Of a DNA stretch of 64,000 nt, positions 1 to 64,000 are shown piece by piece. Where the stretch lies: NCBI RefSeq assembly GCF_002213425.1, contig NZ_NJGV01000008.1:1-64000 (forward strand), in the 5' to 3' direction. The notes beneath the pieces are model-generated. The model searched no databases. It saw only the letters and a list, made by a program, of their open reading frames with translations, and was not told the origin of the DNA. The DNA is from Herbaspirillum aquaticum (GTDB lineage: Bacteria > Pseudomonadota > Gammaproteobacteria > Burkholderiales > Burkholderiaceae_D). The translations under genes and the position numbers were made by a program. Positions within the stretch are counted from its first letter, which is position 1. Every line of letters begins with the position of its first letter.

Positions 1-72
1 GCAGGATCAGGGCAGCGCTGTTCTGCTGCAAGTGAAGTCATGGATGCAGCTTAAATTCTGGCAAACGCTGTC

Positions 73-1917
73 TTGACGGATGGGTCCACTTTAGTTTCCC
101 AGCAGGGCCGGATGATGGATGCTTCCTTCTTTCCTTCTAGGGACGAAACGGGGGAAATCGACGGAGTCGTTATCCTTGTCAATGACGTCACTGACAAGGC
201 AGCGTTGGATGCCACCCAAAAGGAATTAATGGACTATTTGGCGGCGCTCGACGCACACGCGATTGTCGCGGTAACTGACGTCCACGGTGTGATCACTTTC
301 GTCAACGAGAAATTCTGTGAGATTTCCCAGTACTCGCGGTCGGAACTCTATGGGAAGACCCATCGGGTCATCAACTCCGGACATCATGACCGTGATTTTT
401 TCGAAGCGCTATGGATCACCATTTCAAGTGGGCGGATTTGGCAAGGGGAAATCTGTAACCGTGCTCGTGACGGTTCACTATATTGGGTGTACAGCACTAT
501 CGTACCCTTTCTCGACGAGGACGGAATTCCCTTTAAATACATCTCAATTCGTGCCGATATCACGAAACTCAAGGAAGTGGAGCAGCGTGCTAGTTTTCTG
601 GCGCATTACGATCCTCTGACAGGTTTGCCCAATCGAAGACTGTTTCAGGATGCGCTTCAAAAGGCCCGTATTTCGTCCGCCAAGAATTCGCAGTATTTCG
701 CCCTGGTGTCTCTTGACCTTGATAATTTCAAGAGGGTCAACGATATGTTCGGTCACTCCGTTGGAGATGACTTCCTTTGCGACATGGCAGGTCGCATTCT
801 GCGTTCGATCGATGGCCGAGCCACTGCTGCTCGTATGGGGGGGGATGAGTTCATGTTGTTGATCGATAAACTGGGAACAGATATCGGTCAGGCGACTGTC
901 GAGGCCGAGTTAATTACACAAGGCATTCAGGCTGCGTTGAGTGCTCCGTATAAGCTTGGTCGCCGTACCGACGACGAGTACGGAATCATATCGACATCAA
1001 GTATGGGCATGCTATTGCAGCAAGGTGATTCTTTAAGTATTGGCGACATGCTCAGAAAGGTTGATATCGCGCTATTTGAGGCTAAGGGAAATGGAAAGAA
1101 TCAGGTGGTACTGTTCGATGATTCACAGCAAGAGCGGGTCAATCGCCGCTTTGTTGTCGAGAACGAACTACGTGACGCCATAGAACGCGATGAGATGCGT
1201 CTGTTTTTCCAGCCCATCGTGAATGATCAGCAAGTTGTGGTGGGCATGGAAGGATTAATCAGGTGGCAGCATCCGGCCCGAGGATTGGTGCCGCCAAACG
1301 AATTCATCCCCATCGCAGAACAAGGTGGGCTCATTCTTGCCATCGGACGCTGGGTGCTGGATCGTGCATGTGAGATGCTGGTTGAGTGGAAGTCTGATCA
1401 CGAGCGACAACGGTGGACATTGAGTGTCAACGTCAGCGCAAGGCAATTCAATGAGCCCAACTTCATTGAATATCTGCGCAGTTTGTTACGTCGCTTCGAC
1501 TTTCCTCCGGAGCGCTTATGTATTGAGCTCACGGAGACCGCTTTGCTGAACAGCATAGACGGCGACTTGCAGGATAAGATCGCCGCACTCAAGAAGCAGG
1601 GGGTCAAGCTTGCCTTGGATGATTTCGGCACAGGCTATTCGTCGTTGAGCTATCTCAAACGCCTACCGTTGAACAAGCTGAAGATTGATCAGTCCTTTGT
1701 ACGGACTTTGCTTAACGATCGAAAAGACCAAGGGATCACCGCGGCCGTACTTTCGATGGCGACGTTTCTTGACCTTGAGGTTGTTGCTGAGGGCGTTGAA
1801 ACGATTGAGCAATTCAATTATCTCCGCTCTCTTGGATGCGGGGCATTTCAAGGTTATCTGTTTGGCCGCCCGGCCCCCATCGATACATTTTTAAGTAATC
1901 AAATCTCATGCGCCTAA
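73..1917 (+). CDS. PAS-GGDEF-EAL cyclic-di-GMP signalling protein, N-terminus possibly truncated
   Basis: Predicted cytoplasmic c-di-GMP enzyme of 614 residues with a TTG start. The first 45 residues read like the tail of a PAS/PAC domain, followed by a full PAS domain (about 55-170), GGDEF (about 180-350) and EAL (about 375-605). The cyclase motif RMGGDEF is intact near residue 255. The phosphodiesterase signature is EGLIRW at 393 rather than EALxRW, so the catalytic Glu remains, and DDFGTGYSSL is present. There is no transmembrane segment. An in-frame TAA lies at 52-54, so the apparent loss of the first PAS half may reflect an upstream frameshift or a genuinely short protein. The gene overlaps the next one by 10 bp, suggesting cotranscription with the chemoreceptor. 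Both cyclase and esterase activities are possible; which dominates cannot be told. Confidence 0.85.
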   Translation: MTDGSTLVSQQGRMMDASFFPSRDETGEIDGVVILVNDVTDKAALDATQKELMDYLAALDAHAIVAVTDVHGVITFVNEKFCEISQYSRSELYGKTHRVINSGHHDRDFFEALWITISSGRIWQGEICNRARDGSLYWVYSTIVPFLDEDGIPFKYISIRADITKLKEVEQRASFLAHYDPLTGLPNRRLFQDALQKARISSAKNSQYFALVSLDLDNFKRVNDMFGHSVGDDFLCDMAGRILRSIDGRATAARMGGDEFMLLIDKLGTDIGQATVEAELITQGIQAALSAPYKLGRRTDDEYGIISTSSMGMLLQQGDSLSIGDMLRKVDIALFEAKGNGKNQVVLFDDSQQERVNRRFVVENELRDAIERDEMRLFFQPIVNDQQVVVGMEGLIRWQHPARGLVPPNEFIPIAEQGGLILAIGRWVLDRACEMLVEWKSDHERQRWTLSVNVSARQFNEPNFIEYLRSLLRRFDFPPERLCIELTETALLNSIDGDLQDKIAALKKQGVKLALDDFGTGYSSLSYLKRLPLNKLKIDQSFVRTLLNDRKDQGITAAVLSMATFLDLEVVAEGVETIEQFNYLRSLGCGAFQGYLFGRPAPIDTFLSNQISCA

Positions 1918-3524
1918 ATCTCCCTACCTCCGGTCAGGAGTATCCATTTCCAAGCGGGCAATCGTTAGTGTCCACTACCGATGTCAAAGGAAGAATCCTT
2001 TATTGCAATGCAATGTTCGTGGACGTTAGTGGTTACAGCAAGACCGAACTTCTCGGACAACCACACAACGTGATTCGGCACCCAGATATGCCTGAAGAAG
2101 CCTTCCGGGATATGTGGGCAACCATTTCCACTGGGCGACCATGGTCTGGCTTGGTAAAAAATCGCCGTAAGAATGGTGATCATTACTGGGTGGTTGCAAA
2201 CGTGACTCCACTTTTAGAAGATGGGGTTCCTGCTGGATATATGTCAGTGCGTACCGAAGCTACGCGAGCCCAGATAGAGAGTGCGGAAGACCTCTATGCC
2301 ACCATGCGCGCCGAAATGCAGGCAGGAAAGGTTATTCATACGCTTTCGGCTGGCCGGATTAACAAGCGTGGCGTGTTGGCTGGGTTATCGCGCATGCTGC
2401 GCGTTGGGACATCGTTAAAGATGTTGCTTGCGCTATTGTTGATGGTGACCATGTCATCCACCTTGGGATGGTTCTTGCCTGATACATCGGTTGGTCGAGC
2501 CGCCGATGTCGGCATCGGCGTGTTGATGGCGCTGTTAATTTGGTGGTATTTCAAGAAAGATTTTTTGGTGCCGATAGGCGAATTTATTACTGCCGCCAAT
2601 CGTTTGGCTGCTGGTGATCTGAGTCAAACCATCAAGACAAGTAGGGGGGGCGAAATTGGTCAATTGCAAATGGCATTGGGCCAGTTAAGCGTTAACCTAA
2701 AGTCGATTGTCGGTGACGCACGTGCTCAAAGCCAGGAAATGGTCAGGGGGGCAGCGGAAATCGCCAGTGGAAATCAAGATCTGTCTCAGCGTACGGAAGC
2801 ACAAGCAAGCAACCTGGAACAGACATCTGCATCGATGGAGCAAATTACCGATACCGTTCGACAGGCTGCAGGATCTGCCGAACGCGCCAGTCAGCTGGCG
2901 CGAGATACCAGTACCATGGTCGAACGAGGTAGTCAGGCGGTCGGTGAGATGGCCAGTACCATGAGCAATATCAGGGAGTCATCCGCGCGCATCGGCGAGA
3001 TCATTCAAGTCATCGACGGCATTGCTTTCCAAACCAATATATTGGCGCTCAATGCAGCAGTTGAAGCAGCCCGCGCCGGAGAGCAGGGGCGTGGATTTGC
3101 GGTTGTCGCTGGCGAAGTGCGGACGCTGGCTCAACGCAGTGCTACAGCAGCCAAGGAGATTCGTGATCTGATTGAGGATTCGGAAAGAAAGGTCGCAGCC
3201 GGTAGCGTTACGGTTGACCTCACACGAAAAACCATGGCGGATGTCGTTGGAAGTGTTGGTCGCGTCAACTCACTGGTCAATGATATCAGCAAGTCGGCGC
3301 ATGACCAGCTCGACAGTATTTCCCAGATCAATGCGGCGGTCAGTCAATTGGACGGTCTGACGCAGCAAAATGCTGCACTGGTTGAACAGATCGCGGCCTC
3401 GGCTATGTCTCTGGAGGGGGTGGCGCGTAATACTGCGGAAACGGTTCATGTCTTCAGAGTCGATTCTTCTCCCAGAAACGTTGTCGATGCAGTACAGTTG
3501 AGACGACTGGGGAAAGGAAAGTAA
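1908..3524 (+). CDS. PAS-domain methyl-accepting chemotaxis protein (Aer-like)
   Basis: Chemoreceptor of 538 residues. An N-terminal cytoplasmic PAS domain (about 20-130) precedes two closely spaced hydrophobic segments (about 170-230), a HAMP-like linker, and a long MA signalling coiled coil. The highly conserved hairpin tip is visible (AFQTNILALNAAVEAARAGE, near residue 370). The layout with PAS in front of a membrane hairpin and no periplasmic sensor domain is that of Aer-type energy/redox receptors. The C-terminus ends in a short basic tail without an NWETF-type CheR-docking pentapeptide. The start overlaps the upstream GGDEF-EAL gene, and the PAS domains of the two proteins resemble each other (both have an IS-x-GR-x-W motif), suggesting a shared input. 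The ligand or cofactor is not evident. Confidence 0.88.
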   Translation: MRLNLPTSGQEYPFPSGQSLVSTTDVKGRILYCNAMFVDVSGYSKTELLGQPHNVIRHPDMPEEAFRDMWATISTGRPWSGLVKNRRKNGDHYWVVANVTPLLEDGVPAGYMSVRTEATRAQIESAEDLYATMRAEMQAGKVIHTLSAGRINKRGVLAGLSRMLRVGTSLKMLLALLLMVTMSSTLGWFLPDTSVGRAADVGIGVLMALLIWWYFKKDFLVPIGEFITAANRLAAGDLSQTIKTSRGGEIGQLQMALGQLSVNLKSIVGDARAQSQEMVRGAAEIASGNQDLSQRTEAQASNLEQTSASMEQITDTVRQAAGSAERASQLARDTSTMVERGSQAVGEMASTMSNIRESSARIGEIIQVIDGIAFQTNILALNAAVEAARAGEQGRGFAVVAGEVRTLAQRSATAAKEIRDLIEDSERKVAAGSVTVDLTRKTMADVVGSVGRVNSLVNDISKSAHDQLDSISQINAAVSQLDGLTQQNAALVEQIAASAMSLEGVARNTAETVHVFRVDSSPRNVVDAVQLRRLGKGK

Positions 3525-3630
3525 AGAGCGGATCAGGGGGGCGGTTTTCTTCAGATGGGCAGACTGTGAAAGATGTCCCTTGAACCGCCCCGGATTTTGA
3601 GGAGGCTCTAACTCTTGAGAGAATAGAGCC

Positions 3631-3957
3631 ATGCACAAGAAATTAAACAAGTTTTCCCCTGAGGTACGAGAGCGTGCGGTGCGCTTGGTGCGTGAGCAGC
3701 GGGATGAGCATTCCTCCATGTGGTCTGCGGTCCAAACGATTGCGCCGATGATCGGCTGTACGCCTCAGACGCTGCTGGACTGGGTCAAACGCACCGAGGT
3801 CGATAGCGGCGAGCGGGATGGCGTCAGCACGGCCGAGCGTGAGCGTATCAAGGCACTGGAGCGCGAGGTCAAGGAATTGCGTCGTGCCAACGAGATCCTC
3901 AAGACCGCGAGCGCTTTTTTCGCGCAGGCGGAGCTCGACCGCAAACTGAAGTCGTAA
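3631..3957 (+). CDS. IS3-family transposase OrfA (helix-turn-helix subunit)
   Basis: This 108-residue protein matches IS3 OrfA: a helix-turn-helix region (about 10-55, including a [10 protein letters not shown] recognition helix) followed by a leucine-zipper-like coiled coil (about 65-90, [20 protein letters not shown]). It binds the IS ends and provides dimerisation. Near the 3' end the codons GCT TTT TTC (heptamer T TTT TTC at 3915-3921) form a classical slippery site. A -1 shift there enters the orfB frame, which is open from before 3942, giving the OrfAB fusion that is normally the active transposase. Confidence 0.92.
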
Positions 3958-4013
3958 ATACCTATATCGATCGCTACCGGGATACCCACGGGGTCGAGCC
4001 GATCTGCAAGGTA

Positions 4014-4862
4014 TTGCAGGTTGCCCCGTCAGCATATCGACGTTATGCAGCAAGGCAGCGCAATCCTCAATTGTGCTGTGCTCGTAGCAAGCGTGATGCG
4101 GTACTGCGAGTTGAAATCAGCCGGGTGTGGCACGCCAACATGCGTGTGTACGGTGCCGACAAGGTATGGCGACAGCTGAATCGTGAGGGCGTATCTATCG
4201 CACGTTGTACGGTAGAGCGGTTGATGCGCCAGCAAGGGCTTCAGGGAGCCCGGCGTGGTAAGCAACTTCGCACCACGCGTTCTGATCCGAAGGCAGCCTG
4301 CCCGTTGGACCGGGTAAATCGCCAGTTCAAGGCTGATCGCCCCAACCAGCTTTGGGTATCCGACTTTACCTACGTATCGACCTGGCAAGGCTGGCTGTAT
4401 GTGGCCTTCGTCATCGACGTGTTTGCCCGTCGCATCGTTGGCTGGCGTGTCAGCAACAGCATGACGACGGACTTCGTGCTAGATGCGCTGGAGCAGGCGC
4501 TCTATGCTCGCCAGCCCGAAGGCAACGGCAGCTTAATCCATCATTCCGACAGGGGATCGCAATATGTCGGTATTCGCTACAGTGAACGTCTAGGCGAGGC
4601 GGGTATTGCGCCATCGGTCGGCAGCCGTGGCGACAGCTACGATAACGCCTTGGCCGAAACCATCAATGGCCTGTACAAGGCTGAATTGATTCATCGCCGT
4701 GGCCCTTGGAAAAACAGGGAATCCGTCGAGCTCGCCACGCTCGAATGGGTGGCTTGGTTCAATCATCATCGACTGCTTGAATCCATCGGCTATATCCCTC
4801 CGGCAGAAGCTGAGGCAAACTACTACAGCCGGTTCGCCAGCAATGCTGCGGTGTCGGCATAA
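4014..4862 (+). CDS. IS3-family transposase OrfB (DDE integrase domain)
   Basis: Catalytic part of the IS3 transposase. The first ATG is at 4014, but the same frame is open upstream of 3942 (continuing [20 protein letters not shown]), so it is probably made as an OrfAB fusion by -1 frameshifting. The rve core is visible: the first Asp in QLWVSDFTYV, the second in HHSDRGSQY, and the last Glu in DNALAETINGLYKAELI. Length and motif spacing are normal and no internal stop is seen. It is bounded on the right by the terminal repeat at 4891-4901. Confidence 0.93.
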   Translation: MQVAPSAYRRYAARQRNPQLCCARSKRDAVLRVEISRVWHANMRVYGADKVWRQLNREGVSIARCTVERLMRQQGLQGARRGKQLRTTRSDPKAACPLDRVNRQFKADRPNQLWVSDFTYVSTWQGWLYVAFVIDVFARRIVGWRVSNSMTTDFVLDALEQALYARQPEGNGSLIHHSDRGSQYVGIRYSERLGEAGIAPSVGSRGDSYDNALAETINGLYKAELIHRRGPWKNRESVELATLEWVAWFNHHRLLESIGYIPPAEAEANYYSRFASNAAVSA

Positions 4863-4901
4863 CTTAAACCCAATAGCCTCCGCGAAAGTCTGGGCGGTTC
4901 A

Positions 4902-5291
4902 GCTCCATGTTGTACCGAACAATACTCCTTACCAAAATCAAAGTCAACAATTTGGAACAACGCGGAACAACGGAGGATTTGCGACTTTATGTCACTCCCG
5001 ACCAGATACAAAGACACTAGGACTTCCTTAAATAACGTCCAAACCATGATATTTCTCGAAAGAAATCTCCAGCCATCTCTTTGGAACTCGTAACGAGCCC
5101 AAGTCGATACCCAAATATCATGCTCATAGTCAGGAAGGCAAAAGGACAAACTCAATGCAGCGCAGCTCGATAGAAGGCGCTAGAGCTGCAGCCGCGAAAC
5201 CGAGACTTGCCGTCACCCTGGCTCAACTTCCTCCAGGTACAAGCGCTCCTTTGTTCTGACCAACCGCACTTACTTTTTAATCAATATTCCG
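4902..5291. other. Gene-poor stretch between the IS and the unknown operon
   Basis: No convincing gene. A minus-strand open frame covers 4823-5155, but it runs into the IS end and has no recognisable ribosome-binding site or domain. It could at most be the remains of a gene cut by the IS. The last 40 bases are AT-rich and probably include the promoter of the operon beginning at 5360. Confidence 0.4.
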
Positions 5292-5321
5292 ATCCCCCAT
5301 GGCAGCAATGCCATGGGGGAT
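5292..5321. terminator. Perfect 13-bp hairpin upstream of the unknown operon
   Basis: Arms ATCCCCCATGGCA and TGCCATGGGGGAT enclose a GCAA loop, followed on the plus strand by TTCTATTT. It lies 38 bp before the first gene of the plus-strand operon, so it could be the terminator of something upstream, an attenuator in the leader, or a phage-style terminator insulating the operon. Confidence 0.7.
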
Positions 5322-5359
5322 TTCTATTTCCAGTCTGACTTTTTTAATCGGAGAAAAGT

Positions 5360-5941
5360 ATGTCCAAAGCAAAATCCATCGTGCCACTCGCAGAGCAAGC
5401 ACAGCCAACTACCACCGAAGAGGCTGATACGCAATCATATTGGCTACTCAAAGCCTCGACTGCCGCAAAAGTCGGCAAGTTCGGTAAGGGGGCAATTGCC
5501 TACGCAGTAACGACAGACAGCGATCGCCTCACTCTACACATCCAGATCACAGGCAACGAAGGAGGCGGATACTTCAGCCGTGAAAAGGTGCCATTCGACG
5601 CGATTGAGGCTTGTCTTGCGGGGACTGAGACCGAGCAGGCATTTCCCTCCAGCACATTCAAACATGCTTTTTCCGGTCGCAGTAGCAACAATTCCGGGTT
5701 CATGGTCGCGATCCTCCGCGCCGAAGGACTTATCAGCGTTAGCGCCACGCCGGGGACTAAGTACGAAAAAAGCGGCGACTGGCAGGCCTGGAAAGCGTCG
5801 ATGCTCGCGGAGCCTGGCTCATTGATCACCGAACAGAACGCACAAGAGCAACTGCCATCGAATGCTGATAGCAGTTCTCCTTCCAGAGGCACTCTCCGCC
5901 TACCAAAAAAGAAAGCGACAGCGAAGGACGAAGCCTCGTGA
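5360..5941 (+). CDS. Hypothetical protein, first gene of the radical-SAM/NTase operon
   Basis: A 193-residue protein I do not recognise. The ATG follows a good ribosome-binding site (GGAGAAAAGT). It is soluble, without signal peptide or membrane helix. Residues about 25-130 look like a compact folded domain containing ITGNEGGGYFSREKVPFDAI and a serine-rich stretch; the tail (about 145-193) is polar, low-complexity and Lys-rich (LPKKKATAKDE), which might bind nucleic acid. Its TGA overlaps the GTG start of the next gene by four bases, so the two are translationally coupled and probably function together. No function is assigned. Confidence 0.75.
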   Translation: MSKAKSIVPLAEQAQPTTTEEADTQSYWLLKASTAAKVGKFGKGAIAYAVTTDSDRLTLHIQITGNEGGGYFSREKVPFDAIEACLAGTETEQAFPSSTFKHAFSGRSSNNSGFMVAILRAEGLISVSATPGTKYEKSGDWQAWKASMLAEPGSLITEQNAQEQLPSNADSSSPSRGTLRLPKKKATAKDEAS

Positions 5942-7113
5942 GCTCCGTTGCCTCCAACTTCACCATCATCGTCAACTGGAAGGAGCGCGGCTTTGGATGC
6001 AGAAAATCCTGTGGATACTGCAACTGGCGCGACTCAGCCCTGCTGCCCCATGGAGTTCAATCCAAGGAGGCCATTGACGCTTTCGTACGCCAGTGCCGAA
6101 AGAGTTTCATTACGATCAGCGGTGGCGCAGACCCACTCTACGATTTCGAGGTGAATCACGCCAAGTTGCTGTCGATGATAAGGATCATCCAGACTCATCG
6201 GCTGAAAGTACGACTGATCACAAGGGAGATCGAAGAGGTCGGGAAACTGAACGGCTTTGTGGATTACGTATCGATCTCGCTAGAGCCCGACGTCTTGGAA
6301 AAGATTCCAGCATACGAGGCACAGTGGCATGGCATGGACGTCGAGTTCTCGCTCGTGCTGCCGCCGCTCCCCACTTCCGGCATCGTGCAGCTCTTGCCTC
6401 AATACGAAAGCCTGTGGCGGCGACTAGGGAGGCGTCTGGTCCTACGTGAAAATCTGAACTCTATCTTCCATCTGGATTTCACCCGACTCTCCTTCCGGCA
6501 TTCAGGCATCGTATTTGTGCCTAGGTCGGTTTGCCTACAAGGTCGCTATCTCGCGAAAGCGGATCACAACGGCCACGACATCATCCAGGACAATGCAGAA
6601 CTACTGCGATTTCTACTACGACGGCCGGATACCTTCCTGTTTGGCGGTGTAGCAAAGCACCTTGCAGCACCGTATCTTTATCCAGAATACGGTGATATCG
6701 ACCTGCTCGTAACCTCCCAGCAGCCGCAAGCAGTGTTGGAGCAGGAATTTGGGTATTTGTTCAAGCAGACCTCACCTGAGTCCGCATATCCGCGCTACTG
6801 CTTAGGAAGATCGAAGAAAGCCGCGAAGCCTATTCAGTTGATCCGGGTAGCATCAGAAGAAGATGCCAAACGCTTCATTTTTAGCGGACAGTATGACGTT
6901 GACCGCATAGGTTTCAACAAACACCGCTTTTTCTGCGATCCGACGCTTAATGCGGACTCTGTTCTTCAAGCTCTCAAAGCGAAGCATGCAACGCGCTGGC
7001 ACGAGAGCAGGGACATGCAGCTATTCCACGAGAGCCGCCCTCAAATCGAACAGCGTCACAAGATGAAGCTGATTCGTCGCGGCTTCCACATTACCGAACA
7101 ACCCGAACTTTGA
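5938..7113 (+). CDS. Radical-SAM-like / nucleotidyltransferase two-domain protein
   Basis: A 391-residue protein that appears to join two enzyme folds. Near the N-terminus C21, C25 and C28 form a CxxxCxxC set (GCRKSCGYCNW), the radical-SAM iron-sulfur signature, and FITISGGADPLYD resembles the GGE-type SAM-binding strand. From about residue 220 a nucleotidyltransferase pattern follows: FGGVAKHLAA (GG at 236-237), GDIDLLV (D253 and D255 as metal ligands), then IQLIRV and QYDVDRIGF (about 319), where a third acidic residue of this fold is expected. The start is GTG, overlapping the preceding stop, with AAGGA upstream. Both domain calls come from motif reading only. The substrate is unknown; RNA, a nucleotide or a small peptide are all possible. 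Confidence 0.65.
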   Translation: MSSVASNFTIIVNWKERGFGCRKSCGYCNWRDSALLPHGVQSKEAIDAFVRQCRKSFITISGGADPLYDFEVNHAKLLSMIRIIQTHRLKVRLITREIEEVGKLNGFVDYVSISLEPDVLEKIPAYEAQWHGMDVEFSLVLPPLPTSGIVQLLPQYESLWRRLGRRLVLRENLNSIFHLDFTRLSFRHSGIVFVPRSVCLQGRYLAKADHNGHDIIQDNAELLRFLLRRPDTFLFGGVAKHLAAPYLYPEYGDIDLLVTSQQPQAVLEQEFGYLFKQTSPESAYPRYCLGRSKKAAKPIQLIRVASEEDAKRFIFSGQYDVDRIGFNKHRFFCDPTLNADSVLQALKAKHATRWHESRDMQLFHESRPQIEQRHKMKLIRRGFHITEQPEL

Positions 7114-7120
7114 GGAAAAA

Positions 7121-7849
7121 ATGCAGGCCACAATCTACGTTTCAGAGGAGGCAATGGCGACCGCCATTGCCATCAAAGACCTTTCCCACTATGACCGGAT
7201 CACCCTATCTGATGATCCGAACACCGACTTATCCCAATCACCGGGATACTTCCTGAAGAATGCAAACAAGCTCAAATTGGCGACACTTCCAACCAACCAT
7301 CGCGTAATAGCCTCATTAGCGCCTGGCCGTGCCGATAATATTGCGGATGTCAGCATGCCAGTTCATCTTCGCGGATGCATATTTGAGAGAGCCCCTAACC
7401 TACCGCCCCAATATGCCCAGATCATGACGTACTGGTCAGGGGAGGCCGTCAATCTCGATGACAGCCGCGCAGTTCACTTCCAATCCCCATTGAACGAATA
7501 CATGGTCGAGCTGCGGCCAGCGCAAGGCAGAGTCGAAGATGCTTACAGCGAAATGGCCGCCTGCGACAGACTCCTCTCTGAGGGTATCGTGGTGGCCATT
7601 ACCGGTTTGATGCAACTCTGCAACTCAGCGCTTCCAACCGATTTCATTGAAATCGTTCTTCCTGTAGATCTGGACATTGCCGGTATTGAGCCAGATGCGT
7701 TCCGATCGTCTCGTTCCTATAACGTGGATGATGAACAGCTCGAAAAGGTCTACCTCCGCATCGTGGATATTATGCGATCGCCGAATCCTGATGCGATCTA
7801 CATTGACTTGATCCGGAATGAGCTGATTGATTACGGCTATGTTTACTGA
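7121..7849 (+). CDS. Hypothetical protein, third gene of the radical-SAM/NTase operon
   Basis: A 242-residue protein I do not recognise. The ATG is eight bases after the previous stop and preceded by GAGGAAAAA, so it belongs to the same operon. It is acidic and soluble, without transmembrane segments. The N-terminus has YDRITLSDDPNTD and the central part DSRAVHFQSPLNEYMVELRP. The C-terminal half (about 145-242) is rich in acidic and hydrophobic residues and has no obvious metal site. It could be a substrate, partner or immunity-type protein for the two-domain enzyme. Its end overlaps by a few bases the convergent regulator gene on the other strand. Confidence 0.72.
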   Translation: MQATIYVSEEAMATAIAIKDLSHYDRITLSDDPNTDLSQSPGYFLKNANKLKLATLPTNHRVIASLAPGRADNIADVSMPVHLRGCIFERAPNLPPQYAQIMTYWSGEAVNLDDSRAVHFQSPLNEYMVELRPAQGRVEDAYSEMAACDRLLSEGIVVAITGLMQLCNSALPTDFIEIVLPVDLDIAGIEPDAFRSSRSYNVDDEQLEKVYLRIVDIMRSPNPDAIYIDLIRNELIDYGYVY

Positions 7850-8193
7850 TCACTGAGCATCAACACCTTTCCGCCAGACTCTAACAAAGTCACCACTGGC
7901 GCACTTCCACGCCCCCTATCTGCCTTTACCAGCCCCTCCTCGACCAGACGCGTCAGGGCTTCTCCAGCCACCTCACGAGTAACGCCAAACCTAGCCAACG
8001 TGCTGCCATTGACAACAACGGTGGCTGAACCCCTTAGGCTCGCCAAACTATGAATCGCTAGCGCGTAATGCAGTGTCCGTCCTGGCAGGCAGGCTGCACG
8101 GGCAAGCCAGTCAGATCGTAGAGTACGAAAGAGTGAAATGCGAAATTTCGTATGGACGGATGCTTGCCTTTTGAAGCATTGTGTTTCGGCCAT
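7843..8193 (-). CDS. Winged-helix DNA-binding protein
   Basis: A 116-residue protein with a helix-turn-helix and wing in its second half: VNGSTLARFGVTREVAGEAL (about 60-80) followed by the helix RLVEEGLVKADRGRGSAPVV (about 82-101), a typical 'EEGLV' recognition helix plus wing. The start is supported by a strong ribosome-binding site (AAAGAGGAACTCACATG on the minus strand). It is probably the regulator of the mobile element or of the convergent three-gene operon, whose last codons it overlaps. A 13-bp palindrome just upstream of the ribosome-binding site could be its own operator. Confidence 0.72.
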   Translation of the reverse strand: MAETQCFKRQASVHTKFRISLFRTLRSDWLARAACLPGRTLHYALAIHSLASLRGSATVVVNGSTLARFGVTREVAGEALTRLVEEGLVKADRGRGSAPVVTLLESGGKVLMLSDQ

Positions 8194-8208
8194 GTGAGTT
8201 CCTCTTTG

Positions 8209-8221
8209 GATTTACTAAATC
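8209..8221. promoter_or_regulatory. Palindrome GATTTAcTAAATC upstream of the winged-helix gene
   Basis: A perfect 6+1+6 palindrome 15-28 bp before the start codon of the winged-helix gene, overlapping its leader. Its position suggests an autoregulatory operator; this is inference. Confidence 0.4.
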
Positions 8222-8375
8222 ACTGGACTGTTTATAGAGTTGAGAAAAAATCCAGTTCTCGCTTGAGCTATTGAATAAAGGGCAGCCTTCCGCACCTCTG
8301 GATTTGCAACAGGGTGAATTAGGAAAATAGGGGGAGGAGCACGGAAATCAGGACCAATTCATCAAGGCGGCAAGG

Positions 8376-8414
8376 TAAATCCCCCAAACGGCTTAAACCG
8401 CTTGGGGGAATTTA
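8376..8414. terminator. Long hairpin terminator before the integrase 3' end
   Basis: Arms TAAATCCCCCAA and TTGGGGGaATTTA, with inner CGG/CCG pairing around a CTTAAA loop, followed on the plus strand by ACTTTTTTT. The T tract serves plus-strand transcription, i.e. read-through from the unknown operon; on the minus strand it could also cap the integrase message, whose stop is at 8421. Confidence 0.75.
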
Positions 8415-8420
8415 CTTTTT

Positions 8421-9608
8421 TTATTGTGCTTCTTGCTGCGCCTCCTTTACTGCCTCGTTAATTACGCTTGCAATGGTTTCACTCACCTCCAGTAGACCGC
8501 TTGCAGTGAGGTGCGCGTATCGTTGCGTAACCTGAGGTGTCGAATGCCCGAGCAAATTCTGGACCTCAAACAGCGACGCGCCAGAGTTAATTGCAAGACT
8601 AGCGTTCGTGTGTCGCAGGTCATGAATACGGATATGGTCAACGCCCGCTGCAGCCAAAATGCGACTCAGCGCCTTCCGTGGATTATTAAGGGGCTTTTGC
8701 GGATCGCGTCCAGGGAAGACCCATTGCGATGTCCCTCGGCTCGGTTGCGCAGCTAAGAGTGCTTTGGCATCTTCGCTCAAACCGACATAGCGGCCCCGGC
8801 CGCTCTTGGTCTCTGGAAGAAACCACTGCCCGCGCTCCAGGTCAACATCAACCCACTTTGCGCGCAATGCCTCCTGCCGACGAGTGCCGGTCAGCAACAG
8901 CAACTTCAACGCCGCTACTGCAGTTTTATTATGTTCCAGCTCCATTGCTGCGTAGATTTTTCCAATTTCACCAGGCGTGAGAAAGCGCTGATTTTGGCTG
9001 TTCTCGCGAAATAGCCGAGTACTGGCTGCGGGGCTAACGGTCAACCGATTCCACTCGATGGCCTTCCGGAACACTGCCTTCAACAGAGCCAGGTGGCGAT
9101 TTGCCGTCGCCGCACTGTGACTGGACCGAATCTCTGCATGGTGAAGCTGGATATCGCGCACGCTGATGTCACAGAGGCGTCGCTCGCCAAATTTGGGAAG
9201 AAGGTGGCAGCGGAATTTTGACTCGTCGTCCTTAAAGCTTTTCTTGGCCTGACGGGCGAACGGCAAATATTCATCGTTCACAAATGTGGCGAAGCTCGGC
9301 ATCGCTTTTAAGCGATCGTTGTCTTCAAGTGGATCACCGCCACGATCAAGAATCGCGCGCATCTCCAGAGCCTTCGCCCGAGCTTCTGCCAGTTCGATAG
9401 CGGGAAATGTGCCGATGCGGGCAAAGCGTTTAATACCTGCGGCGGTCTGGTAACGCATGCCAAAGGTTTTAGTGCCCGTCTTGCCAACGGTCATCCTCAA
9501 ACCTCGGACTTGTGTGTCGGAATATTCCGCAGAACTGGAGGGGGACGATGCATCGTGATTCGGCAGGGATGCCAGTGAGCGGTTCGTGAAGTTGAATTTA
9601 CGGGACAC
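8421..9608 (-). CDS. Tyrosine recombinase / phage integrase (P4-type)
   Basis: A 395-residue site-specific recombinase. It has an N-terminal DUF4102-like arm-binding region (about 1-95), a SAM-like core-binding domain (about 100-190) and the catalytic domain (about 205-375). Catalytic residues are visible: R243/R244 in LLTGTRRQEAL, the Lys in PETKSGRGRYVGL, H329 and R332 in HDLRHT, H355 in LLGHSTPQVTQ and nucleophile Y364 in QRYAHL. Length and motifs are normal, so it is probably functional. P4-type integrases usually target tRNA 3' ends, consistent with the tRNA-Phe remnant at 13586-13630. An att-like core also lies about 215 bp upstream of its start. Confidence 0.95.
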   Translation of the reverse strand: MSRKFNFTNRSLASLPNHDASSPSSSAEYSDTQVRGLRMTVGKTGTKTFGMRYQTAAGIKRFARIGTFPAIELAEARAKALEMRAILDRGGDPLEDNDRLKAMPSFATFVNDEYLPFARQAKKSFKDDESKFRCHLLPKFGERRLCDISVRDIQLHHAEIRSSHSAATANRHLALLKAVFRKAIEWNRLTVSPAASTRLFRENSQNQRFLTPGEIGKIYAAMELEHNKTAVAALKLLLLTGTRRQEALRAKWVDVDLERGQWFLPETKSGRGRYVGLSEDAKALLAAQPSRGTSQWVFPGRDPQKPLNNPRKALSRILAAAGVDHIRIHDLRHTNASLAINSGASLFEVQNLLGHSTPQVTQRYAHLTASGLLEVSETIASVINEAVKEAQQEAQ

Positions 9609-9982
9609 GGTGGGCCTCTAGATGAACGTGAAAAAATTAAGCCGCCCCCCCGGTAAATGACCGTGGAGCGGCTTGGACTGAGCAGGCGGGCCGTAGCAAA
9701 CGCCTATGGAAGTGTTGTGAACTCGTCCTTTTTCAAAAATGCAAACTTAATGTTTAACTTTAAATATGAATCTCAAGTATCTGATACATCACAACAAATC
9801 TCGAAAAAAAGTTGAAAGTCGTTAAAATCCTTGCGTCGCATATCGATTGCCGATTTTGGATTGCACAAGAGGCCACGCCCGGCGCGGGCCATCGGCGGCC
9901 TCATCCAAGACATCAAATTCGGCGGGCAAGGCCTTGCGGCAAGTTGACGGTTTTCTCTGCAACTGCCGAAGCTGCCTTGGCT
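9609..9982. other. Integrase upstream region with hairpin and AT-rich segment
   Basis: No gene. Contains a hairpin (9639-9674: AAGCCGC ... GCGGCTT with inner CGGT/ACCG), an AT-rich segment (about 9720-9830) likely to hold the integrase promoter, and at 9824-9852 a sequence resembling the tRNA-Phe anticodon/T-arm region. Confidence 0.5.
9824..9852 (+). repeat. att-like core, partial copy of the tRNA-Phe 3' half
   Basis: AAAATCCTTGCGTCG (9824-9838) matches AAAATCCTTGTGTCG of the tRNA-Phe remnant at 13589 in 14 of 15 positions. After a 4-5 base variable gap both continue TCGATT and then CCG. This extended similarity is more than expected by chance and its location beside the integrase suggests a degenerate attachment site. 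Confidence 0.5.
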
Positions 9983-10270
9983 TCAATACTCGCTTGGCAG
10001 AAGTAAGGTCGTGGACGAACGATCCGCCTCAGTAATAACCCACAGTCGATGCTCTCCAATCTTGTACGCAGACAAGATCCGCCCGCCCAGTTGCAGAGCA
10101 CTTTCGTTAGCCTGTATGTCGTCGCTTGAAATATCGCCCCAGTCACCCCGTCGATGGCGAGCTAGGTATTGCAGCGGTGAATGATTCACAGAACGCAGGA
10201 GCGCGTCTGCACCTTGGGTACTCAAGAGCATCCCCAAATCGAAACGAAAGATGTTTGTCGCGTTGTTCAT
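9983..10270 (-). CDS. Small plasmid/ICE-type conserved protein
   Basis: A 95-residue soluble protein starting at the ATG at 10270, preceded by GAAGGAAACAT. It resembles a small family common on plasmids and integrative elements, recognisable by LARHRRGDWGDISSDDIQAN in the middle and ITEADRSSTTLLLP at the end. I recall members being annotated inconsistently, sometimes as restriction-system parts, without support. Function unknown. It sits between the integrase and the 44-residue membrane protein, separated from the latter by a strong terminator, so it probably has its own promoter. Confidence 0.75.
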   Translation of the reverse strand: MNNATNIFRFDLGMLLSTQGADALLRSVNHSPLQYLARHRRGDWGDISSDDIQANESALQLGGRILSAYKIGEHRLWVITEADRSSTTLLLPSEY

Positions 10271-10291
10271 ATGTTTCCTTCGCAAATGCAA

Positions 10292-10322
10292 AAGGCCCCC
10301 GTGAATCAATCACGGGGGCCTT
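10292..10322 (-). terminator. Perfect 13-bp hairpin terminator
   Basis: Arms AAGGCCCCCGTGA and TCACGGGGGCCTT with a five-base loop; on the minus strand it is followed by TTTGCATTTG. It lies immediately after the 44-residue membrane protein gene and before the next minus-strand start. Confidence 0.75.
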
Positions 10323-10351
10323 CAAAATTTTCTATGGGGGTAGGTGGCAAC

Positions 10352-10486
10352 CTATTTCAGCGAGATCGAAATATCGATCTTCCGGTTGACCAGCACATAG
10401 ACGATCGTCGGAACGATGATTAGGCCCAACGGACCTACCGCAGCAGGTAGCGCAACCCGTGCGACATTTGCAAAAACTGAAAGCAT
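10352..10486 (-). CDS. Small hydrophobic membrane protein (44 residues)
   Basis: Reading the minus strand from the ATG at 10486 gives a 44-residue protein with an excellent ribosome-binding site (AAAGGA, 8 bases upstream) and a TAG stop at 10352. About residues 8-33 form one hydrophobic segment (ALPAAVGPLGLIIVPTIVYV), followed by a short cationic/polar tail (NRKIDISISLK). It is isolated between two strong hairpins (10515-10544 and 10292-10322), i.e. a separately transcribed mini-gene. It might be a phage-type coat or assembly peptide, a holin-like peptide or a type I toxin; there is no evidence to choose among them. Confidence 0.6.
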   Translation of the reverse strand: MLSVFANVARVALPAAVGPLGLIIVPTIVYVLVNRKIDISISLK

Positions 10487-10514
10487 AGAAATCCTTTAGA
10501 TCAATAAAATAAAA

Positions 10515-10544
10515 TACCCACGAGGCCCAATGACCTAGTGGGTA
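10515..10544 (-). terminator. Hairpin with U-rich tail (minus strand)
   Basis: TACCCAC/GTGGGTA arms with inner AGG/CCT pairing, followed on the minus strand by TTTTATTTTATTG: a canonical intrinsic terminator. It ends transcription from the DUF927 gene side; the 170 bp between that gene's stop and this hairpin hold no gene I can see. Confidence 0.8.
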
Positions 10545-10719
10545 TAAGGATGGCCGTAGACCATCAAAATGATATTTCTATGATCTGACGAGCTTACTCA
10601 AGGCGGAGAATTTCCCTGCATCTCCGTCATTTCTCTCGCTAGAAACTCTTGACTAATAAGGGATGCCCCCTGTTTTCCCTAATTTCACATATGAAATCTT
10701 TGAGAACTAGAGGGAAGCG

Positions 10720-12702
10720 TTAAATTGAATCACGATCCTTTTGAGTTTTTTGCGGCCAATCATCTTCACGGGTTAATTGATCTGCCTCACTGTCGGGCTC
10801 AGCCTCATTCAAAGCTTGATTTTCAGAAGGTGCACTCTCCTCCATCGCCGAGTTGATTTCTTCGTTGCTCAATAAACGCTTTGCATTGACCGCGATGAAT
10901 TGGACGTTTTTGTACTCAAGAAACTTAGAAGTGAATCGGTACGTGTTCTTTCCAGCTTCACATTGAAGCATCCCCTTCGCCTTCAAATATTTAACTGCTT
11001 CCTTTTCTGAAATATCTCCGCATGCCTGTCGAAACTGATCTTTCGTAAAAAGGATGAGATCAGTTTTCCAGATTGCCGCCAAACGGATTGGAACATCGGC
11101 TTTTACTCCGCCCTGTTTAACCCAAGGAATGTAGTGCAAAATCTGGCCCATATTTTGAATGACGTAATCACGAAGAGACTCGACTGCTTGCTCTCCAAGG
11201 CTGAGAGGAGGCAACGCTTCAAGCCATGCAGACACGGTCCGAGAGACAGCCCGACGGATATCCTCCTCCGAGCAGGGAAACACTGCCGTCTGGGACGCCA
11301 TAATTCCTGCTGCCTGAATGAACGCAAAACGGCGAAGTGCCCGCACATGGGCGGCATCCAGACGGTACTTCAATGCCGCGGCGTCTTTCAGCTCTTTGTG
11401 AAACGTGTCAGTCTCCTGATGTAAAAACTGCCGAAGCTTCGATGCGAAGATAAAGTGATCGATGACGGCCTGTGCAAATGCAGGAGCAGCTACCCCATAG
11501 ATCTCACCACATCGCATTTTAAGGTTGGCAATCATCCCGGCATAATCGCCCAAGTGTTCTTCTTCCCCTGTCGCCAACGATGCCACAGGAATATCAAGCG
11601 CACGGATGAGCTCACCGGTCTTCACCGATCGCTTGCTCGCGCCTTCTACTTTCTCGCGCATCGATACCTCTCCTGACGACAAGATACCCAGAGCCCATGT
11701 ACGCTGCTCCCGACGTTGTCCCGAATCCGTCATACGAGTTCGTCCAGCACCCGCCGTCGCGTTGTACACCGAGATGATAGTTTCGGCACTGCTACCGAGC
11801 TCATCGACCGCCGCCAACATGCCGGAGTGCTCCGACAATAGGAGCTCGACACCGTTGGCCGTCGTGTTCCAGCGTTCAACGTTACTCGCGGACGGCACCT
11901 GAGGATCTCCAGCTTTGCCAAGAATGGACATTGCAAGTTGCAGCGCAGTCGTTTTCCCCGAAGACGATTGCCCGTAAAGATGGGCAATGATCACATCGAC
12001 GCCACAAATTCCCGTCAACATGCTGGCAAACGCAAAGCTCATCGAAAAAACGAAAAGGTCATTCTGGTGGAACGGATGAACCAGCTCCTGCCAGGCGGCC
12101 AGATCACCCGACGCGTGATATCCGGCAGCAGCCTTGTTTCGATAATGAGGTTGGTAACGGACCTCACCAACTGCGTCCTTGGAGGCATCGTACAAAACTG
12201 CCTGACAAAGTTCGGCCTCGGCCTTCAATCGATGAGGAGCAGGAGAAAGACAACTCGATGGCATCAGGAAGTGAAGCACGTCGGCAACTTCTGCGCGGTT
12301 CCATGCGTGAAAGCCAAGTTCAGGGAAAGTGAAAGACCTTTCGATGGCAGGTTGCGCTACGCACATCGACAAATAGTGGGCAAAAAGAGGGACCGCTCGC
12401 GGAAGGATAAGCAGTCCTTCCGATGCAAGGACTGAAAATTGTTCCGTCCCGCTTAAAAGCGTCGCATATGGAATCAACTGGGATCGAACAACACCGTCGT
12501 GATCGCGCCATGCAACTTCGATCGACCAGTTCTTGCCGTTAAGTTCTCGGGTGACAGTTTCTACCCAGGCGGGTACCGAGGTGAGCTGCACTTCGTCCGA
12601 CTTTTTTTCGCCATCTCGATGAAGAAAAACACCGTCTCCCGAAACGTGGTATTCACTTGGAATATTTTTCCAAGGCACTGCCTGCGTCGCTTCGACACTC
12701 AT
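10720..12702 (-). CDS. DUF927-family helicase/ATPase-like protein
   Basis: A 660-residue protein taking the ATG at 12702 (GGGAATGTGAA upstream); an in-frame ATG at 12777 would run through a hairpin and is less likely. The central region (about 130-420) resembles DUF927, a RecA-like ATPase of phage and plasmid elements, with P-loop GQSSSGKTTAL near 244 and the acidic AAVDELG near 300 as probable Walker B. The C-terminal part (about 560-640) resembles a winged helix, and the last 40 residues are highly acidic. It is probably the replication or mobilisation ATPase of the integrated element. Confidence 0.8.
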   Translation of the reverse strand: MSVEATQAVPWKNIPSEYHVSGDGVFLHRDGEKKSDEVQLTSVPAWVETVTRELNGKNWSIEVAWRDHDGVVRSQLIPYATLLSGTEQFSVLASEGLLILPRAVPLFAHYLSMCVAQPAIERSFTFPELGFHAWNRAEVADVLHFLMPSSCLSPAPHRLKAEAELCQAVLYDASKDAVGEVRYQPHYRNKAAAGYHASGDLAAWQELVHPFHQNDLFVFSMSFAFASMLTGICGVDVIIAHLYGQSSSGKTTALQLAMSILGKAGDPQVPSASNVERWNTTANGVELLLSEHSGMLAAVDELGSSAETIISVYNATAGAGRTRMTDSGQRREQRTWALGILSSGEVSMREKVEGASKRSVKTGELIRALDIPVASLATGEEEHLGDYAGMIANLKMRCGEIYGVAAPAFAQAVIDHFIFASKLRQFLHQETDTFHKELKDAAALKYRLDAAHVRALRRFAFIQAAGIMASQTAVFPCSEEDIRRAVSRTVSAWLEALPPLSLGEQAVESLRDYVIQNMGQILHYIPWVKQGGVKADVPIRLAAIWKTDLILFTKDQFRQACGDISEKEAVKYLKAKGMLQCEAGKNTYRFTSKFLEYKNVQFIAVNAKRLLSNEEINSAMEESAPSENQALNEAEPDSEADQLTREDDWPQKTQKDRDSI

Positions 12703-12731
12703 TTCACATTCCCAAAATAATAGTTGGAGGT

Positions 12732-12758
12732 GCCCCGATGCCAGAGAGGCATCGGGGC
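12732..12758. terminator. 11-bp perfect hairpin in the DUF927 leader
   Basis: Arms GCCCCGATGCC and GGCATCGGGGC with a five-base loop, 30 bp upstream of the DUF927 start codon on the minus strand. No T tract follows on either strand, so it may act as an attenuator, a protein-binding site or a structural element rather than a simple terminator. Confidence 0.5.
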
Positions 12759-12759
12759 T

Positions 12760-13585
12760 TAAGAAACGGCAGCGCAATTGCAGCCCCGTTCAGGAAATTT
12801 CGGACCGTAGTCGCTACGGCGAAATTGAGCACATGCGTTGCATGTGGACGGACAAGGCCTGGGACCTGTGGGAAGCACTCAAACGTGCAGAGCCATGTGG
12901 CCTAAGCTCACATGCGTCGGAATTGGATTCGTACACAGTCAGACGGACGTGTACGTGGAACCTAACAAATTCGGAAACTGCCTCGTGGAAGATGAGAGGC
13001 AAGCACAGCGGAATGAAACCGCTAATCGGGCGATCTTTGAGTAAGATCATGGAGCGTCGCTGTCCAGCTCGACTGGATCCAGCAACGTACGCAATTGATG
13101 CGTTCGATAAAGTGAAACTAAAAGCCGCATGCAGGTTAACGTGAGTTTCAATGGACGTCAACACCCTTTTTCAGGGTTACTAAAAGAGAACGAGTGCGCC
13201 GCGTTGCATCAGAATGCCTGCATCGAGCATCCAAATCCGCCCGGATGGGAAGCTGCATTTACATTCCGCCGATACAATTTTCAATCACAAAGCGATTTTC
13301 AAGTCCCATGAAAATCGGGGGATCGACGTTAAATTGAACGCCAAAAACTCCGCCCTTTTTCGAAAAATCTACGGTTTTTCTACTGCACTTGAAGCAATTT
13401 TTTTGCTATTTTTTCTCGAATAGAATTTAAGCTGTCTAAGCAGCGATAGGTTCTGACGCTCCCTTATTAAGTAGTGCTTGATCCTTGAAAATGTAAGAGA
13501 ACCCCCTAATCCCCCAAATTATTAAGCTCACTTCATAGAGCCATCACCTCTTGCTAGAACGGTACTCAATGGCCCGAAGAGGGTC
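12760..13585. other. Stretch without a clear gene, AT-rich towards the right
   Basis: Overlapping open frames exist on both strands at 12814-13164, the most protein-like being a plus-strand frame reading ISDRSRYGEIEHMRCMWTDK, but none has a ribosome-binding site or recognisable domain. From about 13320 to 13560 the sequence is AT-rich with poly-T and poly-A runs, compatible with promoters or an origin-like region at the edge of the element. Nothing is asserted. Confidence 0.4.
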
Positions 13586-13630
13586 TTGAAAATCCTTGTG
13601 TCGGTGGTTCGATTCCGCCCCGGGCCACCA
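13586..13630 (+). pseudogene. 3' half of tRNA-Phe (attachment-site remnant)
   Basis: TTGAAAATCC (anticodon loop with GAA), variable loop, T-arm GGTTCGATTCC, 3' acceptor strand CCGGGCC, discriminator A and encoded CCA reproduce the 3' half of a betaproteobacterial tRNA-Phe. The 5' bases that should pair with the acceptor strand (near 13555) do not, and the anticodon stem is unpaired on its 5' side, so this is not a complete tRNA. It is what integration of an element into a tRNA 3' end leaves at the distal boundary; the intact tRNA-Phe would be expected left of the window. Confidence 0.75.
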
Positions 13631-13643
13631 AAAATACTTCAAG

Positions 13644-13675
13644 AAAAACGCCAGCCCTCACCGGTTGGCGTTTTT
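13644..13675 (+). terminator. tRNA terminator hairpin
   Basis: AAAAACGCCA and TGGCGTTTTT arms around a GC-rich loop, 14 bp downstream of the encoded CCA: the original terminator of the tRNA-Phe gene, which supports the original chromosome starting again at about 13631. Confidence 0.8.
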
Positions 13676-13689
13676 CATTTCCGGGGACG

Positions 13690-13705
13690 AAAATCCTCGC
13701 GTCGG
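13690..13705 (+). repeat. Third copy of the tRNA-Phe core sequence
   Basis: AAAATCCTCGCGTCGG differs from AAAATCCTTGTGTCGG at 13589-13604 in two positions. It is not part of a tRNA structure. It may be a relic of an earlier or neighbouring integration event, or a secondary attachment site. Confidence 0.45.
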
Positions 13706-13862
13706 CCTATTCCCGATCTCGTCTGCCTTCGCTCGCTTTCCAACACACATCTATTACTTGTGCATCGTTTTGCCACAATAGCAGCTATTATTGGTCTGAA
13801 ATCATGGGGAAGAGCGCAACACTGCGCTTCTGATTAGAGCAATTAAAAAGGTTGCAAAAGAA

Positions 13863-15305
13863 ATGGCAAAAGCAATTAAAAGCAAGTCAGCTGTTCCGGA
13901 CAACAAAATCAAACTGCGCTCAATTAGTTTTGCTCAACCGCCCTTCCGCAAACTCGGCTCGCTGGAAATAAAGATTGCCCCGCGCCTAACGTTAATTGCC
14001 GGGCGCAATGGGGTTGGAAAATCGACGATATTGGCATTAATCGCGGGTGGCTCTGGCCTGACAAGAGGGCTCAAAAACCATACCTATTTTGCAAACCTAC
14101 CGAACGCGAATGTTGATGAAATTCTCAAACTGTCTTTTGAGAGAGACTATGTGCGTGGAGAAGAGGAAAAACCGTCTGCCCTTCTAACATATGAAAAGGA
14201 AGGCACCCAGTTCTACAAAAAATGTAATGTATCAGGCTCAGAAGAGCGTCTCCGCGTAGTACCTCGGAATGAACCCAAGGGCCCACTCTCTGTTCACGGC
14301 ACCTCCATTCCAGCAGATGGAAAAGTGCCAATCCCCACAGTCTATTTAGGCATGACCCGCGTACTGCCAATTGGCGAAGCCGACCCCGCCTCATTTGAGC
14401 GTCGCCAAGCAGAAATGGACCAAGAGGATTACGACTTTTACCTGGACTTCACGAATCAAGTCATTGGCACAGGAATTCCGTCAGGAAACGCGAATGTTGT
14501 CGCCCAATCAGTTAAAGGGACAAAGAAGCGAGCAATCTACCCAGAGTATCAAGGCTATGACAGTACGAATGTTTCACTAGGACAGGACTCCCTCAGTTCC
14601 ATAGCCACTGCGCTCGCATCGTTCAAGAGGCTTCAACGCACACTTGGTGACGCTTACGAAGGAGGCCTTCTAATCATCGACGAAATTGATGCAGGCTTCC
14701 ATCCTCATGCCCAAATTCAGCTTTTAGACCAATTAAAGAGCAGAGCACGCCAACTGCATATCCAAGTCATTGCGACGACTCACTCGCTGACCATGCTTGA
14801 ACACGCCCACAGCGAAATAAACAATAAGAAATACAAAGGCTCTCCCCAAGACCATATTGCGTATCTCAAAGGTGGATTGCCGATTCAATTGCTAGATGCA
14901 AAAGAATTTGCGGCCATTCATAGCGATATGCATCTGCGGCTACCGACTGCAACAAAACAAACTCAGCCTGTTGTGAAGATTTATGTAGAGGATGAGGAAG
15001 CTGCTTTATTTTTGAACGCGATTCTCACTCCTGCTCGGAAGAAATCAATCAATCGGACGGCGAATGCAAAATTGAAAATTATAGCTGCCAAAGTCGGATG
15101 CTCAAATCTTGTTGGACTGCTAGGAGCTGATGACTATTTCCAGTCTGTGGTAATGGTTCTTGATGCAGACACCTCTGGTGTCAGTGCGAAGGGCGCGACA
15201 AATGTTGTCAGGCTTCCGAAGGATCCACACAACCCTCCGAAACAATCTCCCGAGGTCATCCTTAAGGTAATGTGTGAAAAGCTCTGCGCAGATGTCAATG
15301 CATAA
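13863..15305 (+). CDS. OLD-like ATPase with TOPRIM-type C-terminus
   Basis: A 480-residue protein. An ABC/SMC-like AAA ATPase domain carries Walker A AGRNGVGKST (46-55), a signature-like SLGQDSLSS, Walker B LLIIDEIDAGFHP (269-281) and a switch His in IATTHS. The C-terminal part (about 365-460) has YVEDEEA (E376-E379) and VLDADTSG (D434, D436), the acidic pattern of a TOPRIM nuclease. This architecture is that of OLD-family nucleases, which include anti-phage proteins (lone OLD, GajA of Gabija, retron-linked ATPases). It lies just beyond the tRNA-Phe att remnant and has lower GC than the core, fitting cargo. Nuclease activity is inferred, not shown. Confidence 0.75.
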   Translation: MAKAIKSKSAVPDNKIKLRSISFAQPPFRKLGSLEIKIAPRLTLIAGRNGVGKSTILALIAGGSGLTRGLKNHTYFANLPNANVDEILKLSFERDYVRGEEEKPSALLTYEKEGTQFYKKCNVSGSEERLRVVPRNEPKGPLSVHGTSIPADGKVPIPTVYLGMTRVLPIGEADPASFERRQAEMDQEDYDFYLDFTNQVIGTGIPSGNANVVAQSVKGTKKRAIYPEYQGYDSTNVSLGQDSLSSIATALASFKRLQRTLGDAYEGGLLIIDEIDAGFHPHAQIQLLDQLKSRARQLHIQVIATTHSLTMLEHAHSEINNKKYKGSPQDHIAYLKGGLPIQLLDAKEFAAIHSDMHLRLPTATKQTQPVVKIYVEDEEAALFLNAILTPARKKSINRTANAKLKIIAAKVGCSNLVGLLGADDYFQSVVMVLDADTSGVSAKGATNVVRLPKDPHNPPKQSPEVILKVMCEKLCADVNA

Positions 15306-15338
15306 TCGCCGGGTCAGAACGGAAGACAAGGTCTTGTA

Positions 15339-15707
15339 ATGCGGGCTATCGCTTGGGAAAGATTGGAAGCTTGGGTCCGCAAGGAAAACGGCACAAGTCC
15401 CAAAAAGTTGATCACTCGCGATACGCAGCTCTACAACGACTTGGATGTCGATGGCGATGAAGCGGAAGATTTCATGGAGCACTTCTTTGAAGAATTCTCC
15501 ATCGACTACGGGGACTACAATTTTGATCATTATTTTGTCCCCGAAGGCTTCAGCCCGCTCGAGATTTTCCTGCTCATGATCTCGAAGAAAAAGCGGGCTT
15601 CCTACGACAGACCACCCATCACCCTCGGCATGCTTTACCAGGCAGCCCTTGATGGCCGATGGGATTGTGCCCGCCTGGATTCACTGTCATCACTTTCGCA
15701 GGCTTGA
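15339..15707 (+). CDS. DUF1493 family protein
   Basis: A 122-residue acidic protein with the features of DUF1493: an acyl-carrier-like opening LITRDTQLYNDLDVDGDEAEDF (pattern shown in part: LYNDLDVDGDEAEDF, about 30-45), FSIDYGDYNFDHYF in the middle and PPITLGMLYQAALDGRWD near the end. The family's function is not established. It starts 33 bp after the OLD-like gene on the same strand, so the pair may be one transcript; it might be an inhibitor or immunity partner, or an unrelated neighbour. Last gene before the GC-rich core sequence begins. Confidence 0.75.
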   Translation: MRAIAWERLEAWVRKENGTSPKKLITRDTQLYNDLDVDGDEAEDFMEHFFEEFSIDYGDYNFDHYFVPEGFSPLEIFLLMISKKKRASYDRPPITLGMLYQAALDGRWDCARLDSLSSLSQA

Positions 15708-15797
15708 ATCAACGCAACCCATCACGCCAGCTGATAACACAAAAACAGAAAAACAAAACCGAACTGATCGCAACGCGCCCAACGTCACGACCTCCGC

Positions 15798-16562
15798 TCA
15801 ATTCCTCTCCCCCCCATTGACGAACCGCACCTCCACCCGCCGGTTGCGTTCATCACTGGCCGCCAGCCCCGGCAGCGGTTGCGAATCCCCATACCCCGCC
15901 ACGATCACGCGGCGCGCTGCTTCCGGCGCACTGCGTCCGATCAGCAGCAAACGTGCCTCGCGGGCACGCGCGGCCGACAGCGTGAAGTTGTCATCGTAGA
16001 CCGTGCAATACGCGCGTACATCGGTCACCGGTGCCTTCACCGGCTTGTCATCCGTGTGGCCTTCCACATAGATGCGGCCCGCCGGATGCTGCTGCAAATA
16101 CTCCGCAATGCGCTCCTCGACCTGTGCAAACGCGGCCCGCGCTTCCGGCTCCACGCAAGCACTGCCGCGACGGAACGCGCCCTCTTTCAAGGTGATCTTC
16201 CCCGCCTCAGTATCCACCGCCACCAGGTTGGAAGCGCCCTGCTGCGCAAACACCGTCTGCACCTGGCGCAACACGACCGTCAATCCCGGCCCGTCGGATT
16301 CGCGCCGGGCCGTCGCCGGTGCGGCCTGAGGTGGCGCAGCGTCAGCCGCTGCAGGCGCCGGTGGCGTGGGGGCTGCTGCCGGCAAGGGGGCGGCAGGGGG
16401 CGGCGTGGGCGCGGAAGCGGACGCCAACTGCGGCGCCTGCGCACGCTGCTGCGCAAGCTCCGGACCACCCGCCCGGCTCACCGCCAGCAGGACGATCAAT
16501 ACCCCCGCCAACGCCGCCATGAGCCCGGTGGCGGCGACCCATTCGTGATCGGATCGACTCAT
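15798..16562 (-). CDS. OmpA/MotB-domain membrane protein (ZorB-like layout)
   Basis: A 254-residue inner-membrane protein starting at the ATG at 16562. One N-terminal transmembrane helix (about 9-30), a long Pro/Ala-rich linker (about 35-90), and an OmpA-like peptidoglycan-binding domain (about 130-254) with IYVEGHTDDKPV and the terminal SDERNRRVEVRF. Single helix plus OmpA domain is the MotB/ZorB/TolR-like stator-partner layout. It lies 7 bp after the MotA/TolQ-like gene, forming a two-gene operon, likely a proton-driven unit anchored to the cell wall. No flagellar, tol or zorya C/D genes are adjacent, so its role is open. Confidence 0.82.
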   Translation of the reverse strand: MSRSDHEWVAATGLMAALAGVLIVLLAVSRAGGPELAQQRAQAPQLASASAPTPPPAAPLPAAAPTPPAPAAADAAPPQAAPATARRESDGPGLTVVLRQVQTVFAQQGASNLVAVDTEAGKITLKEGAFRRGSACVEPEARAAFAQVEERIAEYLQQHPAGRIYVEGHTDDKPVKAPVTDVRAYCTVYDDNFTLSAARAREARLLLIGRSAPEAARRVIVAGYGDSQPLPGLAASDERNRRVEVRFVNGGERN

Positions 16563-16569
16563 CGCGGCC

Positions 16570-17265
16570 TCAGGAGGAACGTCCGGACTGGCGCTGCATC
16601 GCATCCAGCCATTCGCCATGGCGCAGATGCGCGCGCTGTGCCTCGGCCTGCTGTGCCGCCAGCAGGGCTTGTCCGCTTTGCTTGATGGCGTCGACCAGAC
16701 GTTGCTGTTCTTCTGCGTGTTGCACCGCCTGCGCTTGCGCAGCCGCAGTGGCCACGTCCTTGAGAACGCCGATGCTCCACGCCAGGCGCGCCTGCTCATG
16801 CGCGCGCAAGGTGATCCAGGACTTCAGGATCAGGAACGCCAGCATGCTCCACGCGGCAATCTTGAACTTGCTGCCCAGCGCATCAATGACCGCCCCCAAC
16901 GCACCCGGTGCCGCCTGCGGCCCGAGCACGCCGGCCGTGGCCGTCAAGGCCAGGCCCAGGCCGATGAAGGTACCCAGCAAACCCAGCATGAGGATCAAGC
17001 CCGGCATCGCGGCGGCCCAACGTTCGGCGGGCGTGGCCACGGCCTGGCTCAGCTGGTCCGGCGTGGTCGTGACAGGCAAAGGCCCGCGCTCGCCAGCCAG
17101 CGCCTGCAGCCGCGCCTGCCACTGCGCAGGCCGGGCGCTGCGTGCCAGCAGCAGCGGCAAGACCACCACGGCCGCCAGCATCACCAGCGCAAACGCCCAC
17201 TGCAGCCCGCCGTAGGCCGTGCCATCCCATTGCGGCAGCAGGAAGCTCCACAGCGATTTATCCAT
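16570..17265 (-). CDS. MotA/TolQ/ExbB-family proton channel protein
   Basis: A 231-residue protein with three hydrophobic segments (about 18-40, 88-112 and 133-152). The stretch GLILMLGLLGTFIGLGLALT is the characteristic MotA/TolQ/ExbB pore helix. The C-terminal third (about 160-231) is an Ala/Gln-rich, probably coiled-coil, cytoplasmic tail. It pairs with the downstream OmpA-domain gene and should form the channel half of an ion-driven stator-like complex. ZorA proteins of Zorya defence have a far longer tail, so this is not a standard ZorA. Confidence 0.82.
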   Translation of the reverse strand: MDKSLWSFLLPQWDGTAYGGLQWAFALVMLAAVVVLPLLLARSARPAQWQARLQALAGERGPLPVTTTPDQLSQAVATPAERWAAAMPGLILMLGLLGTFIGLGLALTATAGVLGPQAAPGALGAVIDALGSKFKIAAWSMLAFLILKSWITLRAHEQARLAWSIGVLKDVATAAAQAQAVQHAEEQQRLVDAIKQSGQALLAAQQAEAQRAHLRHGEWLDAMQRQSGRSS

Positions 17266-17471
17266 GGACTGCCCCCGCCTGCATGAAGAAACTTCCCATC
17301 CTTGCTCTCCCCTTGTTCTTTACATTGTCAGCGTCTTGCCACGGCAGAAGATTATCAGAAAGACCACATCGAGGGACGAAAAGCCAGGCGCAAGCGACCG
17401 ATGTAATGGTCCGGTCACATGTTGTCAGCAAACTTTCAGATCTTGACAACCTGCTACCAACTTCTTTGCAC

Positions 17472-20400
17472 ATGGCCCGTTCTTCTTTACCCCTGCGCCT
17501 GCTTCCGCTGGCCCTTGCCCTGCAAGCCATCCACGCGCCCACCCATGCGGCCAACTATACGGTAGCCGATGGCACCACCGACACCGCCGCCAAGACCCTG
17601 ACCAAGAACGGTGCCGACAACATCACCGTCAACGCCGGGGGCACCCTGGCTTCGGGCAGCGCGGCCACCATCCGGACCTCGCAGGACAACGACAACCTCA
17701 GTACCGTCACCATCAACAACGCCGGCACCATCGGCCAGAACAGCGGCCTGGCGGCCATCAGCATCAACCACAAGAAGGTCAACCTGATCCTCAACAACGC
17801 TGCCGGCGGCGTCATCACCAGTTCCTCCAGCAGCGCCAAGACGCCCACCATCCTCATCGGCAAGGGCAGCGATACCTTCTCCATCGTCAACCTCGGCACC
17901 ATCTCGCAGACCGGCCCCACGCCCACCAATGCGGACAATGGCAAGAACTACGCCATCAATGCCAACGGCGACTACTCCACCGCCGGCAATACCATCGTCA
18001 ATGGCTCAGCCAGCAACAGCAGCGCCACCATCAGCTCGTCGAGTTCGAGCGCGATCAAGATGGGCTCCAACATCCTGCTGACCAACTACGGACGCATCTT
18101 CACCACCAGCCCGGTCAACACCTCCTGCCCGGATTACCTGTCGGCCTGCGCCAGCGGTTCGCCGCCCAAAGCAGCCGATGGCATCTCCATCGACGACGGC
18201 ATCCGCAATGCCGTCATCGTCAATTACGGCAGCATCACCGGCGCACGCCACGGCATCGACGGCGGCGATCCGGTGGCCGCCACGCCCGACAGCAACCTGG
18301 CCAATGCCATCGCGCTCACGCCGCGCCTGAGCGCAAGCGGCATCACCTTCGACGCCACCTATGCCGATGGCAGCACGCGCAGCAACGTGGCCATCAGCAA
18401 CAACGTGGTGATCAACCAGGCCAGTGGTGTCATCACCGGCAACAATGGTTCGGGCGTGGGTTTCGACAGCCATGGCGTGGTCTTCAACTACGGCACCATC
18501 ATCGGCAACTATGCCGGCAGCGGACGCGTGTATGACGTGCTCGGCAACGGCGCCACCACCAGCAATGGCGATGGCGACGGCGTCGATATCGACGGCACCG
18601 CCTACATCGAAAACTGGGGGACCATTCGTGGCAATGGCGCAGGCGGGCTCGATTCCACCGGCCAGCCGAATGGCGCCGACGGCATCGCCGCCGGTGGCGG
18701 CACCATCATCAACCATGCTGGCGCGGTGATCTATGGCGATGCCCACGGCATCCTCATCGATGATGGCAATGACTGGTCCAAGGACCCAGGCAATCCGCGC
18801 ATCACCTACAACAACGGCAACACCACCGGGCGCGGCACCGGCGGGGCCAGTGGCGTCAATGGTGCCAAGGCGTATATCGTCAACGACGGCAGCATCACCG
18901 GCAACAAGGGGATCGCCGTCGGGCTGGTCGGCAATTACGACGATACCCTCATCAACAATGCCAGCGGCGTGATCACCGGCGGCGCACAGGCCACACTGAT
19001 TGGCCAGGGCGGCAGCTCCGCGCCGGGCGCAGCGGTGCAGATGGGCGGCGGCAACGATACGCTGATCAACTACGGACGCATCGAAGGCAAGAACGGCATG
19101 GCCATCGACATGGGCGATGGCGACGATTCGCTGCAACTGCTGGGTGGCACCGTGATCGGTACCATCAACGGCGGCGCCGGCATCGACACGCTCACCACCG
19201 GGGGCACGCAGACCTTCGCAGCAGGCGTGCTGTCGGGCTTCGAGAACTACGTCGTGCGTGACGGCGTGACGCGCTTCAACTATGACCTCGGCACCGTCAG
19301 CAACATGACCGTCAACCAGGGCGCAGTGCTGCAGGTCAACGGGGCCTTCGGCACCAGCGGCAACCTGGCCGTCAATGGCACATTCCAGGCCGCGCAGGGG
19401 ACGGCCACCCGCATCATCAACGTCGGCGGCAATCTCTCGGTCGGCAGCGGCGCCACCTTGCAGGTGGGCGTGGCCGGCACGCAGTCCGACCGCATCAATG
19501 CCGCCGGCAGCGCCACGCTGTCCAACGGTGCGACGCTGCAGCCCGTGGTCAAAACCTATGTTCCCGGGGCGGCGCGCTGGACCATCCTCTCGGCGGCCGG
19601 CGGCCTGTCGGTCGATGTGTCGAAGATCCAGCTGGCCAATACCGCCACGCTGGATTACGGCCTGCAAGTCTCGGGCAACGACCTGATCCTTACGGCCCAG
19701 CGTACCGCCAGCGTGAGCGACGTCAGCGGCAGCCCGCTGGGCCGTGCGCTCGACGCGCTGGGCAACAACAGCAGCAACGCCCAGGTGCAGAACCTGCTGG
19801 CCTCGCTGGATGCCTTGCCCACTACGGCTGCCTATCGCAGCGCGGTACGGCAGCTGCAACCGGAAACCAATCGCGCCAGCCAGCAAGCAGCACAGGTCTC
19901 CATGGGCAGCGTCTTCTCGGCCGTGGCCGGGCGCGTGGACAGCGCACGCGGTGATGCGCCCGTGGCCAGCCAGGGCAGCAGTGGCGTAGCCACCGGCGAG
20001 GCCGCCGCACGCGGCCGCGTCTGGCTGCAAGGCCTGGGCGCCTGGGGCCGGCAGCAGGCCCGCGCCGGCGCTGATGGCTACGACGTCAATGCCTACGGCA
20101 TGGCCGCCGGGATGGAAACCGACCTGTCGGCGCGCGAAGTGGCCGGCCTGACCCTGGGCTATACCCGTGCCGGTACACGCGGCAGTGACGATGCCAGCGG
20201 CAATGACGTCAATGTCGACGCCGTCAACGTCGGTGGCTATGTCGGCCTGGACATGGATGGCTGGACGCTGGATGGCGCGCTCATGGTGGGTGGCAATCAC
20301 TACAGCAGCCAGCGCGCCATCAACTTCCTCGGCCAGCGCGTCAATGGCAGCTACAACGGCTGGCAGCTCGGCGCGCGCGTGGAAGCGGGGCTGCCCTTTG

Positions 20401-20828
20401 CGGTCAGCCAGCGCTGGTCCGGGCGCTGGCTGGCCGGCCTGCGCCTGTCGCACCTGAGCAATGAGGGCTACACCGAAAGCGGCAATGCAGCGCTGGCGCA
20501 GAATGTGGCCTCCAGCCGCGCCAATTCGGTCCAGCCTACCCTCGGTGTGGAACTGAATCGCCTGAGCGACAACGGCGACCGCCTGCAACTGCGTGCGCGC
20601 TACCTGCATGAGCTGGCTGGCAACCCGGATGTCACCGCCAGCTTCGTGGCCGGCGGCCCCAGCTTCACTACCGCCAGCACCGCACCCAATCGCGACGCCG
20701 TGCAACTGGGCGTGAGCTATCGCTTCAACGGCGCCCAGGGCAGCTATGGCACGCTGGGCTATGACGCCGAAGTGCGCGACCGCTCGCTGATGCATCAACT
20801 GACCGCTCGCGTGGGCTGGCTCTTCTGA
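17472..20828 (+). CDS. Type V autotransporter with beta-helix passenger
   Basis: An outer-membrane autotransporter of 1118 residues if started at the ATG at 17472, which gives a clean signal peptide (LRLLPLALALQAIHAPTHA, cleavage before ANYTV). The frame is open to 17142 and includes another signal-like start at 17283 (MKKLPILALPLFF), so the start is uncertain. The passenger (about 30-800) consists of irregular repeats such as INNAGTIG, IVNYGSITG and LINNASGVITGG, typical of a right-handed beta-helix. The last ~280 residues are the beta-barrel (GRVWLQGLGAWGRQQ to a C-terminal Phe, ARVGWLF). A strong terminator follows. Adhesion or surface function is likely; no protease motif is seen. Confidence 0.9.
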   Translation: MARSSLPLRLLPLALALQAIHAPTHAANYTVADGTTDTAAKTLTKNGADNITVNAGGTLASGSAATIRTSQDNDNLSTVTINNAGTIGQNSGLAAISINHKKVNLILNNAAGGVITSSSSSAKTPTILIGKGSDTFSIVNLGTISQTGPTPTNADNGKNYAINANGDYSTAGNTIVNGSASNSSATISSSSSSAIKMGSNILLTNYGRIFTTSPVNTSCPDYLSACASGSPPKAADGISIDDGIRNAVIVNYGSITGARHGIDGGDPVAATPDSNLANAIALTPRLSASGITFDATYADGSTRSNVAISNNVVINQASGVITGNNGSGVGFDSHGVVFNYGTIIGNYAGSGRVYDVLGNGATTSNGDGDGVDIDGTAYIENWGTIRGNGAGGLDSTGQPNGADGIAAGGGTIINHAGAVIYGDAHGILIDDGNDWSKDPGNPRITYNNGNTTGRGTGGASGVNGAKAYIVNDGSITGNKGIAVGLVGNYDDTLINNASGVITGGAQATLIGQGGSSAPGAAVQMGGGNDTLINYGRIEGKNGMAIDMGDGDDSLQLLGGTVIGTINGGAGIDTLTTGGTQTFAAGVLSGFENYVVRDGVTRFNYDLGTVSNMTVNQGAVLQVNGAFGTSGNLAVNGTFQAAQGTATRIINVGGNLSVGSGATLQVGVAGTQSDRINAAGSATLSNGATLQPVVKTYVPGAARWTILSAAGGLSVDVSKIQLANTATLDYGLQVSGNDLILTAQRTASVSDVSGSPLGRALDALGNNSSNAQVQNLLASLDALPTTAAYRSAVRQLQPETNRASQQAAQVSMGSVFSAVAGRVDSARGDAPVASQGSSGVATGEAAARGRVWLQGLGAWGRQQARAGADGYDVNAYGMAAGMETDLSAREVAGLTLGYTRAGTRGSDDASGNDVNVDAVNVGGYVGLDMDGWTLDGALMVGGNHYSSQRAINFLGQRVNGSYNGWQLGARVEAGLPFAVSQRWSGRWLAGLRLSHLSNEGYTESGNAALAQNVASSRANSVQPTLGVELNRLSDNGDRLQLRARYLHELAGNPDVTASFVAGGPSFTTASTAPNRDAVQLGVSYRFNGAQGSYGTLGYDAEVRDRSLMHQLTARVGWLF

Positions 20829-20849
20829 GATTGCTGATCCCATGGGACA

Positions 20850-20880
20850 GGGCCCGCAGCTTGCGCTTGCGGGCCCTTTT
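20850..20880 (+). terminator. Intrinsic terminator of the autotransporter gene
   Basis: GGGCCCGCA and TGCGGGCCC arms with extra AGC/GCT pairing, followed by TTTT; 22 bp after the stop codon. Confidence 0.85.
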
Positions 20881-20901
20881 CACTCCGGCGACAATCGCGC
20901 G

Positions 20902-21750
20902 ATGCGCTCCTCCTTCCTCTCCCGACTCCGCTTGCCTGCCCTCGCCAGCCTCGCGCTGCTGGCCGGCTGCGCCAGCGATCCCGACCTGGTCCGACGCGCC
21001 GATGCCCTGGCCGCACCCGCCGGCCTGCACCGCGAGGAAGTGCGCGGCGGTCCCTTCGTGCTCACGGCCTACGTGCACGCCCGGCCGAAGGCGCCGCTGT
21101 TGCGCGTCTACCTGGAAGGCGACGGCCGCGCCTGGATCACGCGCAACCAGGTCTCGCCGGACCCGACGCCGCATTCGGCCATGGGCCTGCGCCTGGCGGC
21201 CAGCGATGGCGGTGACGTGGTGTATCTCGCGCGGCCTTGCCAGTTCACGCCCATGGCGCGCAACCCGGTCTGCCATCCGCTCTACTGGGCCGGCCTGCGC
21301 TACTCGCCGGAAGTGGTCAGCGCCATGGATGAAGCCCTGAGCCGCTATGTGGCACAACTGCAGCCGGCCAGGCTTGAGCTGGTCGGCTATTCGGGCGGCG
21401 GCGCCATCGCCGTGCTGCTGGCGGCACGGCGCAAGGATGTCAGCGCCATCCGCACGGTGGCCGGCAATCTCGATCACGTGGCCGTGAACCAATGGCACAA
21501 GGTCTCGCAGATGCCGGGCTCGCTCAATCCCATCGATGTGGCCGCACAGGTGGCACGCATCCCGCAATTGCATGTCGGCGGTGCCGAGGATGCCGTCATT
21601 ACCCCTGCCATCACGCGCAGCTTCGTCGCCAAGGCCGGGCACTGCGCCGCGCTGGCGATCATCCCCGGCATGGCGCACGAGAGCGACTGGGCAAGCCGCT
21701 GGCCCGCCTTGCTGCAGCTACCGCTGCCCTGCACCGCCAGGCAGCCTTGA
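20902..21750 (+). CDS. Lipoprotein with alpha/beta-hydrolase fold
   Basis: A 282-residue predicted lipoprotein: the ATG at 20902 gives a signal peptide ending in lipobox LLAGC (Cys about residue 21), whereas the upstream ATG at 20842 falls inside the preceding terminator. The body resembles an alpha/beta hydrolase: LLRVYLEGDGRAW (oxyanion region), nucleophile elbow VGYSGGGA (Ser near 164), and a late conserved His in GMAHESDW. It probably acts in the periplasm or at the outer membrane; esterase or thioesterase activity is plausible but the substrate is unknown. A bidirectional terminator lies between it and the convergent mqo gene. Confidence 0.82.
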   Translation: MRSSFLSRLRLPALASLALLAGCASDPDLVRRADALAAPAGLHREEVRGGPFVLTAYVHARPKAPLLRVYLEGDGRAWITRNQVSPDPTPHSAMGLRLAASDGGDVVYLARPCQFTPMARNPVCHPLYWAGLRYSPEVVSAMDEALSRYVAQLQPARLELVGYSGGGAIAVLLAARRKDVSAIRTVAGNLDHVAVNQWHKVSQMPGSLNPIDVAAQVARIPQLHVGGAEDAVITPAITRSFVAKAGHCAALAIIPGMAHESDWASRWPALLQLPLPCTARQP

Positions 21751-21763
21751 GGATGGTCCATGA

Positions 21764-21803
21764 AAAAATGGGTAGCCGGCGCGACACCGGACTACCCATT
21801 TTT
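21764..21803. terminator. Bidirectional terminator between hydrolase and mqo
   Basis: AAAAATGGGTAG and CTACCCATTTTT arms with inner CCGG/CCGG pairing; A-rich on one side and T-rich on the other, fitting two convergent genes. Confidence 0.85.
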
Positions 21804-21850
21804 CAGAAAACTTCATTTCAAGGTTGCCCAAAAAACAGGCAACCCCGCCA

Positions 21851-23500
21851 TCACAGCGCCATATCGGCCGATGCGTTGGCTTTCGGCTTTTCCATGCTGC
21901 CACCCTTGCCGGTCTGGCCGGCCGCCTTGGGAGCGATCACCGGCGGCGGCATCAGCTGCAGCACTTCTGCGGTGTAGGCCCATTCCTTGGCGACCTGGTC
22001 CGGGTGGTCATTCAACTTGGTGCCGTAGCTGGGCACGATCTGGCGCACCTTCTGCTGCCATTCCGGCGTGGCCAGCTTGTCCTTGAAGACCTTCTGCAGC
22101 ACGCTCAGCATGATGGGCGCAGCCGTCGAAGCGCCGGGCGAGGCGCCCAGCAGACCGGCGATGCTGCCATCGGCCGAGGCGACGATCTCGGTACCCAGCT
22201 TCAGCACGCCGCCCTTGGCGTCATCGCGCTTGATGATCTGCACGCGCTGGCCGGCTTGCCACAGGCGCCAGTCTTCCTTCTTGGCGTTGGGGAAGTATTC
22301 CTTGAGCGCGGCGAAACGCTGGTCGTCGGACTGCATCAGCTGGCCGGCCAGGTATTCCACCAGCGGATATTCGTCGATACCGACACGGGCCATCGGCCAC
22401 ACATTGTGCGTGGTGGTCGCCGAGAACAGGTCCCACAGAGAGCCTTGCTTCAGGAACTTGGTCGAGAACGTGGCGAAGGGGCCAAACAGGATCACGCGCT
22501 TGCCATCCAGCACACGGGTATCCAGGTGCGGCACCGACATCGGCGGCGCGCCCACGGAAGCCTTGCCATAGGCCTTGGCCAGGTGGCGCAGGGCGATGTC
22601 CTGGTTGTCGGTGATGAGGAAGGAACCGCCCACCGGGAAGGCCGCATAGTCACGCGCCTCGGGGATGCCTGACTTCTGCAGCAGCTTCAGGGCACCGCCA
22701 CCGGCACCGATGAAGACGAACTTGGCATCGGTCTCGGTGGTGCTGCCATCCTTGAGGTTCTTGTAGACCACGCGCCAGGTGCCATCGCCGTTGCGGGTGA
22801 TGTCGCGCACTTCGCTGGAGAGCTTCAGGGCAAAGTTGGAGCGGGTCTGCAGGTAGGCCGCGAACTGGCGGGTGATCTCGCCGAAGTTGACGTCGGTACC
22901 CAGCGGGGTCCAGGTGGCAGCCAGCTTCTGGTTGGGGTCGCGGCCTTCCATCATCAGCGGCACCCACTTCTTGATCTGCTCGTGGTCTTCCGAATACTGC
23001 ATGCCGGCAAACAGCGGGCTGGCTTGCAGGGCTTCGTAGCGCTTCTTCAGGTAGGCGACGTTGTCATCGCCCCAGATGAAGCTCATGTGCGGGGTGGAAT
23101 TGATGAAGGAGCGCGGGTTCTTCAGCACGCCGCTCTTGACCTGCCACGACCAGAACTGGCGCGAGATCTGGAAGGCTTCGTTGATCTCGATGGCCTTGGC
23201 GATCTGGATCTTGCCGTCCTTGTCTTCGGGCGTGTAGTTCAGTTCGGCCAGGGCCGAGTGGCCCGTGCCGGCGTTGTTCCAGCCGTTGGAGCTTTCTTCG
23301 GCCACGCCATCGAGGCGCTCGACCATTTCCATCGTCCAGCCGGGTTCCAGCTCATTGAGCCAGACCGCCAGGGTGGTGCTCATGATGCCGCCGCCGACCA
23401 GCAGCACGTCGACCTTCTTGACGTCAGCCGCCTGCGAAGCGGGCGTGACGACCAGCGCAACTACGAATCCCAGCAAAGCCAGGAAGGATTTTTTCAACAT
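21851..23500 (-). CDS. mqo: Malate:quinone oxidoreductase with N-terminal signal peptide
   Basis: An FAD-dependent, membrane-associated enzyme oxidising L-malate to oxaloacetate with quinone reduction. 549 residues; after the N-terminal extension it follows Mqo throughout: [19 protein letters not shown] (FAD GxGxxx, about 30-48), [42 protein letters not shown] and the C-terminal [16 protein letters not shown]. The unusual part is residues 1-24: a Lys-Lys start, a long hydrophobic core ([17 protein letters not shown]) and an AxA site before ADVKKVD, a Sec-type signal with no twin arginine. The last ~35 residues are also an extension. The gene is transcribed from its own promoter in the gap before cheD. 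Confidence 0.93.
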
Positions 23501-23994
23501 TGTCTAATCCGTTTGTGATGAGAGAGGGCTGCCTCCCCTGCATGTGGCGGGGAGTCGGACAACCGGTGCATGCCACAGGCCGCAGCGCCTGCCGTGGAGG
23601 GCGGGCGCGAAAGCGCTGCGTCATGAGGGCCTTGCGGATCAATGCAAGCCCAGCCGGGCGTGGCCGCGCGGGGCCACGGCGCACCTGCCTGAATGGGCCG
23701 TGCCTGCCGGTTTCAACTGCCTGTCCGATACCTGTCTCCGGCATTTGGGGAATGCCTGTACAAATCGTCTCCGTCAGAGCGGACCGGGATCGGGTCATGT
23801 CGAGGGGGCGCAGCGTACCACGGGATGGGAGCGGCGGGCGATTGCGGATATCCCCTATTAACGATGGCGCACAAGCATGTTCCGGGCTAGGGAATTCCCC
23901 GATATCGTGGGGGCCGTGCCTGACTGACAATGCATGGACCGCCAACACTCACCGTCCCTCATTGGGGGGCACACAAGAACGATCAGGGGCCCGC
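23501..23994. other. Divergent promoter region between mqo and cheD
   Basis: Nearly 500 bp without a credible gene; open frames extending cheD upstream are Arg/Gly-rich and not protein-like. It must hold the promoters of mqo (minus) and cheD (plus). I see no obvious operator palindrome. Confidence 0.5.
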
Positions 23995-24606
23995 ATGCAA
24001 ACCGTCATCAACAAGCCGGAAAATTTCGCGTCGTATCGATATCACGACCGGGCCTTCAATTGCGACACCGCCAAGATCCTGCCGGGCGAATATTTCTATA
24101 CCGGTGAAGACATGATGATCGTGACCGTGCTGGGTTCCTGCGTCTCGGCCTGCCTGCGCGACCGCGTCAGCGGTGTGGGCGGAATGAATCACTTCATGCT
24201 GCCCGATGGCGGCGGCGAGGCTGACAGCCCGGTTTCGGCCTCCATGCGCTATGGCACCTATGCCATGGAAGTCTTGATCAACGACGTCCTCAAGGCCGGT
24301 GCCCGGCGCGAGAACCTGGAATGCAAGGTCTTTGGCGGCGGCGCGGTGCTGCGCGGCATGAACGCCATGAACGTGGGCGAGCGCAATGCCGCCTTCGTGA
24401 AGAATTACCTCTCGGCCGAGAAGATCCGCGTGGTGGCCGAAGACCTCAACGACATCTGGCCGCGCAAGGTGCATTTCTTCCCGCGCACGGGCAAGGTGCT
24501 GGTCAAGAAGATCAAGGATGCCGCTGCCGATCTGGCCAGCCGTGAACGTGAATATGCGTCCAAGCTGCAGGCCAAGCCGGTGGGTGGGGAAATTGATTTG
24601 TTCTGA
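23995..24606 (+). CDS. cheD: CheD chemoreceptor glutamine deamidase
   Basis: A 203-residue protein, ATG at 23995. CheD deamidates specific glutamines of chemoreceptors and can interact with CheC. The family core is clear: [11 protein letters not shown] with catalytic C49, MNHFMLP with catalytic H66, [30 protein letters not shown] and [14 protein letters not shown]. The start was chosen because it matches the family and the upstream extension is not protein-like; only a weak AGGGG precedes it. No other chemotaxis gene is adjacent, so it is an orphan copy here. A bidirectional terminator separates it from otnI. Confidence 0.93.
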
Positions 24607-24625
24607 ACGAATCCATCGTCCAAAC

Positions 24626-24662
24626 AAAAAAGCGGAACCCGTTGCATGGGCTCCGCTTTTTT
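24626..24662. terminator. Bidirectional terminator between cheD and otnI
   Basis: AAAAAAGCGGA and TCCGCTTTTTT arms with inner CCC/GGG pairing; serves both convergent genes. Confidence 0.85.
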
Positions 24663-24698
24663 CTTGCCCGCTTTACGCGGGCTGACACCATGTCGTGA

Positions 24699-25502
24699 TC
24701 AGGCCTTGAGCGTGGTCAGGCCTTGCTCAGCCAGCGCCTTCAACCATCCCAATCCCGCAGAGGTCGCCCCCGCCGGGTTGTATTCGCAACCGATCCAGCC
24801 CTGGTAACCCAAGGTATCGATCAGCTTGAGCAGATACGGATAGTTCAGCTCGCCCACATCCGGCTCGTGGCGCTCGGGCACACCGGCAATCTGGATGTGG
24901 CCGATGCCGGGCATGTCGCGCTTGAGCTTCACGGCCACGTCGCCTTCGACGATCTGGCAGTGGTAGCAGTCGAACTGCACCTTCAGGTTGGGCGCACCCA
25001 CTTCGGCACAGATGGCCTGGGCATCGTCCTGGCGGTTCAGGAAGAAGCCCGGAATGTTGCGGGTGTTGATCGGCTCGATCACCACGGTCAGGCCGGCGGA
25101 TTCGGCCTGGTGTGCCGCATAGGACAGGTTGTCCAGATATACGGCGCGGTGACGCGCGCGATCCTGCTCGGGCTTGATCAGGCCAGCCATCACGTGCAGG
25201 GTCTTGTTGCCGATGACGGAGGCGTACTTCAGCGCAGTCTCGATGCTGCGCTTGAATTCGTCTTCGCGGCCCGGCAGCGAGGCGATGCCGCGCTCACCGG
25301 CGGCCCAGTCGCCCGGGGGCGCGTTGAACAGCGCCTGGGTCAGGCCATTGGCCTGCAGGCGCGACTTGATCTCTTCAGGCTGGTAGTCGTAGGGGAACAG
25401 GAACTCGACGCCGGAAAAGCCATCCTTGGCGGCGGCGGCGAAGCGGTCCAGGAAATCATGTTCCACATACATCATGCTCAGGTTGGCGGCAAAACGCAGC
25501 AT
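24699..25502 (-). CDS. otnI: 2-oxo-tetronate isomerase
   Basis: A 267-residue TIM-barrel protein of the hydroxypyruvate isomerase/AP-endonuclease-2-like family. The ATG at 25502 is used ([11 protein letters not shown] follows); the open frame further upstream is Cys-rich and not family-like. Motifs: [45 protein letters not shown] (metal-binding Glu), [28 protein letters not shown] and a late Glu in WIGCEYNP. The neighbours ltnD, otnK and otnC show the role to be 2-oxo-tetronate to 3-oxo-tetronate isomerisation in four-carbon acid sugar degradation rather than glyoxylate metabolism alone. It is last in the operon, after the transporter. Confidence 0.88.
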
Positions 25503-25586
25503 CGGATTCTCCTTGGTAACGAGGGGGCCAGTGTAGCGCGAACACGCTTGCGCGCGTCCACACCGGCAGCAGGCGCAGAAAACGTC

Positions 25587-25616
25587 AAAGCCCGCAGGCA
25601 CAGGCATGCGGGCTTT
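25587..25616 (-). terminator. Hairpin between the MFS transporter and otnI
   Basis: AAAGCCCGCA and TGCGGGCTTT arms, with GACGTTTTC beyond it on the minus strand. It may be a partial terminator that lowers otnI expression relative to the upstream genes. Confidence 0.55.
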
Positions 25617-25631
25617 GAACGGGACATCACA

Positions 25632-26945
25632 TTACTTGTTGACCATGCCCGGCTTGGTGGCCAGGGTGGCAATCGAACCGACCACCAGCATCACCGCCAG
25701 CATGTACATGCCGGTAGCGTTGTTGTGGGTCAGGTCCTTCAGGTAGCCGATCAGGTAGGGGCTGACGAAACCGGCCAGGTTGCCCACCGAGTTGATGGCG
25801 GCAATACCGACGGCCGCCGCAGCACCCGACAGGAAGGCCGTGGGCAGCGACCAGAACAGCGGGGCGCAGGTCAGCACGCCCGCCGCAGCCAGCGACAGCG
25901 CAGCGATCGAGACTGCAGTGTTGTCGGCAAACAGGGCCGCACCGACGAAGCCCACACCGCCCATCAGGGCCGGGATCACCAGGTGCCAGCGACGCTCACG
26001 CATGCGGTCGGCGCTGCGGCCGATCAGGTTCATGGCGATGATGGCGCAGCCAAACGGAATGGCCGACAGCAGGCCGATTTCCAGGTTGCCCTTCACACCG
26101 GTGGCCTTGACCAGGGTCGGCATCCACAGCGTCAGGCCGTATTGACCCATGACGAAGGAGAAGTAGATCAGGCACATCAGCCAGACACGCGCATCCTTGA
26201 CGATGGCGCCGAAGCCGTGCTTGCTTTCCTTGCCCTTGGCATCGCCGTCGATGTCGGCTTGCAGGCTGGCCTTCTCTTCATCGGAGAGCCACTTGGCGCT
26301 CTTGACGTCGTTGTCCAGGTACAGCACCGTGGCCAGGCCGATGAGGACCGCCGGAATGGCTTCGATCAGGAACATCCACTGCCAGCCTTCCAGGCCGCCA
26401 TTGTTGTGGAACGCATCCATGATCCAGCCCGACAGCGGGTTGCCCAGGATGCCGGCCACCGGGATGCCGGACATGAAGACCGCGATCACCTTGGCACGGC
26501 GGTGCGAAGGGAACCAGTAGGTCAGGTACAGGATGATGCCGGGATAGAAACCGGCTTCCGCCAGGCCCAGCAGGAAGCGCAGGACGTAGAACTGGGTGGC
26601 GTTCTGCACGAACATGAAGGCCGCCGAGAGGATGCCCCAGGTGATCATGATGCGGGCAATCCAGATGCGCGCGCCGACCTTGTGCATCAGGATGTTGCTG
26701 GGCACTTCAAAGAGGAAGTAGCCGATGAAGAACAGGCCCGCGCCCAGACCGAAGACGGTCTCGGAAAAGCCCAGGTCCTGCGACATCTGCAGCTTGGCAA
26801 AGCCGACGTTGACGCGATCCAGGTAAGCGATCACGTAGCACAGCATCAGGAAAGGCATGATGCGCCAGAAGACTTTCTTGTACAGCCCGTCCTTGGATTT
26901 GTCGTTGACGTCGAGTCCGACGCCGGTAGTGCTTGCGGTGGTCAT
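25632..26945 (-). CDS. MFS transporter, anion:cation symporter type, for sugar acids
   Basis: A 437-residue inner-membrane protein with 12 predicted helices, typical of the anion:cation symporter (ACS) family that imports hexuronates, galactonate, tartrate or phthalate. Signature stretches: YVIAYLDRVNVGFAKLQM in helix 1, GLGAGLFFIGYFLFEVPSN in helix 2, RFLLGLAEAGFYPGIILYL after helix 4, and PVAGILGNPLSGWIM. The ATG at 26945 is supported by GGGAGATG upstream. Its place inside the ltnD-otnK-otnC-otnI cluster makes L-threonate or another tetronate the likely substrate. The gap to otnC is 284 bp, without a gene. Confidence 0.88.
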   Translation of the reverse strand: MTTASTTGVGLDVNDKSKDGLYKKVFWRIMPFLMLCYVIAYLDRVNVGFAKLQMSQDLGFSETVFGLGAGLFFIGYFLFEVPSNILMHKVGARIWIARIMITWGILSAAFMFVQNATQFYVLRFLLGLAEAGFYPGIILYLTYWFPSHRRAKVIAVFMSGIPVAGILGNPLSGWIMDAFHNNGGLEGWQWMFLIEAIPAVLIGLATVLYLDNDVKSAKWLSDEEKASLQADIDGDAKGKESKHGFGAIVKDARVWLMCLIYFSFVMGQYGLTLWMPTLVKATGVKGNLEIGLLSAIPFGCAIIAMNLIGRSADRMRERRWHLVIPALMGGVGFVGAALFADNTAVSIAALSLAAAGVLTCAPLFWSLPTAFLSGAAAAVGIAAINSVGNLAGFVSPYLIGYLKDLTHNNATGMYMLAVMLVVGSIATLATKPGMVNK

Positions 26946-27229
26946 GATGTTACATCTCCCTAAGAGTGTCGCGGCTGTCTATGCACGGCCGCTGGTTGCT
27001 TGGTGCCCGTGGTCTGACGGGCAATTTATGGATTCAATCGGACCCGCGTACCGCTCTTTTCGGAACCGTACGAAGGCCGGCATTGATTGGCCGGTCTGGT
27101 GCCGGCTTGACTGCCGCCTGTGCCCACCACCTTCCGTTGGGCGCAAGCGGGGCATGGCGGGCCAACATCGGCCGCCATGACGCTTTGTTGCTATGGGTTG
27201 CTGACGCTGCCTGGGCGCTGTCGTGACTG

Positions 27230-27877
27230 CTACCAGCGCGCCTTGAAGGTGTCGCGCAAGTCCTGCAGCGCGGGCTCTTCCAGCGGCGTGGCACGGCCAC
27301 CGGCCAGGTGCCACAGCTTGGCGGTTTCTTCCAGTTCTTCCAGGGCGAAGGCGGCCTTGGAGACCGAGCTTTCCCACACCACCGGACCGAGCCGCTCCAG
27401 CAGCGCGCCGCGCACTTGCGTGGCGATCTTTGCCACCTGCTCGGCCACTTCCGGCGCACCCGGACGGGCATAGCGGATCAGCGGGATGTGGCCGACCTTC
27501 ATCACGTAATACGGCGTGATGGGCGGCAATACATCCTGCTCGCTGTAGACGCCGTTGATGGTCAGCGATACCAGATGCGTGGAGTGCGTATGCACCACCG
27601 CATGCATCTCGGGATTGTTGTCGTAGATGGCGCGATGCAGGACCAGGGTCTTGGACGGCTTGTCGCCCGAGACCCATTCGCCGGCCGTATTGACCTTGGC
27701 GATGGCCGCCGGATCGAGGAAACCGAGGCAGGCATCGGTCGGCGTGATCAGCCAGCCGTCATCCAGGCGCGCACTGATGTTGCCGGCCGAACCGACCGTA
27801 TAGCCGCGCTGGTAGAGAGAAGCGCCGATGCGGCAGATCTCTTCGCGCAGCGCGCTTTCGTTGGTGTTGCGGCTCAT
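27230..27877 (-). CDS. otnC: 3-oxo-tetronate 4-phosphate decarboxylase
   Basis: A 215-residue class II aldolase/adducin-family protein. It should decarboxylate 3-oxo-tetronate 4-phosphate to dihydroxyacetone phosphate and CO2. Zn-binding histidines are in VVHTHSTHLVSL (about residues 93-98), and the glycine-rich phosphate site GNISARL with SGDKPSKT is typical of the family. The ATG overlaps the otnK stop by four bases (ATGA), so the two are translationally coupled, as in known otnK-otnC pairs. Confidence 0.9.
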   Translation of the reverse strand: MSRNTNESALREEICRIGASLYQRGYTVGSAGNISARLDDGWLITPTDACLGFLDPAAIAKVNTAGEWVSGDKPSKTLVLHRAIYDNNPEMHAVVHTHSTHLVSLTINGVYSEQDVLPPITPYYVMKVGHIPLIRYARPGAPEVAEQVAKIATQVRGALLERLGPVVWESSVSKAAFALEELEETAKLWHLAGGRATPLEEPALQDLRDTFKARW

Positions 27878-29160
27878 GCCGTCTTCCCGTCGAGATAGCG
27901 CAGCGCCTTCTCGAAGAAGTCGACGCTGCCGAAATTGCCCGACTTCAGGGCCAGCGCCACCGGTTGCTCATCCAGCGTAGCGGTCGCCGGCACGCCCGGA
28001 TCGATCTGCGGCCCGATGCGCAGGGCGCGCACGTCCAGCGCCTGCACCACCGCGCCGGAGGTCTCGCCACCGGCCACCACGAACTGGCGCACGCCACGTT
28101 GCTTCAGGCCCGCAGCGATCGATGCCAGCGCCTGCTCGACCAGGTGACCGGCCTTGGCCACGCCCAGCTCCTTTTGCACCGCCTTGACTTCGTCGGGGGT
28201 GGCGGTCGCGTAGATCAGTACCGGCTCGTTCTTGATGCGTTCATCGGCAAAGGCCAGCGCCTGTGCCACCACGTCTTCGCCACGGGCCAGGGCCAGCGGG
28301 TCGATGCGGAAGGCGGGACGCTTGGCTTTCCATTCGGCCACCTGCGCATTGGTCGCCTTGGAGGCGGAACCGGCCAGCACCACCGACAGGCCATCGACCT
28401 TGGGCAGTTGTGCGGCTTCACCGGCGGCGGTCAGCAGACCGGCGCGGCGGAAATTCTCGGGCAGACCCAGCGCCACGCCGGAACCACCGGTGATGAGCTT
28501 GAGTTCGGCGCAGGCTTCGCCCAGCGTGAACAAGTCCTTGTCGGAGACGGCGTCGGCAATGGCCATCTTGACGCCTTCGGAACGCAGTGCGGTGAAGCGC
28601 TCCTGGGTTGCGGCCGCGCCGCGTGCCACGGTGTCGTAGCGCACCAGGCCGACCTTGGATTCGGTCTGGCGCTGCAGGACGCGCACCAGGTTGGCATCGG
28701 TCATCGGGGTCAGCGGATGGTTTTCCATGCCCGACTCATTCAACAGCGCATCGGCCACGAACAGGTAGCCGCGATAAATGGTGCGGCCGTTTTCCGGGAA
28801 GGCCGGGCAGGCAATGGTGAAGTCCACGCCCAGTTCCTTCATCAGCGCATCGGTCACCGGACCGATGTTGCCGTCGTCGGTGGAGTCGAAGGTGGAGCAG
28901 TACTTGAAGAAGAACTGCGTGCAGCCCTGCTGCTGCAGCCAGCGCAGTGCCGCCAGCGATTGCTCGATGGCCTCGGCAGCAGGAATGGTGCGCGACTTGA
29001 GCGCGATCACCAGCGCATCGGCCGCCACGGCCGGCATTTCGCTGGGCACGCCGATGGTCTGCACGGTGCGCATGCCGCCGCGGACCAGCATGTTGGCCAG
29101 GTCGGTCGCGCCGGTGAAATCGTCGGCGATACAACCGAGCAAGGGACGGGATGTGGACAT
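27874..29160 (-). CDS. otnK: 3-oxo-tetronate kinase
   Basis: A 428-residue four-carbon acid sugar kinase (DUF1537 family), ATG at 29160. N-terminal domain: CIADDFTGATDLANMLVRGG (the DDxTGA substrate/catalytic motif), KSRTIPAAEA, QFFFKYCSTFDSTDDGNIGP. C-terminal nucleotide-binding domain: VLAGSASKATNAQV and VVAGGETSGAVVQAL. It phosphorylates 3-oxo-tetronate at O4 with ATP. Extension upstream to 29271 gives an Arg/Ser-rich sequence unlike the family, so it is left out. It follows ltnD by 37 bp and is coupled to otnC. Confidence 0.92.
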   Translation of the reverse strand: MSTSRPLLGCIADDFTGATDLANMLVRGGMRTVQTIGVPSEMPAVAADALVIALKSRTIPAAEAIEQSLAALRWLQQQGCTQFFFKYCSTFDSTDDGNIGPVTDALMKELGVDFTIACPAFPENGRTIYRGYLFVADALLNESGMENHPLTPMTDANLVRVLQRQTESKVGLVRYDTVARGAAATQERFTALRSEGVKMAIADAVSDKDLFTLGEACAELKLITGGSGVALGLPENFRRAGLLTAAGEAAQLPKVDGLSVVLAGSASKATNAQVAEWKAKRPAFRIDPLALARGEDVVAQALAFADERIKNEPVLIYATATPDEVKAVQKELGVAKAGHLVEQALASIAAGLKQRGVRQFVVAGGETSGAVVQALDVRALRIGPQIDPGVPATATLDEQPVALALKSGNFGSVDFFEKALRYLDGKTA

Positions 29161-29197
29161 GAAAACTCCTCGATTCAGATGCAGGGACGACGCTGGA

Positions 29198-30094
29198 TTA
29201 CTTGGCCTTGGCCGGCGGCAGGTCGATGCCGGGGAAGATCTTGATGACGGCCGAATCATCCTCGCCGCCATGACCGGCGGTGGAAGCCATCATGAACATC
29301 TGGTGCGCAGCGGCCGACAGCGGCAGCGGGAATTTGCTGCGGCGGGCGGTATCGAGCACCAGGCCCAGGTCCTTGACGAAGATGTCCACGGCCGACAGCG
29401 GGGTGTAGTCGCCGTTCAAGATGTGCGGCACGCGGTTTTCGAACATCCACGAATTGCCGGCGCTGTGGGTGATGACGTCATACAGCGCATCCGGATTGAC
29501 GCCTTCGCGCAGGCCCAGTGCCATGGCTTCAGCGGAGGCAGCGATGTGCACGCCCGCCAGCAGCTGGTTGATGATCTTGACCTTGGAGCCGATGCCGTGG
29601 GTGTCGCCCAGGCGATAGACCTTGCCGGCCATGCCCGCCAGCACGTCTTCGATCTTGGCGTAGACCTCGGCAGGGCCCGAGGTCATCATGGTCATCTCGC
29701 CCGAAGCGGCGCGTGCGGCACCACCGGAGACCGGTGCGTCCAGCAGCAGCAGGCCCTTTTCTGCCAGGCGCTTGCCCAGTTCGACGGCGAAGTCAGGCGC
29801 CACGGTGGCGCTGGAGATGACGACGCTGCCCGGCTTCATGGCGGGGACGGCGCCGTTCTCACCGAAGAGCACCATCTCGGTCTGCGCGGCATTGACCACC
29901 AGGGTGATGACCACGTCGACCTTGCCGGCCAGCTCGGCCGGGTTGGCACAGGCCACACCGCCGGCGGCGGCGAACTTGTCCAGGACTTCCTTGCGCACGT
30001 CGCAGGCATGCACATTGAAACCGGCACGCAACAGCGAGCTGGCCACGCCATAACCCATGGCTCCCAAACCGATCACACCTACATTCTTGGACAT
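29198..30094 (-). CDS. ltnD: L-threonate dehydrogenase
   Basis: A 298-residue beta-hydroxyacid dehydrogenase (3-hydroxyisobutyrate dehydrogenase family), ATG at 30094 with GGAGG seven bases before it. Rossmann motif GVIGLGAMGYGVA at the N-terminus; substrate-binding LLDAPVSGGAARAASGEMT; catalytic-Lys region GSKVKIINQLLAGVH; C-terminal NSWMFENRVPHIL. It oxidises L-threonate to 2-oxo-tetronate with NAD+. As the first structural gene after the regulator it defines the pathway of this operon; D-erythronate normally uses a different dehydrogenase (DenD), which is not seen. Confidence 0.9.
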   Translation of the reverse strand: MSKNVGVIGLGAMGYGVASSLLRAGFNVHACDVRKEVLDKFAAAGGVACANPAELAGKVDVVITLVVNAAQTEMVLFGENGAVPAMKPGSVVISSATVAPDFAVELGKRLAEKGLLLLDAPVSGGAARAASGEMTMMTSGPAEVYAKIEDVLAGMAGKVYRLGDTHGIGSKVKIINQLLAGVHIAASAEAMALGLREGVNPDALYDVITHSAGNSWMFENRVPHILNGDYTPLSAVDIFVKDLGLVLDTARRSKFPLPLSAAAHQMFMMASTAGHGGEDDSAVIKIFPGIDLPPAKAK

Positions 30095-30202
30095 AATTGC
30101 CTCCGCATTGATGACGCCGCTGCCGCTCATGACGGGCAGGACATTGCGCCGGGTTGATGATGCAACGCCGGCAAAGGCCGGCGTCAGAATTCCAGATTTC
30201 GT

Positions 30203-30256
30203 AAATCGTCTAAATCTTATAAATCGTTTAAAACATTTAAAGCATTTAATTCATTT
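30203..30256. repeat. Six tandem 9-bp AT-rich repeats upstream of ltnD
   Basis: Exactly 54 bp reads as six 9-mers: AAATCGTCT, AAATCTTAT, AAATCGTTT, AAAACATTT, AAAGCATTT, AATTCATTT. They sit in the 189-bp gap between gntR and ltnD. A nearby hairpin (about 30168-30185, CGCCGGC/GCCGGCG) follows on the minus strand. Could be a multi-copy operator, an AT-rich UP element, or a simple expanded repeat. Confidence 0.65.
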
Positions 30257-30283
30257 GCTGCCATTCAAGCCGGGACATCCTGT

Positions 30284-30985
30284 TCAGGACTGTCCCTGGC
30301 TCAAGCGCCGTGCCGCATTGAACATGTGCGTCTGGGCGGCATTGCGGGCCGCCATTTCATCACCGGCGCGAATGGCCGCGACGATGGCCTCATGTTCTTC
30401 GCGCACCTGGCGCGAGAAATCCTCATACCGCGCTTCATTGCCACGCGTCACCGCCGTGGCCGCTTCCAGATACTGGGACAGGAACTCCAGCGTCTTGATG
30501 AAGTACGGATTGCGCGTGGCCTGCGCCAGTGCGCGATGGAAGGCCACATCGGCGGCCACGCCATCACCACCTGCGGCCACATCGACCCCGATCTGCAGCA
30601 ATGCCGCCTCGATAGCCTGCAGGTCTTCCGCACTGCGGCGCTTGGCCGCCTGCGCGGCGACCTCGGCCTCGATGGCGCGGCGCAGCTCGACGATCTGCAG
30701 CACCGCATCGGGCGAACTGACCTCGGTGTAATCGATGCGCAGCGGCTTGATGCCCGCCTGCTCGGTCACGAATACGCCGCTACCCTGGCGCGGTTCGACC
30801 ACGCCTTCATGTTTCAGGCGCGCAATCGCTTCGCGCACCACCGTGCGGCTCACACCGAACTGCTGCGCCAGCACCGCCTCGGTGGGCAGCTTGCTGCCAC
30901 GGGGGAAGGCACCGGCGTCGATGTTTTCCAGCAATTGCCTGGCTACAGTGTCGCTGAGCGCCTGTGCGGGGATCTTCTGAAACAT
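30284..30985 (-). CDS. FadR-type GntR regulator of the tetronate operon
   Basis: A 233-residue transcription factor. N-terminal winged helix-turn-helix: LLENIDAGAFPRGSKLPTEA, LAQQFGVSRTVVREAIARL and a wing with VEPRQGSGVFV. C-terminal all-helical FCD ligand domain with the metal-binding set: D and H in VAADVAFHRALAQA, H in EEHEAIVAAI and H in QTHMFNAARRL. It lies immediately upstream of ltnD in the same orientation, so it probably represses the tetronate genes until a pathway intermediate is bound. Confidence 0.88.
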   Translation of the reverse strand: MFQKIPAQALSDTVARQLLENIDAGAFPRGSKLPTEAVLAQQFGVSRTVVREAIARLKHEGVVEPRQGSGVFVTEQAGIKPLRIDYTEVSSPDAVLQIVELRRAIEAEVAAQAAKRRSAEDLQAIEAALLQIGVDVAAGGDGVAADVAFHRALAQATRNPYFIKTLEFLSQYLEAATAVTRGNEARYEDFSRQVREEHEAIVAAIRAGDEMAARNAAQTHMFNAARRLSQGQS

Positions 30986-31226
30986 GCTGTCTCGCAGTCG
31001 TTATCGTAAAGTTATCCGGTCATCATACAAATTTATTTTGAACGGGGCAATCCGATTTTTTCTCTTTACGCGGAGTAACACCCCCGTTTGGCAAATAATA
31101 TGCGCAGTTGGCAGAACTTGAGGTGATATATGCAGCAGTTCGCTCCAGACATCAAGAATACGAATATCTCTGCCAAGGCTGCGTCGGCAGGCCGGGGGCT
31201 CTACAATCAGGGCTTTTCCGCCACGG

Positions 31227-32177
31227 ATGTGCCGCATGCCCTACGATCTCTCGGACAAGCTCGTCATTGGAATCTCTTCCCGCGCCCTCTTCGATCTTGA
31301 AGCGGAGAACGCCATCTACGACCAAGAGGGCGTGGATGCCTACGCGCAGTACCAGCGCGATCACGAGAACGATCCACTGCAGCCCGGCACGGCCTTCCCG
31401 CTGGTCAAGGCGCTGCTGCAGTTGAATGAACTGATCCCGGAACGCCGTCTGGTGGAAGTGGTGGTCATCTCGCGCAACACGCCCGACACGGGCCTGCGCG
31501 CCTTCAATGCCATTGCCGCCCACAAGCTCGACATCAGCCGTGCGGCCTTCACCGGTGGCGGACCGACCGCACCTTACCTGCAAGCCTTCAAGATCGACCT
31601 GTTCCTCTCGCGCGATACCGGCGACGTGCAGGAAGCCATCGATGCCGGCGTGGCGGCGGCCCAGTTGTATGCCGCCCCGCTGGACTACAGTGCGCCGGAC
31701 AAGCAAATCCGCATTGCCTTTGATGGCGATGCCGTGCTGTTCTCGGCGGAGTCCGAGCGCATCTTTGCGGAGAAGGGATTGGAGGCCTTTGCGCGGCATG
31801 AGCAGCGCCATCGCAAGAAGGCCATGAAGGAAGGTCCGTTCGCCAAATTGCTGCTGGCCTTGTCGGCGATCCAGAAACAGTTTCCGCCCAAGCAGTGCCC
31901 GGTGCGCATTGCCATCGTGACGGCACGCAACAGCCCGGCGCACCAGCGCGTCATCCATACCTTGCGGACCTGGAACGTGACGGTGGATGAAGCCTTCTTC
32001 CTCGGCGGGCTGAACAAGGCGGAGGTACTGCAGGCCTTCGGCGCACACATGTTCTTTGATGACCAGGAGGGACATGTGCAGAAGGCAGCCGTGGTGGTGC
32101 CGTCGGGGCGGGTGCCTTACAAAGGCGGGACGCTGGAAAGAACAAGGGTGCCACGAACGCGGGCAGTCAAGGAATGA
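31227..32177 (+). CDS. Cytosolic 5'-nucleotidase family protein
   Basis: A 316-residue protein of the cytosolic 5'-nucleotidase (NT5C1-like, PF06189) family, HAD superfamily. Motifs: LVIGISSRALFDLEAENAIY near the start, VEVVVISRNTPDTGLRAFNA, IDLFLSRDTGDVQEAIDAGV, IRIAFDGDAVLFSAESER (the DxD catalytic loop), IAIVTARNSPAHQRVI and MFFDDQEGHV. It should dephosphorylate nucleoside 5'-monophosphates. Start could be the ATG at 31227 or the one at 31236; the second has GGA at a better distance. Downstream purine genes are far away, so no operon link is seen. Confidence 0.88.
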   Translation: MCRMPYDLSDKLVIGISSRALFDLEAENAIYDQEGVDAYAQYQRDHENDPLQPGTAFPLVKALLQLNELIPERRLVEVVVISRNTPDTGLRAFNAIAAHKLDISRAAFTGGGPTAPYLQAFKIDLFLSRDTGDVQEAIDAGVAAAQLYAAPLDYSAPDKQIRIAFDGDAVLFSAESERIFAEKGLEAFARHEQRHRKKAMKEGPFAKLLLALSAIQKQFPPKQCPVRIAIVTARNSPAHQRVIHTLRTWNVTVDEAFFLGGLNKAEVLQAFGAHMFFDDQEGHVQKAAVVVPSGRVPYKGGTLERTRVPRTRAVKE

Positions 32178-32210
32178 CTGCAGTCTCGATACTCATGAAA
32201 AACGGCGCAA

Positions 32211-32696
32211 ATGCGTAGACGCTGCCAAGGCTCAAGCAGCCTCCTCGATCCCAATATCGTGGCTCGGTGGCATCTGGTGGTAGTGACTCCGCTATTGATT
32301 TTGGCGGGACAGATTCTGGTGAACGAAACCGCAAGTTTCCTCGGCTTTTCAGTCACTGCGCAGCCAGATCCCTTTCGAACCTGGTCACCGGCGCTTGTCG
32401 TGCTGATGGGGATCATCTTCGCCCCTTTAGTGGAAACCCTGATTTTTCAATGGGCATGCATAAAGTGTCTGCAAATGCTTCGCTTGAACGCCCCCGTCAT
32501 CCTGATCATCTCGGGCTTTCTATTTGCATTGGCACATGAATTTGAGGAGCGCTGGCCTGTTGACATGTTCATCGCGGGCCTGGCCTTCTCTTGGGTCTTC
32601 CTGGTCGAGACCAGAAGACCGAAGGGTTTTCCGGTGTTAGTCACGGTTTCAGTACACGCCTTATTCAACGCCATGGCCCTGGCGATTTCAGTCTGA
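32211..32696 (+). CDS. CPBP-family intramembrane protein with degenerate first motif
   Basis: A 161-residue membrane protein with about four hydrophobic segments, resembling the CPBP (Abi/CAAX prenyl protease) family. Motif 2 (FLFALAHEFEE, conserved His) and motif 3 (VSVHALFNAMAL, His and Asn) are present. Motif 1, normally EExxxR, reads PLVETLIFQ: the first Glu is kept but the second Glu is Thr and the Arg is Gln, so proteolytic activity is uncertain. It starts 33 bp after the nucleotidase; there is no clear ribosome-binding site. Confidence 0.65.
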   Translation: MRRRCQGSSSLLDPNIVARWHLVVVTPLLILAGQILVNETASFLGFSVTAQPDPFRTWSPALVVLMGIIFAPLVETLIFQWACIKCLQMLRLNAPVILIISGFLFALAHEFEERWPVDMFIAGLAFSWVFLVETRRPKGFPVLVTVSVHALFNAMALAISV

Positions 32697-32712
32697 ACCG
32701 GACGACAACATT

Positions 32713-33375
32713 TCATGGCCCCGAGCCTGCATTGCGAACAAAAGCCCGCGTGGTGAGATACAACACCACCCCGTTGAGCAGATGCCAGAACATGTGCGTC
32801 CCGATGCTGATGCTCGGGCACACTGCCATGTCCATCGAGCGCAGCACCAGAGACAGTGTAAATACACCGGTGGCCAACAGCAGGGCCATCGGTTCAGTCT
32901 TGCGCATGCGCCAGTGATACACGCCCAGTCCGCCAATGAAGAGCCATGCCGAACCATACGACGCCACCGAACCATTGAGCCACTGCTCCGGCAAGCGTCC
33001 CGCACCGTAGGTCACGACAAAGAAGAACAGTACCCAGCCCAGCGTCACCAGCCAGTTGCGGCGCGCCACCTTGCGCAGATAGAACGCCAGGAACAGCACC
33101 TGATACACCGAAATCGGAATGACATCGGCGAACAATGCCCAGCGCTGCGCAACGGTGTGGAAAAGAAAACTGCCCACCCCGATCACGGCCACCATCAGCA
33201 TCAGGATGCGTGACATCACCACGGCGCTGCGCCCCTGCGGCAGCGGCAAGCGCCACAAGAAATACGCGGCCAGCAGGAAAGCGAGATTGGAAAGCGCATT
33301 GACGGGTTCGGCCCAGAAAGCGGTACCGAGCCGTTCGCAATACAGGTCTACCGGGGCAAGAAGCGAGGCTGTCAT
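32713..33375 (-). CDS. Ceramidase-family membrane hydrolase
   Basis: A 220-residue membrane protein of the alkaline ceramidase-like (PF05875) family with seven predicted helices. Family signatures: VDLYCERLGTAFWAEPVNAL near the N-terminus (Glu and Asn), GSFLFHTVAQRWALFADVIP (zinc His and Asp) and THMFWHLLNGVVLYL near the C-terminus (zinc His pair). These residues form the zinc hydrolase site in the eukaryotic enzymes; in bacteria the substrate is generally unknown. The gene is convergent with the CPBP gene and overlaps nothing. Confidence 0.82.
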   Translation of the reverse strand: MTASLLAPVDLYCERLGTAFWAEPVNALSNLAFLLAAYFLWRLPLPQGRSAVVMSRILMLMVAVIGVGSFLFHTVAQRWALFADVIPISVYQVLFLAFYLRKVARRNWLVTLGWVLFFFVVTYGAGRLPEQWLNGSVASYGSAWLFIGGLGVYHWRMRKTEPMALLLATGVFTLSLVLRSMDMAVCPSISIGTHMFWHLLNGVVLYLTTRAFVRNAGSGP

Positions 33376-33494
33376 GGTGTATGTCGCGCTGGTCGTCGCG
33401 GATCAAGGGGAATCGAAAGCGGCGATCAACACGCCGCCCTTATGCGATGCAGCCGCCATGATCCGCGAAGCCGCCGGATATTTCCAGTCGCGCT

Positions 33495-34694
33495 TCACTC
33501 TCCTGGCGCGGCCGCCCCGATGACCCGCCCCGGCTGGCCCGCCAGCCAGCCCAGCGCGCCCATGAGCACCGCGCCGCCCGCACACAAGCCCAGCACCAGC
33601 GTCCACCCGCCGCTGGCATCATGCAGCCGCCCCATGAGGATGGGCCCGGCGGCCGCCAGCAGGTAGCCGACGCTCTGCGCCATGGCCGACAACGCGGCGG
33701 CCTGGGGCGGCGTCGATACACGCGTACCGACAAAAGCCAGCCCCAGAATCAGCACCGCACCGGTCCCGAATCCGAACAGCGGCACCCAGACGATGGACGC
33801 CTGCGGCCACGCCATGAGGCCAACAAGGCTCAGGACAGTGGCAGCCGACATGCTCACCGCCACCGGCCGATGGTCACGGATGCGCGGACCCAGCGGTACC
33901 AGCAGCAAACCGGGCAAGGCCGAGGCCAGTTGCATCAGGCCATGCAGGTTGCCCGCCTCCACCGCACTGCGCCCATTGGCCGCGAGGATGGAGGGTAGCC
34001 ACGCCGTCACCACGTAATACACCAGCGAATTGGTCCCGAGGAAGAAGGTCACCTGCCACGCCAGCGGCTGGCGCCACATCGACGCCGCGCGCGCAGGCGC
34101 CGTGGCCGGGCGCGTATCGCGCCGCAATTGCGGCAGCCACACCAGCACCGTCACCACCGGCAATGCAATGAAAGAAGCCAGCGCCCACGCCCAGCCCAGT
34201 CCCGCCGCCAGCGGAACGGCGCACACCGAGCCCAGTGCCGATGCACCGCCCATGGTGAGCGCATAGACGGCCGTCATGCGCGTGAGGTCATCGGGAAAAT
34301 CGCGCTTGAGCAAGCTCGGCAAGAGTACATTGCCGCCGGCAATCCCGCAGCCGATCACGCAAGTCCCGGCCAGCAGGGCTGCCACCGATCCGGACGAGCG
34401 CAACACGATGCCGCCTGCGATCAACAACAATGCCAGCAAGAGCGTGCGCTCCAGTCCCAGGCCGCGCGCCACGCGCGCCGCCAGCGGCGAGACCAGCGCA
34501 AAGCACAGCAATGGCAAGGTCAGCATCAGCCCTGCCGCCCCGGCCGAGAGGGCGAAGGTCTGTTGCAGCAGCCCCATCACCGGCCCCACGGCCGTCACCG
34601 GCGCACGCAAATTGGCGGCGATCAGCAGGATGCCTGCAATGAGCCAGACACTGCGATGAACAGGGCGAACGTGAGGGGGATGCGTGGCATGCAT
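33495..34694 (-). CDS. nimT: CynX/NimT-family MFS transporter
   Basis: A 399-residue, 12-helix transporter starting at the ATG at 34694. The opening helix has LLIAANLRAPVTAVGPVMG, the signature of the CynX/NimT branch (cyanate or 2-nitroimidazole exporter), followed by GLGLERTLLLALLLIAGGIV and GCGIAGGNVLLPSLLKRDFP. It is divergently transcribed from an AraC regulator, the arrangement of nimT and nimR in Escherichia coli, where NimT exports 2-nitroimidazole. The name is given by this context and by family resemblance; the physiological substrate is not known. Confidence 0.75.
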   Translation of the reverse strand: MHATHPPHVRPVHRSVWLIAGILLIAANLRAPVTAVGPVMGLLQQTFALSAGAAGLMLTLPLLCFALVSPLAARVARGLGLERTLLLALLLIAGGIVLRSSGSVAALLAGTCVIGCGIAGGNVLLPSLLKRDFPDDLTRMTAVYALTMGGASALGSVCAVPLAAGLGWAWALASFIALPVVTVLVWLPQLRRDTRPATAPARAASMWRQPLAWQVTFFLGTNSLVYYVVTAWLPSILAANGRSAVEAGNLHGLMQLASALPGLLLVPLGPRIRDHRPVAVSMSAATVLSLVGLMAWPQASIVWVPLFGFGTGAVLILGLAFVGTRVSTPPQAAALSAMAQSVGYLLAAAGPILMGRLHDASGGWTLVLGLCAGGAVLMGALGWLAGQPGRVIGAAAPGE

Positions 34695-34813
34695 GGCGGG
34701 CGTGATGGCAATGATTGATCGAAAGCAGCGAGCGCCCAGCTTAGCCAATCGCAGCCTGCACGTATTTGGCTACAATGCCAGCATATTGCTAAAAACGGTC
34801 AACCCAACTCCCT

Positions 34814-35695
34814 ATGGCCACTCTCTATGCCAGCCTGGTCGAACACGATCCGGACCGCCTCGACGCCGCGGTCACGGCCCTGCGCGTGCATACCAGCCAG
34901 AGCGAGCGGGAGACGCCCTTCCACAGCCATCGCAAGGGCCAGCTGGTGGTGGCCCTGCACGGTGCGGTCACCTGCGAGACGGCCCAGGGCATGTGGATCG
35001 TGCCGCCCCAGTCGGCGGTCTGGATCCCGCCGGGCGTGCCGCACAGCAACCGCGTCACGCTGGACGGCCAGCTGTGCTTCCTCTTCATCGCGCCGCATGC
35101 GGCCAGCATGCCGGACCAGTGCTGCACCCTGGCGCTGTCGCCGCTGCTGGTGCAGATGATCTGCCACCTCGCCGAACAGCGCCAGGACTACGCGCCGCAC
35201 GAGCGCACCGCGCGCCTGGCCGCCGTGCTGGTCGAAGAACTGGAACACAGCCAGCGCCACGCCCTGCCCTTGCACCTGCCGGTGCCGCAGCATTCGCGGC
35301 TGCGTGCGATTGCGCGCCACCTGGCCGAACAACCTGCCGACCGCAGCACGGTGGCCGAATGGGGCCAGCGTCATGCGATGAGCGAGCGCACTTTTGCCCG
35401 CTTTGTGCAGGCCGAAACCGGCATGAGCTTCGGCCGCTGGCGGCGGCAGATCCACCTGATGCTGGCCCTGCAATGGCTGGCCTCGGGCAGCTCGGTGCAG
35501 CGCGTCTCGCAAGACCTGGGCTATGAATCGGTGAGCGCCTTCATCACCATGTTCCGCAATACCTTGGGCAAGCCGCCCGCACGCTACATGGCGCAGCGCC
35601 AGGCACCGCTTTCCCGCCCCGCTTCTTCGCCGCCGCCCAGTCCGGTAGCGCCCTACTTCCAACCGACACGGAACGCCTCATGGAAACCGAACTGA
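34814..35695 (+). CDS. nimR: AraC-family regulator (NimR-like)
   Basis: A 293-residue transcription factor. An N-terminal cupin (about 30-105) contains FHSHRKGQLVVALHG and VPPQSAVWIPPGVPHSN, features of the NimR/RhaR-like sensor. Two helix-turn-helix units are in the C-terminal half: STVAEWGQRHAMSERTFARF and VQRVSQDLGYESVSAFITMF. It is divergent from the nimT-like gene across a 119-bp gap (34695-34813) with an AT-rich stretch near 34765-34795 likely to hold the operator. The C-terminal ~35 residues are Pro-rich and overlap by 16 bp the start of the CYTH-CHAD gene. Confidence 0.82.
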   Translation: MATLYASLVEHDPDRLDAAVTALRVHTSQSERETPFHSHRKGQLVVALHGAVTCETAQGMWIVPPQSAVWIPPGVPHSNRVTLDGQLCFLFIAPHAASMPDQCCTLALSPLLVQMICHLAEQRQDYAPHERTARLAAVLVEELEHSQRHALPLHLPVPQHSRLRAIARHLAEQPADRSTVAEWGQRHAMSERTFARFVQAETGMSFGRWRRQIHLMLALQWLASGSSVQRVSQDLGYESVSAFITMFRNTLGKPPARYMAQRQAPLSRPASSPPPSPVAPYFQPTRNASWKPN

Positions 35696-37236
35696 AACTG
35701 CTGCTCGCCCCCGAGCACACCAAGGCCTTCATCCGTCATCCGCTCATCAAGCGTTACGCCCGGGCCGCACCGCGCATCAAGGACCAGACCGGTACCTACT
35801 TCGATACGCCCGACCTGCTGCTGCGCCAGAACGAAGCCGGGCTGCGCGTGCGCCGGACCGGAAATGAATATATCCAGACCCTCAAGGCAGGCGGCGGCGT
35901 CAGTGGCGGCCTGCACCAGCGCAATGAATGGGAGTCGCTGGTCGATGGTGAACAACCTGACCTGCCGGTGCTGCGCGAGCTGGCGGCCTCCGACGAGACC
36001 TGGGCCAGGAAGGTCTTTTCCGACAAGACCGCTGCGCAGCTGACGCCCATCTTCAGCACCCACATCCAGCGCATGGTGTGGGACCTGGTATTGCAGGATG
36101 GCAGCGAGGTGGAATGCGTAATCGACCAGGGCACGGTAGAACACCGCGACCTGAAGGTGGACGTCTGCGAAATCGAACTGGAACTCAAGCAAGGCGAGGC
36201 CAGCGCCCTCTTCGACTTCGCCCTGCAGTTGCTGCAGGACCTGCCGCTGCGCATCGGCATCCAGAGCAAGGCGCAGCGCGGCTATGGACTGTTCCATCAG
36301 GCGCGCCGCACGCAGCAGGGCATTGCCGCCACCTCCTCGGCCAGCCGCGCCAAGCCGCTGCAGCTGACCCGCAAGATGCCGGTGGAGCAGGCCTTCCTGG
36401 CGGTGGTCAACAATTGCGTGGAGCAGATCCAGGCCAATGACATCGCCGACCAGGATAGCGACGACATCGAGCGCCTGCACCAGATGCGCGTGGGACTGCG
36501 CCGCCTGCGTTCGGCCTTCACGCTGTTCGATCCCGTGATCACCCTGCCCGCTTCCCTGGCCGCTGAATTCGAGTGGGTCTCGCAAGCCATCGGCAATGCA
36601 CGTGACTGGGATGTGCTGGCCACGCAGACACTGGCCGCGCTGCCAGCGCACGCCATCGGTGCCATCGACCTGGAACGGGTGCGCCATGCGGCGCTGGTGG
36701 AAGCCGGCAAGGAACATGCACTGGCGGTGCAGGCCGTGGCCTCGCCGCGCTATACGGCGCTGGTGCTGCAGTTCAGCCGCTGGCTGCTGACGGCGGGCTG
36801 GCGCGATGGACTCGACGCTGCGGGCCGGGAAGCCCTCGCGCAAGCGCTTTTCCGCTACGCACGCCAGATGCTGCGACGGGATGAGAAGCGCCTCAACAAG
36901 CGCGGTGCACATCTGGAAGAAAACGACCGCGCGCGCCACCGTACCCGCATCGCCGCCAAGAAGATGCGCTACGACATCGAGTTCTTCCAGGCGCTGTATG
37001 GCGAGAAAAGCAGCCGCCCCTACCTGAAAGCCTTGTCACGCCTGCAGGACCAGCTGGGCCTGCAGAACGACCTGGTGGTGGCCGATGCCCTGCTGCAGCA
37101 ACTGCAGCAGAAGCAGGTACGCCTGGCCCCGAGCATCGCCTACGCACGCGGCTTCCTCGCCGGCCAGGTCAAGGATGGCCACGAACGCATGCATCGCCTG
37201 TGGAAAAAATGGAAGGCGCAAGCATTGCCGCAATGA
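35680..37236 (+). CDS. CYTH-CHAD protein, probable inorganic triphosphatase
   Basis: A 518-residue two-domain protein. The CYTH domain (about 1-200) begins with METELKL, the ExExK signature of triphosphate tunnel enzymes, with GTYFDTPDLLLRQNEAGLRVRR next. The CHAD domain (about 225-510) has LHQMRVGLRRLRSAFTLF, ARDWDVLATQTL and RTRIAAKKMRYDIEFF: conserved His and Arg/Lys helices that bind polyphosphate. This architecture is that of E. coli YgiF, a tripolyphosphatase. The start overlaps the upstream regulator, so the two may be cotranscribed. The stop is followed after 5 bp by a hairpin shared with the convergent pelG. Confidence 0.9.
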   Translation: METELKLLLAPEHTKAFIRHPLIKRYARAAPRIKDQTGTYFDTPDLLLRQNEAGLRVRRTGNEYIQTLKAGGGVSGGLHQRNEWESLVDGEQPDLPVLRELAASDETWARKVFSDKTAAQLTPIFSTHIQRMVWDLVLQDGSEVECVIDQGTVEHRDLKVDVCEIELELKQGEASALFDFALQLLQDLPLRIGIQSKAQRGYGLFHQARRTQQGIAATSSASRAKPLQLTRKMPVEQAFLAVVNNCVEQIQANDIADQDSDDIERLHQMRVGLRRLRSAFTLFDPVITLPASLAAEFEWVSQAIGNARDWDVLATQTLAALPAHAIGAIDLERVRHAALVEAGKEHALAVQAVASPRYTALVLQFSRWLLTAGWRDGLDAAGREALAQALFRYARQMLRRDEKRLNKRGAHLEENDRARHRTRIAAKKMRYDIEFFQALYGEKSSRPYLKALSRLQDQLGLQNDLVVADALLQQLQQKQVRLAPSIAYARGFLAGQVKDGHERMHRLWKKWKAQALPQ

Positions 37237-37241
37237 GTCCC

Positions 37242-37264
37242 GCAATGAGCGCGGCGCTCATTGC
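37242..37264. terminator. Tight hairpin overlapping the pelG stop codon
   Basis: GCAATGAGCGC and GCGCTCATTGC are perfect inverted arms separated by one base, spanning the stop region of pelG on the minus strand and just beyond the CYTH-CHAD stop on the plus strand. No T tract; possibly a cruciform or a weak convergent terminator. Confidence 0.45.
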
Positions 37265-38628
37265 AGCATGAAGGTCTCGTACTCCAGCAGTTCCAGCTTG
37301 CGGGTGAGCAGCACGAAACCGGCCAGCACCACCACGAACACCGCCAGCGCAAACCCGAACCCGTAGAAGGTCGGCCCCAGGCGCAGCGACAGCGCGGTGA
37401 GGGCGACGTTGAGCACCACCAGTCCCCCGCACAGGCCCAGCACGATGCGGCGCTTGTCGAGATAGAAGAAGACGTTGAGGATGCCCAGCAGCACCACCTG
37501 CAGGCTGGCCGCAATGACGTCGATGTAGAGCAGCGGCAGGTAGAGCGTGGAAATGCCCAGCCACTTGAGGATGGACTCGCCCGTGACCATCAGCAGCAAG
37601 GTGGTGATGGCCTGGATCTTGATGATTTCCAGCAGGCCCAGGCGCACCGTTTCCACCATGCCGTTGCGGTGCTTCTCGATGGTTTCCAGCGAAGCCCCGG
37701 TACGTACGGCCTCATAGAAGGCATCATAGTCCTCGACGAAATCGGTCTCCATGCGCAGCAGGAAAATGGCCATGCCGGGAATGATGGAAAGGTAAGCCAG
37801 GAACACCGGCAGGTCATAGATGACCGAGGCGCGCAGCGGGCCGATGATGGCCTGGCTGGTTTCGGGCGTGTACCAGAACATGGCCTTGTCGATCCAGATC
37901 GCCGTGTTGTAGAACAAGCCGATGGCCATGAGCGAGGGATAGAGTTTCTTGCGCTCGTAAAATTCGAAGGAGATGAAACGGTCCGAAGGGAAATTGCGCA
38001 GGATCAGCGCCATCATCGCCATGAGCAACACTGCCTGGCCGATCACGAAGCCGCCCATCAAGCCCTCCAGTCCCAGCGGACGCAGCAGCAGCGCCGCTAC
38101 CACCGTGATGGTGTAGCCCAGTGCATAGATCCAGAAGATGGCCTTGTATTGCTTCATCCCCGACAGGAAGATGGTGGCGATCCAGATGTTGCACATGATG
38201 ATGAAGGCCGCCAGCAGGAGCAGCCGGTACAGCGCACTCTGCTGCGGGAACAGGAAAGCCACCGCCAGCAGTCCCAGCACGCCGCCCACCAGCGTCACCG
38301 ACAGCGACACCGAATGGAAATTGGGCAGGATGGAGTGATTGTCTTTTTCAAACAGGCGGTCCGCCGCAAAGCGCGTCAAGGCCAGCTGGAAGATGCCGGT
38401 GAAGATCAGCGACAGCGAAATCACGTAGGTGATGCTGACCTGGAACTGCACGATGGCCAGCTTGGGCATGTTCACCGTATAGCTCACCAGGCCGATGACC
38501 AGGATGCCGACGATGGACATGATCCACGGCCCCGAACTGATCAGGGCCGCGTAGGAATACGCCTGCATCAGCGAGAGCAGGCTGTCGCGCTTCAATATCT
38601 TGCGCAGTTCAAAACCGATACCGGCCAT
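37258..38628 (-). CDS. pelG: Pel exopolysaccharide membrane protein PelG
   Basis: A 456-residue polytopic protein with about 12 helices, of the polysaccharide-transporter (Wzx-like) superfamily. The N-terminus MAGIGFELRKILKRDSLLSL is characteristic of PelG, as is SSGPWIMSIVGILVIGLVSY next to it. PelG works with PelD, PelE and PelF in the inner membrane to move the nascent polymer to the periplasm. Last gene of the pel operon, 11 bp after pelF; no stop or gap seen. Confidence 0.95.
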   Translation of the reverse strand: MAGIGFELRKILKRDSLLSLMQAYSYAALISSGPWIMSIVGILVIGLVSYTVNMPKLAIVQFQVSITYVISLSLIFTGIFQLALTRFAADRLFEKDNHSILPNFHSVSLSVTLVGGVLGLLAVAFLFPQQSALYRLLLLAAFIIMCNIWIATIFLSGMKQYKAIFWIYALGYTITVVAALLLRPLGLEGLMGGFVIGQAVLLMAMMALILRNFPSDRFISFEFYERKKLYPSLMAIGLFYNTAIWIDKAMFWYTPETSQAIIGPLRASVIYDLPVFLAYLSIIPGMAIFLLRMETDFVEDYDAFYEAVRTGASLETIEKHRNGMVETVRLGLLEIIKIQAITTLLLMVTGESILKWLGISTLYLPLLYIDVIAASLQVVLLGILNVFFYLDKRRIVLGLCGGLVVLNVALTALSLRLGPTFYGFGFALAVFVVVLAGFVLLTRKLELLEYETFMLQ

Positions 38629-38639
38629 GGCGGTCCTCG

Positions 38640-40265
38640 TCAGTGCCGCACCGGGCAGCGCAGCGGCTGGCCGGATGCAGCGTCGGTGTGCGCGTTGCCG
38701 TGTGCCAGCGAACGCTGGTACAGCTCACGGTAGGCACCGAACATCATGTCCTGGGTGTAATAACGCTCCACGCGCGCAATGCCTGCCGCCTGGGCGGCAT
38801 GCCAGCGCTGCGGATCGGTCAGCAGCTTCAAGGCCGCATCGGCCAGCGCCTGCGGCTGGGCGATACCGACCACGTCACCGGCCGCGCCCAGCGCCTGGTC
38901 CTCCTCCGAGAGCCCGTAGATGAGCTGGCGGCACGAGCCCACATCGGTGGCTACCGCCGGCACGCCGGCGGCAAACCCTTCCAGCAATACCAGCGGCAAG
39001 GCCTCGCTGATGCTGGAGAGCACCACCAGTCCGATTTTGGGCATGAGCTCATCGATCTTCTGGAAACCGAGGAACTTGACCTTGTCGGTCAGGCCCAGGC
39101 CATCGGCAATCGCGTGGCATTCACCGGCGTAGGCCTGGTCTTCATCTTCCGGCCCGGCGATCCAGGCTTCGGCCTCCGGATACTGGTTGACCACGGTGCG
39201 CATGGCGCGGATGAAGGTTTTCACATCCTTGATCGGCACCACCCGGCCCAACAGGCAAAGCACCGGCGGGATCTTCTCGCTGCGCAATGCGCGCAGCTTG
39301 GACAGGCGCGGCAGGTCGATGCCGTTGGGGATATTGCGCGTGCGCTCGGCCGGTGCGCCGTCATGGACCTGGCGCAGGCGGTTGGTCTCGTAGAGCGCGA
39401 CGATCTCGTTGGACGCCTGGTAGCACAATCGGCCCAGCGCCTCGAAGAAGCGGATCCACATCTCGCGGAAGTAGGGAATCTGCGAGGCATCCTTCTCGAA
39501 GACGTTGCGGTTGTCGCGGATCCACTCGCTCTGGAACAGGTCGATCTTGCGTTCCTTGGTGTAGATGCCGTGTTCGGAAAGGATCAGCGGACGGCCGGTC
39601 TGCATCTTCATCAGCGCCCCGAGGAATCCGGCATAACCGGTGGAGATGGTGTGATAGCAGCGCGCCGGGATCAGCTGGCGCGCCACACGGGCCAGGGTCC
39701 ACACCGGCTGGTGCATGATGCGCACGGTCCAGAAGTAATCGACGAAAGACGGGTCGGTGCAGAAGATGCGGTATTGCGAAGCCAGGTAATCCCAGGAGCG
39801 CTTGCTGAAGAGGAAGGTGTCCTGGTCCATCTTGCCGCCGTCTTCCATCATCGGGATCAGCTCGCCCAGTTGCGCCACCAGCGCCGAATGCGACGTGGCA
39901 TCGGTGCGGTCGTAGGCGCGGAACATCGCATGCAGCTCGTCGATGCGCTCGAAGGCCTTGGCATCGCCGCGCGAACGCACCACCTCAGTGGCCGAGAGGT
40001 GTTCGTGGATGAAGTGCGTTTCCAGGTGGACCACATTGTCCGGCAGCGCGTACTTGGGCGTGCCGTAATCGTCGGGCCGGCTGCCGATGAAGCACAGGCC
40101 GAAACGGATCTCGGGAAACCCGCGGATGATCTGGTTGACCCAACTTGACACGCCACCGCTCACGTACGGGAAGGTCCCTTCCAGCAGCAGCATGACATCG
40201 CAGTCCTTGGCGCGGCGCTGATAGGAGGCATCGCCGGCGACCGGCCGGAGGGCGGGAGCATTCAT
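38640..40265 (-). CDS. pelF: Pel glycosyltransferase PelF
   Basis: A 541-residue cytoplasmic GT4 (GT-B fold) glycosyltransferase that polymerises Pel from UDP-activated N-acetylhexosamine. N-terminal signature DVMLLLEGTFPYVSGGVSSW; then LILSEHGIYTKERKIDL; C-terminal nucleotide-sugar region VLCLLGRVVPIKDVKTFIRA and the ExxxxxxxE motif in SEALPLVLLEGFAAGVPAV. ATG overlaps the pelE stop by four bases, so translation is coupled. A C-terminal tail of about 20 residues is polar. Confidence 0.96.
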   Translation of the reverse strand: MNAPALRPVAGDASYQRRAKDCDVMLLLEGTFPYVSGGVSSWVNQIIRGFPEIRFGLCFIGSRPDDYGTPKYALPDNVVHLETHFIHEHLSATEVVRSRGDAKAFERIDELHAMFRAYDRTDATSHSALVAQLGELIPMMEDGGKMDQDTFLFSKRSWDYLASQYRIFCTDPSFVDYFWTVRIMHQPVWTLARVARQLIPARCYHTISTGYAGFLGALMKMQTGRPLILSEHGIYTKERKIDLFQSEWIRDNRNVFEKDASQIPYFREMWIRFFEALGRLCYQASNEIVALYETNRLRQVHDGAPAERTRNIPNGIDLPRLSKLRALRSEKIPPVLCLLGRVVPIKDVKTFIRAMRTVVNQYPEAEAWIAGPEDEDQAYAGECHAIADGLGLTDKVKFLGFQKIDELMPKIGLVVLSSISEALPLVLLEGFAAGVPAVATDVGSCRQLIYGLSEEDQALGAAGDVVGIAQPQALADAALKLLTDPQRWHAAQAAGIARVERYYTQDMMFGAYRELYQRSLAHGNAHTDAASGQPLRCPVRH

Positions 40266-41326
40266 CGGCGGCCTCCGGTGGGACGTGCAGCGCTTGCGGG
40301 ATTGAACGGTTCGGGTCGATTGGCGATGGTACGCCGGCCATGCCGCCAGTAGCGATGCAGCTGCGGCTGCGAGGAGACGCTGGGATCGTATTGCATTTCG
40401 ATGAAGAGCTTGCGCACTTGTTCGTAGTCGCGTTCGAGGAAGCTGAGTTCAGCCAGGTAAGGCAAGAGGCGCACGCGCGAAAAGCCATGTTCATGCGCAC
40501 GCTGCATGGCCTCGGCGGCGTCGGCCACGTTGCGGTTGGCCAGTTCCATGCGCGCCAGCATGAACCACAGGCCGGGCTGGGCTGCATCGATCTGCAGCGC
40601 CGCCTGGGCGTGTTCACGCATCTGCGCGTAGGAGTAGTTGAGCAGGTCACCCTGCACCAGGTTCTGGTAGATCAGCTCCTGATACAGCTCGGCCACCTGC
40701 TGGTGCAGGATGCCCAGGGTCTCGGGATCGGAGACGGTCTTGAGATGGTTGCGCATGTCCACGATGCGCTGGGTGATCTTCTTCTCCTTGCCATCCAGGA
40801 TGCCATAGGCCAGCAAGCGCACGTCGTCGGCCGGGTCGCCCAGCAGGCTGCGCAGCGAGGCGCCGCTGGCGCGCGTGGGCGTACTCTGGATGGCCACCAG
40901 GGCGTTGAGCCGCTTGTCCACGGGCGTGGCCACGTTGCCCAGCTGGGCCCGCACGCGGTTGCCGGAAAAGCCGCTGCCTTCGCGCCTGCGCGCGGTGACG
41001 AAGGCCGGTGCCTGGCTGGTATCGAAGTGGTCTTCCGGCTTGTCCTTGGGCCAGAGCACGGCCACCAGCAAGGCCACCACCGCACACAGCATGCCGCCGA
41101 CGGGAATGAAGAAATTGAAGAAGAACAAATACAGCAGTAAGGCCGTGCGCGGACGCCGGTACTGCGGCGGGGCCACCTGCGCGATGGCCAGCGCGAACAG
41201 CGCCGAGGACACCAGGTGCAGCGCCAGGTAGGCGGCCAGCACGCCCAGCCCGTTGCCGCCCTGCAGCAGCAAGGCGACGGAGGCGGTCTCGAAACTCAGA
41301 CCGGCAGCGGAGAGTTTAAGCAGCAC
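40262..41326 (-). CDS. pelE: Pel inner-membrane TPR protein PelE
   Basis: A 354-residue protein. It begins with two hydrophobic segments (about 25-55 and 60-90: LLLYLFFFNFFIPVGGMLCA) and continues as a helical cytoplasmic part with tetratricopeptide-like repeats (for example AQAALQIDAAQPGLWFMLAR and AAEAMQRAHEHGFSRVRLLP, about 240-300). PelE joins PelD and PelG in the synthase complex. The start is GTG, overlapping the pelD stop by 11 bp. Confidence 0.9.
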   Translation of the reverse strand: MLLKLSAAGLSFETASVALLLQGGNGLGVLAAYLALHLVSSALFALAIAQVAPPQYRRPRTALLLYLFFFNFFIPVGGMLCAVVALLVAVLWPKDKPEDHFDTSQAPAFVTARRREGSGFSGNRVRAQLGNVATPVDKRLNALVAIQSTPTRASGASLRSLLGDPADDVRLLAYGILDGKEKKITQRIVDMRNHLKTVSDPETLGILHQQVAELYQELIYQNLVQGDLLNYSYAQMREHAQAALQIDAAQPGLWFMLARMELANRNVADAAEAMQRAHEHGFSRVRLLPYLAELSFLERDYEQVRKLFIEMQYDPSVSSQPQLHRYWRHGRRTIANRPEPFNPASAARPTGGRR

Positions 41327-42818
41327 AGCGTTCCACCAGGTTGATCAAGAGGCGCATGGGCTCATCGCTGCCCAGGGCAGCGGTGTGCGCGGCAGCGAAG
41401 TTGGCCAGGGACTTGTTGTCGAACTGCGCGTGCGAGGCAGTCTCGATGCGCATCAGGTAACCATCGACCGCTGCCGGTCCGGCCAGCGGCAACAGGGTCA
41501 TCAACACGTTGCGGCCACCGGCCTTGTAGGTCCAGACCACATCGGCGGCACGCTTGAGGCGCCGGACCTGGTCGTACATGTCGCGCGAGAGTTCGTCGTC
41601 GCCGAAGACCAGCGCCACCAGCGAGGAATCGATGTCGGTGCTGCGCTTGAGGCGATGCAGGCGCACCAGGTCCACCGCCAGTTCCGGCGGACAGGTCGGC
41701 AGCTGTTGCAGGATGGCGCGGGCGCTGTCGCCCATCTCGATGCCGTCGGCGTAGTAGTCGATGAGCACCGACATCAGTTGCAGCGTGTCTTCGTTCAAGG
41801 CCAGGAAGGGCAACTGCTCCACCACCAGCAAGCCGAACTGGCGGCCCTCGTAATTGCGCAAGGGCGCGCAGACCAGGTAGCGGCTCTGGTTGCGCAGGGT
41901 CTGGTTCAGGCTCTCGGTCTGGATGTGGCCCAGCTTCTGCTGGGTCAGGCAATAACGGACCAGCGGATCATCGGCCACCAGCGGCGTGACCTTGCCCACG
42001 CTGGCCACCGCCTCCGGCAGGACGTGGCCGTGGATATCGCAGGCAAAGACCGAGGCCGATTCCACCTGGCAGCTCTGCACCAGGATCTGCAGGAAGGCAT
42101 CCGGCGCCGGCATGCGCGCCGGGTCCAGCAGGTATTGCGTGAGCGTGAGGGCGCGCATGCGGTCCAGCGATTCGCGCAGGGTCAGCGGCTTGGACAGCAG
42201 ATCCTGTTCCAGCCGCTCGTGCGACAGGCGCAGCAGGAAGTGATTCTTGGTGAGCATGGTCAGGCGCTCTTCCAGGTAGGCATTGACTCCGCGCAGGCGG
42301 CGACTGCGTGCATTCCACACTTCGGCGAACTGGCCGCACAGCAGCGTCAGCACCAGCCCGCCCAGGAAATAAGCTTGCGGGAAGGCTTGCGCCGCCGACA
42401 CCACGGCTTGCGCCTCGTCCTCCTGATGGCCATGCATGAGCAGATACCAGCCGCCCAGCATGGTGGCCACGGCCACCACGCCCAGCGTGCTGCCGTAGCG
42501 CATGGCGAGGATGGCCGGCATCAGCCACAACCAGGGGAATTGCGCCTGCAGCCCGAAGGGATCTTCCGGAGCCAGCCACCATGCCACGGCCAGCGCGGCC
42601 GCCACCAGCGCAATGGTCTCGACGATGCGCAGCGCCGCCTTGCGGGGTGAGCCGCTGTCGGTATCGAAGCGCGTAAAGAAGCGCGACCAGAATTTCTGGC
42701 GCTTCTGTGCTGCCGTAGCGGCCGGTCGCGGCGAGGCGGCCCATGGCCGGCCGCTGCCGTTTGGCGGGGAGGCCGGTGGGGAGGCGGGCCGTTGGCGCTC
42801 GTTCACGTTCTCTCCCAT
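41316..42818 (-). CDS. pelD: Cyclic-di-GMP receptor PelD
   Basis: A 500-residue inner-membrane protein. Four hydrophobic helices (about 65-165), a coiled linker, a GAF domain (about 210-350) and a degenerate GGDEF domain (about 360-480). The allosteric I-site is preserved as RAAD in the stretch RRLKRAADVVWTYKAGG, where Pseudomonas PelD binds c-di-GMP, whereas the active-site GGDEF is replaced by AGGRNVL. It should switch on Pel synthesis when c-di-GMP rises. ATG overlaps the pelC stop by one base. Confidence 0.93.
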   Translation of the reverse strand: MGENVNERQRPASPPASPPNGSGRPWAASPRPAATAAQKRQKFWSRFFTRFDTDSGSPRKAALRIVETIALVAAALAVAWWLAPEDPFGLQAQFPWLWLMPAILAMRYGSTLGVVAVATMLGGWYLLMHGHQEDEAQAVVSAAQAFPQAYFLGGLVLTLLCGQFAEVWNARSRRLRGVNAYLEERLTMLTKNHFLLRLSHERLEQDLLSKPLTLRESLDRMRALTLTQYLLDPARMPAPDAFLQILVQSCQVESASVFACDIHGHVLPEAVASVGKVTPLVADDPLVRYCLTQQKLGHIQTESLNQTLRNQSRYLVCAPLRNYEGRQFGLLVVEQLPFLALNEDTLQLMSVLIDYYADGIEMGDSARAILQQLPTCPPELAVDLVRLHRLKRSTDIDSSLVALVFGDDELSRDMYDQVRRLKRAADVVWTYKAGGRNVLMTLLPLAGPAAVDGYLMRIETASHAQFDNKSLANFAAAHTAALGSDEPMRLLINLVERCAA

Positions 42819-43471
42819 CAGGGGCGCGGCGTCGCGGGAGCCGAAGTACTGGTGAGTGCATCGGCCTGCGGTGCGCTACCCCGTGCCGCCTCGCCGGCGC
42901 TTGCGGCATTGACGGCCGCAGCGCTCTGCGCCAGCGAGCGCAGGGGGGACAGCAGGTTGCGCATGAGCTTCTGGGCCACGGCCGAGAGCGCCTCACGGCT
43001 CCAGCCGCTCTTGGCACCGGCCGCAGCCCACACCACCTTGCCGCTGGAGACCTCGATCAATTGCAGCGTCAGGCCCACGGCCGGCTCGCCGTCGATGCCG
43101 ACCTTGTAGCGCCATTCATCGACAGTGCCTGACAGCGCATAGGCGATGTTCTCGCTGCGCGCCCAGTCGAGGGCAGCATCGAGCTGCTTGCGGTCCATCG
43201 GTTCGAACAAGGTTTCATTGTTGAGCGAAGCCGGATAGCGGCGCAGCTCGGCCAGTCCGTTGGCGCGCAGGATGCTTTCCGAGATCGACTCGGCACGCAG
43301 TCCGGCCTGCGGGGTCTCGGTGTGATTGGCGAAGGGCAGCAAACCCCAGCGGGCATCAGCCGGCACCACCGGCGCCTGGCCGATGTCGGTGGTGGAGCAG
43401 GCGGCCAGGCCCAGGGCGAGTACGGCAGCGCTGCCGAGTTTGTACAACATGGAGCGGATCTTGTTTGTCAT
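42818..43471 (-). CDS. pelC: Pel outer-membrane-associated lipoprotein PelC
   Basis: A 217-residue lipoprotein, ATG at 43471: signal peptide with lipobox LGLAACS. The body follows PelC: RWGLLPFANHTETPQAGLRA, LDWARSENIAYALSGTVDEW, LQLIEVSSGKVVWAAAGAKS. PelC forms a ring on the inner face of the outer membrane that guides the cationic polymer to PelB. The C-terminal ~45 residues (after about 175) are Ala/Ser-rich low complexity. It is separated from pelB by 158 bp, unusual within an otherwise coupled operon, and that gap contains a hexanucleotide repeat. Confidence 0.9.
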   Translation of the reverse strand: MTNKIRSMLYKLGSAAVLALGLAACSTTDIGQAPVVPADARWGLLPFANHTETPQAGLRAESISESILRANGLAELRRYPASLNNETLFEPMDRKQLDAALDWARSENIAYALSGTVDEWRYKVGIDGEPAVGLTLQLIEVSSGKVVWAAAGAKSGWSREALSAVAQKLMRNLLSPLRSLAQSAAAVNAASAGEAARGSAPQADALTSTSAPATPRP

Positions 43472-43586
43472 GGTGGTCACCTTGGAGCAATGCGCGGCCT
43501 TTCGCGGCCAGAGATTAATGAGGGCTGATTCATCGATTTCATTGATCAATCAATGTCGACACGGTAAGGACAGCAAGGTCTTCGCC

Positions 43587-43634
43587 TTCAGTTTCGGTTT
43601 CGGTTTCAATTTCAGTTTCAGTTTCAATTTCAAT
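43587..43634. repeat. Eight-copy hexanucleotide repeat at the pelB stop
   Basis: On the plus strand TTCAGT, TTCGGT, TTCGGT, TTCAAT, TTCAGT, TTCAGT, TTCAAT, TTCAAT, i.e. 48 bp of TTCRRT units. Read in the pelB frame on the minus strand, the pelB stop TGA begins the array and further TGA codons recur in phase. A microsatellite of this kind can change length by slippage. Confidence 0.8.
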
Positions 43635-46600
43635 AGAACCATTTGTAGAGCACATTCAATTCAAACCCGCGCTGCGGCGTATTGGGGGTGGCGCTGGTAC
43701 TCTGCGCGGCCACCGACAGCACGTCCTGTCCCAGCACGCTGCCGGCGATGCCGGCACGCAGGTTGCGGCCCCAGCCGATGTCGGACGTACGGGTCAGGCC
43801 GAACTCGGCATACGGACGCCAGGCGCGGGTATAGGCGTTTTCGATGACGGTCCCCGCGCCCAGTGCAATGCCCCAGGAACGCGCATCCAGCGGCATGTAG
43901 CGAAAGCCCGTGGGATCGTTGCCGGCCGGGACCAGGCGCGCGATCTGCTCATCGCTGGCACCCCGATCGCTGAACTTGGCATCGTTGACGAAGCCGCGCA
44001 GGGTCAGGTTGGGATATTCCACGCGCAGGTGCGTGCCGATTTCGGCATTGAGGGTGCGGCCATTGCCCAGCGCCGTGCCGGACTGCGTCTGGTAGCGCTG
44101 CAGGCCGCCGCCCAGGCGCAGGTATTCGGTACGGCTCAATTGCAGGTTCAGGTTCAGCTCGCCGCCGCTGCGCCGTCCGCCCACGCGGATCAGTGCCGAA
44201 TCAATGGCCGCCAGGTTCAGCCCGCCATTGCCGGAGAGCGTGATCTTGGGCGTGAGCTGTTGCGAGAATTCCAGGCGCAGCCCGTTGAAGGAAGTCATCG
44301 CATCGCGGTGCTGCAGGCTGGCACTGACGAAACCATCCTCGATGCGTCTGCGCAGGGTGAATTCGAAGAGGCGATCCACGGCCGGCACATCGCCCAGCAA
44401 GGTGGTGTCGTTGACCGTCTGGTGCCGTTCGGTATAGCCGAAGTAGAAGCGCGTGCCCGGTGTCAGCGCCACGCCGGCATTGGCCGTGAAGAGCTTGGTG
44501 GCCAGCGGGAATTCGCGCGTGGACGTGAAGCCTGTCGAGAAGCGCGGCGGCTCATCGGTGACCAGGCCCGTGAGCCGTCCGTGCAGTTCGTCGTCAGCGG
44601 GCAGGCGTTCGAGCTGGTCGAAGGCCAGTGTCTGCGCCAGGCCGACGCGCCCGGCCACGCGCGCCGCTTCGACGCGGTCATACATGGGCAGCCAGTCGGC
44701 CAGGTTGTCGAGCATGGTGTTGAGTCGCTGGCGGTCATCGCTGGCCAGCGCCATGGCCAGCTCGCCCCACAGCGGCTTGTCGAGCTGCCGGGCAAAGCGT
44801 GTGGCCAGCCAGGTGCGCGCCAGGTCGGACTGGTTCTGGTTCATCGCATAGGCCAGCGCCAGTTCGCGCGCGCCGGAAGACAAGCGCGCATCATCGCCCG
44901 GGCGCTGGCCGGTATCGTTCGTGGGCGCGAACAGTGCCGCCGGACCTTGCGCCAATCGTGCTGACAGCGCCTCATCCTGGCTGCGCTGGCGCGCATCGCT
45001 GCGCGCGGCTTGCTGCATGTCCTTGAGCAGGGCCGGGCCATTGGCGGGGACGGGCTGGTCGTCCGGGGGCGGCGGCAGCGTCACGTCACTTCGCAACAGC
45101 GCGCGCATGACGCGCGCACTGTCATCGGCGCTCATGAAGAGCGGTGCCAGCGCCGCCAGGCGATCGCGCCACTCGTGCAATTGTCCGGGCGGGACATTGC
45201 GCAGCAGTTTCGGATTGCGCACTTCCAGCCAGGCATGGCGGCGGATGCGCCAGGCCAGGTCGGGCTGGCCGGTGGCATCCAGTGCCTCGGCATAACTCAT
45301 CAGCCACAGGTAATCGTCATGCGGGAAACCGGATTTGCGGAACCAGTGCAGCGCCTGGTCCTGGCGGTTCAGCGACATGTTGGCCGCAGCATACGGTCCC
45401 CACAGTTGCGGCGTGGTCTCGGCCTCATGCGCCCACATCGTCAGGGCGCGATTGAGCAGTGCCGCATCGCGCGTGGCGATGAGCACCCAGAGGGTCTCGG
45501 CCCGCACATCGGCCGCGCGCGGTGCCAGCGACAGGGCCAGGCGCATGTCGGCGCGCGCCCCGTCGAGATCGCGCTGCAATTGCCTGACCGAAGAACGCAC
45601 GCTGAGGAAAGGAACGTATTTTTCCAGTGCTGCCTTCTGCTGCGGGGTCAGGCTGGCAAGGAAAGCGCGCGCGCCCTCCAGGTCATTGAGGCGCAGGCGA
45701 TAGGTCAGCGCCTGCACCGCGAAATTGGGTACGCCGGTGCGGTGGAAACCGAACTCGGCCAGCTCGGCGGCGGCACGGGGTTCGCGATCCTGGATGACCA
45801 CCATCATGTTGCTCATGTCGCCTTCGGCAGCCTGGTCTGCGGCCAGCAGCCGGTCGTAGCCGATGCGCGCCTCTTCATTCAGGCCCATGTAGCGCGACAC
45901 TTCCGCATAGGTGCGCCAGAAGTCGGCATTGCCGTCCGGCGCCACCTTGGCGGCAGCGCGCAGTACCTCCAGCGCATCGTCCAGGCGGCCACGCAGGTAC
46001 AGGGGATTGGCGGTCATCAGGGCGTTGGTGGCAGAAGGGCCGAATTCCTCGCGCTGGCGGCGCAAGGTGGCCAGCGCAGCATCATCGCGGCCCATGCGCA
46101 GGTACAGCTTGGCCAGCGCTTCCATCGTACCGTTGCGCTCGGTGGCGGCATCGGGGGTGCGTGCCGGCTTGCCGCGCAGGCGCTCTTCCAGCAAGGCCAC
46201 TGCGCGCTCGGGCTGGCCGATGTTTTCGTATTGCGCCACCAGCAGGTTGACCCACTGCGCATTGCCGGGCTCGACCTGCATCTTGTGCTGCAGGGCTTCC
46301 ACCAGCATGTCTTGTTCAAAGGTCCCGGCGGCAGCCCGCAGGACGTTGTCCCACGCCGCTTCATCGCCCGACAGGCGCGCATAGGCCAGCCATTGCGGCG
46401 TGGCCTGTTCCGGCACGCCGCTCCATTCGGAAACCTCCGCCAGCCGCTTGCGCCAGGCCGCGTCATCGGGACGCTGGCGCACCGCCGATTGCGCCAGCAG
46501 GCGCGCATCGACCAGGTTGCGATTGGCCAGGAAGACGTTGTAGGCCAGCGTGTAGATCTCCTCATCAAAGGGCAGCCTGGCCAGCGCGCGGCTGGAGGCC

Positions 46601-47547
46601 ACATCGGCTGCCGAGGGCTGGTTCTCCCCGGCCACGCGCAGCAGGCGGCCCTGCTTCAGCGCGCGCTGCAGTTCATGCTGCAGGCGCTGCGGGTGGTGCA
46701 GCAGCGATTGCATCTGCTGCAGCGACTGCCTGAAATCGTGCATGGACACGGCCACCACACCGCCCTGCCCGGTTCGCGCGGCCGCCAGCGGCGCCAGCGC
46801 ACGCGCCATCGACAGTTGCAGCAACTGCTTCACGTAACGCTCGGCGGCATCCGGACGATTGGCGGCCTGGGCCAGCCGTGTCAGGTACAGCAGCACGGTC
46901 TTGTCATTGGCCAGCGGACCGAGGTTGGCCTCGGCGGCGGCCAGCGCTTCCTGGTAGAAGCCGCCGGCCTGCAGGGTCCGCATCGCGTCGAGGAAATTCT
47001 CGCGGCGCGCGGCCAGCGAACCGGCATGCTGCATGGCCAGCAGGTAGAAGGCGGCGCTGCTGTGGTAATCGCCCACGCCCAGGCTTTGCTGGCCCAGGCG
47101 TACCGCTTCGGTGTAGGACATGTCGGCCGTGCTGCGATCGGCCAGCAGGCGCGCGAAGGCAGCGCGAGCGGATTCGCCGTCACCGAGCGCCAGCGCATCC
47201 TGCGACAGCATCAGCCATTGTTGCGCGGTGAGCGGATAGGTCATCAGCACATTGAGCTGCTCACGCAGCTGCACCAGCAAGGGCGTGCGCTCGGGCGCAT
47301 CCTTTGGCAGCGCAAAGACTTCCTGCTGGCGGATACGGTATTCCAGCCAGGCTGCCGACAAGCGTGCGTCAGCCCTGCTGTCCATCTGCAGCAAGGCCAG
47401 TTGCGCGCGCGCCTCGCCGAACTGGCCGAGGTCGATCATCTGCTTGACCAGCTCGGCGCGCAGCGCCGCATTGCCTGGCTGGGCCTTGAGGAAGACCTTG
47501 ATGTACTCGACCGTCAGCAGGTCGGATTTGCCGCTGGCATTGGCCAC
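43630..47547 (-). CDS. pelB: Pel outer-membrane porin/TPR protein PelB, N-terminus disrupted
   Basis: 1305 residues from the GTG at 47547. A long TPR superhelix (about 10-900), e.g. LLVAQYENIGQPERAVALLE, is followed by a C-terminal 16-strand beta-barrel (about 950-1305) ending in Phe-Tyr. PelB exports the polymer and its TPR region binds PelA. The expected membrane anchor is present in frame just upstream (AGFALAVGTVLALVYPKVSL, codons to about 47616), but the frame is closed by TAG at 47629-47631. A natural start would be the ATG at 47655-47657 overlapping the pelA stop, which is out of frame; one inserted base near 47631 would reconnect it. Either a real lesion, a sequencing error, or a non-canonical start. 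Confidence 0.85.
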   Translation of the reverse strand: MANASGKSDLLTVEYIKVFLKAQPGNAALRAELVKQMIDLGQFGEARAQLALLQMDSRADARLSAAWLEYRIRQQEVFALPKDAPERTPLLVQLREQLNVLMTYPLTAQQWLMLSQDALALGDGESARAAFARLLADRSTADMSYTEAVRLGQQSLGVGDYHSSAAFYLLAMQHAGSLAARRENFLDAMRTLQAGGFYQEALAAAEANLGPLANDKTVLLYLTRLAQAANRPDAAERYVKQLLQLSMARALAPLAAARTGQGGVVAVSMHDFRQSLQQMQSLLHHPQRLQHELQRALKQGRLLRVAGENQPSAADVASSRALARLPFDEEIYTLAYNVFLANRNLVDARLLAQSAVRQRPDDAAWRKRLAEVSEWSGVPEQATPQWLAYARLSGDEAAWDNVLRAAAGTFEQDMLVEALQHKMQVEPGNAQWVNLLVAQYENIGQPERAVALLEERLRGKPARTPDAATERNGTMEALAKLYLRMGRDDAALATLRRQREEFGPSATNALMTANPLYLRGRLDDALEVLRAAAKVAPDGNADFWRTYAEVSRYMGLNEEARIGYDRLLAADQAAEGDMSNMMVVIQDREPRAAAELAEFGFHRTGVPNFAVQALTYRLRLNDLEGARAFLASLTPQQKAALEKYVPFLSVRSSVRQLQRDLDGARADMRLALSLAPRAADVRAETLWVLIATRDAALLNRALTMWAHEAETTPQLWGPYAAANMSLNRQDQALHWFRKSGFPHDDYLWLMSYAEALDATGQPDLAWRIRRHAWLEVRNPKLLRNVPPGQLHEWRDRLAALAPLFMSADDSARVMRALLRSDVTLPPPPDDQPVPANGPALLKDMQQAARSDARQRSQDEALSARLAQGPAALFAPTNDTGQRPGDDARLSSGARELALAYAMNQNQSDLARTWLATRFARQLDKPLWGELAMALASDDRQRLNTMLDNLADWLPMYDRVEAARVAGRVGLAQTLAFDQLERLPADDELHGRLTGLVTDEPPRFSTGFTSTREFPLATKLFTANAGVALTPGTRFYFGYTERHQTVNDTTLLGDVPAVDRLFEFTLRRRIEDGFVSASLQHRDAMTSFNGLRLEFSQQLTPKITLSGNGGLNLAAIDSALIRVGGRRSGGELNLNLQLSRTEYLRLGGGLQRYQTQSGTALGNGRTLNAEIGTHLRVEYPNLTLRGFVNDAKFSDRGASDEQIARLVPAGNDPTGFRYMPLDARSWGIALGAGTVIENAYTRAWRPYAEFGLTRTSDIGWGRNLRAGIAGSVLGQDVLSVAAQSTSATPNTPQRGFELNVLYKWFY

Positions 47548-47653
47548 TTCCAGGCGCTGCTGCAGCGAGACCTTGGGGTAGACCAGGGCGAGTACCGTCC
47601 CGACCGCCAGCGCGAAGCCGGCGATCGTCTAGGGCGAGAACAGCCTGGCCCGT

Positions 47654-50638
47654 TCATAAGGTGCATTGAACGAGTACCAGGTGCCTTGTTGTCGCGAGCG
47701 GGGCGGTTGCGGAGCCAATGTCATATTGGTGAACTGCAGTCTTGCCGGTGAAATTGCGATACCACGCCTGGCCGGTGATGCTGACCGACTTGCCCTTGGC
47801 CAGCGCCACGCCGTCGGCGGTAGCAGTACAGGTACGCGCACCACTGATGCTGAAGGTCGTGACGCCATTGGCGGTGAGCGAAAAACGCAGCTCGGCCTTG
47901 TTGCCGTTGATGCTGCGCTGGAAATCACCGACCTGCCCGGCCGCCTCCAGCAGCATGGGCAAGGCCGGCGACGCATCGGCTTGCTCGCTGCTGCTGCGCG
48001 GGCGGATGCGCACTTCGCCCGCCGAGGTGATCAGGTAACGGCCGCTGGGGCCTGGTGCGATCCCGGCGATGCCGGGCTGTGACAAGTCCACGTCAGGGGC
48101 ACCAGCCGGGATGCGCAGCGTGCGCAGGTACTCGCCGGTGCGATAGACCAGCGTGCCATCGGCAGTGCGGGCGATGCTGGTGTTTTCGAAATCGATGACC
48201 TTGCGGATGTACTGCGAGACGTACAGCCGCGTGAACGGCTGCGCCTCGGCCCAGCGGTGGATCTTGTGCAGCGCTGCCACCGATGCGGGCTTGGTGCCGG
48301 CATAGAAGTGGTAGTAGATGTCCACGGCCTTGAAGCGGATCGGCTCGCCGGTCAACTCATAGCTTTCGATGGCGCGCTCGAACCCGTAGAAGGGTCCGGT
48401 CCAGTTGCCGGTGTAGACGTTCTCGTCCTGGTTGGGCGCGAAGACCTGGTACCAGCCCTGCTTGCGCACGCCTTGCGCGGCGATGTCGGTCCAGGTGTTG
48501 CGGCTCCTGGTGATCATGGTGTCGCCGCCGTTCATGTTGAGGAAGCCGTCCAGGTAGGTCTGGGCGATGGCCTCGGGGGGCGGCACGCAGTTGCCGGTCC
48601 AGAGGAAGACCTCGGCCTTCTTGCCCGGCGGCAGCAGGGTCTTGTTGATGTAGTCCATCGACCCCTTGATCTCGCGCTGCAGGTTGAATTTGTAGTTCGG
48701 GATGTCCAGCGTGCGCGAGGCATCGCCATCCATCTGGTTGATGTCGGCGGTACGGGTGTCATACATCGCATCGGCCCAGTTGAAGGGATGCGAGAAGGAA
48801 TGACTGGCCGGCTCGACGTAAGGCAGCGTGAACATCTTGCGCGCCAGCGCCGTGGTCTGCGCCGAGAGCTGCGGATAGACGCCCTGCGGGCTCAGCTCGC
48901 CCTCCACCACCGAGACCGTCACGGGAAAACGGTAACGGTCCCAGATCTCCCGCTGCAGCACTTCGACCGCAAAGGGCGAGCCCGGATACTCGGCCTTGGA
49001 AGGAAAACCATCGCCATCGAGGTGGCTGGTCTGGATGCGCCGGCCGCCCTCGGTGGTGACGTCCGGCACCGGGAGTTCGGGCAGGCGCAGCGCGCGCTTG
49101 AGGAACAGCATGGGCTGCAGCACCCAGCGCGGCGGGTCCATCACCTGCAGCGTGGTGGTGGCGAACGGGGCCAGGGCGAAACCGCCCCAAGGCATGATGG
49201 CGGCCGCATCGTAGGTATTGTTGCGGCCATCCTTCATGCGCAAGAGGGACTTGGCGGCAGGATCGGTCAGGCGCACCAGCTCCAGTTGCGTGCGGTCCAC
49301 GCGCGGCTTGGTCTCGAACCCCATCAGTTCGGGGTCGGCATACGTGACCTCCAGCTGCTCCGGCGACGGTGCGGCAAAACTGGTCAGCCCCAGCATGCCG
49401 GCGCTGAGCTTGGTCATCTGAAAACCGAAGGCATTGAAGATCGCCACCGGCACGCCTTCCTTGATGCGCTGCCCTATCCACGGGCCCAGTCGCTGGTGAT
49501 CGGTGCCGCTGCGAAACCACGTCACCACGCCCGCATAGCGCCCGGCCAGCGGCTCGGTGGGCAGGCCCTCGCGGCCGACTTCGCGGAATTCGTAGCGCAG
49601 GCCGAGATGGTTCAGCTGGATGCCCAGGAAACGCTGGGCCTCGGTGGTATGCAGGTCATCACCCTGGGCCACATCCAGCAGCACCAGCACATTGCGCGGT
49701 ACCAGTTCGACAGTGGACACGCCCATGGACATCAAGGTGCCATCAGCCACCCAGGGCAGGAAGCCGTCGGCGCTGATCTTGTTGGCCGTCTCGCGCGCCA
49801 GGGCGCGGGCACCCGGCTGGAACGGATCGACGTAATCGATGGCGATGGCCGGCAGGCGATAACGGTCGCGGATGGTGCGCAGCTGGCCGGAGAGCCAGGC
49901 GCGGTCATTGTCGCTCACGGCGCCATAGCTGCGGCGGCCGGCATCGTAGCCGCGATAGAGCGATTCGGCAGCCACCGCGTAAGTGAGCGGTGCCACCTCC
50001 GGGAACAGTTCGAAGCCGCGATTGAGGATGAGCTTGGCCTGCGGATAGCGGCGCTTGAATTCGCGCAGCGTGGCGATCATGGCCTGGGTCTGGGCGGCGC
50101 GCTCGGCATCGGTCTTGGCAAAGAGCTGGTAGGAATCCAGGGTATCGAGGAAGAAACCGCGCCATCCCTGCGCCCACAAGGGTGCCACGATCTTGTCGAA
50201 GAAGAAGTCGCGCCAGCCGGGTGCGGTCTGGTCGATCACGCGGCTGCCCCAGGCGGCGTTGTCTCCCCTGAGCAGGCCGGGCGGCATCTGCTTGTAGTAA
50301 GGCCGTGAAGGCTGGACCTCACCCAGCGAGACATAGGCAAACAGCTGGTGCGCGCCATTGGCCGCGCTGCGTGTGCGCGCGGCCGGGTCGCGCACGAAGG
50401 CCGGTTCCACCACCGCCACGTCAAAGGCCTGCAGGTCGGCCAGCGGGGGATTGGGGCCGTAGTAGAAGGCGATAGAGGTGGGCGCGGCTGCGCTTGCCGC
50501 CGCCGGATTCTGGGCCGGTGCCGCACCGGTCACCAGCGCCGCCGCGCCGGCGGCCAGGGCCCAGGCCAGCGCCCGCAAGGCGCGCCAGGTCCGGCCAGCT
50601 GATTGTTGTAAGGCTTGGCTTGCTGCAGAGCGCGGCAC
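47654..50638 (-). CDS. pelA: Pel hydrolase/deacetylase PelA
   Basis: A 994-residue periplasmic protein from a GTG at 50638, chosen because AGGGGGAG lies just before it and it yields a signal peptide (ALAWALAAGAAALVTGAAPAQ region); in-frame ATGs at 50662 and 50680 are alternatives. N-terminal glycoside hydrolase domain (about 50-290: IAFYYGPNPPLADLQAFDVA, GWRGFFLDTLDSYQLF, AIAIDYVDP). Then a reductase-like region and a polysaccharide deacetylase domain with TSHLDGDGFPSKAEYPG and ASHSFSHPFNW (Asp and His metal ligands). It trims and partly deacetylates Pel. First gene of the operon. Confidence 0.94.
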   Translation of the reverse strand: MPRSAASQALQQSAGRTWRALRALAWALAAGAAALVTGAAPAQNPAAASAAAPTSIAFYYGPNPPLADLQAFDVAVVEPAFVRDPAARTRSAANGAHQLFAYVSLGEVQPSRPYYKQMPPGLLRGDNAAWGSRVIDQTAPGWRDFFFDKIVAPLWAQGWRGFFLDTLDSYQLFAKTDAERAAQTQAMIATLREFKRRYPQAKLILNRGFELFPEVAPLTYAVAAESLYRGYDAGRRSYGAVSDNDRAWLSGQLRTIRDRYRLPAIAIDYVDPFQPGARALARETANKISADGFLPWVADGTLMSMGVSTVELVPRNVLVLLDVAQGDDLHTTEAQRFLGIQLNHLGLRYEFREVGREGLPTEPLAGRYAGVVTWFRSGTDHQRLGPWIGQRIKEGVPVAIFNAFGFQMTKLSAGMLGLTSFAAPSPEQLEVTYADPELMGFETKPRVDRTQLELVRLTDPAAKSLLRMKDGRNNTYDAAAIMPWGGFALAPFATTTLQVMDPPRWVLQPMLFLKRALRLPELPVPDVTTEGGRRIQTSHLDGDGFPSKAEYPGSPFAVEVLQREIWDRYRFPVTVSVVEGELSPQGVYPQLSAQTTALARKMFTLPYVEPASHSFSHPFNWADAMYDTRTADINQMDGDASRTLDIPNYKFNLQREIKGSMDYINKTLLPPGKKAEVFLWTGNCVPPPEAIAQTYLDGFLNMNGGDTMITRSRNTWTDIAAQGVRKQGWYQVFAPNQDENVYTGNWTGPFYGFERAIESYELTGEPIRFKAVDIYYHFYAGTKPASVAALHKIHRWAEAQPFTRLYVSQYIRKVIDFENTSIARTADGTLVYRTGEYLRTLRIPAGAPDVDLSQPGIAGIAPGPSGRYLITSAGEVRIRPRSSSEQADASPALPMLLEAAGQVGDFQRSINGNKAELRFSLTANGVTTFSISGARTCTATADGVALAKGKSVSITGQAWYRNFTGKTAVHQYDIGSATAPLATTRHLVLVQCTL

Positions 50639-51183
50639 GTGCTCCCCCTGATGTTTTGTCATGAACTTGGCAGGCCACATGAAACCATGGCTACGTCCTT
50701 GTTGGCATCCGGAAAATCCTGACTCGGATGAGCTGCCATCCCCCGCTTGTTGTTCGAATTCTTCAGATTTTCCTGGTGCGCTTGTTAGCAATTTGTATCA
50801 AATTCTAACTAGATTCAACTGCAAGTTTATTACCGCGAGGGAATTTAGCTGTGTCTTCAAGTGAACATATTGCCGCCTAACCGCAAAAATTTGACGGCTA
50901 AAACTGCCAATTCCTTCACAGGTCACCCTGCGGCGCACAAAAGCAGGGCAAGCCAACCGCGCTTGTGGTCGGCCCGCACGCACCAAAAGCAGGCAGCGGC
51001 TGCCCCCAAACCTTCATTTCACCCGTTTTGCGCCGCATCACCGCCCCTCCCGCGGTCGTGACCGTACTGCGACACCGGTCGCAAACCCTTGCCACAGCGG
51101 CGTCTGGCCGCCAATAATCGTCGCGGGTTGTTGTATGCCAATCTTGTATATCAGCGTGGCACACAACTTGCTGAGGAGAGGAC
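50639..51183. other. Divergent promoter region of pelA and the GntR-ABC cluster
   Basis: No gene. The pelA-proximal part (about 50765-50885) is AT-rich and is probably the pel promoter. On the right, TTGTAT occurs twice 13 bp apart (51131-51136 and 51144-51149), 35-50 bp before the GntR start, a candidate operator or promoter element. Confidence 0.5.
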
Positions 51184-51930
51184 ATGAGCATCGATCCTTC
51201 CGCCAAGTCGTCGTCGCAGATTGCGGTCCGTATCACCGAGGCCATCCTCGCCAAGCAACTGGCGCCGGGGACCCGGTTGGGCGAACAGCAGCTGGCCGAC
51301 CTGTTCAGCGTCTCGCGCACCCAGGTGCGCGAAGCGCTGACCCGGCTGATGGCGCGCGGCATCGTCACCGTCAGTGCGCGGCGCGGCTGGTTCGTCATCG
51401 AGCCCACCGCCGAACAGGCGCGCGAAGCCTTCGAGGCACGCCGCGTGATCGAGCTGGGGCTGTTGCGCCAGGCGCGGGTGCGGCCGATCAGCACGCAGGC
51501 CATCGGCCAGCTGCGCGATCACATCGCCCGCGAAGAGGCGGCCATCGCCGGGGCCGATGTGGGGGCACGCAGCTACCTGCTGGGGGACTTCCACGTCTGC
51601 CTGTGCGAATGCCTGGGCAACTCGCTGCTGTCGGAAACGCTGCGCGACCTGACCGCGCGCACCACCTTGACGGCCATGCTGCACCAGTCGTCGGAGCAGG
51701 CGGAGGATTCGTGTTCGGAACATGTATTGATCGTCGAGGCGCTGGAGCGCGGCGATCTGGAACAGGCAGAGCAACTGATGCAGGACCACCTGCAACATGT
51801 GGAATCAGGGCTCACCCAGGTGCGCAGCAGCGATCCGCTGGAACCGCTGCGACAGGCGCTGGCATCGGTATCGCGGCCGGGGGCCGCCAGCGAGACCGGG
51901 CCGCCACGCCAGCAAAGCAAAGGGCCTTGA
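51184..51930 (+). CDS. GntR-family (FCD) regulator next to an ABC transporter
   Basis: A 248-residue transcription factor with GAGGAGAGGAC just before its ATG. Winged helix-turn-helix: ITEAILAKQLAPGTRLGEQQ, LADLFSVSRTQVREALTRL and wing VTVSARRGWFVI. FCD domain (about 85-215) with DFHVCLCECLGNSLL (Asp and His) and SEHVLIVEAL and DHLQHVESG (His). It is 58 bp ahead of an ABC importer operon in the same direction and most likely controls it. The C-terminal ~35 residues are unordered. Confidence 0.88.
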   Translation: MSIDPSAKSSSQIAVRITEAILAKQLAPGTRLGEQQLADLFSVSRTQVREALTRLMARGIVTVSARRGWFVIEPTAEQAREAFEARRVIELGLLRQARVRPISTQAIGQLRDHIAREEAAIAGADVGARSYLLGDFHVCLCECLGNSLLSETLRDLTARTTLTAMLHQSSEQAEDSCSEHVLIVEALERGDLEQAEQLMQDHLQHVESGLTQVRSSDPLEPLRQALASVSRPGAASETGPPRQQSKGP

Positions 51931-51988
51931 GCTGCACAACAGGCCTCTCATCAACGTAGTCAATGACGTCAACCCAAGGGAAACTGCT

Positions 51989-52771
51989 ATGAAACTGACC
52001 AAACTCCTGCTCGGCCTGATGGCCGGCGCCATGATGTTCTCCGCTTCGGCTGCCCGCGCCGACGCCCTGGACGATATCCAGAAGAACGGCACGCTGCGCG
52101 TGGCCGTCCCGGCCGACTTCCCGCCCTTCGGCTCGGTCGACAGCGACCTGAAGCCCCAGGGTTTCGATATCGACGTGGCCAACCTGATCGCCAAGAAGAT
52201 GGGCGTGAAGGTCGAACTGATCCCCGTCTCCAGCGCCAACCGCATTCCCTACCTGACCACCAAGAAGGTCGACCTGGTCATCTCCAGCATGGGCAAGAAC
52301 GCCGAGCGTGAAAAAGTGATCGACTTCAGCGCCGCCTATGCGCCCTTCTTCAACGGCGTGTTCGGCCCGGCCGACCTGCCGGTCAAGAGCGCCGCCGACC
52401 TGGCAGGCAAGACCATTGCGGTGACCCGTGGTTCGGTGGAAGACCTGGAACTGACCAAGATCGTGCCGGCCTCGGCGACCGTGAAGCGCTACGAAGACAA
52501 CAACAGCACCATCAGCTCCTTCCTCTCCGGCCAGGTGCAACTGGTCGCCACCGGCAACGTGGTGGCCGCCGCCATCATCGCCAAGAACCCGCCCAAGAAG
52601 CCCGAGACCAAGTTCCTGATCAAGGATTCGCCCTGCTTCATCGGCCTGAACAAGGGTGAGAAGAAGCTGCAGGACAAGGTCGACGCCATCCTGGCCGATG
52701 CCAAGAAGGACGGCAGCCTCAACACCATCTCCCAGAAGTGGCTGGGCCTGCCGCTGCCGGCTGGCCTGTAA
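51989..52771 (+). CDS. ABC transporter periplasmic substrate-binding protein, amino-acid type
   Basis: A 260-residue family 3 solute-binding protein with signal peptide (LLGLMAGAMMFSASAARA, cleavage before DALDD). Motifs: GTLRVAVPADFPPFGSVDSD (first lobe), GFDIDVANLIAKKMGVKVEL, VISSMGKNAEREKVIDFSAA and DLAGKTIAVTRGSVEDLELT. Family 3 members bind amino acids, opines or related amines; given the downstream purine/ureide genes a nitrogenous solute is likely. First of four transporter genes. Confidence 0.92.
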   Translation: MKLTKLLLGLMAGAMMFSASAARADALDDIQKNGTLRVAVPADFPPFGSVDSDLKPQGFDIDVANLIAKKMGVKVELIPVSSANRIPYLTTKKVDLVISSMGKNAEREKVIDFSAAYAPFFNGVFGPADLPVKSAADLAGKTIAVTRGSVEDLELTKIVPASATVKRYEDNNSTISSFLSGQVQLVATGNVVAAAIIAKNPPKKPETKFLIKDSPCFIGLNKGEKKLQDKVDAILADAKKDGSLNTISQKWLGLPLPAGL

Positions 52772-52784
52772 TTTGCTGGAGTGA

Positions 52785-52807
52785 CCGCACACCTTCGTGG
52801 TGTGCGG
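52785..52807 (+). other. mRNA-stabilising hairpin after the binding-protein gene
   Basis: CCGCACACC and GGTGTGCGG perfect arms around a TTCGT loop, 14 bp after the stop and without a T tract. Hairpins in this place commonly protect the binding-protein part of the message and give it higher expression than the permease genes. Confidence 0.65.
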
Positions 52808-52875
52808 CATGACAGTTGCGGGAACGCACCAGTACAGTCCACAAGGCGACGGCAATACGGTCGCCAGAGAGCACC

Positions 52876-52915
52876 AATACAGCAGCAATACAGCAGCAAT
52901 ACAGCAGCAATACAG
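52876..52915 (+). repeat. Tandem 11-bp repeat between binding protein and permease
   Basis: AATACAGCAGC repeated three times exactly, plus seven bases of a fourth copy. It lies in the 216-bp gap between the binding-protein and first permease genes. Confidence 0.8.
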
Positions 52916-52987
52916 CTTCACCCCGGCAGCAGGCAGGCGGACAACCCGGCAAACGCAGCATTTTCGAGGCAGGGCAGACACGACATC

Positions 52988-53659
52988 ATGGCTTATCAAT
53001 TCGATTTTCTTTCCACGCTCGACTACACCGACGTCATCGTCAAGGGTGTGGCGACCACCGCCGAGCTCATCGCCATCGGCGGCGTGCTGGGCGTGGCCGT
53101 GGGCATCTTTGGTGCCTGGGCGCGCACACAGGGGCCGGGCTGGCTCAAACCCATCGTCAGCGGCTATGTGGAGATCATCCGCAACACGCCCTTCCTGGTG
53201 CAGCTGTTCTTCATCTTCTTCGGCCTGCCGTCGCTGAACATCCACATCAGTGAAATCACGGCGGCCATCCTGGCCATGGTGATCAACCTGGGCGCCTACA
53301 GCACCGAGATCATCCGCGCCGGCGTGCAGGCGATTCCGCGCGGGCAGATTGAGGCGGCGCAATCGCTGTCGATGTCGCGCGGGCAGATCTTCCGCCACAT
53401 CATCCTGCGTCCGGCGCTGCAGAAAATCTGGCCGGCATTGTCTTCGCAGGTGGTCATCGTCATGCTGGGCTCGGCGGTGTGTTCGCAGATCGCGGTGGAA
53501 GAATTGTCCTTCGCGGCCAACTACATCCAGGGCCGCAACTTCCGCGCCTTCGAAGCCTACATCGTCGCCACCGCTATCTACCTGGTGCTGGCCATCCTGC
53601 TGCGCCAGTTGCTGCGCCTGATCGGCAACTACTTCATCACCGCCCGGAGGACCGCATGA
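52988..53659 (+). CDS. ABC transporter permease, polar amino acid type (first)
   Basis: A 223-residue inner-membrane permease (HisM/GlnP type) with about five helices. N-terminal TTAELIAIGGVLGVAVGIFG; the family block YVEIIRNTPFLVQLFFIFFG; the EAA-like loop IPRGQIEAAQSLSMSRGQIF that contacts the ATPase. Its stop overlaps the start of the second permease (ATGA), so the two form a coupled heterodimer. Confidence 0.93.
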   Translation: MAYQFDFLSTLDYTDVIVKGVATTAELIAIGGVLGVAVGIFGAWARTQGPGWLKPIVSGYVEIIRNTPFLVQLFFIFFGLPSLNIHISEITAAILAMVINLGAYSTEIIRAGVQAIPRGQIEAAQSLSMSRGQIFRHIILRPALQKIWPALSSQVVIVMLGSAVCSQIAVEELSFAANYIQGRNFRAFEAYIVATAIYLVLAILLRQLLRLIGNYFITARRTA

Positions 53660-54312
53660 TCACGTTCACTACCTGGGACATCGTCCGCAACCTGATGCTG
53701 GCGTGGCGCTGGACCATCCTGCTGTCGCTGGTCACCTTCGTGCTCGGCGGCGCGCTGGGCCTGATCATCCTCTTCATGCGCACCTCGCGCCAGAACTGGC
53801 TGCGGCAAGTCGCACGGCTCTACATCGAACTGTTCCAGGGCACGCCGCTGCTGATGCAGCTGTTCCTGGTCTTCTTCGGCATTGCGCTGTTCGGTATCGA
53901 AGTGCCGGCCTGGCTGGCAGCCGGACTGGCGCTGATGTGCTGGAGCGCGTCGTATCTCGCCGAGATCTGGCGCGGCTGCGTGGAAGCCATTCCCAAGGGG
54001 CAGTGGGAAGCCTCGTCGGTACTGGCCATGGGCTACTTCCAGCAGATGCGCTACATCGTGCTGCCGCAGGCTTTCCGTATTGCGATTGCACCGACGGTGG
54101 GATTTGGCGTACAGATCATCAAGTCCACTGCGGTGACCTCCATCATCGGCTTCATCGAATTGTCCAAGGCCGGCACCGTCATCACCAATGCCACCTTCCG
54201 CCCCTTCACGGTGTTTGCCATCGTGGGCGCCTTCTACTTCGTGCTTTGCTGGCCGCTGTCCAAGTACAGCCAGTCTTTAGAAAGGAAATACAATGCCGCT
54301 CATCGCCATTGA
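53656..54312 (+). CDS. ABC transporter permease, polar amino acid type (second)
   Basis: A 218-residue permease paralogous to the upstream one: [40 protein letters not shown] and the coupling loop [20 protein letters not shown]. It completes the transmembrane heterodimer. Overlaps the ATPase gene start by 20 bp; ATG is four bases before the preceding stop. Confidence 0.93.
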
Positions 54313-55027
54313 CAACGTCAAGAAACGCTTCGGCGACAACGAAGTCCTCAAGGGCATCAGCCTGGACGTCGAACCGGGTGAAGTGATCGCCATCATCGGC
54401 AAGAGCGGCTCGGGCAAGTCCACGCTGCTGCGCTGTATCAACGGCCTGGAGAGCATCGACGAAGGCAACATCAGCGTAGCCGGCGCCAAGCTGGGTGCCA
54501 GCGAACTGGAGCTGCGCAACCTGCGCTTGAAGGTCGGCATGATCTTCCAGCAGTTCAACCTGTTCCCGCATCTCTCGGTGGGCCGCAACGTGATGATTGC
54601 GCCGATGATCGTCAAGGGCACGAGCGAAGCCGAGGCGATGGCCACCGCCAAGGCCAACCTGGAGAAGGTCGGGCTGGGCCACAAGTTCGATGCATTTCCG
54701 GACCAACTCTCCGGCGGCCAGCAGCAGCGCGTGGCCATTGCCCGCGCGCTGTCGATGAATCCGCAAGCCCTGCTGTGTGACGAGATCACCTCGGCGCTGG
54801 ATCCGGAACTGGTCAACGAAGTGCTGACCGTCATGCGCGGCCTGGCCAAGGAAGGCATGACGCTGTTGATGGTGACGCACGAGATGCGCTTTGCGCGCGA
54901 GGTCTGCAACCGGCTGGTGTTCATGCACCAGGGCAAGGTGCATGAGATCGGACCGCCGGAGGAATTGTTCGGCAATCCCAAGACGCCGGAATTGCAGCAG
55001 TTCATTGGCATGACGCAGGGGGCTTAA
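54293..55027 (+). CDS. ABC transporter ATP-binding protein, amino acid type
   Basis: A 244-residue ATPase of the GlnQ/HisP family. Walker [10 protein letters not shown] (36-44), Q-loop FQQFNLFPH, signature LSGGQQQR (about 139-146), Walker [14 protein letters not shown] (Asp-Glu), switch His in MVTHEM. Closes the importer operon; a strong terminator follows. Confidence 0.96.
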
Positions 55028-55058
55028 ACCCGCCACGTGTCAGCCGGAGTCAGAAAAG

Positions 55059-55090
55059 AAAAAGCCGAAGGTGCTCGCCTTCGGCTTTTT
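55059..55090 (+). terminator. Terminator after the ABC importer operon
   Basis: AAAAAGCCGAAGG and CCTTCGGCTTTTT arms around a six-base loop; also suited to the convergent lipoprotein gene. Confidence 0.9.
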
Positions 55091-55138
55091 CATTCATGTC
55101 CTGCACGGATGTCGCTGGCGATGCGGCCAGCCTGAGCG

Positions 55139-55684
55139 TTACCGGTCGACTTCACACACCTTCCGGTCATTCTCATAAAACACCACCGGCCCCGTCGTGA
55201 ATCGTTCCTTGGGAATGGCCACCATCAGGTAATCCTTGATGCGATACGAAGCACCGGAAGCCGGTGCACGATAGAGATAGTTCAGGCGTAGAGTGCCGTC
55301 GCGCAGATGCAGCGACAAGGGCGTGAAGACATGGGGGCGTTCGGCCGCATCCGGGGCGCTCATGCTGCGCGCGACCACCAGGTATTGCTTGCGCTCGAAA
55401 TGATCAGCCGAGGGGCCGAAGGGACGCTTGTCGTTCATCACCGGGGCCGGCTGCATCCAGCGGTCCCATTCGGCGCGGCTGCGGATCAGGGCACAGAAGA
55501 CCGGCTGACGCTGCTCATCCCAGTTCTTCAGGAAACCCTGGTAGGAACCGCTGAGAATGGTCTTGTAAGGGACTACCGTCGGGTCCTCGGCTTCCGTCCA
55601 CGGCATCACCGAACATCCCGACATGGCCACCAGCACCGTGCCACCCACGATCCACTGCATGCTTTCCCTGATCGACTTGCGCAT
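55139..55684 (-). CDS. Hypothetical lipoprotein
   Basis: A 181-residue protein of no family I recognise. Signal peptide with lipobox MSGC (Cys about residue 24). The mature part contains YKTILSGSYQGFLKNWDEQR, VFCALIRSRAEWDRWMQPAP and a C-terminal TTGPVVFYENDRKVCEV. Its single-domain size and position suggest a free-standing periplasmic lipoprotein convergent with the ABC operon. Confidence 0.72.
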   Translation of the reverse strand: MRKSIRESMQWIVGGTVLVAMSGCSVMPWTEAEDPTVVPYKTILSGSYQGFLKNWDEQRQPVFCALIRSRAEWDRWMQPAPVMNDKRPFGPSADHFERKQYLVVARSMSAPDAAERPHVFTPLSLHLRDGTLRLNYLYRAPASGASYRIKDYLMVAIPKERFTTGPVVFYENDRKVCEVDR

Positions 55685-57044
<1,360 letters not shown>

Positions 57045-57068
57045 GCCCGCCGCAGCCCGCCACACCGC

Positions 57069-57098
57069 GCCCGGCCCCGTGCCGGGCGTTTTCTTTTC
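57069..57098 (+). terminator. Terminator of the adenine deaminase gene
   Basis: GCCCGGC and GCCGGGC arms around a five-base loop, followed by GTTTTCTTTTC. Confidence 0.85.
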
Positions 57099-57340
57099 AT
57101 ATCCCCTGCGGTCAAGCACGCTTCTTGCATAGCCGTGACAGGGGATTGGCGACGGTCCGGCCCGTCTTTTGCAGCGCGCCACCGACACCATTGACCACCC
57201 GTTTTTGCCGCAATCGTACGCACGGATTGACAACAATTTCTGGAATAAAGATTACGCCATGCAGCACGCGGTACACCATTGTTCACAAGGGAAATTTGCC
57301 CCGTCGGCGCTGCGCCGCAGCATCGAAAGTCGCGCAGACA

Positions 57341-57359
57341 GTGACCCAAAGAGGGTCAC
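57341..57359. promoter_or_regulatory. Palindrome GTGACCC-N5-GGGTCAC upstream of the second GntR gene
   Basis: Perfect 7-bp inverted arms about 125 bp before the regulator start, in a 438-bp gene-free gap (57045-57482). Size and symmetry fit a dimeric repressor operator; which protein binds is unknown. No other feature is seen in this gap apart from a TTGACA-like box at 57227-57232. Confidence 0.5.
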
Positions 57360-57482
57360 AGGGCATTCTTTTTGGTGCAGAATGAGCCCCGTTTTGTTGC
57401 AAATCCATTTTCAGATTGTTGACGATCCATGCGCCTCGTTGTTGACCGGCAAGACCTTCCAGACAGTCATTCCAGCCAGAGC

Positions 57483-58232
57483 ATGAGCATCATGAACAAA
57501 GCCAGCAAAACCGCACGCCCCCCTGCCGCCCCGGCCCGCGCCAGTGCGCGCGAGCGCGAAAGCACGGGAGCGGTCGAGGAGAGGATGTACCAGGACATCT
57601 ATGACGCGATCATGGAGCACCGCCTGCCGCCGCGTACCAAGCTGACCGAGCAGACCCTGTGCCAGATCTACGACACGGCCCGCCACACGGTGCGCAAGGT
57701 GCTCTCGCGCCTGGCCTCGGAGGGCATGGTGGACCTGGAAGCCAACCGAGGCGCCTTCATCGCCAGCCCTTCGCATGCCGAGGTGCGCGACATGTTCGAG
57801 TTGCGCAACATCCTCGAACATGCGGTGCTGGAGAAGGTCGGGCGCGAGGCCGGCACACGCCAGATCGCCGGCTTGCGGCGCATGGTGGAGGAAGAGCGGG
57901 ATTGCTACCTGAACGGTGACCGGCCGCGCTGGATCCGGCTTTCCGCCCAGTTCCACCTGGCGCTGGCGGAGCTGACCGGCAATGCGCTATTGGTGGACAC
58001 CTTGCGCAAGCTGGTCTCGCGCACCACGCTGATGATCGCCAAGACGGAGGCGCCGGGTCACAACGCCTGCTCCTTCGATGAACACGAGACCGTGCTGGAA
58101 GCGCTGGAAAAAGGCGATGTCGCCGCTGCCCAGTCGCATATGGCACATCACTTGCATTTGTGCGAGGACCGGGTACGGCCGGATGCGGATGACCAGTTCG
58201 ATCTGCGTGCCGTGCTCGGCAAGGGACTGTGA
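57483..58232 (+). CDS. GntR-family (FCD) regulator of ureide/purine genes
   Basis: A 249-residue transcription factor; ATG at 57483 (another in-frame at 57492). After a basic, Ala-rich leader (about 1-35) comes the winged helix-turn-helix: YQDIYDAIMEHRLPPRTKLT, LCQIYDTARHTVRKVLSRL and wing VDLEANRGAFIASP. FCD domain with SAQFHLALAELTGNALLVDT and DEHETVLEAL (His). It is followed by the NCS1 permease, racemase and allantoinase in the same direction, so it probably controls them in response to a purine breakdown product. Confidence 0.85.
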   Translation: MSIMNKASKTARPPAAPARASARERESTGAVEERMYQDIYDAIMEHRLPPRTKLTEQTLCQIYDTARHTVRKVLSRLASEGMVDLEANRGAFIASPSHAEVRDMFELRNILEHAVLEKVGREAGTRQIAGLRRMVEEERDCYLNGDRPRWIRLSAQFHLALAELTGNALLVDTLRKLVSRTTLMIAKTEAPGHNACSFDEHETVLEALEKGDVAAAQSHMAHHLHLCEDRVRPDADDQFDLRAVLGKGL

Positions 58233-58455
58233 CCCACGGGCCGGCGCGCACACCCTGATTTTCCCGCCAGGGAGGATCAGGAAGATGGAAGAAGGAAGTG
58301 AGAAACAAACAGGGCCACGTCGCGCGGCCACATGCAATACCGACCGTGTGACCACCACCATGCCGACAAGAGCATGCAGGAAGTCCGTTGAACAGCCCGG
58401 CTGCGGCCGGGCGTGATTCGCTTCACCCCACCTTTCTCTTTGATGGAGACCGGCC

Positions 58456-59907
58456 ATGACTACCGACGCTTCCCCCTCTGCTGCACCCGGCGCCTATATC
58501 GCCGGCGCCGACGATGCGCGCCTGACCAATGAAGACCTTGCCCCGCTGAAGAAACAGACCTGGGGTTCCTACAACATCTTTGCCTTCTGGATGTCCGACG
58601 TGCACAGCGTGGGCGGCTACGTGTTTGCCGGCAGCCTGTTCGCCCTGGGCCTGACCAGCTGGCAGGTGCTGATCTCGCTGCTGATCGGCATCAGCATCGT
58701 TTACCTGCTCTGCAACCTGGTAGCGCGTCCCAGCCAGGCGCATGGCGTGCCCTATCCGGTGATGAGCCGCCTGTCCTTTGGCGTGCTGGGCGCCAATGTC
58801 CCGGCCATGATCCGCGGCCTGATCGCGGTGGCCTGGTACGGCATCCAGACCTACCTGGCCTCAGCCGCCTTCGTGGTGGTGGTGCTGAAGTTCTTCCCGG
58901 AATTGAAGCCTTATGCCGATGTCCACGTGCACTCCTTCGCCGGTCTCTCCACCCTGGGCTGGGGCGGCTTCCTGCTGCTGTGGGTGTTGCAGGCGCTGGT
59001 GTTCTGGAACGGCATGGAGACCATCAAGAAGTTCATCGACTTTGCCGGTCCGGCGGTCTATGTGGTCATGTTCATCCTGGCGGGCTGGATGATCTACAAG
59101 GCTGGCTGGCAGAACGTGGGCCTGAACCTGGGCGAGATCAAGTACAGCGGCTGGGCGGCGGTCTCGATGATGATCACGGCGATCTCGCTGGTGGTGTCCT
59201 ACTTCTCCGGGCCGATGCTCAACTTCGGCGACTTCTCCCGCTACTGCCATACTTTCGCCGATGTGAAGCGCGGCAACTTCTGGGGCCTGCCGGTCAACTT
59301 CCTGGCCTTCTCGATAGTCACGGTGGTGACGACTTCTGCCACCATCGCCGTGTTTGGCGAGCTGATTACCGACCCGGTGGAAACCGTCTCGCGCATCGAC
59401 AGCACCACGGCTGCGGTGATCGGCGCGCTGACCTTCCTGACGGCCACCATCGGCATCAACATCGTGGCCAACTTCGTCTCGGCCGCCTTCGATTTCTCCA
59501 ACCTCTCGCCCAGCCGCATCAGCTGGCGCGCCGGCGGCATGATCGCGGCCACGGCCTCGATCTTCATCACGCCCTGGAACCTGTTCGGCAATCCGGAAGT
59601 GATCCATTACACGCTCGATGTGCTGGGGGGCTTCATTGGCCCGCTGTACGGCATCCTGCTGTCGGACTACTACCTGGTCAAGCAACGCCAGGTGAAGGTC
59701 GAGGATCTCTACACCATGCGTCCGGAAGGCCGTTACTGGTACACCAATGGCGTCAACCGTGATGCGGTCAAGGCGCTGGTGCTGGCCGCTGCCGTCTGCG
59801 TGGCCTGCGTGATGCTGCCGCAGCTGCGTAAAGCAGCGGACTTCTCGTGGTTCATCGGTGCGGCGCTGGGCGCGGTGTTTTACCTGATGTTCGCGCGCAA
59901 GCGTTGA
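58456..59907 (+). CDS. NCS1-family nucleobase/allantoin permease
   Basis: A 483-residue, 12-helix inner-membrane transporter of the nucleobase:cation symporter-1 family. Signatures: NEDLAPLKKQTWGSYNIFAF at the N-terminus, FWMSDVHSVGGYVFAGSLF in helix 1, AHGVPYPVMSRLSFGVLGAN, and the internal SPSRISWRAGGMIAA and LGGFIGPLYGILLSDYYLVK. Family members import uracil, allantoin, hydantoins or cytosine; the next genes (racemase, allantoinase) point to allantoin. GGAGACCGGCC precedes the ATG. Confidence 0.92.
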   Translation: MTTDASPSAAPGAYIAGADDARLTNEDLAPLKKQTWGSYNIFAFWMSDVHSVGGYVFAGSLFALGLTSWQVLISLLIGISIVYLLCNLVARPSQAHGVPYPVMSRLSFGVLGANVPAMIRGLIAVAWYGIQTYLASAAFVVVVLKFFPELKPYADVHVHSFAGLSTLGWGGFLLLWVLQALVFWNGMETIKKFIDFAGPAVYVVMFILAGWMIYKAGWQNVGLNLGEIKYSGWAAVSMMITAISLVVSYFSGPMLNFGDFSRYCHTFADVKRGNFWGLPVNFLAFSIVTVVTTSATIAVFGELITDPVETVSRIDSTTAAVIGALTFLTATIGINIVANFVSAAFDFSNLSPSRISWRAGGMIAATASIFITPWNLFGNPEVIHYTLDVLGGFIGPLYGILLSDYYLVKQRQVKVEDLYTMRPEGRYWYTNGVNRDAVKALVLAAAVCVACVMLPQLRKAADFSWFIGAALGAVFYLMFARKR

Positions 59908-59946
59908 GCGTCGCCGACCTGGACTTCATTGCATCAAGGAACAAGC

Positions 59947-60681
59947 ATGCGCATCAAGCTGATCAATCCCAACACCACCATGAGCATGACGGAGGCCATG
60001 ACGGCCTGTGCCCGCCAGGTGGCGGCCCCCGGCACCGAGATCACGGGCGTAAGTCCGCAGATGGGGCCGGCCTCGATCGAGAGCCACTATGACGAGGCGC
60101 TGGCCGTGCCGGGGCTGCTGCAGGAAATCGAGCAGGGTGAGCGCGAGGGCGTGGATGCCTACGTGATTGCCTGTTTCGGTGATCCTGGCTTGTCGGCGGC
60201 GCGTGAGTTGGCGCGGGGGCCGGTGATCGGGATTGCTGAAGCGGCGATGCACATGGCCAGCCTGGTCGCGCCCTCCTTTTCGGTGGTGACAACGCTGGCG
60301 CGCACCAGCGGCATGGCCTGGCACCTGGCCGAGCGTTACGGCATGCAGCGTTTTTGCCGTAACGTGCGCGCCTGCGAGATTGCGGTGCTGGAGCTGGAGA
60401 ATCCGGCGTCCGATGCGCGGGCGCGCATTACCGAGGAGTGCCGGCGGGCGCTGGCCGAGGACGGGGCCGAGGCCATCGTGCTGGGCTGCGCGGGCATGGC
60501 CGACCTGTGTGCGGCCATTGGCCGCGACATTGGTGCGCCGGTGATCGATGGCGTGACCGCAGCGGTCAAGCTGGCGGAGTCGCTGGTGGCACTGGGGCTG
60601 GGCACGGCCAAGGGGGGTGAATGGGCGCGGCCCTTGCCCAAGGCTTATCATGGATTGCTCAGCGGTTTTGCACGTGTGTGA
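59947..60681 (+). CDS. Asp/Glu/hydantoin racemase family, probable allantoin racemase
   Basis: A 244-residue cofactor-independent racemase. The two catalytic cysteines are visible: AYVIACFGDPGLSAARELA (first) and AIVLGCAGMADLCAAIGRDI (second), with INPNTTMSMTEAM at the start typical of the HyuA/HpxA group. AAGGAACAAGC lies before the ATG. Located between the NCS1 permease and PuuE, it most likely interconverts the allantoin stereoisomers, so that allantoinase can use both. Confidence 0.88.
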   Translation: MRIKLINPNTTMSMTEAMTACARQVAAPGTEITGVSPQMGPASIESHYDEALAVPGLLQEIEQGEREGVDAYVIACFGDPGLSAARELARGPVIGIAEAAMHMASLVAPSFSVVTTLARTSGMAWHLAERYGMQRFCRNVRACEIAVLELENPASDARARITEECRRALAEDGAEAIVLGCAGMADLCAAIGRDIGAPVIDGVTAAVKLAESLVALGLGTAKGGEWARPLPKAYHGLLSGFARV

Positions 60682-60745
60682 TTTTTCCTGCGGCGCTGTG
60701 GTCGGGCGCTGCGATTTCCTTTCTTGACAGCCAAACGAAGAACTT

Positions 60746-61678
60746 ATGTCACAGCAACAAACTTACCCTCGCGACCTGGCCGGCTACGGCCGCAATCCGC
60801 CGCACGCGCGCTGGCCTGGCCAGGCGCGGGTGGCTTTGCAATTCGTGCTCAATTATGAAGAAGGCGGCGAGAATTGCGTCTTGCATGGCGATCCTGCGTC
60901 GGAGCAATTCCTTTCCGAGATCGTGGGGGCGGCGGCTTATCCGGCGCGGCACATGTCGATGGAATCGATTTACGAATATGGGTCGCGGGTGGGGGTGTGG
61001 CGCATCCTGCGCGAGTTCGAGAAGCGTGGTCTGCCGATGACGATCTTTGGCGTAGCGACGGCCTTGCAGCGTTCGCCTGATGTGACCCAGGCGTTCCAGG
61101 AATTGGGGCATGAGATCGCTTGCCATGGCTTGAAGTGGATTCACTACCAGAACATGGATATCGAGACCGAGCGGGCGCATATGCGGGAGGCGGTGCAGAT
61201 TTTCCGTGAGCTCACCGGGAGCGCGCCGCTGGGCTGGTATACGGGGCGGGATTCGCCCAATACGCGGCAGCTGGTGGTGGAGCATGGGGGCTTTGCCTAT
61301 GACTCCGATTACTACGGGGATGATCTGCCGTTCTGGACTGAAGTGGAGACCAGCGATGGAGTGAAGGCGCCGCATCTGGTGGTGCCTTACACGTTGGATT
61401 CCAATGACATGCGGTTTGCTACGCCGCAGGGGTTCAATACCAGCGAGCACTTCTACCAGTACCTGAAAGATAGCTTCGACGTGCTCTATGAAGAGGGTGA
61501 AGAGGCGCCGAAGATGCTGTCCATCGGGATGCATTGCCGCTTGCTTGGGCGGCCTGGGCGGTTCCGCGCCCTGCAGCGCTTCCTGGATTATGTGCAGTCA
61601 CATGACAAGGTCTGGATCTGCCGGCGGATTGATATCGCTGAACACTGGAAGAAGACGCATCCGTTTTCCGAACGCTGA
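60746..61678 (+). CDS. puuE: PuuE-type allantoinase
   Basis: A 310-residue cofactor-independent allantoinase of the polysaccharide-deacetylase-like fold. Typical features: YPRDLAGYGRNPPHARWPGQ at the N-terminus, LQFVLNYEEGGENCVLHGD, PMTIFGVATALQRSPDV, HEIACHGLKWIHYQNMDIET and MLSIGMHCRLLGRPGRFRAL. It converts allantoin to allantoate. Last plus-strand gene of the cluster; a hairpin is found shortly downstream. Confidence 0.93.
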   Translation: MSQQQTYPRDLAGYGRNPPHARWPGQARVALQFVLNYEEGGENCVLHGDPASEQFLSEIVGAAAYPARHMSMESIYEYGSRVGVWRILREFEKRGLPMTIFGVATALQRSPDVTQAFQELGHEIACHGLKWIHYQNMDIETERAHMREAVQIFRELTGSAPLGWYTGRDSPNTRQLVVEHGGFAYDSDYYGDDLPFWTEVETSDGVKAPHLVVPYTLDSNDMRFATPQGFNTSEHFYQYLKDSFDVLYEEGEEAPKMLSIGMHCRLLGRPGRFRALQRFLDYVQSHDKVWICRRIDIAEHWKKTHPFSER

Positions 61679-61705
61679 TTTATTCTTTTTTGGAATTGGT
61701 CTGTG

Positions 61706-61740
61706 CCGCCCTTGGGTTTTGTCCTTGGGCGGTATTTCTT
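61706..61740 (+). terminator. Probable terminator of the ureide operon
   Basis: CCGCCC and GGGCGG arms with a loop of about 15 bases, followed by TATTTCTTT; 27 bp after the puuE stop. Confidence 0.6.
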
Positions 61741-61760
61741 TGTCGGCGTTGGTTTTGTGG

Positions 61761-62580
61761 TTTGGGGTAGTCTGCACAGATTGCTTTCCTGCGCTCTAGC
61801 TTAATTCTTATCTTTCTCCGGTCGGAAGGACGCGCCGGGGGCGGCCCGGCAGCCGCTCACTTTTCTTGTCTCGCCAAGAAAAGTAAGCAAATGAAGGCGA
61901 CCGCAACTCCGCCGCCCTCCTTCGGAGGGTCCCCGCTTCAGGAGCCAATAAAACGGGAAAAATAAAGTCGCTTCGCTCCGGTTATTTTTCTGATCCGTTT
62001 TATTGGCTCCTGAAGCGGCGGCGCAGATGCGGACAGCCGAAACGGCTCGCCTTCGGCATCGCAATACCTCCGACTCGCCTGCGGCTTTGCCTTGCCGTTC
62101 TTTAGCCTTCGATACGTCGCTGCGCGACTACTCAGGACGACCGAAGGGAAATTATTTACACAAAAGCCAAAAACAAAAAAGGAAAATCCCAAAACCCGGA
62201 ACGGGAGTGGGAACGATCAAAAGGTCGATGCCACAGGCGAGCCAACCCAAAGCCGAAGGCGAGTCGGAGACGCTGCGAGGCCGAAGGCGAGCCCGTGGAG
62301 GTTGCCGTCCCCATAGAGCCAGCCGTCGCAGCGGAGCGAAAAGTGGATCAGAAGGATAGTCGGAGCGAAGCGACTCTATCCTTCCCACTTTTCGCTTCGC
62401 TGCGACGGGGACCCTCCGAAGGAGGGCTGGCTCTTTGGGGTCGCCTTCTTTTGCTTACTTTTCTTGGCGAGACAAGAAAAGTGAGCGGCTGCCGGGCCGC
62501 CCCCGGCGCGTCCTTCCGACCGGAGAGAGATAAGAATTAAGCTAGAGCGCAGGAAAGCAATCCGTGCAGACTGCCCCAAA
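61761..62580. repeat. 820-bp nested inverted-repeat element, non-coding
   Basis: Outer arms 61761-61935 and 62406-62580 (175 bp each) are near-identical inverted copies with only scattered differences; a central 470 bp contains further palindromes. Left inner hairpin: 61935-61956 pairs perfectly with 61995-62016 (22 bp), with GAAAAATAA/TTATTTTTC inside. Right inner hairpin: 62323-62346 pairs with 62385-62408 (one mismatch in 24). CTCGCCTTCGGC-type motifs on the left are mirrored by GCCGAAGGCGAG on the right. No transposase. Open frames within it are translations of the repeats and are not taken as genes. Confidence 0.85.
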
Positions 62581-62629
62581 CAGAACAACCAGAAAAGCCC
62601 GCAGCCAAGACAACCCCACACTCAACAAA

Positions 62630-63883
62630 TCACTTAACGGGAGCGCCGCTTTCGAACCACTTGCCAATGATGGCGCGTTCAGCGTCGGTGATCTGGGTCA
62701 TGTTCCCTAAAGGCATGGCCTTCTGCACGACAGCCTGTTGATAGATCTGCTGAGCGTGCTGGGAGATATGTTCAGGCGAATCGAGCAGAACGCCCTTGCC
62801 GGGCACCGGCATGAGGGTAGGTTTGGCGGCATGGCACTGGATGCATCGCGCCTGGATCACTTGCTGGACTTGGGCAAACGACCCTGCGGCCACAGCGTCG
62901 CCAGCAGGAGCAGCGGATGAAGCCTCAGCAGAAGGAGAAGGAGCAACAGCCGCCACAGGTTTGGATTGCATGGCAGGACTCATCCACAAGATCACCGCCA
63001 GCAGCAGCGCAACAGCAATCCCCGGATACCACCAGTTATAAACCCCCTTGTGCCGCAACACGAAGAACTGCCGGATCAAGGCACCGGCCGCCATGATGCA
63101 CAACAGGACCACCCAGTTATGCGGCGCGCTATAGGTCATGCTGTAGTGATTGGACAGCATGGCAAACAGCACCGGCAAGGTGAAGTAGGTATTGTGGACA
63201 CTACGCTGCTTGCCGCGCTTGCCATGAATCGGATCGGGCGCTTGCCCGGCCCGCATGGAAGCCACCATCTTGCGCTGCCCCGGAATGATCCACACCAGCA
63301 CATTCGCGCTCATGATGGTGGCCAGGGAAGCCCCGCTGATGAGGAAAGCCGCCCGCCCCGAAAACAGATGGCAAGCCGCCCAAACAGAAACGATCACCTG
63401 CAAGCCGACCAGCAGGTTGACCAGCCGATCCGCCCCTGGCCGATCCCCGATGGTGCTGCAGATCGCGTCATAGATCAGCCAGTTGAAGACCAGGAAGGCA
63501 ATCGCCGTTCCGCCCGCCATCGACGCCGACATGTCGAACACATTGCGATCGACCAAAAAGACGTTCGCATTGAAGAGATACAGCAGCGAAAACAAGGCAA
63601 AGCCAGACAGCCACGTGCTGTAAGACTCCCAATAAAACCAGTGCAGATGCTCCGGCAACACCTTGGGTGCAAGAAGATACTTTTGCGGATTGTAGAAACC
63701 GCCGCCATGCACCGCCCACAACTCGCCCCCGACACCCTTCTCCTTGAGCTCCGGATCGGTCGGCGCCACCAGGCTGTTGTCCAGCCAAACGAAATAGAAG
63801 GAAGAACCGATCCACGCAATCGCCGTGATCACGTGCAGCCAGCGCAGCAGCAAGTTCAGCCAGTCAAGTAGGTATGCTTCCAT
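62630..63883 (-). CDS. puuD: Membrane urate oxidase PuuD with cytochrome c domain
   Basis: A 417-residue integral membrane protein. About eight helices over residues 10-310 form the urate hydroxylase (DUF989) domain, starting LNLLLRWLHVITAIAWIGSS (heme-type His) and including SVHNTYFTLPVLFAMLSNHY. A Pro/Ala linker leads to a C-terminal cytochrome c domain with CIQCH near residue 346 and a distal Met in KAMPLGNMTQ. It oxidises urate to 5-hydroxyisourate, passing electrons to a respiratory cytochrome. Convergent with puuE across the inverted-repeat element; together they span urate to allantoate. Confidence 0.92.
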   Translation of the reverse strand: MEAYLLDWLNLLLRWLHVITAIAWIGSSFYFVWLDNSLVAPTDPELKEKGVGGELWAVHGGGFYNPQKYLLAPKVLPEHLHWFYWESYSTWLSGFALFSLLYLFNANVFLVDRNVFDMSASMAGGTAIAFLVFNWLIYDAICSTIGDRPGADRLVNLLVGLQVIVSVWAACHLFSGRAAFLISGASLATIMSANVLVWIIPGQRKMVASMRAGQAPDPIHGKRGKQRSVHNTYFTLPVLFAMLSNHYSMTYSAPHNWVVLLCIMAAGALIRQFFVLRHKGVYNWWYPGIAVALLLAVILWMSPAMQSKPVAAVAPSPSAEASSAAPAGDAVAAGSFAQVQQVIQARCIQCHAAKPTLMPVPGKGVLLDSPEHISQHAQQIYQQAVVQKAMPLGNMTQITDAERAIIGKWFESGAPVK

Positions 63884-64000
63884 GATGCTCCGCTCTCAAA
63901 TCCCTGTGGATGACGAAGGCCGCAACGCGCAAACCCCCATCCTGTTCAAAACCCAGCAATTAGATATCAGCCTGGCCGATACCTCATGCCTGAAAACTTA
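63884..64000. other. Upstream region of puuD, no gene seen
   Basis: The last 117 bases contain no ORF that I can support; they probably hold the promoter and leader of puuD or the start of a neighbouring gene lying outside the window. Confidence 0.4.

Follow-up and report, generated by a model that had tools for sequence, protein, structure and literature searches.

The question raised by this locus is what kind of system is encoded by three adjoining genes (g1, g2 and g3) of Herbaspirillum aquaticum, and what that system would do for the mobile DNA on which it lies. The window was a 64,000-nt stretch of DNA (GCF_002213425.1, contig NZ_NJGV01000008.1, positions 1–64,000, forward strand), and 392 genomes of the same family as the source genome were searched for g1, g2, g3 and the neighboring integrase. 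A sequence-only reading had described three tightly coupled plus-strand genes behind a hairpin, with a fused radical-SAM/nucleotidyltransferase (NTase) protein in the middle and two unrecognized partners, all carried on an integrase element. The coordinates (Table 1) bear out the tight coupling: the g1 stop overlaps the g2 start as GTGA (5938–5941). The gap between g2 and g3, formerly given as 8 bp, is 7 bases (7114–7120). The GntR-like gene is convergent with g3, and its product is a possible island regulator. Immediately to the left of the trio lies an IS3-type transposase pair (identified by sequence; 3631–4862) in which an ALIL pseudoknot (Rfam RF01497) is located at 3912–4028.

Table 1. 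Positions and properties of the trio and of associated island features in the window.
Feature	Position (nt)	Strand	Description
Hairpin	5291..5322	+	14 pairs, T-rich tail, 38 nt upstream of g1 start
g1	5360..5941	+	193-aa island partner without a Pfam family
g2	5938..7113	+	391 aa, GTG start; radical-SAM half and nucleotidyltransferase half (predicted)
g3	7121..7849	+	242 aa, no Pfam family; constant g2 partner in islands and three kinds of viral contig
Small GntR-like winged-helix protein	7843..8193	-	116 aa; PF00392, E 1.4e-5, 25.1 bits (curated cut-off 27)
Tyrosine integrase of island	8421..9608	-	PF00589 (Phage_integrase), E 7.4e-30
Small conserved island protein	9983..10309	-	108 aa; present in 11/22 trio loci, window included
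DUF927/Cch-like protein, putative replicative helicase of island	10720..12777	-	PF06048, E 7.7e-38; SCCmet_Cch1, E 4.3e-22, below cut-off
Right-end attachment repeat	13586..13631	+	46 bp identical to tRNA-Phe 3' end

The radical-SAM half of g2 (ca. residues 5–217) contains C21, C25, C28 and the sequence SGGADP, and the NTase half (ca. residues 219–391) contains FGG...DID. The CxxxCxxC and DID (D253/D255) motifs that had been noted in the single protein are present, and all five residues are invariant both in 40 aligned g2 relatives and in a six-sequence alignment that included two relatives from jumbo-phage contigs (26% identity). The Pfam Radical_SAM model matched 40 of 40 g2 members, with the window's own g2 scoring 21.6 versus a cut-off of 29.5. 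Structure prediction, which had been asked for as a check, was run on g2 and gave both a radical-SAM barrel, with matches to the viperin, QueE, MoaA and BioB folds, and an NTase fold, for which CCA-adding enzymes were among the nearest matches; PDB sequence searches with g2 returned nothing usable. Profiles, motifs and predicted folds support both domains and their fusion, and g2 is probably a two-headed enzyme, the predicted radical-SAM fold forming its front half and the predicted NTase fold its back half. The third catalytic acid of the NTase is doubtful. Residue 300, where it is expected, is Q in 40/40 relatives, H in five other rows, D in locus L023 and S in L024; D322 is invariant among the 40 relatives, but is N in L023. 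This is, alongside the missing fold for g3, the main weak point of the mechanism proposed below.

The partners g1 and g3 match no Pfam family, in keeping with their earlier description as unrecognized, and PADLOC models had no match to g1, g2 or g3 of the window at E 1. g1 matched phrog_28971 (E 9.6e-10), and a PDB sequence search with it returned nothing usable. The same kind of search with g3 listed G3BP2 (E 0.014 and 0.12), a likeness that was not trusted. When 72,556 plasmid records were queried with g1 and g2, there was no g2 match and one g1 relative; it lies close to the integrase gene of an Aeromonas plasmid, and neither g2 nor g3 is annotated around it. In two loci g1 is found downstream of g3 (L011, 10166–10744; L007, 7069–7650) and is strongly diverged, at 22–29% identity versus 50–55% for g2 and g3. 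A full-length g1 is also present at G155:C15:203191-203775 (L117), in a genome with no g2 or g3 match.

The hairpin reported in front of the trio was confirmed: its 14 pairs have a folding energy of -27.8 kcal/mol (z -5.7), and 0 of 200 shuffles were as good. No Rfam family matched there. With folds judged by eye, a comparable hairpin was located ca. 40 nt upstream of g1 in 10 of 18 island loci, a count that contains two near copies (L059 and L060) and excludes the shorter hairpin of L018. At L006, L013, L015, L016, L058, L061 and L063, it is absent or replaced by something else. The stem sequences vary between groups of island loci and the position is constant, which fits a terminator-like or leader hairpin, with the leader role a putative one.

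The claim that the trio is carried on an integrase element held up, given the Phage_integrase match and the tRNA-Phe repeats, which place the element among tRNA-integrated mobile islands. The window shows the right attachment copy only, as the contig starts at window base 1 and the left end is outside; the intact tRNA-Phe of the source genome is on contig C13 (763–838, minus strand). In L074, apparently the Herbaspirillum huttiense chromosome of L013, two tRNA-Phe repeats 15.6 kb apart flank the trio, and in Pseudoduganella danionis (L006) the flanking repeats are 13.9 kb apart. Several loci have no tRNA-Phe repeat, and tRNA-Asn is near L011 and L068; other attachment sites are therefore likely used. 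In L017 (7286–11026), two tRNA-Phe repeats enclose a remnant of 3.7 kb with a truncated g2 and a g3.

The integrase search, in which only the best candidates per genome were scored, yielded 22 matches to the window integrase at E 1e-70 or better in the 392 genomes. The 16 highest-ranking matches, among them that of the window itself, were within 12 kb of g2, as were 17 of the 22 overall; no g1, g2 or g3 was detected by BLAST in the remaining five stretches, two of which are shorter than 10 kb. The reverse link is looser: of 26 g2 places, 17 have such an integrase (E 1e-70) no more than 12 kb away. Twenty-two trio loci were compared (L010, L012, L017, L019, L073 and the G367 place were omitted). 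The cluster integrase was present in 20, g1 in 22, g2 or its NTase in 22 and g3 in 20. Seventeen loci also encode a replication-type protein from one of three clusters (8, 5 and 4 loci), whose members were typed as DUF927, D5_N/DUF5906 and DUF3987. The trio thus looks like a core module of an island family. The notion that it is cargo, i.e. one defense system among others, is weakened by the integrase link, while the 17/26 figure speaks against a strict link.

Nine of ten proteins near the trio, which were picked by eye from six loci and give no rate, matched PADLOC models (E 1e-5). The matches include type I restriction proteins in L009 and L057 and, in L018, proteins of the PtuA and SIR2 types; only the L006 methyltransferase is shown between two repeats, and the others are near the trio. 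The tenth protein, encoded in the island of L013 (3579–5831), joins a Schlafen AlbA_2 domain to an NB-ARC/AAA-like ATPase and had no PADLOC match at E 1e-5. Just beyond the tRNA-Phe repeat of the window, an AAA_21/AAA_15 ATPase gene, weakly matching the PtuA, AriA and MAD3 models, is followed by a DUF1493 gene (13863–15707); the two are possibly another defense module.

Recurrence in other genomes had been set as a test of the trio, and it does recur in relatives within the 392 genomes. A complete or partial g2 was detected in 24 of them, g1 in 24 and g3 in 22. At 22 of 24 places g3 adjoins g2 (the two misses are matches of 24 and 47 residues), and g2 adjoins g3 at 22 of 26 (the misses are three fragmentary g2 genes and one contig edge). 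The figure for g1 next to g2 is 23 of 26, the misses being two matches that are weak or partial and the full-length g1 of G155; g2 adjoins g1 at 23/26 places. With 254 homologues of g2 at E 0.001 and a trio that recurs, the observation is not a product of chance.

Manual sorting of the 26 g2 places gave 13 full fusions, 4 fragments and 9 genes with the NTase only, of which one is broken and another is cut by a contig edge. At the eight NTase-only places viewed in detail, the middle gene keeps approximately model positions 218–386 and is situated between g1 and g3. An unrooted tree was calculated from 24 NTase rows, with the near copy L083 removed and with L023 and L024 left out because their NTase parts were too divergent. 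Seven NTase-only places formed one group (support 100/99) that was drawn within the fused and phage rows; several branches of the tree are open. This placement suggests that the radical-SAM half was lost once in the NTase-only island clade, with the root of the tree not fixed.

Seven viral loci, which fall into about five kinds, also contain relatives of g2. The single g2 sequence had no match in either contig collection; the g2 alignment did. In three kinds (L020/L021, L022 and L096/L097), g3 is directly downstream of g2 (profile E 8e-86, 5e-72 and 2e-22, respectively). The large contigs L023 and L024 have a distant g2, with no g3 in the stretches examined. g1 had no match in any of the seven viral stretches, and a search of viral contigs with the g1 alignment was likewise empty. 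L020 encodes a prohead protease, and its g2 is immediately preceded by an oppositely oriented gene for anti-CBASS Acb1; L021 has the same genes around g2, so the Acb1 neighbor is one case. The Acb1-like gene (6626–7894, minus strand; 422 aa) is divergent from g2, and its Pfam match covers residues 5–150 only, leaving a long C-terminal part outside. In L097 a phage RNA polymerase gene follows g3, L022 has a family A DNA polymerase gene, and in L023 a Stealth_CR2 gene adjoins the distant g2 relative (24–26% identical). A tblastn search of 50,697 phage records with g1, g2, g3 and the L097, L023 and L024 relatives, a query set that did not include the L020 and L022 relatives, returned no match.

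Viperin and prokaryotic viperin (pVip) are among the closest known systems to g2. The GGEP motif of viperin differs, however: the g2 family has SGG-A/G-DP versus AGGEP in two pVips. The viperin model NF038283 matched 5 of 40 g2 members, the window's g2 not among them, with a best E of 0.0026 and a cut-off of 180 bits. Membership in the viperin family was rejected, as the initial pVip matches were outweighed by wider NCBIfam matches to NrdG2, KamA and QueE. In hhalign, the radical-SAM half reached a probability of 86.6% against the two pVips as a pair and of 5.4% and 52.4% against them singly, and a control, another radical-SAM locus of the same genome, gave 48.8% with crudely picked ORFs. This result was set aside because of the two-sequence advantage of the pair and because some of the control ORFs were clearly not the radical-SAM frame. 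The KamA and EpmB models matched 30 and 21 of the 40 g2 members (best E 3.1e-6 and 6.3e-5); KamA carries the SGG-DP motif, as does the g2 family. These scores are weak, though, neither model lists the window's g2, and g2 has a fused NTase. A control search for EpmB in 21 genomes found none at E 1e-40. From CCA-adding enzymes, FAM46 and pox poly(A) polymerase, the g2 NTase differs in that the expected third acid is not conserved, in its size (ca. 170 residues, without further body domains) and in its fusion to a radical-SAM half. Phage satellites and tRNA-integrated islands share with the present island the integrase, the tRNA-Phe repeats, a primase/helicase-like gene and nearby defense-type genes; we know of none with a radical-SAM/NTase trio as its core. 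A Fusobacterium phage that encodes radical-SAM and NTase enzymes in two separate genes was discounted, given the long distance between those genes.

The explanation that we tentatively favor, at somewhat less than even confidence, is that the two-headed g2 acts with g3 to modify RNA ends on behalf of a mobile element in conflict. The front half of g2 would be a radical-SAM enzyme and the back half a template-independent NTase with a CCA-adding/FAM46-like fold. The NTase half, with g3 choosing the target, would extend the end of an RNA, with tRNA as the leading candidate. The radical-SAM half would alter the added nucleotide or the RNA, giving a mark that persists or escapes recognition as normal. 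As the NTase-only islands retain the NTase, g1 and g3, the NTase–g3 pair would be the working core, and the radical chemistry a power added to it. g1, which is found in islands and not in viral contigs, may control or restrain g2–g3 from behind the putative hairpin leader. The module would serve its element against phage, rival elements or host defense. We infer the RNA target, the modified-nucleotide product and the conflict role from fold and neighbors; the role of g1 and the chemistry of g2 are likewise put forward as proposals. A more specific version, improbable in all of its particulars, is a new conflict enzyme whose viperin-like radical-SAM half produces a modified nucleotide (or modifies the RNA itself), to be joined by the CCA-adding-like half to tRNA or another RNA under the guidance of g3; phages and the island family would share it, and one island lineage would use the NTase alone.

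Several of the same observations can be read otherwise. Like AbiE, MenT and HepT-MntA, the trio is a small, mobile operon that encodes an NTase, and it could be a toxin-antitoxin or abortive-infection module of those types: the NTase, held in check by g1, g3 or both, would poison tRNA or a protein of the host, and the module would maintain the island in the population and block phage. The tight operon, the tie to one integrase family, the defense-type genes nearby and the retention of the NTase core in islands without the radical-SAM half agree with this. It is nonetheless unlikely, since neither Pfam nor PADLOC (E 1) recognizes an antitoxin or toxin partner in the trio, where one of an undescribed kind may be present, the viral stretches carry g2–g3 without g1, and, to our knowledge, no radical-SAM half is part of such systems. 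To a role in counter-defense or RNA repair, by which g2–g3 would repair or mask tRNA or RNA ends, or make or destroy a nucleotide, such that incoming DNA survives immunity, we give the same low weight. In T7-like phages, early anti-host genes lie before the RNA polymerase gene, and g2–g3 precedes such a gene in L097; it also adjoins Acb1 in L020, and CCA-adding enzymes are among the nearest NTase folds. Yet the Acb1 neighbor is a single case, the islands are themselves near defense genes, and no nuclease or immune target is known.

That the trio instead controls excision, replication or transfer of a satellite-like element, with no part in conflict, is quite unlikely. The shared core of trio, integrase and DUF927/DUF3987/D5-type protein is consistent with such a life-cycle role, as is the g1 relative near the Aeromonas plasmid integrase, but the need of viral contigs for g2–g3 would be left unexplained, and we know of no usual life-cycle role for a radical-SAM enzyme. 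Very improbable is an ordinary small-molecule enzyme, e.g. for a nucleotide-activated sugar or surface modification. Sugar and antibiotic pathways include enzymes of both the radical-SAM and the NTase kind, and the Stealth_CR2 gene of L023 would suit this; however, that g2 relative is distant and its stretch contained no g3, and no sugar gene was recognized in the shared core of the islands, for which part of the proteins were typed.

Antiviral and anti-host biology offers known examples of radical-SAM enzymes and of NTases, and their folds are not new; what appears to be new is the combination of domains and the partners g1 and g3. None of the model libraries scanned describes a radical-SAM/NTase fusion or gives a function for g1 or g3, and no description of the fusion was found in a literature search that included passages of PMC6591296 and PMC7159879. 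The trio is a marker of an integrative island family, and g2–g3 also occurs in viral contigs. The natural NTase-only islands offer a ready comparison for the contribution of the radical half. Because the module is shared by islands and viral contigs, whatever it targets may reveal a new line of attack in the conflict between phages and bacteria.
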